Of a stretch of 39,258 nt of DNA, positions 1 to 39,258 are shown one piece after another. The notes under the pieces are model-generated. The model searched no databases. It was not told the origin of the DNA and was given only the letters and a program-made list of their open reading frames with translations. The number at the start of each line of letters is the position of its first letter. Positions within the stretch are counted from its first letter, which is position 1. The stretch lies in the IMG/VR virus record IMGVR_UViG_3300044640_003010, positions 1 through 39,258 of that record; one strand, 5' to 3'. Position numbers and translations under genes: made by a program. The stretch is from a virus.

Positions 1-321
1 CGCGTGATGCTCGATCGGCGGGACCGCAACCCCTTCACCGGGGCGGAATTCCCGGTGCCGGCCATCGCCAATCCGCGCCTGGCGGCCTTCACGCTGCCTT
101 CGCTTTCGGTGGCGGAAGCCCGCGGCCAGCACCGCGCGCTGCTGGCCGCGCTTGGCGCAGCGGGGGATGCGCTTTGGATCGCGGAATTGAATGACACCAT
201 GGCCGAACGCAACCGCCGCGCCATTTGGGGGGCGGTGAATACGCCAGGTGAAGACGCCGCGATTTCGCGCGATAACCTGCCGCTGAGCAGCCGCGCGTTC
301 AGGATTCAAGAACGGCTTTAA
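1..321 (+). CDS. Tail-tip/adsorption protein, C-terminal part (continues from 37395)
   Basis: This is the last 107 codons of the gene that starts at 37395. Position 1 equals position 39132, and the reading frame runs through the circular junction without a stop, giving a 685-residue protein in all. This piece is soluble-looking, with no membrane segment, and ends in a short basic tail. The stop is followed directly by a strong intrinsic terminator (343-374), so this gene closes a tail transcription unit. See the entry at 37395 for domains. An apparent GTG/ATG start at 4-9 is an effect of the cut and not a real start. Confidence 0.9.
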   Translation, partial: RVMLDRRDRNPFTGAEFPVPAIANPRLAAFTLPSLSVAEARGQHRALLAALGAAGDALWIAELNDTMAERNRRAIWGAVNTPGEDAAISRDNLPLSSRAFRIQERL

Positions 322-342
322 GCCAAGCTGATTGGTTGAACC

Positions 343-374
343 AGGCGCCGCCCGGCAGGGTTGGCGCCTTTTTT
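343..374 (+). terminator. Rho-independent terminator after the tail-tip gene
   Basis: A 7-bp perfect stem (AGGCGCC at 343-349, GGCGCCT at 363-369) with a 13-base loop runs into six T residues (369-374). It lies between the stop at 321 and the ribosome binding site of the next gene (AGGAG, 380-384), so it can cut or attenuate transcription between the tail-tip gene and the genes from 391 onward. Confidence 0.85.
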
Positions 375-390
375 GTGTCAGGAGCCTGTG

Positions 391-816
391 ATGGCGGTAT
401 TCAATAAGTTCAACGCCTTTGTCGAACACCTCGCGGAAGGCGTGCATAACCTGCAGTCACACGCGCTGAAGGTTATGCTGACCAATACCGCGCCGGTGGC
501 GACCAATAGCGTCAAGGCGGATTTGACTGAAATTGCGGCCGGCAATGGTTATGCCGCTGGTGGCATTGCGCCCGCCATCACATCATCTGGCCAGACAGGC
601 GGCACCTATAAGCTGGTGTTGGGCGATGTGGTCTTCACCGCCATCGGTGGCAGCATCGGGCCTTTTCGGTATGCGGTGCTCTACAATGACACACCCACAT
701 CGCCCGCTGATCCGCTGATAGGGTGGTGGGATTATGGTTCCGCGCTGACGCTGCCCAATGGGGAAAGCCTGAATTGGGATGCGGACCCGACCAATGGCGT
801 TTTGACATTGCTGTGA
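391..816 (+). CDS. Putative phage structural protein, tail-fibre region (141 aa)
   Basis: The start is ATG 391, preceded by AGGAG six bases upstream; the frame is open further 5' but runs into the terminator, so a longer form is unlikely. The protein starts MAVFNKFNAFVEHLAEG and is rich in Gly, Thr and Ala with alternating hydrophobic residues, as in beta-sandwich virion proteins. The stretch YNDTPTSPADPLIGWWDYGS resembles a motif I associate with small proteins encoded beside tail fibres in many proteobacterial phages. No signal peptide or membrane segment. It is the first gene after the terminator at 343-374. Exact role unknown; an accessory tail or decoration protein is an inference from position and composition. 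Confidence 0.75.
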   Translation: MAVFNKFNAFVEHLAEGVHNLQSHALKVMLTNTAPVATNSVKADLTEIAAGNGYAAGGIAPAITSSGQTGGTYKLVLGDVVFTAIGGSIGPFRYAVLYNDTPTSPADPLIGWWDYGSALTLPNGESLNWDADPTNGVLTLL

Positions 817-832
817 GCAGGGAGTCCTAAAC

Positions 833-1183
833 ATGGCTGATGGTGTAACCCTTCCCGGCAAGGACGAGATTGTCGAGACGCTTCAGCAGCCCAATGGCAA
901 GCACCGCCAGGTGATTGCGCTTGGCGCGGCGGAAAGCGCGGCGCTGATTGCTGCGCTGAAGCAGATTGCCAACCCGATGTCCTTTGATCCAGCGGTCGGT
1001 GCCATGCGGGTTTATATTCCGGCAGGCGCAAACGCTGGTCAGGTAGTCATCGCCTCGGGCACGATCACTTCTGTTCAGGGTCTGACAAACATCACCAATA
1101 TTGGCAACGTGGCCGCAAATAGCCTTGTGCTGGATAACATGATGACCGCCTGGGCTTTGTCTGTGCGCGCGAGGATAACGTGA
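833..1183 (+). CDS. Unknown phage protein, tail-fibre region (116 aa)
   Basis: Starts MADGVTLPGKDEIVETLQQPNGKHRQVIALG. A GGGAG motif (about 819-823) precedes ATG 833. The N-terminal third is charged and probably helical; the rest is a Gly/Ala/Val/Thr-rich beta-type sequence, with repeated short Asn-Ile/Gly steps in TNITNIGN. It ends in GTGA overlap with the next ORF (start GTG 1180), so the two are translationally coupled. I do not recognise the family. The neighbours suggest a minor virion protein attached to the tail tip or fibre. Confidence 0.7.
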   Translation: MADGVTLPGKDEIVETLQQPNGKHRQVIALGAAESAALIAALKQIANPMSFDPAVGAMRVYIPAGANAGQVVIASGTITSVQGLTNITNIGNVAANSLVLDNMMTAWALSVRARIT

Positions 1184-1365
1184 AATACAGTTCCCCCGAA
1201 GGCCAGACCGGCACCGTTGTACCGCAAAACACAGGCCGAGCCCTGATTTATGCCCACCCAGGCGAAACGCGGGACGTGCATCCATGGGATTTTGTTTTCT
1301 ATCCAGATGACGGATCGCTTCCGGTCGTTTTGACAACCCTTGAAGGTTATGAGGCCGTAGAATGA
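1180..1365 (+). CDS. Small coupled phage protein (61 aa)
   Basis: A GTG start at 1180 overlaps the previous stop (GTGA), and the stop at 1363-1365 overlaps the next start (ATGA), so this short frame is held between two coupled genes, which is the main support for it. The sequence (KYSSPEGQTGTVVPQNTGRALIYAHPGETRDVHPWDFVFYPDDG) is soluble, rich in Pro/Gly/Asp, and has no membrane segment or recognisable motif. It could be a small chaperone or cap for its larger neighbour, but nothing in the sequence proves a function. Confidence 0.65.
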   Translation: MKYSSPEGQTGTVVPQNTGRALIYAHPGETRDVHPWDFVFYPDDGSLPVVLTTLEGYEAVE

Positions 1366-3143
1366 CAACGATACTCGATTTCAAAAGCGTCTTGGATCAA
1401 CCGATGTGGCGCCCTGGGGCGCCCGCGATTGGCGCTGCGTCTGCCGGAGTTTCTTTCGCTTACGATCTGAGCAACACCGACGCGGATCGGATGAAAAGCA
1501 TTTTTCTTCTGCGCGGTTCCGGGTTTGATCGGCTGGACCCTGTAACCAATGACTTTGTTCCGTTGACCTCGCCCAACCTGGCCGGGACGTTTGGCGCGGG
1601 ATCAGCCGCCGTTTTCGCGCCATCGCACGGCCCAAGGTCCAAAATTCTGTCAGGCGCGACGGCTTCATTGATTCCGCTTGATGGGCTTTTTAACAACATC
1701 GCCTATTCAACCGCGACCTGGACGCGCAGCGGCGCCGTCGCCACTGTCACCACGGCTGCGGCGCACGGCTTCGCTATCGGGCAGCAGGTGGTGGTTGCGG
1801 TGTCTTCTGATTTAGCGGCGATCCCATTGGGGATGGTGACGCTTGTATCGGTGCCGTCTGGCACAAGCTACACTTTTGCCTGTCCGAACGCAGGCGCGAC
1901 ATCGGGCACGCTGACCATCGGCATTGTGGCCGCTGCAAATGCGCTGGCCAACCGCGGCGATATGCAGGGCTACACCATCCGCGTCATTGACAACGGCGCG
2001 GGCGGCAGCGGTAAGGTGGAAACGCGCAAGATTATCGGCAACACGGGCGGCGTGCAGCCGATTGTGGAGCTATCCTCTCCGCTTAGCTTCACGCCGGTTG
2101 TGGGCTCTTCTTATGAAATCCGGTCAGGTCGGGTGTATATGCTGAACCCCGGCAATGCGACGGCAGGGCAGTGGAAATATTATGATCCAGCGACCAATAC
2201 GGTAAGCGGCAACCTTGGCGTCACCAATCTTGCGGTCGCGAACGATTCCGCGCTTTTCCACATGAGCGAAGATTATGTGCCGCATAATCGAAAGCCAGAC
2301 GAGGGCTTTGTCAACGGCGGCGCGACAGCCAACCTGAAAAATTGCATCCAGGCCACGGCGGCGAGTTCAACTAGCATTACCGGAAGCGGTATGCCTGCCG
2401 GTCTTTTGGCCGACGAATACCGGAATTTCCAGATCAGGATTGTGGAAGATACTGTCAACGTCACTGCCGCAGGCCAGCGGCGCAGGATCACTTCCCACAC
2501 CAGCGGCGCAGCCGGCGTGTTCACGGTGCCTGCCTGGACAGTTACGCCTTCGTCGAGCGCTAAATTCGTGGTTGAGTATGATGACGATAAAATCCTGCTC
2601 TTCACCAACTCCGCTTTCGTTTATACGCACAACATTGCGGGAAACACCTGGGACACCTCCACCTTTGCCGCGCCGGCTGCGGCGAGCGGCACAGGGGTTG
2701 TCGTGGCTGGAAATTTTGGGATTGTGCCGGATGGCCAGAAGGCGGCGCGGCATTCTCATATCTACCGTGTGCGTGGCGGCAACAGCCAAGCGATTGATGT
2801 TTTGGACATTGCGGGCGCTGCAACTGGCGTTTGGCAGCCGGATATTTGGTATGGCGGCAAGGCGCAGACTTTCACGACTGGCACAAGCGGCGCCCATGAC
2901 CCCGTTACAATGGATGGCCGGTTTTTGCATCTGTGTGTGAACGGAACGCAGCGGTTCGTGCGGTTCGACATGAAGAACCGGGTGCTGGAAGCGGGCACAT
3001 TCCTTTCTCTTCCGCCCGGCACTGCGGTCGTGGGCGGAAAATGCGCGATGTCCTTCCTGATTGACGATCCGACGAAGCTTGGCTTTCTGATGAACATTCC
3101 CTCAAGCACCGCGCAGGTTTTCTATCTCGCTATAAGCCGGTAG
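1362..3143 (+). CDS. Large beta-rich tail/adsorption protein (593 aa)
   Basis: ATG 1362 overlaps the upstream stop. The protein is long, Ala/Gly/Thr/Ser-rich, without Cys-rich or membrane segments, and contains recurrent beta-strand-like units with aromatic and Asp/Gly turns (for example WKYYDPATNTVSGNL and IWYGGKAQTFTTG). These look like blades of a propeller or repeats of a fibre shaft. A conserved-looking segment near residues 115-190 (AHGFAIGQQVVVAV...SGTSYTFAC) resembles the small Ig-like insertions found in phage tip proteins. It sits between coupled small structural genes and the repeat protein at 3167. I infer a virion protein of the tail tip; the precise role is unknown. Confidence 0.75.
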   Translation: MTTILDFKSVLDQPMWRPGAPAIGAASAGVSFAYDLSNTDADRMKSIFLLRGSGFDRLDPVTNDFVPLTSPNLAGTFGAGSAAVFAPSHGPRSKILSGATASLIPLDGLFNNIAYSTATWTRSGAVATVTTAAAHGFAIGQQVVVAVSSDLAAIPLGMVTLVSVPSGTSYTFACPNAGATSGTLTIGIVAAANALANRGDMQGYTIRVIDNGAGGSGKVETRKIIGNTGGVQPIVELSSPLSFTPVVGSSYEIRSGRVYMLNPGNATAGQWKYYDPATNTVSGNLGVTNLAVANDSALFHMSEDYVPHNRKPDEGFVNGGATANLKNCIQATAASSTSITGSGMPAGLLADEYRNFQIRIVEDTVNVTAAGQRRRITSHTSGAAGVFTVPAWTVTPSSSAKFVVEYDDDKILLFTNSAFVYTHNIAGNTWDTSTFAAPAAASGTGVVVAGNFGIVPDGQKAARHSHIYRVRGGNSQAIDVLDIAGAATGVWQPDIWYGGKAQTFTTGTSGAHDPVTMDGRFLHLCVNGTQRFVRFDMKNRVLEAGTFLSLPPGTAVVGGKCAMSFLIDDPTKLGFLMNIPSSTAQVFYLAISR

Positions 3144-3166
3144 CGCCGCCCAGGGGGGCGTAAGCC

Positions 3167-4048
3167 ATGCTGATACTGCTGCTCAATCAGCCCGCAGCGG
3201 GTGGCGGCAACTATAACCTGACGGCTGATGCCGGCGCTTTTGCGTCGTCTGGGCAGGATGTGGCGCTGCTGGCCGCCCGGCGGCTGGTGGCTGATGCTGG
3301 CGCATTTACAGCAACCGGGCAGGATGTTGCCTTATCAGCGCAGCGGCGCCTGGTGGTGGAAGCGTCGGCCTTCGTTCTGGCTGGGCAAGATGTGGCGCTT
3401 GCATTGGCGCGGCGCTTAGCGGCTGATGCGGGCGCCTTTGACCTGGCCGGGCAGGATGCCGCGCTGCTGGCCGTGCGGCGGCTGGTAGCCGATGCTGGCA
3501 CGTTTAGCTTGGTGGGTCAGGATTTTGGCCTTCCTGATTTGCCGCTTCTATCGCCAAGCTTACCGCCTGATGGCCGCGTGCTGGCTGTAACAACGGAAGG
3601 CCGTTTGGTGCTTCTGCAAGTCCTTCCGCGTGAAATGGTGGGCAGAACCGCTGGCCGCCTGGTGCTGCTGGAAGCGCTGCCGCCTGGTGTTGGTGCGGTC
3701 CGCTGGCCGAATCATTCGCATCCCCGCCGCGTTCTGAAGAAAGGTGAAGCCATGTCCCTGCCCATGCCGCGCTTCGCGGATGATAAGGATCCATCTGACG
3801 TGACAGATTGGGCAATTGATTTTGCCGCGGAGCTTGCCCTTTCTTCCCCCGCTGACACCATCGCAGCTGCGGTGTGGACTGTGCCGGCGGGGCTGACCGC
3901 CGGGGCGCAGGAAATCATCGGTTCGAAGGCTTCCACCTTTCTGTCTGGCGGTGCGGCCGGCACGGATTACGTGCTGACCTGCCGCATCACCACCACGGGC
4001 GGGCGCACCATTGAACGCTCCGCCCGGCTATTTGTGCGGGAGCGCTGA
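3167..4048 (+). CDS. Repeat protein joined to a fibre-tail adaptor-like domain (293 aa)
   Basis: Residues about 18-127 are five tandem 22-residue repeats with the core DAGAF-xxxGQDVAL-xxxRR, so the protein probably makes an elongated rod or solenoid. Residues about 196-293 (DKDPSDVTDWAIDFAAEL...DTIAAAVWTVPAGL...SGGAAGTDYVLTCRITTTGGRTIERS) match the pattern of small phage proteins thought to link fibres to tails. In many phages this C-terminal part is a separate gene, and here an in-frame ATG at 3752 has its own AAGGTGA ribosome site, so a short 98-residue product may also be made. The ORF start at 3167 has only a weak G-rich site. Function is inferred from the C-terminal resemblance. Confidence 0.7.
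   Translation: MLILLLNQPAAGGGNYNLTADAGAFASSGQDVALLAARRLVADAGAFTATGQDVALSAQRRLVVEASAFVLAGQDVALALARRLAADAGAFDLAGQDAALLAVRRLVADAGTFSLVGQDFGLPDLPLLSPSLPPDGRVLAVTTEGRLVLLQVLPREMVGRTAGRLVLLEALPPGVGAVRWPNHSHPRRVLKKGEAMSLPMPRFADDKDPSDVTDWAIDFAAELALSSPADTIAAAVWTVPAGLTAGAQEIIGSKASTFLSGGAAGTDYVLTCRITTTGGRTIERSARLFVRER
3218..3547 (+). repeat. Five tandem 66-bp coding repeats
   Basis: Units begin near 3218, 3284, 3350, 3416 and 3482, the last one degenerate after GQDFGL. Each encodes 22 residues with conserved A-D/E-A-x-A/T-F, G-Q-D and a terminal R-R pair. The nucleotide copies have diverged at many third positions while the protein pattern is kept, which points to selection on the protein and not to a recent slippage event. 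Confidence 0.85.
3741..3754 (+). promoter_or_regulatory. Internal ribosome binding site and in-frame ATG
   Basis: AAGGTGA (3741-3747) stands four bases before ATG 3752, in the frame of the 293-residue ORF and just at the junction between the repeat part and the adaptor-like domain. Translation from here would give a 98-residue protein ending at 4048. Confidence 0.45.
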
Positions 4049-4050
4049 TC

Positions 4051-4296
4051 ATGGTTGCGCCGGAAAGCAGCCTGGGCGCCAGGCTGAATGATGTGGAACG
4101 CCGCCAGGCCGTGCATGAAGCGGTGTGCGAAGAACGCTACAAGGGAATCAATGACGGCATTTCGAATATCAGAATTGAACTGGCGCAGCGTGGCGTGAAG
4201 ATGGAAAGCCTGATCCGCGCCTGGGCGATTGTGATCGCCGCCATCGTCGCGGCGTTTCAAATGGCGTTGTCCTTCGTGAAATTCTCCTGGCACTGA
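4051..4296 (+). CDS. Small membrane protein with coiled coil, holin-associated (81 aa)
   Basis: Residues about 5-52 are charged and heptad-like (LGARLNDVERRQAVHEAVCEERYKG...NIRIELAQRG), followed by one hydrophobic segment at about 58-78 (AWAIVIAAIVAAFQMALSF) and a two- or three-residue tail. This layout, coiled coil plus a C-terminal membrane helix, is that of XhlA/haemolysin-type phage proteins found beside holins. GGGAG precedes the ATG, which follows the stop of the upstream gene by two bases. It heads the lysis cassette, so a part in membrane disruption or holin timing is likely but unproven. Confidence 0.7.
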   Translation: MVAPESSLGARLNDVERRQAVHEAVCEERYKGINDGISNIRIELAQRGVKMESLIRAWAIVIAAIVAAFQMALSFVKFSWH

Positions 4297-4505
4297 TGGA
4301 ACCCTGGCAGGAAAGCCGCGATGCCATTGTGCGCGCGGGTATCACCGCCATGGCGCAGACGGGTGGCGGGTTGGATTTTCTGGCCATGCAGGCGGCGCTT
4401 GAAGCCGCCTTCAAGGAAGCGGCGCGCCAGCGGCTGGAAGAAGCGGGTGCTGATAGCGCCTGGTTTGTGATGTCCCGCCATCGCAGCCGCATGGAAGCGC
4501 CATAA
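4296..4505 (+). CDS. Unknown small protein in the lysis cassette (69 aa)
   Basis: ATG 4296 overlaps the previous stop (TGATG), so it is coupled to the membrane protein gene. The sequence MEPWQESRDAIVRAGITAMAQTGGGLDFLAMQAALEAAFKEAARQRLEEAG is amphipathic and helical, with no membrane helix and no motif I recognise. It may be a cytoplasmic partner of the neighbouring membrane proteins, but there is no direct evidence. Confidence 0.6.
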   Translation: MEPWQESRDAIVRAGITAMAQTGGGLDFLAMQAALEAAFKEAARQRLEEAGADSAWFVMSRHRSRMEAP

Positions 4506-4507
4506 CC

Positions 4508-4521
4508 GCGCCGATCGGCGC
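4508..4521. repeat. 14-bp perfect palindrome before the holin-like gene
   Basis: GCGCCGATCGGCGC can fold into a 5-bp stem with a GATC loop in the gap between stop 4505 and ATG 4555. It has no T-run, so it is not a classic terminator; it may be an mRNA processing or attenuation element, or chance in GC-rich DNA. Confidence 0.35.
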
Positions 4522-4554
4522 CTTGCTGACAATTTGGATGAAAGGGAAATCGCG

Positions 4555-4734
4555 ATGAAAGCGATTGAGTATTTGCGCGCGCGCCTGGCTGAGCCCGGCA
4601 CCATGCGCAGCCTGATCTGGGTGTGCCTTTCCGTGGCTGGCCTGGACACAGGGGATACGGCGGTGACGCATATCGCGCTGTCATGCGGGGTGTTGCTGGG
4701 TCTGGCTTCGGCGTTGTTGCCGGAACGGAAGTGA
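4555..4734 (+). CDS. Putative holin (59 aa, two membrane segments)
   Basis: ATG 4555 is chosen over the upstream TTG 4534 because AAAGGGA (4541-4547) lies at the right distance. The N-terminus (MKAIEYLRARLAEPGTMRSL) is the pattern seen in many short phage holin-like proteins. Two hydrophobic stretches follow: about residues 19-31 (SLIWVCLSVAGLD) and 38-54 (VTHIALSCGVLLGLASALL). The end is charged (PERK). It stands immediately before the spanin and endolysin genes, and the endolysin has no signal peptide and therefore needs a holin. The assignment rests on topology, size and context. Confidence 0.7.
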   Translation: MKAIEYLRARLAEPGTMRSLIWVCLSVAGLDTGDTAVTHIALSCGVLLGLASALLPERK

Positions 4735-5063
4735 TCGCCTTCCTGCTTTCCCCCATCGGCCGCTGGGCTGCCGTGGCTGGGGTGCTGGCCGCGCTTTCCG
4801 GCTGGGCCTGGCTGGAACGCGCCGGGCGGCAGGCTGCCAATGCCCGCGCGGACGCCGCCGAAGCCCAGGCCGAAGCCAAGGCCCGCGCCATTACCGCGCT
4901 GGAAGCGCAGGCGGCTGAAGCCGCTGCCCAGGCCGCGCGAATCGAACCAATCCGAAGGGTGATCTATGCCGCACCGAAAACGACTGCCTGCGCTGATAGC
5001 CCTGCTATTCGCGCCGTTCTGGACGGGCTGCGCCAAGGCGCCGGCGGTGACCGTGCCCGATAG
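4731..5063 (+). CDS. i-spanin (Rz-like), 110 aa
   Basis: A GTG start at 4731 overlaps the holin stop (GTGA); the longer open frame upstream lies in the holin gene and is not used. The protein has an N-terminal membrane anchor (IAFLLSPIGRWAAVAGVLAALSGWAWLE), a long Ala/Glu/Arg-rich periplasmic coiled coil, and a C-terminal end ACADSPAIRAVLDGLR of the sort common in Rz proteins. In Gram-negative phages the i-spanin spans the periplasm and joins the outer-membrane o-spanin to fuse both membranes in the last step of lysis. The Rz1-like gene lies inside its 3' end in another frame, the classical arrangement. Confidence 0.85.
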   Translation: MIAFLLSPIGRWAAVAGVLAALSGWAWLERAGRQAANARADAAEAQAEAKARAITALEAQAAEAAAQAARIEPIRRVIYAAPKTTACADSPAIRAVLDGLRQGAGGDRAR

Positions 5064-5205
5064 CCTGCTGGTGTGCCGGGATGAACCGCGCCTGGCCGGC
5101 CAGGTGAATGATCCGCTGCTGGGCGAATTTATTATAGACCTGGTGGAAGCCGGGGCGGATTGCCGCGGTAAGCTGCGCGCCGTGCGCGGCCTGGTGCGGC
5201 CATGA
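4966..5205 (+). CDS. o-spanin (Rz1-like) lipoprotein, 79 aa
   Basis: Starts MPHRKRLPALIALLFAPFWTGCAK: a short basic region, a hydrophobic core and a Cys in a lipobox-like context, which is a type II signal peptide. The mature part is small and hydrophilic. The first 98 bases overlap the Rz-like gene in a different frame. Lipid attachment to the Cys would anchor it in the outer membrane to pair with the i-spanin. The mature region has two further Cys (VCRDEP and DCRGK). Its stop region overlaps the endolysin start (ATG 5202). Confidence 0.85.
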   Translation: MPHRKRLPALIALLFAPFWTGCAKAPAVTVPDSLLVCRDEPRLAGQVNDPLLGEFIIDLVEAGADCRGKLRAVRGLVRP

Positions 5206-5972
5206 ATTGGTGGCCCTTTGGCCGGAAGGCTGGTGAAAATTCACCGGCGCCCGTGTTGCCGCAGATCCAGCCATCCAGCGCAGCCCCGGTGCCTGCCAGT
5301 GAATATTCACCGCCGCCGAAGCCGCTCGCCCCCCTGCTTTCGCGTGGTTTCGTGGCTGAGGTTTTCCCGCGCGCGGATGCCGCCGCCTATGCCGGGGCGC
5401 TTTCGGCTGCCATGGCGGCGTATCACATCACCAGCCGCTTCCGCATTGCGCATTTCCTGGCGCAGATCGGGCATGAAAGCGGCGGCCTGACGCGCCTGGT
5501 TGAAGACCTGACCTATTCCACCCCGGGGCGCATCTGCGCCACCTGGCCCAAGCGCTTCCCGTTGGAGGCTGATGCGCAGCCCTTCGTGCGGCAGCCGCAG
5601 GCGCTGGCAAATCGGGTGTATGGCGGGCGCATGGGCAATGTGTTCCCGAATGACGGCTGGCGCTTCCGGGGCCATGGGCTGATCCAGGTAACGGGCCGCG
5701 AAAATCATGAGCGCATGGCCCATGCCCTTGGCTGGGGTGAAGCTGAAGACGCGCCCGCGCGCCTGGCCACGCCGTCCGGCGCGGCGCTGGGCAGCGCCTG
5801 GTGGTGGGCCGATGCCGGGCTGAATGAAGTGGCGGATCAGGGCGGGGGCGTGATGGTGGAAGCCGTCACGCGGCGCGTGAATGGCGGTTTGCATGGCCTT
5901 GCTGAGCGCCGCGCGCTGTTCGCGCGGGTGCTGAATGCGATGGATGTTTGGAAGGTGGGTTTTCCGGCATAA
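5202..5972 (+). CDS. Endolysin, glycoside hydrolase family 19 type (256 aa)
   Basis: Residues 1-50 form a Pro/Ala-rich N-terminal extension starting MNWWPFGRKAGE, without a signal peptide. The catalytic domain runs from about 50 to 250: AHFLAQIGHESGG has the glutamate of the GH19 general acid (E92), followed by YGGRMGN and FRGHGLIQVTGRENH (about 165-180), which are typical of phage chitinase-like muramidases. It cuts peptidoglycan glycan strands during lysis. ATG 5202 overlaps the Rz1-like stop. Lack of export signal means release needs the holin-like gene at 4555. Its last codons overlap one of the direct repeats of the attP region (5964-5980). Confidence 0.9.
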   Translation: MNWWPFGRKAGENSPAPVLPQIQPSSAAPVPASEYSPPPKPLAPLLSRGFVAEVFPRADAAAYAGALSAAMAAYHITSRFRIAHFLAQIGHESGGLTRLVEDLTYSTPGRICATWPKRFPLEADAQPFVRQPQALANRVYGGRMGNVFPNDGWRFRGHGLIQVTGRENHERMAHALGWGEAEDAPARLATPSGAALGSAWWWADAGLNEVADQGGGVMVEAVTRRVNGGLHGLAERRALFARVLNAMDVWKVGFPA

Positions 5973-6034
5973 TCTCGGCAAGGCTTGTCGGGTAGCTTCT
6001 TAAGTGATTGAAATATCGTGATAAATTACGCAAA

Positions 6035-6093
6035 CCCCCGGCACTCATAATGCCGGGGTCAGCGGTTCAAGTCCGCTCGCCGCTACCATTTTT
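6035..6093 (+). other. attP core: 3' part of a CAU-anticodon tRNA gene
   Basis: The sequence reads as the 3' two-thirds of a tRNA. Anticodon stem CGGCA (6039-6043), loop CTCATAA with anticodon CAT (6046-6048), stem TGCCG (6051-6055); variable loop; T arm AGCGG-TTCAAGT-CCGCT (6061-6077); acceptor 3' strand CGCCGCT (6078-6084), discriminator A and encoded CCA (6086-6088), then TTTTT. The D arm and 5' acceptor strand (AGCGGCG expected) are absent upstream. Phages that integrate in a tRNA gene carry this 3' part so the host gene is rebuilt. The host tRNA is most likely tRNA-Met, though tRNA-Ile(CAU) cannot be excluded. Confidence 0.9.
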
Positions 6094-6119
6094 CCCTTAG
6101 AATATAACAGGATTTTGCA

Positions 6120-6148
6120 AAATGGCCCCGAAATACAAAGGGCCATTT
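6120..6148. repeat. 9-bp inverted repeat in the attP region
   Basis: AAATGGCCC (6120-6128) and GGGCCATTT (6140-6148) are exact complements around an 11-base centre. It may be a binding site for integrase or an accessory factor, or a stem-loop in the 3' end of the leftward transcript. Confidence 0.5.
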
Positions 6149-6220
6149 GAGGCCAGTTTTGCCCGGTTTTTGCCTGTTTTGGCCATCTCAACCCGGCAAA
6201 ATCTCGGCAGTGATTCGGCA

Positions 6221-6246
6221 GCATTTTCCTGACATCGGGAAAATGC
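6221..6246 (-). repeat. 9-bp inverted repeat just after the integrase stop
   Basis: GCATTTTCC (6221-6229) pairs with GGAAAATGC (6238-6246) across 8 bases. It starts four bases beyond the integrase stop on the minus strand. There is no following T-run on that strand, so it is more likely an mRNA-stabilising stem or a retroregulation-type element than a strong terminator. Confidence 0.5.
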
Positions 6247-6249
6247 TCC

Positions 6250-7275
6250 CTAGGCCAGGCGGGCAATTGCTTCGCGGCGGTGGTCCGCCCGGATGGTCGC
6301 ATACCGCTGGACCATTGTTAGCGATTGCCAGCCGCCGATTTCCATCAAAGTCACCAGATCCACGCCAGCTAGCACCATGCGCGCGGCCCAGTCATGCCGC
6401 CAGTCATGCACCCTGAAGCCCTTCACGCCAGCCTTCCGGCAGGCGGTGCGGTGTGCGGCTGCCAGGGGATTGCCGCCTATGTCGCGGGTGTCGGCATAAG
6501 GTTCGCCCCGCGCGCTCAGGAACACAGTGCCGGCCTGGGGTTCGCCGGCGGCACACCATAGGCCGTAAAGCAGCATCCTGGCGCGCGGGTGCATCGGCAC
6601 GGCGCGCGCGCGGCCCGCCTTGGCGCGCTGGGCAGGGATGCGCAGGGTCTCTGTGGCCCAATCCACATCGCGCCAGTCCAGCGTCAGTGCCTCCCGCGTG
6701 CGCATCCCCTGATAGGCCAGAAGCAGCACCGGGCAGGCGGCGTGGGCGCTGTAGGACCGCAGAAGGGCCGCGCGTTCCGTATCGGTCAGATGTGCCAGGA
6801 TTTCCCGCTTGCGGTGCCGCACGGCGGGCAGCGCAGGCGCATCGGCGCCTATGCCGGCGCAGGCGGTGCGGATGGCGGCGGTCAGCAACGCACGGTAGCG
6901 AGTGGCGGTGGCGGGGCTATGCGCGGGGTTCTCTGCCTGCCACGCCGCCCAGGCGGCGGCGGTATCGGCCAAGGTGAAGGCGCCTATGGCGTCATTCACG
7001 CGAGCCAGCTTTTGAACATCCTGCCGCGCGACGCCCCCGGGGCGGGTTAAATAGGCTTGGATCGCGCCGGCTATGGTGAGGCCGCGCGCCCGCCCGGCAG
7101 GGCCTGTAAGCGCGGCTTGCCTGATGCGCGATTCTTCGGCTGCTGCAACAGCCTCTGCGTCAATTCGCGCACTTGCTCCTGTGCTGAATTCCCGGACCGC
7201 ATGGCTTTCCCGCCCGACCCTGACGGTGCCGGACGCATACCAGATCGCGCCGCGTTTTCGGAGGTGCATCGCCAT
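6250..7275 (-). CDS. int: Tyrosine-recombinase integrase (341 aa)
   Basis: Catalyses site-specific recombination between attP and the host tRNA gene. The N-terminal 80 residues (MAMHLRKRGAIWYASGTVRVGRESHAVREFSTG) look like an arm-type DNA-binding domain, followed by a SAM-like core-binding domain (about 85-160) and the catalytic domain. Catalytic residues visible: R192 in AYQGMRTREAL, H290-D-W-R293, W316 in GGW (in place of the usual His) and nucleophile Y325 in MVQRYATI. Length is normal. It is the last gene of the leftward operon, with attP directly downstream, and its first 205 bases overlap the probable excisionase gene in another frame. Confidence 0.93.
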   Translation of the reverse strand: MAMHLRKRGAIWYASGTVRVGRESHAVREFSTGASARIDAEAVAAAEESRIRQAALTGPAGRARGLTIAGAIQAYLTRPGGVARQDVQKLARVNDAIGAFTLADTAAAWAAWQAENPAHSPATATRYRALLTAAIRTACAGIGADAPALPAVRHRKREILAHLTDTERAALLRSYSAHAACPVLLLAYQGMRTREALTLDWRDVDWATETLRIPAQRAKAGRARAVPMHPRARMLLYGLWCAAGEPQAGTVFLSARGEPYADTRDIGGNPLAAAHRTACRKAGVKGFRVHDWRHDWAARMVLAGVDLVTLMEIGGWQSLTMVQRYATIRADHRREAIARLA

Positions 7276-7454
7276 TGGAGAGCTTGAATTACCCGGTGAA
7301 ATTGCTGGTCGGTGAATAGAATGGTGCGGCCCCGGCGCGTCACATGCAAGCCGGGGTCCTTCACCATGGCGTCATTCAGCCGCCGGCGCGCTGTTTTTGG
7401 GGCGCATCGGAGAAGCGCGGCCAGGTCTGCCATGGTGCGGAGGCGGTCATTCAT
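7071..7454 (-). CDS. Probable excisionase, helix-turn-helix protein (127 aa)
   Basis: ATG 7454 overlaps the upstream stop (ATGA); the longer open frame upstream lies within the preceding gene. Residues 1-55 (MNDRLRTMADLAALLRCAPKTARRRLND...HVTRRGRTILFTDQQFHRVIQAL) form a MerR/excisionase-type winged HTH that ends in a beta-hairpin. The C-terminal part (QWRCTSENAARSGMRP...) resembles the Ser/Ala-rich tails of similar phage proteins. It therefore seems really coded, even though it overlaps the integrase start by 205 bases. Position next to int and the HTH suggest a recombination directionality factor, perhaps also a regulator. Confidence 0.7.
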   Translation of the reverse strand: MNDRLRTMADLAALLRCAPKTARRRLNDAMVKDPGLHVTRRGRTILFTDQQFHRVIQALQWRCTSENAARSGMRPAPSGSGGKAMRSGNSAQEQVRELTQRLLQQPKNRASGKPRLQALPGGRAASP

Positions 7455-7672
7455 GGCTTCATCTTCCCGCCCAGCCTTTGCGTGATGCGCGCGACTTCCT
7501 CGCGGGATCGCCGCGTCAGGATGCCGTCGCCTATGTTTATGGCGCGCGGCCGGCTGCTGATGCTTTCGTTCACCAGCCCCCAAAGCGCAGGGCAGCCGCC
7601 GAAGGGATCGCGCGGCCGATAAATTGGATCAAGGGTCAGTGATAGCGTCGTGGGGGTGGTGCGGTCAGTCAT
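7451..7672 (-). CDS. Unknown small protein of the leftward operon (73 aa)
   Basis: ATG 7672 has GGAGG upstream and overlaps the previous stop (ATGA), which fixes the start well downstream of the open frame's first ATG. The protein (MTDRTTPTTLSLTLDPIYRPRDPFGG...SREEVARITQRLGGKMKP) is soluble and has no motif I recognise. It is coupled to the gene after it by another ATGA overlap. Its position just before the probable excisionase does not by itself indicate a role in recombination. Confidence 0.7.
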   Translation of the reverse strand: MTDRTTPTTLSLTLDPIYRPRDPFGGCPALWGLVNESISSRPRAINIGDGILTRRSREEVARITQRLGGKMKP

Positions 7673-8094
7673 AGCCCGGCCTCCGTCATTGCATCCGCCG
7701 CGGCTTTCAGATCCGCGACCATGCGTTGAAACTCGGCGCCATCGTGCGGGGCGAGGCTGAATGAGATGTGCGCGCGCATGGGCATGTTGTATTTGCCGCC
7801 TTTCGGTGCCGGCCAAATCTCGCCATCAAGATTGGCACTTGTCGTCCATGCGTCGTGGTTGACATCATTGGCGGCGTTTTGACGATATGTTTTCCACTCA
7901 ATCCGGTGTGGTGCCAGCGTCCGCTTCATGTAGCCTTCGAGCTTTTGATACGGGCGCTCCCCAAGTGCGCCAAGCATTTTGCATTGCGCTTCGTATTCTG
8001 CGCGGGCAACGCGTTCAGCCGCTTTGGCCTTGCGGTATTCGCGGACGTCGCGCGTTTTCAGGGTTTCAATTGCTTCGTTGATGGCTTTGGTCAT
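7669..8094 (-). CDS. Unknown protein of the leftward operon (141 aa)
   Basis: ATG 8094 overlaps the upstream stop by four bases. The N-terminal 45 residues are charged and helical (MTKAINEAIETLKTRDVREYRKAKAAERVARAEYEAQCK), perhaps a coiled coil. The second half alternates polar and aromatic residues (TSANLDGEIWPAPKGGKYNMPMRAHISFSLAPHDGAEFQRMVADL), suggesting a small alpha/beta domain. No membrane segment or known motif. Function unknown. Confidence 0.7.
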   Translation of the reverse strand: MTKAINEAIETLKTRDVREYRKAKAAERVARAEYEAQCKMLGALGERPYQKLEGYMKRTLAPHRIEWKTYRQNAANDVNHDAWTTSANLDGEIWPAPKGGKYNMPMRAHISFSLAPHDGAEFQRMVADLKAAADAMTEAGL

Positions 8095-8366
8095 TTCTGA
8101 TCCTCCTTTGCGGCGGCAATCACCGCATCGGCGACGGCGCGGGCGTGAATGTGGTTCATCCCAAGTTGCCTAGTCATTCCTTCCGGTTGCTGCACCTCGA
8201 CATAGCCTTCGGGCAGCGCGCGAAGGAATGCGGCGATGATTTTCGCGGACACCTCAGAACGAACCTTCATGGGGCAGTCATCTGGCGTGGCGCAAGGGCA
8301 CTCGCCGTCTGCATGACAATAAACAGCGCGGGCCTTATCCAGCGCGGCGCGGATGGGGTCAGTCAT
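8091..8366 (-). CDS. Cys-rich small protein, paralogue of 8574-8849 (91 aa)
   Basis: Starts MTDPIRAALDKA, the same eight or nine residues as the 91-residue product of 8574-8849, and ends ADAVIAAAKEDQK against ADAVLAAAKEERK. The middle has a Cys cluster (CHADGECPCATPDDCPMK), which could bind metal, followed by AAFLRALPEGYVEV. A 40-bp identical DNA block covers the start of both genes (8338-8377 and 8821-8860), pointing to duplication. ATG 8366 lies eight bases inside the previous gene. Function unknown; a zinc-binding protein is possible. Confidence 0.7.
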   Translation of the reverse strand: MTDPIRAALDKARAVYCHADGECPCATPDDCPMKVRSEVSAKIIAAFLRALPEGYVEVQQPEGMTRQLGMNHIHARAVADAVIAAAKEDQK

Positions 8367-8377
8367 TGGTTTGATCC
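8338..8377. repeat. 40-bp direct repeat, copy 1
   Basis: Identical to 8821-8860. It covers the start codon and first codons of a Cys-rich gene and the last codons of the gene before it, which is why both upstream genes end in DQTND. This is the junction trace of a tandem duplication or a recombination joint. Confidence 0.9.
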
Positions 8378-8577
8378 TTCCATCGCAAAAACTCCGCATA
8401 CGCAAACCCGGCTGCTTCGCGGGCGTTCATGGCGCTTATGCTTTTTCCGTCAGATATTCGAACCACCTTCATGCGGCGGTTCCATATATCAATCGGATTC
8501 CAGGATTGCTCTAGGCGATATCCAAGAAATGCTAGTCCGGCAAAAGCAGATAGCTTCAAGAAATCGCTGTCAGTCAT
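8359..8577 (-). CDS. Unknown small protein with possible membrane helix (72 aa)
   Basis: ATG 8577 is preceded by AAGGAGG and overlaps the upstream stop (ATGA). The N-terminus MTDSDFLKLSAFAGLAFLGYRLEQ has a weak hydrophobic segment (LSAFAGLAFLGY). The rest (DIWNRRMKVVRISDGKSISAMNAREAAGFAYAEFLRWK) is basic and likely helical. The last residues, DQTND, come from the 40-bp repeat. No family recognised. Confidence 0.65.
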   Translation of the reverse strand: MTDSDFLKLSAFAGLAFLGYRLEQSWNPIDIWNRRMKVVRISDGKSISAMNAREAAGFAYAEFLRWKDQTND

Positions 8578-8849
8578 TTCCGTTCCTCCTTCGCGGCGGC
8601 AAGCACGGCATCGGCAAGCGTCGCGCTGCTGTCTCCGCTCCCGTTGTAATTGCAGGTCAATCGCGGGCACACACTCAGGTCCGGCAGGGCGCGAAAGAAC
8701 GCGGCGACAGCAGCGGCGGCTGCCACGCGCGAGCAATGGCACGGCCCGACCTCGCAGCCGGTGCCTTCGCCACAACAGCCCGGCTTGCAAGCCTCAATGC
8801 GCGCAGCCTCTGCCGCCTTTTCCAGCGCGGCGCGGATGGGGTCAGTCAT
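8574..8849 (-). CDS. Cys-rich small protein, paralogue of 8091-8366 (91 aa)
   Basis: Same length as its paralogue and the same start, MTDPIRAAL. It has more Cys (ACKPGCCGEGTGCEVGPCHCSR), then AAVAAFFRALPDLSVCPRLTCNYNG and the shared end ATLADAVLAAAKEERK. The dense C and H positions suggest a zinc-binding knuckle. ATG 8849 is eight bases inside the preceding gene. The paralogues share ends but differ in the metal-cluster region, so they may have diverged in target. Confidence 0.7.
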   Translation of the reverse strand: MTDPIRAALEKAAEAARIEACKPGCCGEGTGCEVGPCHCSRVAAAAAVAAFFRALPDLSVCPRLTCNYNGSGDSSATLADAVLAAAKEERK

Positions 8850-8860
8850 TGGTTTGATCC
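8821..8860. repeat. 40-bp direct repeat, copy 2
   Basis: Identical to 8338-8377 over 40 bases; flanking bases differ on both sides. Spacing is 483 bp, the size of one two-gene unit. Confidence 0.9.
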
Positions 8861-9063
8861 ACAATGACAGGCACGCCGGCGCGATTGACCGCCAGTATGA
8901 CGACTGCGCTAAGCGCAGCGTCACTAAGCACAATAGTGGTAGCGTTTCCGTCGCGCTGAAATTCCAACACGTTGTGTTGCCTTTCTTTGTCTCTGATAAG
9001 CGTTACCTTGTCGCCGTTTTCCCTAATCTGAAGGCTCCATGCGGGAAGCGCTCGCTTATTCAT
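8842..9063 (-). CDS. Unknown small protein of the leftward operon (73 aa)
   Basis: ATG 9063 overlaps the upstream stop by four bases. Sequence: MNKRALPAWSLQIRENGDKVTLIRDKE, then EFQRDGNATTIVLSDAALSAVVILAVNRAGVPVIVDQTND. The alternating pattern in the first half looks like a small beta-sheet; the hydrophobic LSAVVILAV may be a buried helix and is too short to call a membrane span. No known motif. Confidence 0.65.
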   Translation of the reverse strand: MNKRALPAWSLQIRENGDKVTLIRDKERQHNVLEFQRDGNATTIVLSDAALSAVVILAVNRAGVPVIVDQTND

Positions 9064-9839
9064 GGCTTCACCCTTTCAAACGACAGCACCCACACCCATG
9101 GGTTTTCGTCCCAGGCGTCGGGGCCGTGAAGGCCCATCCAAATTGACCGGAAGCCGTCCCGCGCAGATCGATCGAGCCAAGGTGTCGGCGGCATTTTCTT
9201 CGGCTCAATCATCCAGTCTGGTGCCGTCTCGCCAACGGCCTGCTGATGGAACAACTGGCCATCTCCCAAGTCTCGATAGCCCTGCCACCACGGCCCCGGA
9301 AATGGACGCGCTTCGCAGCCTTCCGCCCGCGCATCATCCTCGGAAATATCGTGCAACCGTTCCACGCGAATATCCGTGATGCGGAGCGTGATGCGCGAAG
9401 CCCAGCGCGGCATGTGGATTGAGGGGCGCCAAGGTACGCCGCCGCTGCTGCGATCCCATCCCGCCCTATAGACGGCTGCCTCATCAGCATCCTGCGGGTT
9501 CGGCGTCTGCTGGACGCCTTCACTGCATCGGTATGCGCTTATGGGAACAGGCTTCCAAGTTTCTCGCACCCAAAGCGTGTCGCCGGGGGCGCCGTACGGG
9601 CAGCGCAGGCCAGCGTCCCCGCCGTTCACAATATCCTGGTGATCCCAAACAGCACCAAAGGTGGATGGGCCGGGTTGTGATTCGCCGTTGCGGTCAATCC
9701 AATGTGGGTGATATCGCCCGACCTCAACTGTGGCATTCGGCCACGGCTGGACCGACATCTTGCGCCGCGTTTGCGTCTTGCGGCCATCAAGGATGGCGCG
9801 GACCATTTCGCCACTGAACAGTATCGGGCGGTCAGTCAT
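9060..9839 (-). CDS. ASCH-domain-like phage protein (259 aa)
   Basis: Starts MTDRPILFSGEMVRAILDGRKTQTRR, the characteristic opening of a widespread phage protein with an ASCH-like (PUA-related) fold. Further supporting segments are YGAPGDTLWVRETWK (about 90-105), MPRWASRITLRITDIRVERLHDISEDDARAEG (about 145-175) and a C-terminal WVWVLSFERV. ASCH domains are thought to bind RNA or nucleic acid; the phage role is not established. ATG 9839 is used, not an ATG 84 bases upstream, because it overlaps the preceding stop (ATGA). Confidence 0.8.
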   Translation of the reverse strand: MTDRPILFSGEMVRAILDGRKTQTRRKMSVQPWPNATVEVGRYHPHWIDRNGESQPGPSTFGAVWDHQDIVNGGDAGLRCPYGAPGDTLWVRETWKPVPISAYRCSEGVQQTPNPQDADEAAVYRAGWDRSSGGVPWRPSIHMPRWASRITLRITDIRVERLHDISEDDARAEGCEARPFPGPWWQGYRDLGDGQLFHQQAVGETAPDWMIEPKKMPPTPWLDRSARDGFRSIWMGLHGPDAWDENPWVWVLSFERVKP

Positions 9840-10264
9840 GGACAATCCCTTTCCACCTCGTCCGCCATTTCGCGAATAGCAATGGCGCATATCCCTGGCG
9901 TGTGTTCCGATAGCTGGTCGCATAAATCCGCCGCTTCTCTCAGCGCGTCGCGCTTGGTCTCCGCCACCAGATAAGCGGCAGAATCCGATACTGCAGGATC
10001 GTTGAAGGCGCGCTGTTCAAATTCAAGTAAGCGAAGCAACGCATCGTGCGGTTCTTCGCCATCTTTGATCGGGGCCATCCAGCTAGTGAGCCGGTTGTTG
10101 ATTGTCGCGCGCCATTTCAACGCGCTGGCGATTTGTGCCTCAACCGCACACTCAATGGCGTCCAATGCAACATCAAGGTCGCGCGGCCCCGGAAGGCCAT
10201 CGCGCGCCACGGTTTCCAATACCTCGGCGGCTTCATCGCGCCAGTTGTTATCTTCGCCCATCAC
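9836..10264 (-). CDS. Unknown acidic helical protein (142 aa)
   Basis: Starts MMGEDNNWRDEAAEVLETVARDG; the two adjacent ATGs (10264 and 10261) both overlap the upstream stop. The protein is acidic and almost entirely helical, with segments such as VALDAIECAVEAQIASALKWRATINNRL and KRDALREAADLCDQLSEHTPG. No membrane segment. Not recognised; helical phage accessory proteins of this kind often act by binding a host or phage partner, but that is only a possibility. Confidence 0.7.
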   Translation of the reverse strand: MMGEDNNWRDEAAEVLETVARDGLPGPRDLDVALDAIECAVEAQIASALKWRATINNRLTSWMAPIKDGEEPHDALLRLLEFEQRAFNDPAVSDSAAYLVAETKRDALREAADLCDQLSEHTPGICAIAIREMADEVERDCP

Positions 10265-10497
10265 GCTGCCCCCTGTTTGGCTTTGGGGTTGATCCGCTTG
10301 TACCGCACCACGCGCACCAAGCTGAGTGTATCAAGCAGCGCATCGCCTGCTTCGCGTTCGCCTTTCAGTACGTCATTCACGTAGCTGGTCAGCAGGCCAT
10401 GCGCGTGGCCGAAGGCTTTCGTGCCGCCGGCGCGTTTGCAGGCGGCGGCAAGGGCGCGGCGGACTTCTTCCGCTTCGAGGTAAATGTCAGCCATCAC
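10261..10497 (-). CDS. Small helix-turn-helix-like protein (78 aa)
   Basis: The segment ALAAACKRAGGTKAFGHAHGLLTSYVNDVLKGEREAGDALLDTLSLVRVVRYKRINPKAK matches the pattern of compact phage HTH proteins: a first helix ending in GG, a recognition-type helix in LLTSYVNDVLKGER, then a helix and a V-V-x-Y-x-R strand. It probably binds DNA and may regulate within the phage. It is coupled to both neighbours by ATGA overlaps. No signal or membrane segment. Confidence 0.7.
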   Translation of the reverse strand: MMADIYLEAEEVRRALAAACKRAGGTKAFGHAHGLLTSYVNDVLKGEREAGDALLDTLSLVRVVRYKRINPKAKQGAA

Positions 10498-10919
10498 GCG
10501 GCCTCCTTTCGCTCGATCTCGGCAAAACGCGCGCGCAGCGCATCGCCCAAAGCGCCGCGGGCAGCTAAGCGGATGGCATTGAATTCCTTGCCTGCGCCGC
10601 AGTTGCTTTCTGGCAGGCGGCTGATGATGGCGTTCAGCGCATCAATAAGCGCGCGGTGCTTGCTTCGGCCCGCGTAATCCTTTGGGCCTCCGCCGCCGAT
10701 GGTGCCGGTGTAGCTATCGGGGATGGTGTGGATGGACCAATGCCACGCCGCCCACCAGCCGCCATGCGCATCCTGCGCCAGGTCAATATAGGCGAAGTGG
10801 CGGCTTTTCTTGCCCTGGAAGCTCCAGGCGCGGTGGCTGCGATTCAGGTTTTGACGGATTTCTTCGATGTAGCTTTGGCCGAATAATGGCAGCGCTGTGA
10901 CGGTGACTGGCTCACGCAT
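10494..10919 (-). CDS. Unknown protein of the leftward operon (141 aa)
   Basis: Begins MREPVTVTALPLFGQSYIEEIRQNLNRSHRAWSFQGKKSRHFAYIDLAQDAHGGWWAAWHWSIHTIPDSYTGTIGGGGPKDY. The Trp-rich and His-rich middle (GGWWAAWHWSIH) is notable. The C-terminal third is helical (RLAARGALGDALRARFAEIERK). ATG 10919 lies eight bases within the preceding gene. No family recognised; the aromatic cluster may be a buried core or ligand site. Confidence 0.65.
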   Translation of the reverse strand: MREPVTVTALPLFGQSYIEEIRQNLNRSHRAWSFQGKKSRHFAYIDLAQDAHGGWWAAWHWSIHTIPDSYTGTIGGGGPKDYAGRSKHRALIDALNAIISRLPESNCGAGKEFNAIRLAARGALGDALRARFAEIERKEAA

Positions 10920-11274
10920 CGCCGTCCCCTTTCGCTGCCCTGGTGAATCCTGCGTTCAGAATCCGGCAGGCCGCGACAAACCATGCTGGTTCCTTGTCGA
11001 TGTCTGAGTTTTGTTCCACAGCTAATTGTAAAATGTCGATAAGCTGGTTCCTTTCGGCCAATATCTTTTCGGCGCGGATTTCAGCTTGCCGTTGCTGCAT
11101 GATGTATTCGTTCATTACGCAATCATCATCATGCTCAGGTCTACATGGAATGGAGAAACGCGGGCGGTCGCAGGCGGGTAGCACTAAGCCATCCCGTCGA
11201 AAGGCTCCTTGGATTAGCCTGCGTGCCGCTTCCCCTGCATGACTATGTGAAATGCGGTCCTTTTGCGCTTTCAT
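10912..11274 (-). CDS. Unknown protein with Cys/His patch (120 aa)
   Basis: Start ATG 11274 overlaps the upstream stop by one base (TGATG type); the longer open frame to 11424 lies inside the preceding gene. Residues 1-50 (MKAQKDRISHSHAGEAARRLIQGAFRRDGLVLPACDRPRFSIPCRPEHDDDC) hold three Cys and an acidic HDDD run, followed by a helical region (YIMQQRQAEIRAEKILAERNQLIDILQLAVEQ). A zinc site is possible but the spacing is not a standard finger. Function unknown. Confidence 0.65.
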   Translation of the reverse strand: MKAQKDRISHSHAGEAARRLIQGAFRRDGLVLPACDRPRFSIPCRPEHDDDCVMNEYIMQQRQAEIRAEKILAERNQLIDILQLAVEQNSDIDKEPAWFVAACRILNAGFTRAAKGDGDA

Positions 11275-11996
11275 CACGCGGCGTTCCTTAGCGCGGCCTG
11301 GTTGCGATATTCGCCAAGCAACCGGCAGGCTTCGCGCAGCGGCACTTTGATGCTGGCGGCGACGGCTTCCGGTGATTTGCCTTGGCTGAACAATTCCATC
11401 GCGCGGGCGTGTTTGCGCGCCCATGCGTCCGCCACGGCGGCTTCCTGTTCTTCGGGCGTCAAGGGCTCCGGTTCTGGTTCCGGTGCTGGTGTTACGGGCC
11501 AGGCGCGCGGCGGTTTGGGCGCGGGTGGTGGCGCTGCCTTGCTTGGCACCAACAGGCGCGCGCTTTTAATGCGGAAGCGCGCGGCTGCGCGGCGGAGTGA
11601 ATCCACGCTTTCAATGCGCTGCCCAGGTAGGGCGTTGATCGCTTCCAGCAATAGTTGCGGCTTCATGCGGCCATATTCGGCGCGGAGTAGCGCCTGCCGT
11701 TCCTGATGCCAGACTGTGGTGGCGGAATCGGATAAGGTGGCCGCCTTCCAGCCTGCCGGCCTTTTCAAGTGCAGCTTCATGGCGCGCGATGTCACGGCCT
11801 GCACACTGGCCACTGGCGCCGCGCCGGGCAGCGCGTTCAGGCGCGGCAGGATTTCCGTGGCGCGCTTGCCCGCCTGCCAATCCTGCGTCAGCAATGCGTC
11901 GCGTTCCGGCGTGAATACGCGGGCGATGGTGCGCGGCGCCACTAACGCCGCCACCTGGGTTTCCAGGCGGGTCACGCGTTCTTCAAGGCTGATCAT
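11274..11996 (-). CDS. Tandem HTH/Myb-like DNA-binding protein (240 aa)
   Basis: Residues 3-20 form a short coiled coil (SLEERVTRLETQVAALVA). Two related units follow: about 27-80 (FTPERDALLTQDWQAGKRATEILPRLNALPGAAPVASVQAVTSRAMKLHLKRP) and about 95-150 (WHQERQALLRAEYGRMKPQLLLEAINALPGQRIESVDSLRRAAARFRIKS). Both have the ER-x-ALL...NALPG...SV pattern of GcrA/Myb-like trihelical repeats. A Pro-rich linker (153-178) leads to a third possible HTH (185-232). It probably binds DNA as a multi-site protein. Neighbour genes give no specific target. Confidence 0.75.
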   Translation of the reverse strand: MISLEERVTRLETQVAALVAPRTIARVFTPERDALLTQDWQAGKRATEILPRLNALPGAAPVASVQAVTSRAMKLHLKRPAGWKAATLSDSATTVWHQERQALLRAEYGRMKPQLLLEAINALPGQRIESVDSLRRAAARFRIKSARLLVPSKAAPPPAPKPPRAWPVTPAPEPEPEPLTPEEQEAAVADAWARKHARAMELFSQGKSPEAVAASIKVPLREACRLLGEYRNQAALRNAA

Positions 11997-12274
11997 GCGG
12001 CGCCCCCGTGGTGGATGGGGATGCGCCGCACGGGGCGGAGGGGCACCACATTCGGCGGCAGATCAGCCAGGGCTACGGGCTGCTGGCGCCAGTGCGGCGG
12101 GATGGGGGAGTGTTCCATGGCGGAAACACGCTCAGCCGCGGCTTCCATGGCTTGCAGCGCCAGGCTGGCGCGGCGCAGGTGAACCAGTTGCGTCATGCGG
12201 TCTGGCGCGCGTTCCGCCGCTGCCAGCGCATCATAGGCTACGGCAATCGCGCCGCGAATATCGGGCGCGATCAT
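11993..12274 (-). CDS. Unknown small protein (93 aa)
   Basis: ATG 12274 is fixed by an ATGA overlap with the stop of the 43-residue ORF at 12271-12402; earlier ATGs in the frame lie inside that small gene. The N-terminal two-thirds is helical (MIAPDIRGAIAVAYDALAAAERAPDRMTQLVHLRRASLALQAMEAAAERVS), probably a hairpin of two helices; the end is Pro-rich and basic. Soluble. No family recognised. Confidence 0.65.
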   Translation of the reverse strand: MIAPDIRGAIAVAYDALAAAERAPDRMTQLVHLRRASLALQAMEAAAERVSAMEHSPIPPHWRQQPVALADLPPNVVPLRPVRRIPIHHGGAA

Positions 12275-12402
12275 GCCAGCCACCATGCGGCGAAGATCAG
12301 GCCCATGCTGATGGTGGCGCTGGCTGCCATGGCGGCGATGCCCCAAAGGGGGATGGGGTCTCGGGTAGGCAGGTCGGTTGGGTAGAAGCCGCCGGTGATC
12401 AT
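12271..12402 (-). CDS. Small membrane protein (43 aa)
   Basis: This frame is shorter than common ORF limits. ATG 12402 has GGAGG seven bases upstream, overlaps the previous stop (ATGA), and ends in a second ATGA with the next start, so both ends are coupled. The product starts MITGGFYPTDLPTRDPIPL and then has one hydrophobic helix (WGIAAMAASATISMGLIFAAWWLA) up to its C-terminus. It should be a single-pass membrane protein with its tail end in the membrane. Such small early phage proteins often act on host membrane processes, but there is no direct clue here. Confidence 0.7.
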   Translation of the reverse strand: MITGGFYPTDLPTRDPIPLWGIAAMAASATISMGLIFAAWWLA

Positions 12403-12713
12403 GATGTTGCCTCCGGATCTGCGTAGAATTCCAGGTCGTTGATGATGTCGGCCAGATCGGTCAGGAAGGCTTCATCATCCTGATCCAGGGGTGTTGATTG
12501 GTCGCGGCTGATCAGATCATCCTGCGCCTGGCGCAGCAGCGTCAGCGCCATGTGGGCCATGCTGCGCGGGGTGTTGCGGCCGGCGTAGTGGGTGATGAAG
12601 CCGGTGGCATCCTGAGTGACCGCGCACACCGCCACGCCGCCGCCTTTGGTGAGGGTGTTCTGGATGATATCGGTGGTCATTTCCATGACGCGGGCGGTTG
12701 ATTCGGGGTTCAT
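12399..12713 (-). CDS. Unknown protein of the leftward operon (104 aa)
   Basis: Starts MNPESTARVMEMTTDIIQNTLTKGGGVAVCAVTQDATGFITHYAGRNTPRSMAHMALTLLRQAQDDL, with an acidic C-terminal part (LDQDDEAFLTDLADIINDLEFYADPE). It looks like a compact alpha/beta protein: a helix, a strand with VAVCAV, a second strand and a helix. Four-base overlaps on both sides. No recognised family. Confidence 0.7.
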   Translation of the reverse strand: MNPESTARVMEMTTDIIQNTLTKGGGVAVCAVTQDATGFITHYAGRNTPRSMAHMALTLLRQAQDDLISRDQSTPLDQDDEAFLTDLADIINDLEFYADPEATS

Positions 12714-13129
12714 GAATGCACCTCATGGCCCGCCGGGCCGGTGCCGGTTTCCGCTTTTGAAAAATCCCAGGGGATGGCTATGGTGATGGCGCCAAGTTCG
12801 GCGCCGGCTTCCACAATGGTGCTTTCGCAGGTGAAGCCGCACCACGCGTCCGGCGGAACAAACATCACGGTCAGGCAGGTTTTGGAACGGCCCAACCGTT
12901 TCAGAATGCGTCCACCTTCACGCTTGCTTAGGCGCAGGAAGCCTGTATTGCGCCCGGTGCCGATGGACAGCGCCAGCGTATCGCCCTCAGCAAGGCCTGC
13001 GGCGCGCAGTTTGTTATTCGGCAGGGTCACCCAAAGGACATCGCCGCCTTTGCCGTTGCCAAGGCGCATGCGTGCTTCGCCGCGTGTGCGGTGATGCCCA
13101 AGGGTCTGCGGAACATCGGCCCAAGTCAT
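12710..13129 (-). CDS. Unknown protein with AbrB-like N-terminal stretch (139 aa)
   Basis: Near residues 20-60 the sequence MRLGNGKGGDVLWVTLPNNKLRAAGLAEGDTLALSIG follows the V-x-LP...AAGL-x-EGD pattern of AbrB/SpoVT swapped-hairpin DNA-binding domains. Middle region is basic (RLSKREGGRILKRLGRSKT); the rest is a beta-type segment with three Cys or Trp positions (FVPPDAWCGFTCES). A transcription-regulator role is a weak inference. It is the second gene after PL, coupled at both ends by ATGA. Confidence 0.6.
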   Translation of the reverse strand: MTWADVPQTLGHHRTRGEARMRLGNGKGGDVLWVTLPNNKLRAAGLAEGDTLALSIGTGRNTGFLRLSKREGGRILKRLGRSKTCLTVMFVPPDAWCGFTCESTIVEAGAELGAITIAIPWDFSKAETGTGPAGHEVHS

Positions 13130-13389
13130 GCCGCGGCCCTCCGTTCAAACAGGGGCGCGGCTTCGCGGGCCAGGTGGGCCAGGGCGCGCCAATCGTTGGT
13201 GGTGGCGTGGCTGATGGTGTCCAGTTCCCGGGCGGCTTCATCGGCGGCGTCGGCCAGAATCAGCGCGGCGTCCGGCATGGGGTGCGCGGTGTTCAGGAAG
13301 CGCAGCGCGAAAGCCGCGATGGGCGGCGGCAAGTCTTCAATCTTGGCTTGGATTTCCGCCCATGTGGGCGGGGGTAAAAGCGTGAGCAT
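13126..13389 (-). CDS. Unknown protein, first gene of the PL operon (87 aa)
   Basis: ATG 13389 has GGAGG eight bases upstream, and the predicted PL start site leaves a leader of about 24 bases, so this is the first gene of the leftward transcript. The protein is helical and acidic (MLTLLPPPTWAEIQAKIEDLPPPIAAFALRFLNTAHPMPDAALILADAADEAARELDTISH). It has no membrane segment or motif I recognise. First-expressed position suggests an early-acting protein. Confidence 0.7.
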   Translation of the reverse strand: MLTLLPPPTWAEIQAKIEDLPPPIAAFALRFLNTAHPMPDAALILADAADEAARELDTISHATTNDWRALAHLAREAAPLFERRAAA

Positions 13390-13419
13390 TTTCGGCCCCT
13401 CCGATGTTGGATGGGGCGG

Positions 13420-13448
13420 ATACTAGCGAATGGCGCTAATCTTGTCTA
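13420..13448 (-). promoter_or_regulatory. PL: leftward early promoter
   Basis: On the minus strand, TAGACA (-35, plus-strand 13443-13448) and TAGTAT (-10, 13420-13425) are separated by exactly 17 bases. Operator 13424-13439 fills the spacer and touches -10; operator 13447-13462 touches -35. A repressor bound here would exclude RNA polymerase. It serves the 19-gene run from 13389 to 6250. Confidence 0.8.
13424..13439. promoter_or_regulatory. Operator OL-a (spacer and -10 of PL)
   Basis: On the minus strand TTAGCGCCATTCGCTA, a palindrome with half-site TTAGCG. It is 15 of 16 identical to the operator at 13903-13918, which occupies the same place in PR. Confidence 0.85.
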
Positions 13449-13462
13449 GCGAAAATCGCTAA
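13447..13462. promoter_or_regulatory. Operator OL-b (-35 of PL)
   Basis: On the minus strand TTAGCGATTTTCGCTA, a perfect palindrome over its outer TAGCGA/TCGCTA arms. The last TA is the first two bases of the -35 hexamer. Start-to-start distance to OL-a is 23 bp, about two helical turns. Confidence 0.85.
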
Positions 13463-13472
13463 GTGTTTTTCC

Positions 13473-13871
13473 TCATTTTTGAAATTTGGGCAAAAACTGG
13501 CCAGCGGCCAGCCAAGCCTTCACTGCTTCGGGGTCCCGGCCTGTAATGATGCTGTGTGCTTCCTTGAGTAGTGCTGGCGTTTCAGTGTCGCTTGGCGGAA
13601 AAAAGAGACGGTCCGCAGAGACGCCGTAAACTTTTGCAAGCAATTCAAGGTCTTCGACTGTCACGCGCGACTCTCCCGTCTCCCATTTGGCCAGGGTCGC
13701 TTGATCAATTGGGGCCGCGACCTCTGGTAGTATTAACATTCTGTTCACTACTTCGGGTCGTGACAAGCCTAAAGATTCACGCCAGGCGCGAAGGTAGGGC
13801 ATTGGGCGGCGGAGGCTTCGGCGTGATTGTCGCATGGGTTGATTTGCGCAAAATGCTCCTGGCTTAGCCAT
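13473..13871 (-). CDS. XRE-family phage repressor, CI-like (132 aa)
   Basis: The HTH domain (MPYLRAWRESLGLSRPEVVNRM...IDQATLAKWETGESRVTVEDLELLAKVYGVSADRLFFPP) is the standard XRE five-helix fold. A short helical C-terminal part (ALLKEAHSIITGRDPEAVKAWLAAGQFL) follows. There is no S24/LexA-like autoprotease domain, so RecA-driven self-cleavage is unlikely. ATGs at 13871, 13835 and 13802 are all possible starts and none has a good ribosome site; ATG 13871 lies outside the operators and is listed. The gene lies between the PL and PR operators, which it is inferred to bind to hold lysogeny. Confidence 0.8.
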   Translation of the reverse strand: MAKPGAFCANQPMRQSRRSLRRPMPYLRAWRESLGLSRPEVVNRMLILPEVAAPIDQATLAKWETGESRVTVEDLELLAKVYGVSADRLFFPPSDTETPALLKEAHSIITGRDPEAVKAWLAAGQFLPKFQK

Positions 13872-13878
13872 ACCGCGT

Positions 13879-13894
13879 TTAGCGAAATCCGCTT
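13879..13894. promoter_or_regulatory. Operator OR-b (-35 of PR)
   Basis: TTAGCGAAATCCGCTT, a degenerate copy of the operator palindrome. Its last TT is the start of the -35 hexamer TTGACA (13893-13898), the same relation OL-b has to PL. The right half-site is imperfect, so it may be the weaker site. Confidence 0.75.
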
Positions 13895-13922
13895 GACATA
13901 ACTTAGCGACATTCGCTAAATC
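13893..13922 (+). promoter_or_regulatory. PR: rightward early promoter
   Basis: TTGACA (13893-13898), 18 bases, TAAATC (13917-13922). The operator at 13903-13918 fills the spacer and touches -10. A start site about seven bases after -10 would fall on or next to the ATG at 13930, so the Cro-like mRNA is probably leaderless or nearly so. Confidence 0.7.
13903..13918. promoter_or_regulatory. Operator OR-a (spacer and -10 of PR)
   Basis: TTAGCGACATTCGCTA, palindromic outer arms TTAGCGA/TCGCTAA (with A13919). One base different from OL-a. Start-to-start distance to OR-b is 24 bp. Confidence 0.85.
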
Positions 13923-13929
13923 ATGCGTC

Positions 13930-14136
13930 ATGAAGCTCACCGATTTCCTGGCCTCCGAAAAAATGACCCGTGCGGACTTCGCGTGTCGCATTGGTGTTCA
14001 TCCCGTCACTGTCTCCAAGTGGTGCAGTGGGGCGATGCGGCCCGGGTGGGCCGCAATAGAGCGCATTCAGGCGGTGACTGAGGGCCGGGTCACCGCTCAA
14101 GATTTTATGGCAGCCCCAACCGCGGCTGCCGCATGA
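13930..14136 (+). CDS. Cro-like HTH regulator (68 aa)
   Basis: MKLTDFLASEKMTRADFACRIGVHPVTVSKWCSGAMRPGWAAIERIQAVTEGRVTAQDFM is a compact XRE/Cro-type HTH (helix 2-3 at RADFACRIGVHPVTVSKW) with a short Ala-rich tail. It is the first gene from PR, divergent from the repressor and separated from it by shared operators, so it should act as the lytic-side repressor, as Cro does in lambda. No Shine-Dalgarno precedes ATG 13930, and the predicted transcript start is at the ATG. Confidence 0.82.
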   Translation: MKLTDFLASEKMTRADFACRIGVHPVTVSKWCSGAMRPGWAAIERIQAVTEGRVTAQDFMAAPTAAAA

Positions 14137-14140
14137 CTGT

Positions 14141-14566
14141 TCACCCCTCCCCGCGCTGCCGCCGTTCCTCTGCCAGCACTTCCTGCGCCTTCAATGTTTT
14201 CTGCCGTGATGTTTCGCGGGCGATGATCATTTCATCCCCGTCGCGCGGCAGGGCGTCAGGCCGTGCCCGCTGGAATTGGCGGATGGTGAAGCCAAGCGAA
14301 AGCAGCGCCATGATTCCCCCGAAGCCCGCCGCCAGAAGCTGGCCCATGTGCCAATCGGCCACGGGTTGCGGGCAATCAGCCCAGACGCGCCCGGCCACGG
14401 CTTGGCCGGCTGCCCATGTGGTGCAGGCCGCGAAATGCTCCATGCGTTTGGTGGGATCAATCGGCGCGTTGATTGCTTGGTGCAGCGTGGTTGCTGACAG
14501 GATGGTCAGAATGACCGTGAGCACCAAGGCCAACCAGGCCACGGTGCGATCCAGTGATTTGTCCAT
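14141..14566 (-). CDS. Membrane protein in the immunity region (141 aa)
   Basis: ATG 14566 has AAGGGA nine bases upstream; the frame is open further 5' but that part lies opposite the CII-like gene. Topology: N-terminal MDKSLDRTVAWLALVLTVILTILSATTLHQ with one membrane helix, a loop of about 50 residues containing two Cys (FAACTTW and ADCPQP), a second helix (MGQLLAAGFGGIMALLSLGFTIRQF), and a charged cytoplasmic tail (RARPDALPRDGDEMIIARETSRQKTLKAQEVLAEERRQ). It is the only leftward gene between Cro and the lytic genes and converges on the Cro-like gene. Lysogeny-expressed membrane proteins in such places are often superinfection-exclusion factors, but this is an inference. Confidence 0.7.
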   Translation of the reverse strand: MDKSLDRTVAWLALVLTVILTILSATTLHQAINAPIDPTKRMEHFAACTTWAAGQAVAGRVWADCPQPVADWHMGQLLAAGFGGIMALLSLGFTIRQFQRARPDALPRDGDEMIIARETSRQKTLKAQEVLAEERRQRGEG

Positions 14567-14578
14567 GATGTTGATTCC

Positions 14579-14600
14579 CTTCCCGTTCCTTTTCGGGAAG
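14579..14600. promoter_or_regulatory. Inverted repeat CTTCCCG/CGGGAAG, site 1
   Basis: CTTCCCG (14579-14585) and CGGGAAG (14594-14600) around 8 bases. On the minus strand it abuts the ribosome binding site of the membrane protein gene. Shares its half-site with the palindrome at 14632-14648. Confidence 0.55.
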
Positions 14601-14631
14601 CGGATCATATTCGCCCGCGCAACGCAAATCA

Positions 14632-14648
14632 GCGGGAAGCCTTCCCGC
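14632..14648. promoter_or_regulatory. 17-bp palindrome GCGGGAAG-C-CTTCCCGC, site 2
   Basis: Perfect 8-bp arms around one base, 21 bases before the CII-like start codon. Centre-to-centre distance to site 1 is about 50 bp, five helical turns. With no T-run, a protein-binding operator between the divergent genes is more likely than a terminator. Confidence 0.6.
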
Positions 14649-14668
14649 GTGAATTCATGGGGGGAAGC

Positions 14669-15121
14669 ATGAATTTGGCCTCGGCTGATGGTATCGGCCT
14701 TAAAACAGTCACGCGCGCCTTGGTGCAGGCCTGTGGCGGGGTGGAAGCGGGCAGCGCTGCGGCGCGGCTTTCCAAAACCAGCCTGGCCGCGTGTTATGAT
14801 CCGCATACGCCAGACCGCTTCATGCCAATTGATTGCATGCTGGCGCTGGAACGTGCGGCGGGTGATCCGGTGCTCACGCGCCATCTGGCGGCGTTGCAGG
14901 GCTTTGCGTTGGTGCAGCAGGCGGCGCTGGGTGGGGATTTCATCAGCCAGGTGGTGAAGCTTTCCCGCGAATATGGGGAGCTCAGCGCGGCATTCGCGCA
15001 GGCCCATGCGGATGGGAAGCTTTCGGCGGAAGATTTCCAGGGGCTGGCGCTGGAAGCGCTGCAGGTGGCGGGGCTGGCCATGTCTGTTGCTGCCATCGCC
15101 AAGGAAAGGGCGGCGGCATGA
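14669..15121 (+). CDS. CII/CP76-like regulatory protein (150 aa)
   Basis: ATG 14669 is chosen over 14657 because a G-rich site (GGGGGGAAG) precedes it. LKTVTRALVQACGGVEAGSAAARLSKTSLAACYDPHTPDRFMPIDCMLALERAAGDPVLTRHLAAL is the typical order of phage regulatory proteins of the CII/Phage_CP76 kind: an HTH with A-CGG, S-x-S/T-L-A-x-CY-x-P, then FMPID-x-x-LALE. The C-terminal half is helical and may oligomerise. Such proteins regulate early phage promoters. Two CGGGAAG inverted repeats just upstream are candidate binding sites. Confidence 0.8.
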   Translation: MNLASADGIGLKTVTRALVQACGGVEAGSAAARLSKTSLAACYDPHTPDRFMPIDCMLALERAAGDPVLTRHLAALQGFALVQQAALGGDFISQVVKLSREYGELSAAFAQAHADGKLSAEDFQGLALEALQVAGLAMSVAAIAKERAAA

Positions 15122-15231
15122 AGGCGCGGTTTTGGCGGATGGTGCAAAGCGTGCTGCGCAGCGTTGGTTTCGCGGTGCTGGATGCTTCGGATTGGGCTGA
15201 TCGCCGGGCGCGGAAGGCGCGGCGCGCATGA
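15118..15231 (+). CDS. Very small basic protein (37 aa)
   Basis: ATG 15118 overlaps the CII-like stop (ATGA) and its own stop overlaps the next start (ATGA 15228), so it is inserted without gaps in a coupled series. The sequence MKARFWRMVQSVLRSVGFAVLDASDWADRRARKARRA is an amphipathic helix with a strongly basic tail. No family recognised. Coupling is the main evidence for expression. Confidence 0.6.
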   Translation: MKARFWRMVQSVLRSVGFAVLDASDWADRRARKARRA

Positions 15232-15851
15232 GTGGCGAAAAATGGCCTCAGCCGAAGGATGATCTGCTGCGCCAGCTTTGGCTGCGTGGTGATACCGGCA
15301 CGGAAATTGCGCAGCACATGGGCATTACGAAAAACGCCGTGGTGGGCAGGGCGCATCGGCTGCGCCTGCCTGCGCGCCCTTCGCCTATCAAGGTGGGGGC
15401 TCGGCAGAATAGCGCGCCGCGCCATGGGGGTGTTGTGGTGCGGCGCGCGGCGGCGGGTGTTGTCATTCCTCCGGCGCCCGCCGCCAGAACAAGCTTGGGC
15501 GCCACGGGTGCCCCAAGGCCGGGCGCGGCGGCTTTCTCCGCGCAGCATGACGTTTCCTCCCTGTCCAACTTCCCTGCGCTGGCGGCGCGCTTAACGAACC
15601 CGTCGCCAGCGCGGGGCTTTTTGGATGGGGCAGAGGCGAAGCGGGAAAAGGCGGCGGCGCAGCCCAGGCCGCAGGTGTTCCCGGTGCGGGGCTGTCAGTT
15701 TCCGTTGTGGCCGCATGGGCCGCGCGTGGCGCTGGAAGATATGCGGTTTTGTGATGCGCCTGGGCGGTGCAACAAGGATGGCCGGCAGGATAGCGCGTAT
15801 TGCGAAGCCCATCATGCGCGGTGTTTTGCCAAGGTGAAGGAAGCGGCGTGA
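15228..15851 (+). CDS. GcrA-family transcription regulator (207 aa)
   Basis: Residues 1-50 (WPQPKDDLLRQLWLRGDTGTEIAQHMGITKNAVVGRAHRLRLPARPSPI) are the GcrA HTH domain: the L-W-x-x-G...EIA...TKNAVVG-x-HRL pattern. A variable Ala/Pro linker follows, then a C-terminal Cys/His part (GCQFPLWPHGP...MRFCDAPGRCN...SAYCEAHH) like the sigma-interacting region of GcrA. In Caulobacter GcrA binds RNA polymerase sigma-70 and acts at promoters with methylated GANTC. A phage copy could direct host polymerase to phage middle or late promoters or disturb the host cell cycle. Confidence 0.88.
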   Translation: MSGEKWPQPKDDLLRQLWLRGDTGTEIAQHMGITKNAVVGRAHRLRLPARPSPIKVGARQNSAPRHGGVVVRRAAAGVVIPPAPAARTSLGATGAPRPGAAAFSAQHDVSSLSNFPALAARLTNPSPARGFLDGAEAKREKAAAQPRPQVFPVRGCQFPLWPHGPRVALEDMRFCDAPGRCNKDGRQDSAYCEAHHARCFAKVKEAA

Positions 15852-15943
15852 TGGAAGGCGTGGGGTTTTCTGTTGGGGTGGTGGTGGCGATCTGCGCCGC
15901 CGCTGTGGTGATCAATCGTCTGGCTCAGTGGGCGGTGTTTTAA
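15851..15943 (+). CDS. Minimal membrane peptide (30 aa)
   Basis: ATG 15851 overlaps the GcrA-like stop and its stop overlaps the next ATG (TAATG). The product MEGVGFSVGVVVAICAAAVVINRLAQWAVF is almost only one hydrophobic helix with Arg/Gln near the end. It may insert in the inner membrane. Only the double coupling and the hydrophobicity support it. Confidence 0.5.
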   Translation: MEGVGFSVGVVVAICAAAVVINRLAQWAVF

Positions 15944-16200
15944 TGAGCGCGGTTTTGGCTGCGAAGTTGCTGACGCTTCTGACGTTGGCGGAAGTGTGGC
16001 TGAAGATGCGGGCTTACGATGATTTGGCCCTTGCGCATGCGGAGATGGTTCAATTGCTGGATTTGCCCTTGCCTAGCTTTGAAATGGATTTTTTCAAGCT
16101 GCTGAATCAAGCGAAAATCTGGCGGCAGAAGCAAAGGCATGAAGAAGTCGCGCGCTGCCATGCGGATATGCGGGCCTTGCTGGAAAGTGTGGAAGCTTGA
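15943..16200 (+). CDS. Unknown helical protein (85 aa)
   Basis: ATG 15943 overlaps the upstream TAA; an open frame extends 5' to 15928, within the small peptide gene. MSAVLAAKLLTLLTLAEVWLKMRAYDDLALAHAEMVQLLDLPLPSFEMDFFKLLNQAKIWRQKQRHEEVARCHADMRALLESVEA is helical, with two similar halves (AEVWLKMRAYDDLALAHAEM and AKIWRQKQRHEEVARCHADM), an internal duplication of about 50 residues spacing. No membrane segment. Function unknown. Confidence 0.65.
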   Translation: MSAVLAAKLLTLLTLAEVWLKMRAYDDLALAHAEMVQLLDLPLPSFEMDFFKLLNQAKIWRQKQRHEEVARCHADMRALLESVEA

Positions 16201-16697
16201 GCGCCGCTTTACCCTTGCCGGATCAACGCACTGCGCATGGGTTGGATACCGGCATTTTCGCGCCGCCACCCAAGCGTGGCACCAAGGCCGGTGATGCGCC
16301 GGCCTGGGTTTTGGCGGAAGAAGTCACGCGGTTTTCGGATGCCCATCTGGCGCGCGCCTTTGTCGCCATGGGCTTCACGCGCAAGATTTCGGAGCATGCG
16401 CGCATTGCCACGCCTTTGATGGATTTCACGGCGCCGCTCAGCCGCTTGTCTTCCCTCAAATTGCATTTGGCCGTGCTGGAATGGCGCGTGATGCTGATGG
16501 CGCGGCCTGATGCCTCGGCCATTTATGTCTGCACTGTGTCCGGTAACTGGATCACGGAAACGGGCGGCGCGCGCGGCGAACGCTTTGCCAGCCTGATGGC
16601 CTTCATGAAGGACTTGGACATTTATCAGGCCTGCGCCGCGCTGCTGCGCGCCAATGGCTACAGGAGGGTGCCGCGTGTCGCAGAGCTCAGCCGCTGA
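16197..16697 (+). CDS. Unknown protein before the replication ATPase (166 aa)
   Basis: The start is TTG 16197, which overlaps the previous stop (TTGA); there is no other start until residue 58, so the unusual codon is needed to keep the conserved-looking N-terminus. Segments RTAHGLDTGIFAPPPKRG, EEVTRFSDAHLARAFVAMGFTRK, and SGNWITETGGARGERFASLMAFMKDLDIYQACAALLRANGYRRVP are seen; the last is mostly helical. It precedes a P-loop ATPase, so a replication partner is possible, but I do not recognise it. Its 3' end overlaps that gene by 23 bases. Confidence 0.65.
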   Translation: MSAALPLPDQRTAHGLDTGIFAPPPKRGTKAGDAPAWVLAEEVTRFSDAHLARAFVAMGFTRKISEHARIATPLMDFTAPLSRLSSLKLHLAVLEWRVMLMARPDASAIYVCTVSGNWITETGGARGERFASLMAFMKDLDIYQACAALLRANGYRRVPRVAELSR

Positions 16698-18561
16698 GGT
16701 TGTTGACCCCTTCAATGCTGCGATGGCGGATGCCCAGCGGCAGAAGGAATCGGGCGCAAAGAAGGCCAGCAAGAAAGCGGCGGGCGATGGCGCGCCAGTG
16801 CGGCTGCCGCCACCTGCGGATGCGATGGATTTTGAAGGCTCGCCCATTGTGCCGATCGGCGTGGCGCCGGGGTTTTATTACCTGGTGGATGCCGGGGGGA
16901 ATTTCCGCGCGGTGCCGGCGCGGGACATGATGCAGAAAAGCACGCTGCTGGATTTGTTCGGCGCGGATGATGTGTGGCTGGCGCAGCGCTTTGGCGTCAG
17001 CAATGATTTTGGCGTGCTGGTGGTGAAGGATTGGGATAAGGTCGGTAAGGCCATCATGCGCGCTTGCTTCCTTCTTGGGCCTTATGATCCGGTGGGCAAT
17101 CCGCCGCGCCGCACGGGTATCTGGGCGGATGATAAGGGCGCGCCGCTGCTGCATTTGGGTGGGCGCCTGGTGTTTGCCGATGGCCGGGCGGAAGCCGCTG
17201 GCATTGTGGTGAATGTGGAAGTGGAAGGTGCCACGGAACGGCACGTTTATGTGCGCGAACCTTCGGTGCGCCGCCAGCCTGCGCCCCCATGCCCCCCGGC
17301 GGATATTGATGAATTGCGCCGTGATATTGCGGATTTGTGGGTGTTCCGGGATGGTCCGGCGGCGGCCATGTTGGCGATGGGCTGGTGCGCGGTTGCTTCC
17401 CTTGGGGCTGCCGTGCGCTGGCGGCCGAATCTGGTGGTGTTGGGCGGCATGGGCACGGGTAAATCAAGCCTGATGAATGTGCTTCGGGGTCTGCTGCCAG
17501 TACATGCCTACAGCAATGACACCACAAAATCTGGCCTTGAATCGCGGGTCACAGATCGGCCTGGTCCAATCATTGTGGATGAAGCGGCGCAGGGGGATCG
17601 CTCGGGCGCAGCGGCGCTGTTTGATATGATGTTGCCGGCGTCAGGTGGTGAAGGGTCGCGCGGATTGCGCGGTAGCCCGGATGGGCGTGGCCGGTCCTTC
17701 AGTGTGCTTGGCTCGGTTTGTTACGCGGCGATTCATCCGCCGATTTTGAAGCCTGAACATACGGCGCGCTTTACTGAAATCACGCTCATGTCGCCTGAGC
17801 GCGACAATAAAGATGCCATTGATGCTGCCGTCGCCAAGGCGCATCGCTTGGGCCCGGCCATGTTGTCGCGCGTCATTAAGTCTTTTGCGCGCTGGGATGG
17901 CAATCTGCGGGCCATGCGATCTGCGCTTGTGCTGGTTGGCGCGACGGCGCGGGAGGCGGACCAGGTGGGCGCGCTGCTGGCGGGTTGGTGGCTGCTGGCC
18001 AGTGATGCGGTTGCCACGGATGCTGAGGCATCGGCGCTGGTGCGTGAAGCGTCGGCCTTCATCGGCGGCGCGGCGGCGCAGCGGGAAGATAGCGCCGGGC
18101 GGCGGGCATGGGTGATGTTGGCTTCCACCAGCATCACGCGCGCCGCTGGGCAGGTGCGCGTGCCTGTGGGTGACCTGGTGCGGGAATGCTTCGACCATGA
18201 CGCGGCTGGTGACCCGGAAGGGGAGCTTAGGCGCATTGGGCTGAAGCCTCAGCAATTGTCGCCCGATGATGCGGTAAAGCTGCTGCGAGATGTCTGGACG
18301 GATGATGATGCCAAGGCGCTGGGCGGGCTGCCTTTGCGTGTGGTGTGGTTCGCGCGCCAGCACCAGGAATTGCGGCGGCTTTATGCCGGGACAGAATTTG
18401 CGGGGGAGGCTTGGTGGCGGGCGATGGAACAGATGCCGCATGCCAAGCGAAGTATGGGGAATCTGCGCATGGGCAAAGCATATTCGGGGCGCGCATTCTG
18501 CGTGCCCGTGGCGGTATTGGACCCTGAAGAACCGGATCATCCCCCCGCGCCCCCCTTCTGA
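16675..18561 (+). CDS. P-loop ATPase, probable replicative helicase/primase-type protein (628 aa)
   Basis: GTG 16675 is used: AGGAGGG (16662-16668) lies six bases upstream, while the longer frame lies in the preceding gene. Walker A GGMGTGKSS is at 257-265, Walker B IIVDEA near 299-304, and a region rich in R and D (ESRVTDRPGP, FTEITLMSPERD) follows as in AAA+/DUF927-like phage ATPases. The N-terminal 200 residues (VAPGFYYLVDAGGNFRAVPARDMMQKSTLLDLFG...) may be the DNA-binding or primase-related part. It precedes the TTCACACC clusters, so a replication role fits, though the exact family needs a profile search. Confidence 0.75.
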   Translation: MSQSSAAEVVDPFNAAMADAQRQKESGAKKASKKAAGDGAPVRLPPPADAMDFEGSPIVPIGVAPGFYYLVDAGGNFRAVPARDMMQKSTLLDLFGADDVWLAQRFGVSNDFGVLVVKDWDKVGKAIMRACFLLGPYDPVGNPPRRTGIWADDKGAPLLHLGGRLVFADGRAEAAGIVVNVEVEGATERHVYVREPSVRRQPAPPCPPADIDELRRDIADLWVFRDGPAAAMLAMGWCAVASLGAAVRWRPNLVVLGGMGTGKSSLMNVLRGLLPVHAYSNDTTKSGLESRVTDRPGPIIVDEAAQGDRSGAAALFDMMLPASGGEGSRGLRGSPDGRGRSFSVLGSVCYAAIHPPILKPEHTARFTEITLMSPERDNKDAIDAAVAKAHRLGPAMLSRVIKSFARWDGNLRAMRSALVLVGATAREADQVGALLAGWWLLASDAVATDAEASALVREASAFIGGAAAQREDSAGRRAWVMLASTSITRAAGQVRVPVGDLVRECFDHDAAGDPEGELRRIGLKPQQLSPDDAVKLLRDVWTDDDAKALGGLPLRVVWFARQHQELRRLYAGTEFAGEAWWRAMEQMPHAKRSMGNLRMGKAYSGRAFCVPVAVLDPEEPDHPPAPPF

Positions 18562-18571
18562 AGGGGGAATG

Positions 18572-18647
18572 TTCACACCCTTCACACCCTGCTTCACACC
18601 TTCTTTCATTGAAAATACTCAGGGTGTGAAGGTGTGAAGGGTGTGAA
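18572..18647. repeat. Iteron cluster 1: 3 forward and 3 inverted copies of TTCACACC
   Basis: Forward TTCACACC at 18572, 18581 and 18593; reverse GGTGTGAA at 18623, 18631 and 18640. The two arms face each other around an AT-richer centre (TTCTTTCATTGAAAATACTC). Likely binding sites for a replication initiator or a regulator. Confidence 0.8.
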
Positions 18648-18655
18648 GCAGTTTT

Positions 18656-18673
18656 CCTCACGTGCGCGTGAGG
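18656..18673. repeat. 7-bp hairpin between the iteron clusters
   Basis: CCTCACG (18656-18662), TGCG loop, CGTGAGG (18667-18673). It lies between cluster 1 and the ribosome binding site of the gene at 18707. No T-run follows. Confidence 0.5.
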
Positions 18674-18706
18674 CATGAAGCGGTAACCCTATAGGAGAAG
18701 TGTATC

Positions 18707-19504
18707 ATGGACGCGCGTGTATATTCGCCTTCACACCCTTCACACCTTCACACCTTCAATGAAATAAAAGAAAAAAGGTGTGAAGGTGGGTGTGAACAGG
18801 GTGTGAAGCTGACGGATAGGGTGGGAAGCATTCAATCCGGCGGCGCCTGGGTCACCGGGGATGGTATGGCGCGTCGGGTGGTGGAAGTGGCGCATGCCCG
18901 TGCGATGGCCGAAGAAGCCCGGGCGCTGGCGGCTCAGTGCCGTCCAGACCCCGCGTTCAGGCTTCCGGTGGGTTATGACCCTGAAGCGGCTGTGCGGGCT
19001 GCTGAGGGGCTGGCGCGGCGGGTGGTGCATCAGCGGGTGGTGCGGGCGGATAAGCTGGCTGGGCTGCGGGATGCGGGCAAGATCACGCCTATCGAGTTTC
19101 GCGCGGGTCAGGAAATCAGGCTGGTGGTGGAATACCTGGATGGCGGGCGCGTGCCGATGGTGCGCAGCCAGTTTGCTGAGCGCTTGGCCAGCGGCTCGGA
19201 CGGCACCGGGGAACTGATGGGGATCGAGGAAGCGGAACGTGAGCGCTTCGGCCCCTGGCGCGCCTGGGCGCGGCGCTTGCCGGCGCGGCGGCTTCCTTGG
19301 CGGTCAGATGAAACCATTGAAGACTTGACGCGCCTGGTGGTGGTGAAGGGGCGCGGCTTGCGGCAAGTGGCCGATGCGCTGCGGATTGACCAGCGCAACG
19401 CCTTGGCTCGGCTACGGCAAAGCCTGGGCTGGTATGTGGAAAGGGCTGGCTGGGCAGGCGGTGAAAATACCCGCTTGACATCCCACCACGTTTCGATGCT
19501 ATGA
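18707..19504 (+). CDS. Unknown protein with iterons in its 5' end (265 aa)
   Basis: ATG 18707 has AGGAGA nine bases upstream. The first 35 codons are made of the second iteron cluster and give an odd, His/Ser/Lys-rich sequence (SPSHPSHLHTFNEIKEKRCEGGCEQGVK); a shorter start at MARRVVEVAHARAM (near 18865) would avoid it. The rest is helical and basic: VVRADKLAGLRDAGKITPIEFRAGQEIRLVVEYLDGG, then a C-terminal HTH-like segment (TRLVVVKGRGLRQVADALRIDQRNALARLRQSLGWYVERAGW). It may bind DNA, possibly the clusters it spans. I do not recognise the family. Confidence 0.7.
   Translation: MDARVYSPSHPSHLHTFNEIKEKRCEGGCEQGVKLTDRVGSIQSGGAWVTGDGMARRVVEVAHARAMAEEARALAAQCRPDPAFRLPVGYDPEAAVRAAEGLARRVVHQRVVRADKLAGLRDAGKITPIEFRAGQEIRLVVEYLDGGRVPMVRSQFAERLASGSDGTGELMGIEEAERERFGPWRAWARRLPARRLPWRSDETIEDLTRLVVVKGRGLRQVADALRIDQRNALARLRQSLGWYVERAGWAGGENTRLTSHHVSML
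18730..18807. repeat. Iteron cluster 2: 3 forward and 3 inverted copies of TTCACACC
   Basis: Forward copies at 18730, 18739 and 18747; reverse GGTGTGAA at 18777, 18789 and 18800. The same 3+3 facing layout as cluster 1, with an A-rich centre (GAAATAAAAGAAAAAA), all within the coding 5' end of the gene at 18707. Confidence 0.8.
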
Positions 19505-19774
19505 ATACCTATCGCTCAGAAGTGCGCCCGGCGCCTTCAAGCTTTCAGAAAATCCTTCTATCACTTTGGCACGCCGCTTGCGCATCGCGTTGGCATGGCG
19601 CTTGCGTTGTGGATAACCTTGGGTCCTCCCGGGCGGATTTGTATGCGGGCGGCTTTGCGCGCTCGGGTTTTCTAGTCTGGAAATTGGAAAAAAGGGTTCA
19701 TTTTGGTTCACAGAACCGCCCTGAAGTTCACCGCAAGCGAATGATTTTCTCCTGTTTTTCAGGAAAAACGCGAC
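19505..19774. other. Gap before terminase: 24-bp-period repeats and DnaA box
   Basis: This 270-bp stretch before the small terminase gene has no convincing gene. TTGGCACGCCGCTTGCG (19566-19582) and TTGGCATGGCGCTTGCG (19590-19606) are 15 of 17 identical with a 24-bp period. A perfect DnaA box (TTATCCACA on the minus strand, 19608-19616) follows at once. Further on, GTTCA occurs three times (about 19698-19734) and GGTTC-ACA-GAACC forms a short palindrome. In lambda the terminase-binding cosB sites lie beside the small terminase gene, so this is a reasonable place to look for the packaging site. A promoter for the late genes is also expected here but I cannot pick one with confidence. Confidence 0.5.
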
Positions 19775-20296
19775 ATGGCCGCTGAAGCGAAGCTGACGGT
19801 TGGCAGTAAGGCCCAATATGCCGATCATCGCGGATGTTCGAAGGCGTATGTTTCCAAGCTGATCCGCTTGGGCAAGCTTGCGGCGCCGGCGCTGATGGCG
19901 GATGGGCGCGTGAATTTCATTCTGGCTGATCAGATGATCGGCGCACCTGGTGCTGCTGATGCCGAATCGCTTTTCGCCGCGGCGGATGGCAGTGCGCCGA
20001 ATTATTCCGCTGAACGCGCCCGGCGCGAAGCGGCAGAAGCGGCCCTGGCTGAGATGCGCTTGCAAGAAAAGCAGCGCGAATTGGTGAAAACTGACGCGGT
20101 TTCCCAAGCCGCCACAAGTGTTTTTGGACGGGCCATGGCGCGGTTTTCCGAAGCCTGGCCGGAATTGGCTGTAGCCTTGGCCGCAATGACTGACCCAGCC
20201 GCCATTGCGGACCGCCTGGCTGATGAACAGCGCCGGATTATGGCCGGCCTACACAAGGAATTCATGGAGGATGCCGCCCGCCGTTCAGCCGCGTGA
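19775..20296 (+). CDS. terS: Small terminase subunit, Nu1-like (173 aa)
   Basis: The N-terminus (VGSKAQYADHRGCSKAYVSKLIRLGKLAAPALMADGRVNFILADQMIG) is a winged HTH, as in lambda Nu1, with a wing that leads into a helical, Ala/Glu-rich assembly region (ERARREAAEAALAEMRLQEKQRELVKTDAV). It recognises the packaging site and loads the large subunit. It directly precedes the GpA-type large terminase and overlaps it by 26 bases. AGGA lies nine bases before ATG 19775. Confidence 0.82.
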   Translation: MAAEAKLTVGSKAQYADHRGCSKAYVSKLIRLGKLAAPALMADGRVNFILADQMIGAPGAADAESLFAAADGSAPNYSAERARREAAEAALAEMRLQEKQRELVKTDAVSQAATSVFGRAMARFSEAWPELAVALAAMTDPAAIADRLADEQRRIMAGLHKEFMEDAARRSAA

Positions 20297-22313
20297 TGTG
20301 GAAGCGCTGCTGCTGGAAGCGGTAGCCGCTGCCTGTCGCGTCGCGCCCCCGCGCAACGTCGCCGAATGGGCCGAAGCGGAGCGCATTGTCGCCGCCGAAT
20401 CGGGAAGCCCCTGGCCCGGCAAGTGGCGCACGGATCGCGTGCCCTATCTGCGGGAGATCATGGAGGTTATGACGCTGAGCCACCCGGCCAGGCGCGTCAC
20501 CTTCCTGAAATCGGCGCAGATCGGCGGTTCTGAGGCGGCGCTGAACATGATCGGCCAGGTGATGGCGGAAACGCCCGCGCCGGTGCTGGTGATGCTGCCC
20601 AGCATTGACATGATGCGCGGCTATAACCGCCTGAAGCTGGACCCGATGATTACGGCCAGCCCGGCATTATCGGCCCGCGTGGAAGAAGTAACCGCCCGAT
20701 CTGGTGAAGAAAGTACCGCCACCTTCAAGCGTTTCCCAGGCGGTTATCTGCAATTGCTGACAGCCAATTCATCGGCCAATCTGCAGATGCGTTCCGCCCG
20801 CGTGTTGCTGTGCGAAGAAGTCTCAGACTACCCGCTCGATGCCGATGGCCGCGGTGATCCGGTCAAACAGCTTGAAGCCCGCGCCATTATCTATGCGGGC
20901 CGCGAGAAAATCTGCAAAGTCTCGACGCCGGCGGAAGAAGGTTCATGCCGCGTGACGGCGGCTTATGAGCAAAGCAGCCAGGGCCAGTTTTTCGTGCCCT
21001 GCCCGCATTGTGACCATCGGCAAACGCTGGAATGGGAAAACCTGCGCTGGCCAAAGGGCCAACCGCAGCGCGCATTGTACCATTGCAGCGAATGCGGCAC
21101 CGGCATTGAACCATCCGCCCGCCCGGCCATGCTGGCGGCAGGCGAATGGGTGCATGCAAAGCCGGAACTGATTACGGAACATGCGGGCTATCAGATCAAT
21201 GCGCTGTATTCGCCAACGCTCACCTGGGGCGATCTGGCGGCCGAATTCGATGAAGTAAAGGATGATCCCGAAGGCCTGAAGACCTTCACCCAGCAGAAGC
21301 TAGGCCGGGCCTGGCGCATCGCGGGTGAGGCGCCGGAATGGCAGCGGCTTTATGACCGCCGCGAAACCTGGGCGCCTGGCACCCTGCCGGCGGGCTGCCT
21401 GAAGCTGACCGCCGGGGTGGATGTGCAGCGTAGCCCGGGCCGCGTTGAAGTGTTCGTGTGGGGATGGGGCCGCAATCGGCAAAGCTGGCTGGTGGATCAT
21501 CATGTGGTGATCGGCAGCCCCTTTGCTTGGCGCACTTGGGAACAGGTGGCGGCGGTGCTGGAAACCATCTACCAACATGCCAGCGGTGGCGCCCTGCCCA
21601 TCAGCCTATCTGCGGTGGATTCCGGTGACGGCACCACCACGGCTGAGGTCTATGCCTTCGTGCGCAAGGTCGGCCAGCGCAAGGTGATTGCGGTAAAAGG
21701 CCGCGATGCGCAGCCGCAGGCCATCGCGCCAGGCGGTAAGGTGGATGTGAAGCGTTCCGGCAAGCGTGTGGGCCAGTTGAAGCCCTGGCTGGTCGGTTCC
21801 AGCTACCTGAAAGGTGAATTTTACGGCCAGCTTCGGCTTGAAAAGCCCACGGCGGAAAGCGGCGCAGCCTATCCGGCGGGCTATGTGTTCCTGCCGGAAC
21901 ATTTGGCCGGTGAGGAAATTTGCCGCCAATTGGTTTCGGAAGAAATCCGGCGCCACAAGGTACGAACCGGAGTTTTTCGCCAGGAATGGGTGAAAACCCG
22001 CGAAAGGAATGAAGCGCTAGATGGCCGCGTTTATGCCCGCGCCGCCGCCGCCTTGCTGGGCGTTGACCGCTGGCAGGATGCGGATTGGGAACGCGCCGCG
22101 CGCGAATTGAAACAGTATCAGGCTAGCCGCCGCGCATTGCAGCCAGCGCTAGATATTGAAGAACAGGCCGAAGATTTCCCGGTGCCCGCGCCCGATCAGC
22201 CGGAAGATGCGCCGGCTGAAGATGCACCGATCATGAAAATGCCGCCGCCCGCAAAACCCGGGCGCAGTCGCTTCTGGAAACAGTCCCGCGCAGGCTTCGC
22301 CGCGCGCTTCTAA
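20271..22313 (+). CDS. terL: Large terminase subunit, GpA family (680 aa)
   Basis: Packages DNA using an ATPase and a nuclease domain. ATG 20271 (MPPAVQPRDVEALL) is preferred over 20205, which lies deep in terS. ATPase: Walker A-like FLKSAQIGGSEAALN (K80), Walker B VLLCEEVSD (about 178-186). Two CxxC pairs (C244-PH-C247, C272-SE-C275) make a zinc ribbon as in lambda gpA. The nuclease part starts near GVDVQRSPGRVEVFVWGWG (about 380-400), with further acidic residues in VDSGDG. Pro/Ala-rich tail. GpA-type terminases usually cut at a cos site. Confidence 0.93.
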   Translation: MPPAVQPRDVEALLLEAVAAACRVAPPRNVAEWAEAERIVAAESGSPWPGKWRTDRVPYLREIMEVMTLSHPARRVTFLKSAQIGGSEAALNMIGQVMAETPAPVLVMLPSIDMMRGYNRLKLDPMITASPALSARVEEVTARSGEESTATFKRFPGGYLQLLTANSSANLQMRSARVLLCEEVSDYPLDADGRGDPVKQLEARAIIYAGREKICKVSTPAEEGSCRVTAAYEQSSQGQFFVPCPHCDHRQTLEWENLRWPKGQPQRALYHCSECGTGIEPSARPAMLAAGEWVHAKPELITEHAGYQINALYSPTLTWGDLAAEFDEVKDDPEGLKTFTQQKLGRAWRIAGEAPEWQRLYDRRETWAPGTLPAGCLKLTAGVDVQRSPGRVEVFVWGWGRNRQSWLVDHHVVIGSPFAWRTWEQVAAVLETIYQHASGGALPISLSAVDSGDGTTTAEVYAFVRKVGQRKVIAVKGRDAQPQAIAPGGKVDVKRSGKRVGQLKPWLVGSSYLKGEFYGQLRLEKPTAESGAAYPAGYVFLPEHLAGEEICRQLVSEEIRRHKVRTGVFRQEWVKTRERNEALDGRVYARAAAALLGVDRWQDADWERAARELKQYQASRRALQPALDIEEQAEDFPVPAPDQPEDAPAEDAPIMKMPPPAKPGRSRFWKQSRAGFAARF

Positions 22314-22323
22314 GGAAACCCGT

Positions 22324-22890
22324 ATGGCAACGCTGGATGCTCCGCCGCTCCGCGCGACGGCGGGCGATACATGGTCTTGGCGCTGGGCAAGCGCCGATTA
22401 CCCGGCAAGCGCGGGTTGGGCCAATGCGTGGCGCCTGGTGGGGACCGGTGTTGCGCTTTCGGTCAGTGCTGTTGCGGAAAATGATGGGTTTGTTGCCACG
22501 GCTTCGGCGGTGGATACTGCAGCGCTTACCATCGGGGCGCGCGGCGTTCCGGTGACGTTGATCGGCTGGGTAAGCAAAGCCGGTGAACGCTTCCAGGTCT
22601 ATAGCGGCGGGCTGTTCATCCTGCCCAACCCGGCCACCATCACGGGTGACCTGCGCGGGCATGCCACGCGCACCCTGGCCGCGATTGAAGCCATGCTTGA
22701 AGGCAGCGCCAGTAAGGATCAGCGCAGCATCAAGATTGGTGACCGGGAAATCGCCCGCATCCCGATCCCTGAATTGCTGAGCCTGAAGGATTACTACGCG
22801 GGCGAGGCGCGGCGCGAAGCGGAAGCCGCCGCGCTGGCTTCTGGCCGCCCGCGCCGCCGGATTGTGCTGACACGCATGGGAAGGGCCTGA
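22324..22890 (+). CDS. gpW-like head-tail joining protein (188 aa)
   Basis: The C-terminal part (RSIKIGDREIARIPIPELLSLKDYYAGEARREAEAAALASGRPRRRIVLTRMGRA) carries the gpW pattern: a strand with R/K-x-I, then L-x-x-L-K/R-x-Y-x-x-E and R-R-x-x. The gene also stands where W does in lambda, between large terminase and portal. Lambda gpW is about 68 residues; here an extra N-terminal beta-type domain of about 120 residues (MATLDAPPLRATAGDTWSWRWASADY...) is fused. The joined domain could be a decoration or packaging-related piece. AAGGAAA precedes ATG 22324. Confidence 0.75.
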   Translation: MATLDAPPLRATAGDTWSWRWASADYPASAGWANAWRLVGTGVALSVSAVAENDGFVATASAVDTAALTIGARGVPVTLIGWVSKAGERFQVYSGGLFILPNPATITGDLRGHATRTLAAIEAMLEGSASKDQRSIKIGDREIARIPIPELLSLKDYYAGEARREAEAAALASGRPRRRIVLTRMGRA

Positions 22891-22891
22891 C

Positions 22892-24412
22892 ATGGCGCTG
22901 CTGGATTTCCTCCGCCGCCGCAAAAGCGCCGCGCCCATCCTGCGCAGCCCGGGCGCCCAGGCGGCCTGGTCGCCGATCGGGCCAAAGCAGCGCGCGCAAA
23001 GTGGTTGGATGGCAGCCCAGCCTTCGCGCCTTTTGGCGGATTTGCCGGGCGGGCATGGCTTCGCGCCGAATCGCGATATTCGCTGGCAGTTGGATACGTT
23101 GCGCAACCGTTCGCGCTGGCTGGCGCAGAATGAAGGCTATACGGCCGGTTTTCTGAAAAGCCTGCGCCGCAACGTGGTAGGGCCCAAGGGCTTCACGCTG
23201 CAAATGCAGGTGATGAATGATCGCGGCACCGGCAAGGATGAAAATGCAAATCAGCGTATTGAATCGGCGTTCTATCAGTGGGGGCGGCGCGGGGTTTGTG
23301 ACGTAACAGGCCGGCATTCCTGGCTGGATATGTGCGGCCTAGTGGTGCTGGGCGTGGCGCGGGATGGTGAAGCCCTGATCCGCCTGCACAAGGGCGGCAA
23401 TCCATTTGGGTTCCAGCTTGAAATGCTGGACCCATCGCAGCTTGAAACCGATGTGAATGGCCGCCCGGAAGGCACCGCCAGCGGCAATGTGGTGCGCGCC
23501 GGGGTGGAACTTACGCCTTTCAACCGCCCCGCCGCGTATTGGATGCGCGCCCATGTGCCGAATGATGATCCTGCCGCGCTGAATGCCCCGCTGCGCAAGC
23601 GTGTGCGCATCCCGGCAGAAGAAATGCTGCATTTGTTCCTGCCCGAATGGCCGCAACAGATCCGTGGTGTGCCCTGGATCGCTAACGGCATTCGCGCCTT
23701 GGCCATGCTGGATGGCTATGGCGAAGCGGAATTGACTGCCGCGCGCGTGGCCGCCGCCAAGATGGGTTTCTACCGCATGGATGCGGATGCGGAACCTGAT
23801 GGCGAATTGGCCGATGATGGCGCGCTGGTGCAGGAAGCTTCCGCCGGCACGTTTGAATTGCTGCCCAAGGGTGTGGATTTTCAGCAGTTTGACCCGCAGC
23901 ACCCCACTACCGCTTTCAAGGAATTTGTTTCCGCCATGCTGCGTCCCGTCGCGGCTGGTGCGGGCGTTTCCTATAACGCTTTCGCCAATGACGCTGAGGG
24001 GATGAATTACAGCGCCCTGCGCGCCACGGAATTGGAAGATCGCGACGAATTCCGCACGCTGCAGCACTGGATGATTTCAGGCCTCTGTGAGCCCGTATTC
24101 ACCGCCTGGCTGCGCGAAGCACTGATCACTGGCGCGCTGGGCCTGCCGGCAGGCAAGATGTGGAAGTTTGACGCGCCAAATTTCGTGCCGCGCGGCTGGC
24201 AATGGGTGGACCCGCTGAAAGAAGTGGCGGCGGTGGAAAAAGCTGTGGCGCTGGGCATCAGCAGCCGCACGGCCACGGTGGCAGCGCAGGGCGGTGATTT
24301 TGCTGAAACCATCGCTGAGCTGAAGGCCGAAAAAGCCCTGATGGGTGACCTGATACCGCCCGCCGCCGCGCCTGCCGCGCCGGTGGAACCCGACGCAGAC
24401 GACGAGGATTGA
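22892..24412 (+). CDS. Phage portal protein, lambda family (506 aa)
   Basis: Twelve copies form the ring at one vertex that terminase docks to and DNA passes through. The N-terminal part (RDIRWQLDTLRNRSRWLAQNEGYTAGFLKSLRRNVVGPKGFTLQMQV) and the central QLETDVNGRPEGTASGNVVRAGVELTPFNRPAAYWM...RIPAEEMLHLFLPEWPQQIRGVPWIANGI are typical of lambda-type portals. SYNAFANDAEGMNYSALRA near residue 360 follows the expected pattern. Length is normal (lambda B is 533). It lies directly after the gpW-like gene. Confidence 0.93.
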   Translation: MALLDFLRRRKSAAPILRSPGAQAAWSPIGPKQRAQSGWMAAQPSRLLADLPGGHGFAPNRDIRWQLDTLRNRSRWLAQNEGYTAGFLKSLRRNVVGPKGFTLQMQVMNDRGTGKDENANQRIESAFYQWGRRGVCDVTGRHSWLDMCGLVVLGVARDGEALIRLHKGGNPFGFQLEMLDPSQLETDVNGRPEGTASGNVVRAGVELTPFNRPAAYWMRAHVPNDDPAALNAPLRKRVRIPAEEMLHLFLPEWPQQIRGVPWIANGIRALAMLDGYGEAELTAARVAAAKMGFYRMDADAEPDGELADDGALVQEASAGTFELLPKGVDFQQFDPQHPTTAFKEFVSAMLRPVAAGAGVSYNAFANDAEGMNYSALRATELEDRDEFRTLQHWMISGLCEPVFTAWLREALITGALGLPAGKMWKFDAPNFVPRGWQWVDPLKEVAAVEKAVALGISSRTATVAAQGGDFAETIAELKAEKALMGDLIPPAAAPAAPVEPDADDED

Positions 24413-24415
24413 ACC

Positions 24416-26203
24416 ATGGCCTTACCGAAGAATTTTGACCGCCGCGGATTCCGCACGGTGGCGCTGGAACGCGCCAGCCTGAATGAGGAAACGCGCAGCA
24501 TTGAATTGGCCTTTTCATCTGAAGCGCCGGTGGAGCGGTCTTGGGGAATTGAAATCCTGGGCCACAGCGAAGATGAAATGGACCGCGAATGGATTGGTGG
24601 CGGCACCGCGCCGCTGCTGTTGGATCACAACCCCCGCGAACAAGTGGGGGTGGTGGAAGGCGTCACCCTTGGCGAAGACCGGAAGGCCCGGGCTGTGGTG
24701 CGCTTCGGAAGAAGCGCACGCGCCGAAGAAGTGATGCGCGATGTGGCGGATGGCATCCGCACCAATGTGTCGGTTGGTTATGAATTGCTCGATATTCGCG
24801 AAGAACCCGCGAAGAAGGGCGAACCCCTAACCTACCGCGCGGTGCGCTGGCGTCCGCTGGAAGTGAGCCTGGTTTCCATCCCCGCCGACATGACTGTTGG
24901 CGTGGGGCGGGAAGCGCCGGCCTCTGTTTTACCTCAACCCAAAACACAGGAGAGCACCGGCATGGAACCGGAAGTGAAAGAAGCGCCCGCCGCGCGGGCG
25001 ATTGATGATGGCGCTGAAGCGCGCCGCCAGAAGGAAATCATGGATCTGGCCACCCTGGCCAATGTCCGTGACATGGGCGTTGATGCCGTGCTGAAAGGCG
25101 ATACGGTGGAACTGTTCCGCGGCAAGGTGCTGCTGGCCCGCCAGGGTGAAGCCAAACCGCTTGGCGTGGCGCCGGCGCAGTTGGACTTGACGCCCAAGGA
25201 AGTGGCGCGTTACAGCGTGTTCCGCGCCATGCGCGCAGCGGCGGAAAATGACTGGAAGGATGCCGGCCTGGAATTGGAAGCGCATCGTGAATTGTCCAAG
25301 CGCTTCGGCGCTGGCCAAGGCAAGCGTAGCTTCTATGTGCCGCTTGATGTCCAAAAGCGCGACCTGGTTGCGGCTACGCCTTCGGCTGGTGGCAATTTGG
25401 TGGCGACGGATAACATTTCCTTCATTGATATCCTGCGCGCGCGTTCGGTCGCCATGCGCATGGGCGCGATGCGCATGACTGGTCTGGTGGGCAATGTGAC
25501 GGTGCCGCGCCAGACCGGTGCGGCGACGGCGGCCTGGCTTGCCAATGAAGGCACGGGTGTTTCTGATACTGACCAGACCTTCAGCCAAATGGCGCTCAGC
25601 CCAAAGAACGTGGCAGCCTATACCGAACTCAGCCGTCAGCTGATGATGCAGTCTTCGCCTTCCGCTGAAATGATCGTGATGAACGATCTGGCGGCGGTGG
25701 TGGCGCTGGCGGTGGATAGCGCCGCGATCCAGGGCACGGGCCTGACCGGCCAGCCGACCGGCATTATCAGCACGTCTGGCATCGGTTCCGTCACTGGTAC
25801 CACGCTGGCCTATTCCGGCATTCTGGAATTCCAGACGGATGTGATGGCGGCCAATGCGCTGATCAATCCGGCAACTTCCGGTTACGTGGCCACCCCGGCG
25901 GTGGCGGCGCTATTGGCAACGCGGCAGCGCTTCGCCAGCACGGATACGCCGCTTTGGGAAGGCGGGCTGATGGATGGCCGCGTGGCGGGTTTCACCGCCA
26001 TGTCTTCCACCCAAATGCCGGCCAGCCGCTTGCTGTTCGGTGATTTCAGCCAGTTGGTCATTGCCGAATGGGGCGCGCTGGAATTGGATGTGAACCCCTA
26101 CGCCAATTTCCCGGCCGGGATCACGGGCGTGCGGGCCTTCTACACGGTTGATGTTGGTGTGCGCTACGCCGCCAGCTTCGCCTACAGCACGGCCATCACC
26201 TGA
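24416..26203 (+). CDS. Prohead protease fused to major capsid protein (595 aa)
   Basis: Residues 1-160 are the HK97-type prohead protease: catalytic His in LLLDHNPREQVG (H71) and Ser in RTNVSVGYELL (S119). A charged delta/scaffold-like region (about 170-300) follows, then an HK97-fold capsid part from about 300 (KRSFYVPLDVQKRDLVAATPSAGGNLVATDN...FSQMALSPKNVAAYTELSRQLMMQSS...IQGTGLTGQPTGI). The fusion means one ORF supplies protease, scaffold and shell, and self-cleavage must free the capsid subunit. Such fusions are known in proteobacterial phages. Confidence 0.92.
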   Translation: MALPKNFDRRGFRTVALERASLNEETRSIELAFSSEAPVERSWGIEILGHSEDEMDREWIGGGTAPLLLDHNPREQVGVVEGVTLGEDRKARAVVRFGRSARAEEVMRDVADGIRTNVSVGYELLDIREEPAKKGEPLTYRAVRWRPLEVSLVSIPADMTVGVGREAPASVLPQPKTQESTGMEPEVKEAPAARAIDDGAEARRQKEIMDLATLANVRDMGVDAVLKGDTVELFRGKVLLARQGEAKPLGVAPAQLDLTPKEVARYSVFRAMRAAAENDWKDAGLELEAHRELSKRFGAGQGKRSFYVPLDVQKRDLVAATPSAGGNLVATDNISFIDILRARSVAMRMGAMRMTGLVGNVTVPRQTGAATAAWLANEGTGVSDTDQTFSQMALSPKNVAAYTELSRQLMMQSSPSAEMIVMNDLAAVVALAVDSAAIQGTGLTGQPTGIISTSGIGSVTGTTLAYSGILEFQTDVMAANALINPATSGYVATPAVAALLATRQRFASTDTPLWEGGLMDGRVAGFTAMSSTQMPASRLLFGDFSQLVIAEWGALELDVNPYANFPAGITGVRAFYTVDVGVRYAASFAYSTAIT

Positions 26204-26436
26204 TGCCGCGCGTGAAAGACGCGCCGGCGCTGGTGGCGGGGGCAGAAGCCCCCGCCGCCGATGCCCCGGTGCAAGACAACGGCATGCGGCTGCGCGTGCT
26301 TCGCCAGTTCCTTATCGCGGGCGAAGTGCAGGAAGTGGGCAGCATTCTTGTGCTGCCCCGCCCCTTGGCGCGCGAATTGATCGGCGCTGCCAAGGCCGAA
26401 GCCGCGCCGGAAGACGCGGCGGATGACGCCGCGTGA
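26203..26436 (+). CDS. Small acidic head-region protein, lambda FI position (77 aa)
   Basis: ATG 26203 overlaps the capsid stop. Ala/Pro/Glu/Asp-rich ends (VAGAEAPAADAPVQDNG and AEAAPEDAADDAA) flank a short ordered part (MRLRVLRQFLIAGEVQEVGSILVLPRPLARELIGAAKA). It stands where FI is in lambda, between capsid and FII. FI-type proteins help packaging but vary in sequence, so the role is positional inference only. Confidence 0.65.
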   Translation: MPRVKDAPALVAGAEAPAADAPVQDNGMRLRVLRQFLIAGEVQEVGSILVLPRPLARELIGAAKAEAAPEDAADDAA

Positions 26437-26756
26437 CTGTATGGGATGACGCTTTCCGCACGATCCTGAATGATGATGATCTGGCGGAAAGCGCCACCTA
26501 TTACGCCGGCGGCGCCGGGCCCGGCCAGGCGCTGCGCGTAATCCGTTCCGCCCCCATCGCGCCAGCCTTTGGCCCGGCGGGCGGCATGGGCAGCCTGCAG
26601 CCCGCCTGTGTGGTGGATATGTTGGTTTCCGATGTGCCCACGCAGCCTTCACCCGGCGATCTGCTGTTGATGGGTGATGAGACCTTCCGCGTGGAATCAG
26701 CGGAACGTGACGATCTGCGCCTGGCCTGGCGCCTGATGCTGGCGGAAGAAGCCTGA
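26433..26756 (+). CDS. Head-tail connector, FII-like (107 aa)
   Basis: GTG 26433 overlaps the previous stop (GTGA). MTVWDDAFRTILNDDDLAESATYYAGGAGPGQALRVIRS opens like FII-type head completion proteins (a D-x-x-F-x-x-x-F/L start and then beta-rich VVDMLVSDVPTQPSPGDLLLMGDETFRVESAERDD). The size is right (lambda FII is 117) and the place, after FI and before the tail terminator, also fits. It would attach to the filled head to make the docking surface for the tail. Confidence 0.75.
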   Translation: MTVWDDAFRTILNDDDLAESATYYAGGAGPGQALRVIRSAPIAPAFGPAGGMGSLQPACVVDMLVSDVPTQPSPGDLLLMGDETFRVESAERDDLRLAWRLMLAEEA

Positions 26757-27199
26757 TGCCCACCCCCATTCGTGAAGCCGTGCTGGCCGCGGTGTTCACG
26801 CGGCTGAAGGCGCAGCTTTCCGGCGTGACGGTGCTGCGCGCGCATCGCGCGCCGCTGGACCCGCGCCAATGCCCTGCCGTGATCATCACCGGCACCGGCA
26901 TGGATGCCGATGAGGATATGTCCTTCGGCGAAACCCAATGGCGCATTGGCTTTACCGTGGCCGGCTACATCACCGCCGCCAATGACCTGGCGGCGGAACA
27001 GGCGCTATCCGCGCTTCACGCCCGCCTGGTGGCCGCGCTGCAGGATTATGATCTGGGCCCCGCCACCATCCAGCCGAACATCACCGGCGCGGAATTTGAA
27101 CTCTACAGCACCGAAGAATCTGCCGCTCCGGCGGGTGAATTCAACGCAAGCTTTGAGGCCTTGGCAATGACGCCGGCGGCCAGCCCCTACGCACCCTGA
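26756..27199 (+). CDS. Tail terminator/completion protein, gpU/Z-like (147 aa)
   Basis: MPTPIREAVLAAVFTRLKAQLSGVTVLRAHRAPLDPRQCPAVIITGTG and GFTVAGYITAANDLAAEQALSALHARLVAALQDYD follow the general alpha/beta pattern of tail terminator proteins: a first helix, strands, a second long helix and a C-terminal sheet. It lies between the FII-like protein and the tail tube, where lambda has Z and U. It would cap the tail and join it to the head. Confidence 0.75.
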   Translation: MPTPIREAVLAAVFTRLKAQLSGVTVLRAHRAPLDPRQCPAVIITGTGMDADEDMSFGETQWRIGFTVAGYITAANDLAAEQALSALHARLVAALQDYDLGPATIQPNITGAEFELYSTEESAAPAGEFNASFEALAMTPAASPYAP

Positions 27200-27216
27200 C
27201 CTTGAAAGGATAGAGC

Positions 27217-28395
27217 ATGAGCACGAATCTGGTGCGGCTGCGCAATGCCGCCGTGGCGGTTAAAATTGAAGTGACGCCTGGCATAGACGCCATCGCCGGC
27301 ACGCCCGCGAATGCTGATTGGATCGGCGCTGACTGCGTTGTCCAGTTTGACCAGACTGCGGTGCCGAATAGTGAAATGACTGGCAGCCTGGACCGGGCCC
27401 CGGCCATTGTTGGCGGCCTGCGCCCGCGGCTTCGCCTGACCATGCCGCTGCGTGGTTCCGGCACGGCTGGCACGGCACCGGAATGGGGCCGCCTGCTGCA
27501 ATGCGCTACCATGCAGGAAACGCTGACGGCCGCCGCCGTGCCCGTCAGCCCGCTTGCGTTGAGCGCGGGTGGTGCTTCCGCCGTGACTCTGGGCGCCACC
27601 TTCGGCGCCACGGCGCAGCAATATCGCGGCATGCCGCTGGCCCTTGGCGCCATCACGGGCGACCAGCCGGCGCTCAGCGCTATTGCGGATTACACCGCGG
27701 GCCGCGTGGCTTCGCTGATCCACACGGTCAGCACTGCCTTCACGGTCACACAGACCGCGCAGATCCCGATCAATCAGCGCTACAGCCCCACCAGCGATGA
27801 AGCGGTGTTCAGGACCTGCACCATCTACTTCTTTGCGGATGGCATGCGCTGGCGCTTCACGGGCTGCCTTGGCACCTGGTCCCTGGACCTCACCACGGGT
27901 GGCATTGGCCAGTTGTCCTTCGACCTGGTTGGCACCTTCCTGGATTACAGCGCGACCGCGCTGCCCACGGGTTGGAACACGGTTATCCGCCCGACCGCGC
28001 CGCGCTTTGTGGCTGGCGCCTGCCGCTTGAATGGCGCGATCGCCCGGGTGCGCGCGCTTTCGGTGCAGGCTGGTGTAGCCACGGTGCTGCCGGAAAACCC
28101 GGAAGCGCTGGAAGGGTATGATCCTGCCGTGCCGGTGGAACGTGATGTGGCGGGCAGCTTGGACCCGCTGATGGATACCACGGTTTCTGTGGCGCGGTTC
28201 AATAACTTCCGCGGCGGCACCAACATGATTCTGGGCGCCATTCTGGGCAGCACGGCGGGGAATCGCTTTGCGGTGGTGCTGCCTTCCATCCGCGCGACCG
28301 CGATGAACCCTGGGGATCGCGGTTCCTTGGGCGTGGATAGCATCGGCTTCCAGGCCGATGGCGCGGATAGCCCGGTGTTCCTGACCGCCTTCTAA
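27217..28395 (+). CDS. Major tail tube protein (392 aa)
   Basis: MSTNLVRLRNAAVAVKIEVTPGIDAIAGTPANADWI is the usual opening of long alphaproteobacterial phage tail tube proteins, followed by beta-rich segments (ADGMRWRFTGCLGTWSLDLTTGGIGQLSFDLVGTFLDYS, FVAGACRLNGAIARVRALSVQAG). It would form hexameric rings stacked into the tube. AAAGGA precedes ATG 27217. It is followed by an RNA-structure-rich gap (28396-28518) before the tail chaperones. Confidence 0.85.
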   Translation: MSTNLVRLRNAAVAVKIEVTPGIDAIAGTPANADWIGADCVVQFDQTAVPNSEMTGSLDRAPAIVGGLRPRLRLTMPLRGSGTAGTAPEWGRLLQCATMQETLTAAAVPVSPLALSAGGASAVTLGATFGATAQQYRGMPLALGAITGDQPALSAIADYTAGRVASLIHTVSTAFTVTQTAQIPINQRYSPTSDEAVFRTCTIYFFADGMRWRFTGCLGTWSLDLTTGGIGQLSFDLVGTFLDYSATALPTGWNTVIRPTAPRFVAGACRLNGAIARVRALSVQAGVATVLPENPEALEGYDPAVPVERDVAGSLDPLMDTTVSVARFNNFRGGTNMILGAILGSTAGNRFAVVLPSIRATAMNPGDRGSLGVDSIGFQADGADSPVFLTAF

Positions 28396-28420
28396 TCCGC
28401 CGCACAGCGGAACGCGGTTG

Positions 28421-28458
28421 CGCGCGTGCCGGGGCTATGTCCCGGCCGCCCACGCGCG
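28421..28458 (+). repeat. Nested hairpin after the tail tube gene
   Basis: CGCGCGTG (28421-28428) pairs with CACGCGCG (28451-28458); inside it CCGGG (28429-28433) pairs with CCCGG (28441-28445). The stems are almost stacked, giving one long GC-rich structure. Confidence 0.7.
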
Positions 28459-28464
28459 TGACAC

Positions 28465-28492
28465 TGGCCGGGCTGTGTGCGCAGCCCGGCCA
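28465..28492 (+). terminator. Strong hairpin, possible attenuator before tail chaperones
   Basis: TGGCCGGGCTG (28465-28475) and CAGCCCGGCCA (28482-28492) form an 11-bp perfect stem with a 6-base loop. No T-run follows, so it is not a standard intrinsic terminator. It may protect the 3' end of abundant tail tube mRNA or partly reduce transcription into the less-needed chaperone and tape measure genes. Confidence 0.55.
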
Positions 28493-28518
28493 CCCAACCC
28501 CTCGCACAAGGGATTTCC

Positions 28519-29076
28519 ATGAAAACCCAAGAACCCGTTTTGTCCCGCCGATCCATCCGCAAGGTGGATGGCAAGCGCGGCATTTATGAAGTGGCACCGC
28601 TCACCATCCGCGAACGCGCGGCCTACCGCGCGGATATGGCGCGCGAAGGCTGCCGCCTGCCCCTGCGGTCTGAATTGCTGGAAGGCCTGGCCAGCGCCAT
28701 GAAGGAATTGGCGCCGGATAACCTGGCTGATTTGCTGGCGGTGATTGCCCGCGCTGAAGCGGCGCAGGCCGATGGCGCTCAGCCCTTGGAAGCAGCCGAT
28801 GAGGCTGCGCTGCGCGTCATGGAATCCGCCGCGCGCGCGGTGCCCGCCTATGCTGCCATGTTGGCGGACCAGGTGCGTTGGTTTTCGCTGATGCCGCTGG
28901 TGACCGCGCGGCACGCTTTGCGCGGTTGGCAATCTGACCTGCTGCCCCCCTTCCAGCGCGTGCGCGGCCTGGTGCCGGATGAAGTGCTGGAAGAATGCGG
29001 CGAAGAAGACCTTTCCATCATTGCCGGTGCCGCGATTGACCTGATGCAGGTAACCAAGGCGCAGGAAAAAAACTAA
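28519..29076 (+). CDS. Tail assembly chaperone, G-type (185 aa)
   Basis: ATG 28519 has AAGGGA six bases upstream; the in-frame ATG at 28477 lies within the hairpin region. MKTQEPVLSRRSIRKVDGKRGIYEVAPLTIRERAAYRADMAREGCRLPLRSELLEGLASAMKELAPDNL is helical and charged, like lambda G-type chaperones. In the same place before the tape measure, G and the frameshifted GT coat the tape measure and recruit tube subunits. The zero-frame stop (TAA 29074) follows an A AAA AAC slippery site. Without frameshift it ends at QEKN. Confidence 0.85.
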   Translation: MKTQEPVLSRRSIRKVDGKRGIYEVAPLTIRERAAYRADMAREGCRLPLRSELLEGLASAMKELAPDNLADLLAVIARAEAAQADGAQPLEAADEAALRVMESAARAVPAYAAMLADQVRWFSLMPLVTARHALRGWQSDLLPPFQRVRGLVPDEVLEECGEEDLSIIAGAAIDLMQVTKAQEKN

Positions 29077-29381
29077 GGGGCGCCCTTGCCGCACTTCACG
29101 GCATTGGCGCTGGCGAAGGCCGATACGCTTCCGATGGGGGCGCGTTTCTGATCGGCGATGAAGAAGTGGCAGAAAACCCGCGCATCACCACGCCGCGGGG
29201 CTTCATTGAATTTGTGCAGCTTTGGTTTGCCTGCCGTGCCGGCATGGGTGGGTACAGCACCTGGCCCGATGCAGGCGGCGTGGCGGACCAGGCTGCCTGG
29301 GTTTTCGATGCCTTCCGCAGCTTGGGCGGCATTGAAGCGGAACTGGAATCTGCAAAGAAACGGCGAAGGGGCGGTGAATGA
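28519..29381 (+). CDS. GT-type tail chaperone made by -1 frameshift (287 aa)
   Basis: A programmed -1 shift at A AAA AAC (29067-29073) would join 28519-29073 to the frame read from 29073 to stop 29379-29381. That frame has no stop between slip site and 29381, and its product (RGALAALHGIGAGEGRYASDGGAFLIGDEEVAENPRITTPRGFIEFVQLWFACRAGMGGYSTWPDAGGVADQAAWVFDAFRSL) is a folded-looking T-type domain that has no good start of its own before 29166. Lambda makes G (140) and GT (279) the same way. The frameshift itself is inferred from the slippery sequence, the AAGGG-GCG-CCCTT stem-loop just after it and gene order. Confidence 0.8.
29067..29087 (+). promoter_or_regulatory. -1 ribosomal frameshift signal
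   Basis: Heptamer A AAA AAC (29067-29073) in the correct register: zero-frame codons AAA AAC, then TAA. It is followed at once by stem-loop AAGGG (29075-29079), GCG, CCCTT (29083-29087). The gap of one base is short, so how the stem acts is uncertain. Confidence 0.8.
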
Positions 29382-30109
29382 GAATCCTGGCCAAGGTGGA
29401 CAAGCTGATTTCAGATGAAATCAAGCAGCGCCAGGAAATTCTCGCGTCTGGTTTGCGCGATGGCATTCACCGCACGGGTGAAGTGCTGCAGGCGGAGCTG
29501 CGCGCCCAAGTGCGCCGCGCCAATCTTGGGGAAGGCTTGGAAAAGGCCTGGCGCTTGGACAAATTCCCCAAGCGCCGATCGAAGACCAATCTGGACCCGG
29601 CGGCGGTGGTGTATTCCAAAAGCACCATCCTGCACCGTGCTTTCGATGAAAGCCGCACCATTCGCGCGGGCCGGAAGCAGTATGTGGTGATTGCGCTGCC
29701 GGCCGCCATTCATCTTGGCCTTGGCTATTCGCGGAAAAGCCGTAAGGGCGGCACGGTGCCGGCGGGCGCGCTGCGCAAGGTTTCGGAAATTGACGCGGCG
29801 GCCAAAAAGCTGCGCGCGGTGGTGGTTTCCGCCACGCATGGCAAGCGCGGCCCGCGCGTAGCCAAGGCGAAGCCCAAGGGGCGCAATGCGCCGATCGAAG
29901 GCCGCCGCATCGTGATTATGAAGGCGAAAAAGGGCGAAGGCCTGACGGCGGTGTTTGTCGCGCCGGATCAGAAAAAGCCGCTGCCGCTTTTCGCGCTGCG
30001 CCGCCAGGTGGCAGGGCGGAAATTGTTGGACATTGCAGGGCCTGCGCAGGCGGCCAAGCAAGCCGTGAAACGTGAAGTGAATGCAGCAATAGCAGGAAGG
30101 TTGGCATGA
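29378..30109 (+). CDS. Unknown minor tail protein before the tape measure (243 aa)
   Basis: ATG 29378 overlaps the GT stop (ATGA). Starts MRILAKVDKLISDEIKQRQEILASGLRDGIHRTGEVLQAELRAQVRRANLGEGLEKAWRLDKFPKRRSKTNLDPAAVVYSKSTILHRAFDESRTIRAG, a pattern I recall from DUF6441-like phage proteins. The N-terminal helical part resembles tail-completion type proteins. It is strongly basic (KAKPKGRNAPIEGRRIVIMKAKKG). Position between the chaperones and tape measure suggests a tail component; function not known. Confidence 0.7.
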   Translation: MRILAKVDKLISDEIKQRQEILASGLRDGIHRTGEVLQAELRAQVRRANLGEGLEKAWRLDKFPKRRSKTNLDPAAVVYSKSTILHRAFDESRTIRAGRKQYVVIALPAAIHLGLGYSRKSRKGGTVPAGALRKVSEIDAAAKKLRAVVVSATHGKRGPRVAKAKPKGRNAPIEGRRIVIMKAKKGEGLTAVFVAPDQKKPLPLFALRRQVAGRKLLDIAGPAQAAKQAVKREVNAAIAGRLA

Positions 30110-33100
30110 GCGGTTCCGCAGATCAGCGCCTTTCCATCCGGCTTTCCTTTGAAGGCGCGCAGGAAGCGCGCGCGCAACTGGAACAGCTTGGCCAGGCGGG
30201 CGATACCGCCATGCGTCGGCTGGAAACGGGCGGGCAGGCTGCCAGCCGGGGTGTGGCTGCGGTCGGCCAGGCGGGCGATGCGTTGCGCGCGGGCCTTGGA
30301 CAGATCAATGGTGATTTGGCCGCGACGCAGCGCCAGTTTGAGAGCCTGGCTAATTCAACTGTGCAGCTTGCCGGGGCGCTGCGTGGTGGCGCGGGTTTGG
30401 CTGGTTCCATCGGTTTAATTGTGACGGCTGCCACGGCGGCTTATGCTATCTATGAAAACTGGGGGCGCATCACTGCCAGCTTCACAAGCGCGATGGATGC
30501 GTTGACTGGGCGTTACAGGGAAAATTCGACCGCCCTGGATCGCGCTAATGAACTATTGAAGGAATACAATCTCCTTACTGAAACGGCTGCCCAAAAAACG
30601 GCACGTTTGGCTGGTGAAGCAATTTTTGCGCGGCAAGCGCAGGTGGCGCTCTCTCAAGAAGAATTGCGTGGCGAGGTCACCAGAATCCAAGGTGAAATTG
30701 ATCGCCGGATTGGTTTGACGGAAGGGCGCATTAGCGCCGCGCGGCGTGGCCTTGGTGGCGCGGCCTTGTCGCCCGATAGTGAAGAAATACTCCAGCGCGA
30801 AATCGCCAGGACCAGAGAAAGGGCAGAATCCAGCCCGGAAATTCAGCGCCTGCGCGCAGAAATGGCGCGCCGGGAAGAAGTTATCGCGCGGTTGGAGCGT
30901 GAGCGTCAGCAAATCGCTGGCCAATATGTGGCGTCTCAGGAAAATGTCGGTTCCGTTCTGAACCAGCCCGAAGCCACGCGCGCCACGCGCGAAGCCCGTT
31001 CCGCCCGGGCTGAACTCAGCGAAGCCGAACGCGAATATCAGCGCTTGGTGCAATCTGGCATTTCGCTGGTCAGCAGCGCCGCATCGGAACAGGAACGCTA
31101 CGCGCAGCAGGTGCTCGCCCTTGATGCCGCTTTGGGCGCCGCGCGCATCACCCAGGAACAATATAACCGCGCCCTGGCCGCGCTGGACCCCGCGGCCCGC
31201 GCCGCGCGTGAAGCGCAGGAACAATCCGCGCGCCAAGCGGAGCAATTCGCCCGCCGGTCCCGTGATGCGCTGGCGATGATTGGCGAAAACGCCATGGATC
31301 GCATCGGTACCGGCTTGGTGAATGCCTTCACGGCGGGCGGCAGGGCGGCGCTGGACTTCCAAAGCCTCATGCGGGGCGTAACGGCCAGCATTGCGGCGGA
31401 TTTGCTGAAGCTGGCCGTGGTGACGCCGATCACGAATTCCATCTTCGGCACCAGCCGCCCGACGCTGATGGGGGCTTTCGGCGGTGCGGCGCAGCCTTCC
31501 GCGCCTGTGGCGGGCGCATCGGGCATGCCTTCGGTTGGCATCGGGCAAGTTTTTGGTCTGTCCAACCTGCTTGGCGGCGGATCATCCGGCGGCATGTTTT
31601 CTGGCCTGGGGCAATCCCTGGGCTTGACCGGCACGGGCGGCCTGCTTTCAACCCCGCTATTCATGACCAGCGCGGGCGCTATGGCAACGGCGCCGTTGCC
31701 AGCCGGCATGATGGGGCCGGTTCTTCCGGCCACGGCGCTTGGCCCTTCTGGCATGGGCGCAACCTTTGGCAGCCTTCTTGGTGGCGCTGGCGCTGGTTTT
31801 GGCGCCGGTCTGCTGACAAGCTCGCTGGTCGGTGGCATGCGTGGCACAGTCGGCCCAGGTGGCACAATTGGCGCAGGCGGCGGCGCATTGGCTGGCGCGC
31901 TTATCGGATCTATTGTCCCCGGTATTGGCACGCTGATTGGCGGTCTTGTCGGGGGCGCGGCAGGCGGCGGCCTTGGTGCATTATTGGGCCCGACGCGCAG
32001 CGGCATGGCGTCCCGCGCTGGCGGGGATGTGTTCCTGGGCGTCAATGATGCCGGGCTTCTCACCATCACCAGCGCGCGCGGCAAGCGCTGGGACCAGGGC
32101 GGCGCCACGCAGCAGGTGCAACAGCAGCTTGACGCCATTAACCAGCAGGCCAGCGCACGCGGCCTGACCTTCGCCGCGCCTGGCCAGCATGCGGTTGGCT
32201 TTGGCCAAGCATCATCTTCACCTCGTGAAATTCAGCAAGCGGCGTTTATCTCGCAATTGCGCGGCGGCACAACGGCGCAGCAAACCGCCTTTGGCACGCT
32301 TGCCGGGCGCGGCGGCACCTTTGATGAAGCCTTTGCAGCGGCTGATTTTGTAAGGCAGATTTTCGAACCGCTAAGCCAAGCTGAAAAGCAAACAAGCGCC
32401 TTTACCGCCGCGATGGAAGCCCTGACCAAGACTTATGATGACGCCATCACCAAGGCGCGCGATTTGGGCTTGTCTGAGTCAAGTCTCGCGGCGCAGAGGG
32501 CGGAGCGGGTAGCCAAACTAGAAGCCGACCGCGCGCGTGATCTGGACATTATTGACCGCACCTTGGCCGCACGCCGCGCCGCCGTGGGTGGCGATAGCCG
32601 CAGCGCCATGCTGACGCAGTTTGATCTGCGCGCGGAAGCGGAAATGCGCGGCTTTCAGGATCAGCTTTTCAATCTTGGGCTCGATCGCACGGGCGCAGAC
32701 TACCGCCGCCGCGTGGTGGACCTGGAACAGGTCATTGCCGATGAACGCTTGGCGGTGATGCGCCAGTATGATCAGCAGGTGCGTGGGATCACGCAAAGCT
32801 TACTGGAAAGCCTGACGCTTGGCGACTTGGGGGGCTTGCCGCTTGAAGCGCGCTATGGCGCGGCGCTGGCCAGCCTATCGGCGGCGCAGCGGCCTTTGCT
32901 TGACGGCGCCACGCCTGAAGAATTGGCAGAGTTTGCCCGCGTGGCGCAGATTGCCTTGCCCATCGCCAAAGACTTTCTTGGTGTGTCCGGTTCCTTTGCG
33001 GAATTGGTGGCGGACGTATCACGCACACTTCGCACGGCGGCGCCGAGTAGCGACCCTGCCAATTTGGGCGCGCTGTTGGAAGCGCAGGTGGCGGGCGCTG

Positions 33101-33225
33101 ATCGGCTGGAATTGGCTGTTATCGGCACCGGTACGGCACAAACGGAAGTGCTTCGCAGCCTTCTGACCGAATTGCGCCGCTTGACGTCTCAGAATGAGGC
33201 TCTGTTAGCGCGCGTTAGATCGTAA
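30106..33225 (+). CDS. Tape measure protein (1039 aa)
   Basis: Longest gene in the genome. N-terminal part is charged coiled coil with LEQLGQAGDTAMRRLETGGQAASRGVAAVGQAGDALRAGL-type repeats; a central region (about 470-640) is very rich in Gly/Ala/Pro/Met with hydrophobic stretches (FGSLLGGAGAGFGAGLLTSSLVGG, GALIGSIVPGIGTLIGGLVGGAAGGGLGALLG), typical of the part thought to enter the host membrane; the C-terminal third is helical again. At about 1.5 angstrom per residue, the rule for tape measures, the tail would be near 155 nm. AGGAAGG precedes ATG 30106. Confidence 0.93.
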   Translation: MSGSADQRLSIRLSFEGAQEARAQLEQLGQAGDTAMRRLETGGQAASRGVAAVGQAGDALRAGLGQINGDLAATQRQFESLANSTVQLAGALRGGAGLAGSIGLIVTAATAAYAIYENWGRITASFTSAMDALTGRYRENSTALDRANELLKEYNLLTETAAQKTARLAGEAIFARQAQVALSQEELRGEVTRIQGEIDRRIGLTEGRISAARRGLGGAALSPDSEEILQREIARTRERAESSPEIQRLRAEMARREEVIARLERERQQIAGQYVASQENVGSVLNQPEATRATREARSARAELSEAEREYQRLVQSGISLVSSAASEQERYAQQVLALDAALGAARITQEQYNRALAALDPAARAAREAQEQSARQAEQFARRSRDALAMIGENAMDRIGTGLVNAFTAGGRAALDFQSLMRGVTASIAADLLKLAVVTPITNSIFGTSRPTLMGAFGGAAQPSAPVAGASGMPSVGIGQVFGLSNLLGGGSSGGMFSGLGQSLGLTGTGGLLSTPLFMTSAGAMATAPLPAGMMGPVLPATALGPSGMGATFGSLLGGAGAGFGAGLLTSSLVGGMRGTVGPGGTIGAGGGALAGALIGSIVPGIGTLIGGLVGGAAGGGLGALLGPTRSGMASRAGGDVFLGVNDAGLLTITSARGKRWDQGGATQQVQQQLDAINQQASARGLTFAAPGQHAVGFGQASSSPREIQQAAFISQLRGGTTAQQTAFGTLAGRGGTFDEAFAAADFVRQIFEPLSQAEKQTSAFTAAMEALTKTYDDAITKARDLGLSESSLAAQRAERVAKLEADRARDLDIIDRTLAARRAAVGGDSRSAMLTQFDLRAEAEMRGFQDQLFNLGLDRTGADYRRRVVDLEQVIADERLAVMRQYDQQVRGITQSLLESLTLGDLGGLPLEARYGAALASLSAAQRPLLDGATPEELAEFARVAQIALPIAKDFLGVSGSFAELVADVSRTLRTAAPSSDPANLGALLEAQVAGADRLELAVIGTGTAQTEVLRSLLTELRRLTSQNEALLARVRS

Positions 33226-33237
33226 GGAAAACATTTT

Positions 33238-34584
33238 ATGGCTCTTCCCGCATATCGTGCCAAGCAGTCCACAGATACTTCCGGAACCGGGACAATCGTG
33301 CTGAACGCTGCGGCGGCTAACGCGCGCAGCTTTGCGGCGGCGTTTGGGATTTCGCCGCGACGTGTGATGTATGCCATTTCTTGGCAAAATGGATATGAAA
33401 TTGGGCTTGGGGATTTCGACGGCGGAACGCCTGGAAGCCTGACGCGCGCGACCGTGCTTTTGTCTTCAAATTCCGATGCACTTGTTACGCTGCCCAGCGG
33501 CACTAAAGATGTTTTTGCAGTATTCGAGCCGGGGGCCCGGGAAATCATTGGAATTTCAACCAGCACCACGCTTACATTGGCAGATTTGGGGAATGTTGTC
33601 GTCTTCATCGGTGCCGCATCATCTTTTGTGTTGTTGCCTGCATTGGCGACCGTGCCTTCTGGGGCGGGGTGGTTGATTATCAATCGGGGGACGGCAGCTT
33701 TAACCATTGATCCTTCTGGCGCGGAACAAATCAATGGCGCGTCTTCATTGGTCCTTAATCCCGGAGAATCTGCGCAGATTGTGAGGGGTGGCGTCTGGAT
33801 TGCCGCAGTCATGATTGGGGCGAATGTCATTGGTAATTTTTCAGTTGGTGGCGATTTTTTGGCGGGCGGTGGCGCGACTATAGGTGCGCCTTTGCGTATT
33901 CAACCCGGATCAGCTGCGCTTCCGGCGCTAACTCCGGTTGGGGATGTTGATACTGGCATTTTTTATCCGTCCGCTAATACAATGGCCATTTCCTTGGGTG
34001 GTGTGGAGGTCGCCCGGTGGGAATCGGGCCGCTATCAAACAGTAGGACCGAACGGCGCTACTTTAAGGCGTATCGCAGGTGCATCATTTGCGTGGCGCGC
34101 GCAATCCGTCGCTGGTGTCGGGATGGTGATTGAGGCTACCGATAACAATGAGGCCACTTATCAGCCGCATTTGATCGGTGGTTCTTCTATAAGCTTCACA
34201 ATTGCCGGTACAACGCAGGCGGGCGTTACCGCTGGGGGTAACTTTCAATTCAATTCCGGCTACGGATCGGTGGCCACTGCCTTCGGTTGCCGCGCCTGGG
34301 TGAACTTCAACGGCACCGGCACTGTTGCTATCCGCGCTTCTGGTAACGTCAGCAGCATCACGGATAATGGCGTCGGTGATTATACGGTGAACTTCACCAA
34401 TGCTATGCCGGATGCGAATTATGTTGTGGTTGGCGTGGGCGGCATGTCTTCTGGGCCTGATCTTCTTCCAATAGGGCCAAAAGCAGATGTGGCGCCAACA
34501 ACATCTAGCGTTCGAGTTATTGCCAAATCGGTCGGCCAATCAGCCCAGGACCCGCTTTATGCGAATGTTGCGATTTTCCGCTGA
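33238..34584 (+). CDS. Tail fibre protein (448 aa)
   Basis: The N-terminal domain (YRAKQSTDTSGTGTIVLNAAAANARSFAAAFGISPRRVMYAISWQNGYEIGLGDFDGGTPGSLTRATVLLSSNSDALVTLPSGTKDVFAVFE) is common in proteobacterial phage fibres. A middle beta-shaft follows with SAALPALTPVGDVDTGIFYPSANTMAISLGGVEVARWE, often seen in fibres. The tip (AFGCRAWVNFNGTGTVAIRASGNVSSITDNGVGDYTVNFTNAMPDANYVVVGVGG...VAIFR) is a widespread receptor-side domain. It probably contacts the cell surface and sets host range. AAGGAAAA precedes ATG 33238. Confidence 0.85.
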   Translation: MALPAYRAKQSTDTSGTGTIVLNAAAANARSFAAAFGISPRRVMYAISWQNGYEIGLGDFDGGTPGSLTRATVLLSSNSDALVTLPSGTKDVFAVFEPGAREIIGISTSTTLTLADLGNVVVFIGAASSFVLLPALATVPSGAGWLIINRGTAALTIDPSGAEQINGASSLVLNPGESAQIVRGGVWIAAVMIGANVIGNFSVGGDFLAGGGATIGAPLRIQPGSAALPALTPVGDVDTGIFYPSANTMAISLGGVEVARWESGRYQTVGPNGATLRRIAGASFAWRAQSVAGVGMVIEATDNNEATYQPHLIGGSSISFTIAGTTQAGVTAGGNFQFNSGYGSVATAFGCRAWVNFNGTGTVAIRASGNVSSITDNGVGDYTVNFTNAMPDANYVVVGVGGMSSGPDLLPIGPKADVAPTTSSVRVIAKSVGQSAQDPLYANVAIFR

Positions 34585-34590
34585 AGGACC

Positions 34591-34992
34591 ATGACTATGC
34601 AAGCCATCATCTACCCCAACGACCAAGGCGGTATCGCTATTATTCTGCCCGCGCTGGGCTGCGGTATTCCGCTGCAAGAAATCGCGCGCAAGGATGTGCC
34701 TGCGGGCGTAGCCTTTCGCATCATTCCCGCATCCGCCATCCCGGAAGATCGCACCTACCGCGATGCTTGGACCGCTGATTTCAGCGAACCAGACGGACAG
34801 GGCATTGGCGCCGAAGCGTGGTTTGCTGAACAGGTTGTAAAGCAAGCCGAAGCCGAGGCTGCGCGACTTGAAGCCGAGGTAGAAGCTGCTCGGCTTGAAG
34901 CCGAAGCAGAGGCGGCGCGCCTCAGAGAAGAAGCGCGAATTCGTGAATTGATGGCCAATCCGCCATGGCCGCCGAATCAAACAGGAGGTTGA
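34591..34992 (+). CDS. Fibre-associated protein with coiled-coil repeat (133 aa)
   Basis: The first 65 residues (IIYPNDQGGIAIILPALGCGIPLQEIARKDVPAGVAFRIIPASAIPEDRTYRDAWTADFSEPDG) contain the motif I-P-x-D-R-T-x-R-D-A-W seen in small proteins encoded after phage tail fibres. It is followed by a Glu/Ala/Arg repeat (AEAEAARLEAEVEAARLEAEAEAARL) forming an exact 10-residue periodic helix. It may be a fibre assembly chaperone or a small fibre protein. GAAGGACC precedes ATG 34591. Confidence 0.75.
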   Translation: MTMQAIIYPNDQGGIAIILPALGCGIPLQEIARKDVPAGVAFRIIPASAIPEDRTYRDAWTADFSEPDGQGIGAEAWFAEQVVKQAEAEAARLEAEVEAARLEAEAEAARLREEARIRELMANPPWPPNQTGG

Positions 34993-34993
34993 A

Positions 34994-35296
34994 ATGATAA
35001 CGATTGATCCAGTAAAAAAAGCAGAGATTGATCGTCGCGCGGCGCCGCGCGAAGTTACCAATTTTCAAGCGCGCGCTTTGCTGAAGAGCATTCCGGGAAG
35101 CGCCGATGGCCGCAGCCTGTTTGATGATGCGAATGATGCGCTGCAAGCTATGGGCGGCGTCCCGTGGCAAGCGTGGGAATACACCACGGTTTTTCCGCGC
35201 GACAGTCAGTTGATCGCGGAAATTGGCGATCAACTCGGTTTGACTGACGCGCAACTTGATCAGATGTTTGTCCAAGCGGCGGCGATTATCGTCTGA
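34994..35296 (+). CDS. Conserved-looking small protein after the fibre gene (100 aa)
   Basis: Starts MITIDPVKKAEIDRRAAPREVTNFQARALLKSIPGSADGRSLFDDANDALQAMGGVPWQAWEYTTVFPRDSQLIAEIGDQLGLTDAQLDQMF. The N-F-Q-A-R-A-L-L and W-E-Y...R-x-S-x-L-I patterns recur in small proteins after phage fibres, but no function is known to me. The AGGAGG ribosome site is the strongest in this area. All soluble, helical. Confidence 0.7.
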   Translation: MITIDPVKKAEIDRRAAPREVTNFQARALLKSIPGSADGRSLFDDANDALQAMGGVPWQAWEYTTVFPRDSQLIAEIGDQLGLTDAQLDQMFVQAAAIIV

Positions 35297-35694
35297 TGAA
35301 AACGCTCCGCCTAATGCTGGCCGAACTCAATACTCCATCGGCGCAGCGTGATCAGTGGTTTCTCTGGTGCGCTGTTCAGATGGCCCATGCTTTGATCGGC
35401 GTAGCCATCGCGGGGGCGCTGATGTTCTTCATCCCGACGTGGTGGGCTTTCGCCACGGCGGCGCTGGGCTATGTTTTGCTGAAAGAACTGCCTGATTTCC
35501 TTCGCGACCGGTCATGGGCCAATGCGCGCGATTGCACTCAGGATGCGCTTTTCGTGACCGCTGGCGCAGCGCTGGCAGTCGCGCTTAAAGGCGGGCATGT
35601 TACGCTTTTCCTTGCGGCGGTTTTGTCATCCGTGATCGGCCTTGCCTGGGGTGCAACGGTGCGGCTGAAAGACGCAACCAATGCTGGCCGATGA
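35296..35694 (+). CDS. Membrane protein with three helices in the tail-fibre region (132 aa)
   Basis: ATG 35296 overlaps the previous stop. Hydrophobic segments are about 24-45 (WCAVQMAHALIGVAIAGALMFF), 47-62 (TWWAFATAALGYVLLK) and two closely spaced stretches about 86-118 (ALFVTAGAALAVALKGGHVTLFLAAVLSSVIGLAW). The layout would fit a class I holin, but the lysis cassette lies elsewhere at 4051-5972 with its own holin candidate. It may be a second, accessory lysis protein or a host-surface modulator. Confidence 0.65.
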   Translation: MKTLRLMLAELNTPSAQRDQWFLWCAVQMAHALIGVAIAGALMFFIPTWWAFATAALGYVLLKELPDFLRDRSWANARDCTQDALFVTAGAALAVALKGGHVTLFLAAVLSSVIGLAWGATVRLKDATNAGR

Positions 35695-35839
35695 TGCCCC
35701 CGCAATGGATGCTCCGGCGATGCTGGTATCCGCTATGTCTAATGCCGGCTTGATCGGGCGACCTATCTTTGCGCCTGGCCCGCAGCCTGTGGCCACGGTG
35801 ATTGCTTTGGAAATCAGCGTGAAGGTATTTGATGAATGA
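35681..35839 (+). CDS. Small coupled protein before the tail-tip gene (52 aa)
   Basis: This ORF begins within the end of the previous gene (ATG 35681; two inner ATGs are also possible) and its stop overlaps the next start at 35836 (ATGA). MLADDAPAMDAPAMLVSAMSNAGLIGRPIFAPGPQPVATVIALEISVKVFDE is soluble, with a possible strand pair at the end. It is too short for many ORF callers. The coupling is the main support. Confidence 0.5.
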   Translation: MLADDAPAMDAPAMLVSAMSNAGLIGRPIFAPGPQPVATVIALEISVKVFDE

Positions 35840-37395
35840 CAGCCTTCGACGCTTCGGCAATGCTGGCGCCAGCATTTTTGCCGGCCGGCTTTATTTCCGC
35901 ACAAAGCATTTCAACGCTTCGCTTTGCGTCACAGGGTTTTTATTCTGCATCCAGAGATGTGGCTCCGTTGGTTTTTTACGAACCGCGTATCTTGGGGGAT
36001 GTGGAAATTGGCCAATCCGGCGCGGATGCGCTGGCCATAGGCAGTCGCGTTGCACTCACCGTCTCTGAGATAGCTTTGGCCGATAGCGATGGTTTTTCAT
36101 CGGAATTGTCGCGCTACGGTATTGCGGATGGTCGCGCCGCGCGCGTTTTTTTGGTGCCTGTAAATTCAGCTACGTCAAGCGATTTTGCCGCGAGCATCGA
36201 TAACGCCGCAGTGCCTTTTTCCGGTATAGTGCGGCAAGTGAACCGCATTGGTGATTTTTCTTCTCGGCTATCGCTGTCTGACATTACTGAGCGTCTGGCG
36301 ACCCCGTTGCAGCCCACGCTCTACCTTGGCACAGGCGGGCAGGAAGGTAACGCTGAATTGAAAGGCCGCCCAAAGCCTGTTACGCTGGGGCAGGTGTTCA
36401 ATATCGCGCCAGTGTTTGTCGGGAATGTGGACCTGGGCGTTGGCAGCCTGCCAACTTATCAAAGCCACTGGCGCGCGATAAGCAGTCATGATGCTGTCCG
36501 CATTCGAGGCGTGTCTCAGGTAATCATCAGCAGCGGCACGCCAACTGTAGGGCAGGCGCGAGATTTTCCAGCGCTGGGCATATTCCAGCTTGGCGGGGCG
36601 CCTGACGGCGACGTAACCGCTGATCTGCGTGGGGATGTCACGCCATTTTATGTGAACACCTTGCCAGCCATTTTGCGGCGTATGCTGGAAAGCCTGGGCG
36701 GGGCATATGCCGCGGGTGAATTTGACAGCACCGCCTGGTCGTTTGCGGAGATAGACCTGCCTGGTATTTTAGGCTTCCATCATGGCGCCACAGCCATCAG
36801 CGCGTTGTCCGCTGTGGAAGATATGCTCGCAGGCTCAGGCGCCATTCTGGCGGGCGGCAGGGGCGGTCGGTTGATCTTGGCTGACCCTTTGGCAAATGAT
36901 GCCGCGCAATTTGACTTGTCTGCTTCGATGATTTTGTCTTGTGAGCCGTTGCCATTGCCGGCCAATTTACGGCCATTGCCGCGCGCTATTTCTGTTCGTT
37001 GGCAGCGAAATTATGCGCCTTTGAGTAACATCGCAGGGGCGGTTTCCGCCGCTGACCGGCAAAAACTCGAAACAGAGGGTTCATTCGCGCGCGCCGAAAG
37101 CACGATCATAACATCGCGCATCGCACAGCAGCGCGACCTTTCATTTGCAGGCAGCTATGCGTTGGAAGCCGACGCTCTGGCGCGGGCAGAAAAGTGGCGT
37201 GTGTTGCTGGAAGCTGGGCCGCGCATGGTGCGGGTGCTGACGGATCGGTTCCTCGGGCAGATCGAGATTGGCCAGATCGGACGCGTAACCTATCCGGCGT
37301 TTGGTTTTGAAAATGGCTTTACGGGCGTTGTAGTCGGGTGGCGTGAAAGTCTTTCAGCCCGGCGGTTGGAAATTACACTATGGGGGGCGGGGTGA
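35836..37395 (+). CDS. Tail-tip/baseplate protein (519 aa)
   Basis: ATG 35836 overlaps the 52-residue ORF stop. The N-terminal part is beta-rich (MTAFDASAMLAPAFLPAGFISAQSISTLRFASQGFYSASRDVAPLVFYEPRILGDVEIGQSG); the C-terminal part (MVRVLTDRFLGQIEIGQIGRVTYPAFGFENGFTGVVVGWRESLSARRLEITLWG) looks like the last strands of a tail hub domain. It has no hydrolase motif I can see. Its position, after tape measure and fibre genes and before the tail-tip gene at 37395, suggests a distal tail or hub role. Confidence in the specific role is modest. Confidence 0.7.
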   Translation: MTAFDASAMLAPAFLPAGFISAQSISTLRFASQGFYSASRDVAPLVFYEPRILGDVEIGQSGADALAIGSRVALTVSEIALADSDGFSSELSRYGIADGRAARVFLVPVNSATSSDFAASIDNAAVPFSGIVRQVNRIGDFSSRLSLSDITERLATPLQPTLYLGTGGQEGNAELKGRPKPVTLGQVFNIAPVFVGNVDLGVGSLPTYQSHWRAISSHDAVRIRGVSQVIISSGTPTVGQARDFPALGIFQLGGAPDGDVTADLRGDVTPFYVNTLPAILRRMLESLGGAYAAGEFDSTAWSFAEIDLPGILGFHHGATAISALSAVEDMLAGSGAILAGGRGGRLILADPLANDAAQFDLSASMILSCEPLPLPANLRPLPRAISVRWQRNYAPLSNIAGAVSAADRQKLETEGSFARAESTIITSRIAQQRDLSFAGSYALEADALARAEKWRVLLEAGPRMVRVLTDRFLGQIEIGQIGRVTYPAFGFENGFTGVVVGWRESLSARRLEITLWGAG

Positions 37396-39258
37396 TGCCA
37401 GGAGCGTTTCTTTATGATAATTCCATCAATGGCGCAGTTTTAACCAGCTCACAAGCTAATGTGCCCAGCATGCCGGTGGCCAATCTTCAGGATGCACAAC
37501 CAAGGCGCCGGGCGCGGCTAAACGCCAGCGTAAGCAGCGTCATTGCCGATTTTGGCACTAATCGCGCGGTGGATTGCGCGGCACTAATATCCACCACGCT
37601 TGGCGCTGGCGCTACCGTGCGGACGCGAATTGGAAGTGAGGCCGGCATTGTCGATGCCGTGCCGCTTGTAGCTTTCGATTTCATATCATCGGCGCCGTCT
37701 TCAATGGCAGCCTGGACGCCAGCGCGCGGCGGTGTTGGTGGTAGCGGTGAAGCGACATACTTTAACGGGTCTGGCATGCTGGTTAATGCGGCGGCAGGGG
37801 AATGGCGTATTGACCATGATCCGGTAACGCTGCAACGGCGCGGATTGCTGCTGGAACCTGAGCGCACCAATTATATTGCCAATCCCAATTGCGTTGGCGC
37901 GGTTGCCGGAACGCCGGGCACGCCGCCTTCGGGTTGGGCAATCTATCCAGCATCGGGGATTTCCGTCTCGGTTGTTGGTGTGGGGTCCGAGAGCGGAATA
38001 AACTATGTCGATCTGCAATTCTTGGGCACGGCGAGCGCTTCGCCGTTTCAAACGGCGGTCCAACCGGAGGCGGTGACGTTTCCAAGTGCCGCGCAGAATG
38101 AGGTATGGACACAATCTTTTTATCTGAAGTTGATCGCGGGTAGTCTGTCGAACGCCGGTTTTTTTCGTGTTCTGTCGCAGTGGGATAGCGGTTTCAATTT
38201 TTTGGGGGAGTTCTGGACGCAGGTGATATTGTCCAACGCTAATTCTGGCGTCACCCTGTCTTCGCAGCGGTATTGGGGGCCTAATACGCTTACAGCTTCG
38301 GGCGTGGCCTATACCAACAGTCAGTTGTATCTGATGCCTGTCGCGGGTGCCACCATCAACTGCACTATACGGGTCGGCCTTCCGCAACTGGAAAAGGGCG
38401 GCTTCGTGACATCGCCAATGCGACCGGCTGCTGGGTCGACTGGATTAACATCCCGCGCCGCCGATGGAGGATACTCTACAGTCAATATTCAAAACAATTT
38501 CAGTATTTATGTAGAACATCAGCTATCTGGCTTTTCGGCCGCAGATTTGCCTATCGTGCAATTAAGTAACGGAACAAACAATGTCGCGCGCTTGAGAATA
38601 GTTGCGCTTGCTGCGCCTTATTTGGACGCGATAATCTTTGAAGGTGGTGTCGCCAGTGCGGATTTTGGTAATACCACGGTGGCCAGCCTTGGCGTGACGC
38701 ATCGCGCTGCTTTGGGTTATGCTTCAAATAATGCGGCAGCGGCATTAAATGGTGTAGCGCAGGGCACAGATAACAGCGTAATTTTGCCAGCTTTGACGCT
38801 GTTCGAACTGCCATCTTCAGAGAAAGCTTTGCATCTACGCGCTTTAAGGATTTATCGGAATCGGCTTTCAGATGCTCAGCTTTTGGCACTTTCCGGCACT
38901 GGTTCAACCCTTGTCGCGAGCCAGGTCACCGGCGATACCGGGACCATTGCGGCGGAAGCGGAAGCCGCAAATCAGGGCAATGTGATCATGACATTGCCAG
39001 CGCCAGCGGTGGGGCGGTATTTACGAATTGATATTGAAAACCCGCTTGCCGCTTTTACGGATATTGGCGTCTTGGCGGCGGGGCAGCTTTGGCGGGTGAT
39101 GCGCGGCACGGCTTATGGCATCCGCGAAGGGCGCGTGATGCTCGATCGGCGGGACCGCAACCCCTTCACCGGGGCGGAATTCCCGGTGCCGGCCATCGCC
39201 AATCCGCGCCTGGCGGCCTTCACGCTGCCTTCGCTTTCGGTGGCGGAAGCCCGCGGCC
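37395..39258 (+). CDS. Tail-tip/adsorption protein with lectin-like domain, N-terminal part (685 aa in full)
   Basis: ATG 37395 overlaps the previous stop (TGATG). The frame is open to the end of the window and continues at base 1 to stop 319-321 after circular closure. Visible parts: an N-terminal AFLYDNSINGAVLTSSQANVPSMPVANLQD stretch of tail-tip type; RRGLLLEPERTNYI, a motif common in phage tail proteins; and near residues 475-500 a segment LHLRALRIYRNRLSDAQLLALSG, the end of a LamG/concanavalin-like lectin domain. It likely binds cell-surface sugars. It ends at the terminator 343-374. Confidence 0.85.
   Translation, partial: MPGAFLYDNSINGAVLTSSQANVPSMPVANLQDAQPRRRARLNASVSSVIADFGTNRAVDCAALISTTLGAGATVRTRIGSEAGIVDAVPLVAFDFISSAPSSMAAWTPARGGVGGSGEATYFNGSGMLVNAAAGEWRIDHDPVTLQRRGLLLEPERTNYIANPNCVGAVAGTPGTPPSGWAIYPASGISVSVVGVGSESGINYVDLQFLGTASASPFQTAVQPEAVTFPSAAQNEVWTQSFYLKLIAGSLSNAGFFRVLSQWDSGFNFLGEFWTQVILSNANSGVTLSSQRYWGPNTLTASGVAYTNSQLYLMPVAGATINCTIRVGLPQLEKGGFVTSPMRPAAGSTGLTSRAADGGYSTVNIQNNFSIYVEHQLSGFSAADLPIVQLSNGTNNVARLRIVALAAPYLDAIIFEGGVASADFGNTTVASLGVTHRAALGYASNNAAAALNGVAQGTDNSVILPALTLFELPSSEKALHLRALRIYRNRLSDAQLLALSGTGSTLVASQVTGDTGTIAAEAEAANQGNVIMTLPAPAVGRYLRIDIENPLAAFTDIGVLAAGQLWRVMRGTAYGIREGRVMLDRRDRNPFTGAEFPVPAIANPRLAAFTLPSLSVAEARG
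39132..39258. repeat. 127-bp terminal overlap (copy of 1-127)
   Basis: Exact copy of bases 1-127, inside a coding frame that continues smoothly across it. The length 127 is the usual maximum k-mer of a common assembler, so this marks a closed circle and not a real direct terminal repeat. Confidence 0.93.

Follow-up and report, generated by a model that had tools for sequence, protein, structure and literature searches.

A candidate replication origin of four iteron triplets directly behind a helicase-like gene in temperate phages, mainly of Acetobacterales

Iteron origins placed immediately after the gene of a self-loading helicase are already known from SaPIs, PICIs and SCCmec, and the SCCmec helicase Cch is related to the initiator Rep of SaPIbov1. 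Among phages, P4 relies on a single phage-encoded helicase-initiator, alpha, which reads short iterons at ori and crr, two well-separated sites, and which is a fused primase-helicase. In the SaPI and PICI modules, the ori lies directly 3' of the helicase gene, short iteron sets flank an AT-rich stretch, and the iterons are read by the C-terminal domain of the helicase (PMC7581432, PMC6092414).

The 236-bp repeat element described here lies in the window, that is, the whole 39,258-bp stretch of viral DNA that was analysed, and is in all likelihood the ori of a temperate phage, with the gene immediately upstream encoding the initiator, which would be a self-loading, hexameric helicase akin to Cch and SaPIbov1 Rep. 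This reading is based on position, repeat geometry, an AT-rich gap, the helicase fold of a predicted protein model and the way in which iterons and C-terminal domain diverge together. As in the Rep-ori modules of SaPIbov1, SaPI5 and the Escherichia coli PICIs, the element is placed directly downstream of a helicase gene, and its inner-right (IR) and outer-right (OR) triplets flank an AT-rich gap. Covariation and a natural swap, to both of which linkage contributes, would agree with the C-terminal domain as the iteron reader. Unlike those modules, the element has four triplets instead of two iteron sets, its initiator is missed by Pfam models, the gene upstream is usually a Toprim primase instead of an archaeo-eukaryotic-type primase, and the carriers are ordinary temperate phages, most of them phages of Acetobacterales, along with a Synechococcus phage. 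Since the window encodes an integrase, a CI-like repressor, a CII-like activator, a gpA-type terminase, portal, major head and tape measure proteins and tail genes, the record is that of a temperate phage and not of a satellite; the module would work like that of SaPIs and PICIs, although its carrier is not a PICI. The likeness to P4 lies in the single phage-encoded helicase-initiator with short iterons, whereas the separation of the P4 sites and the fusion of alpha to a primase set that system apart.

Twelve repeats had been listed in this region by the earlier note, and all of them were recovered exactly, in place and in strand, as TTCACACC/GGTGTGAA copies, with no further copy in all 39,258 bp (Table 1); in 100 dinucleotide shuffles of the window, such copies numbered 0.70 on average and 5 at most. 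The first copy starts 11 nt past the ATPase stop, in agreement with the position right after a P-loop ATPase gene that had been claimed, and a degenerate thirteenth copy, GGTGGGAA, is found near 18820. The steps between copies are 9-12 bp in the outer triplets and 8-9 bp in the inner ones. The right cluster is the left one inverted (75 nt, 80% complementary), so that the whole element is symmetrical. Each cluster indeed has the AT-rich centre ascribed to it, the two gaps reaching 70 and 83% AT versus 32% in the right flank. A search of Rfam returned no matching family for the element, and the GC skew of the window, a check named beforehand, has the same sign on both sides of it; a gene-dense phage genome need not flip. 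The short spacer hairpin recurs in L015 as CCCCACG..CGTGGGG, with both sides changed, and in L014 in a version with a T-G pair, and alternating purine-pyrimidine stretches occupy its place in several other loci.

Table 1. The repeat element and its two neighbouring genes (positions are those of the window)
Feature	Position	Strand	Details
Helicase/initiator-like AAA+ ATPase gene, 635 aa	16654..18561	+	phrog_21086, function not annotated
Outer-left iteron triplet (OL)	18572..18600	+	TTCACACC at 18572, 18581, 18593
Left AT-rich gap	18601..18622	.	70% AT, measured over 23 bp
Inner-left iteron triplet (IL)	18623..18647	-	copies at 18623, 18631, 18640; steps 8, 9
Short spacer hairpin CCTCACG-TGCG-CGTGAGG	18656..18673	.	
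Next gene, 265 aa, no family match	18707..19504	+	first codons overlap triplets 3 and 4
Inner-right iteron triplet (IR)	18730..18754	+	copies at 18730, 18739, 18747; steps 9, 8
Gap IR-OR, proposed DNA unwinding element	18755..18776	.	83% AT, measured over 23 bp
Outer-right iteron triplet (OR)	18777..18807	-	copies at 18777, 18789, 18800; steps 12, 11

The upstream ATPase very probably serves as both replicative helicase and initiator, as suggested by structural matches of its model to Cch and MCM helicases, a marginal alignment with DUF927 proteins and the Toprim primase genes that precede it in related loci. Apart from its own PHROG family, it also hit, less strongly, a PHROG annotated as DNA primase. 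Pfam searches assigned no family to it, with no DUF927 (PF06048) hit at E ≤ 1, and DUF927 was absent among the 25 Pfam families most matched by 45 members of the ATPase family. The protein model built from 45 sequences has a mean pLDDT of 81 and superseded an earlier one from 10 sequences (pLDDT 69.5), which was too weak. Its best structural match is the DUF927 helicase Cch of SCCmec (5dgk_B, Z 17.5, rmsd 6.6, 413 residues, 65-620, including the C-terminal part), at only 11% identity, and the next matches are MCM helicases (Z 16.0); the model agrees with the fold of the Cch/Rep helicases, of which the AAA+ core alone is widely shared. Foldseek retrieved the NrS-1 and ASFV primase-helicases and MCMs with low TM-scores (~0.3), and a sequence search of solved structures returned nothing useful. 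The hhalign comparison of the ATPase family with DUF927 proteins gave a marginal similarity (E 9.6e-4, probability 22%) around Walker A, the DTT..GLE motif and Walker B, and among PDB proteins, a profile of the Acetobacterales DUF927 proteins hit Cch and one from a pathogenicity island. Of 53 loci, 39 have a Toprim primase gene upstream of the ATPase; none was found immediately before the helicase gene in the window (14133-16697) or in L014-L016, so that priming there would fall to another or a host primase. Just 5' of the replication module, the window also encodes a GcrA-like cell-cycle regulator (15228-15848, Pfam E 7e-11).

Relatives of the ATPase were gathered from viral contigs, from Acetobacterales and other alphaproteobacterial genomes and from annotated phages, and came mainly from Acetobacterales. 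In the core family, defined as the relatives with a score above 500, a k-mer cluster was detected within 350 bp after the helicase stop at all 47 non-redundant loci (cluster score median 17.9, minimum 10.9), compared with 0/46 control stretches upstream (maximum 6.9), 0/47 inside the gene (maximum 7.5) and 0/141 Markov shuffles (maximum 5.5). Iteron clusters were searched for and not found downstream of the distant homologues L018, L019, L020, L240, L247-type, L183, L178, L180 and L187, and the layout accordingly belongs to the core family and part of its periphery. Cluster scores and step counts were obtained automatically, while triplets were assigned by hand for the AT-gap and orientation counts. 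The family layout consists of four triplets with inner steps of 8-9 bp and outer steps of mostly 10-12 bp; of 84 steps in the IR triplet, 80 measure 8 or 9 bp, and those in OR are mostly 10-12 bp. The last three triplets keep the same orientation in 29/29 hand-assigned loci, and the outer-left one occurs in both directions. At every locus measured, an AT-rich gap separates IR from OR (51-86%, mean 73%, with a mean of 38% in the right flank); the left gap has a family mean of 54% AT and is AT-rich only in some loci, among them the window and its close relatives.

This difference between the halves would fit an accessory array read by the helicase, serving copy-number control, handcuffing or repression of neighbouring genes, with the true replication start elsewhere: the consistently AT-rich gap is confined to the right half, and the mirrored left half is without one in most relatives. 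The right half alone, however, is built like a PICI origin (PMC6092414), and no second cluster of this iteron exists in the window, which makes an accessory role of the whole element very improbable; the left half by itself may still be such a control array, read by the same helicase.

Within the fixed layout, the iterons themselves vary. The TTCACACC motif is kept in seven close relatives of the window ATPase and is replaced by CTCACACC, in identical layout, in L016 (ATPase 57% identical), by CTCACA in Synechococcus phage MinM1 (ATPase ~45%) and, in more distant relatives, by GTGAGACA, GTTACAT, GTCACAT, GCTACC, GTGCCCT, GTCCCGC, GTTCCCT and others; literature searches on the motif and on MinM1 turned up nothing relevant. 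When the loci are read in the IR direction, a single register, [G/T]T[C/T][A/C]C and then bases that depend on the lineage, accommodates the iterons; L172, which was mis-oriented by the automatic register, is absent from the covariation set. Iteron distance correlates with the distance between C-terminal domains (residues 456-625) once the other domains are corrected for (partial r 0.34), a value reached by 0/500 label permutations in a test that takes no account of phylogeny, and covariation with the N-terminal, core and lid domains was not seen. In a sliding window, covariation peaks at residues 590-624 and also at 275-294, and because of this second peak single windows are not trusted. Close pairs such as L157/L160 speak against this reading, the iterons of that pair differing much while the C-terminal domains are 74% identical.

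A natural exchange is found in the L229/L217 pair, the DNA of which is 90-100% identical up to ~700 nt before the ATPase stop. Identity drops to 33-64% from ~500 nt before to ~260 nt past the stop and recovers to 89-97% in the next gene (~95%). The two proteins share 99-100% identity in the N-terminal and core domains but 53% in the C-terminal domain, and the iterons are of the GGGAACC type in one locus and of the GGTAACA type in the other. The confinement of the drop to the C-terminal domain and the element indicates that the exchanged block comprises this domain and the whole iteron element. On these comparisons, the upstream ATPase is the likely iteron reader, and its C-terminal domain, about residues 456-625, is proposed to make the contact; part of both the covariation and the swap would stem from recombination linkage or shared inheritance, since the domain and the iterons adjoin on the DNA.

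The downstream gene is outside the conserved module. In the window, its reading frame spans triplets 3 and 4, as the earlier note had pointed out, and within this clade that overlap is probably genuine, the ATG at 18707 and the ribosome-binding site being kept in L013-L016; in the more distant L173 and L175, the frame opens only 3' of triplet 3. It had also been suggested that the repeats are an autoregulatory site, an operator around the gene's own start codon bound by the 18707 DNA-binding protein. The overlap with the first codons, a ribosome-binding site between the clusters and a downstream protein in L201 that resembles a regulator speak for this, but the 18707 protein has no family hit and its homologues occur in only 12/53 of the downstream stretches searched, the others having NusG-like or different genes with iterons still present, as they are in 47/47 core loci. 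The repeats do not travel with the downstream gene, whose type varies without loss of the element and which, in the swap pair, stays ~95% identical while the iterons change; the product of this gene is hence very probably not the reader, and the operator explanation retains only a very slim chance. NusG-like genes follow the predicted origin in MinM1 (L017 7949-8578) and in L148 (8038-8667), suggesting a late-gene antiterminator in that slot.

Least probable are two further explanations. A packaging site (cos/pac) recognised by the small terminase, which is encoded ~1 kb downstream, would suit the many loci with terminase genes at 1-2 kb, yet the repeats do not travel with the type of small terminase: the terminase family switches between phrog_15 and phrog_9/phrog_83 with the layout unchanged, and the distance to the small terminase gene ranges over 977-2046 nt while that from helicase stop to iterons is nearly fixed. 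An RNA element or attenuator, with the mirrored repeats folded as hairpins in the leader of the downstream gene, would account for the long inverted repeats and for the two-sided change in the small spacer hairpin, but the arm spacings are unequal (9,12 versus 8,9), the outer-left triplet is reversed in a second class, in which the left pair cannot form a hairpin, and Rfam offers no family, all of which renders RNA structure highly unlikely.

The interpretation of the repeats as a replication origin, already put forward in the earlier note, is in contrast strongly supported by comparison and structure, through the helicase-like gene upstream, the conserved geometry, the AT-rich stretch, the covariation with the C-terminal domain and the natural swap. 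At such an origin, the C-terminal domain of each protomer would read one 8-bp iteron, and two oppositely oriented triplets may seat one hexamer, a stoichiometry that is a guess; with two triplets per hexamer, the twelve iterons would seat two hexamers. The complex could then melt the AT-rich DNA that separates triplets 3 and 4, after which the helicases would load and replication would start; any role of the left half in this scheme is a guess.

Iteron clusters also accompany other helicases. Clusters of TTCACACC lie within ~570 nt of the genes of DUF3987, DUF5906 and VapE-like phage helicases, in a layout different from that of the window, and hhalign detected no significant similarity between the DUF5906 and DUF3987 helicases and the window helicase. 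Such clusters are upstream of DUF3987 prim-pol helicases in L025, L060, L088 and L121 and downstream of DUF5906 and VapE-like helicases in L075, L118, L035 and L056, and L136 and L057 likewise have such clusters beside unrelated phage helicases. The adjacency to replication genes is striking, and as these loci were picked by the TTCACACC motif no frequency follows from it. Some, not all, of the Acetobacterales DUF927 loci carry iteron clusters downstream; those of L263, L257 and L262 do so with a different spacing, L263 having GTTGTCTA twelve times.

As far as the literature was searched, it is new that a module of this kind serves a broad group of ordinary temperate phages through an unannotated helicase family, that a fixed four-triplet layout is combined with free iteron sequence, and that the cassette has been swapped naturally. 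We tentatively envisage a widespread, unnamed family of phage initiator-helicases with a fixed twelve-iteron, double-hexamer origin, in which specificity may reside in a portable cassette of C-terminal domain and ori that is recombined between phages, perhaps as an escape from interference among co-resident phages, plasmids and satellites sharing iterons. Comparison gives a likely function to an initiator family filed without one, and allows the replication origin to be predicted to the base pair in many phages that infect acetic-acid bacteria or relatives of these. With a single geometry and many different iterons, the dozens of loci form a ready-made data set on the joint change of initiator and origin specificity, which the L229/L217 swap makes directly testable by domain exchange.
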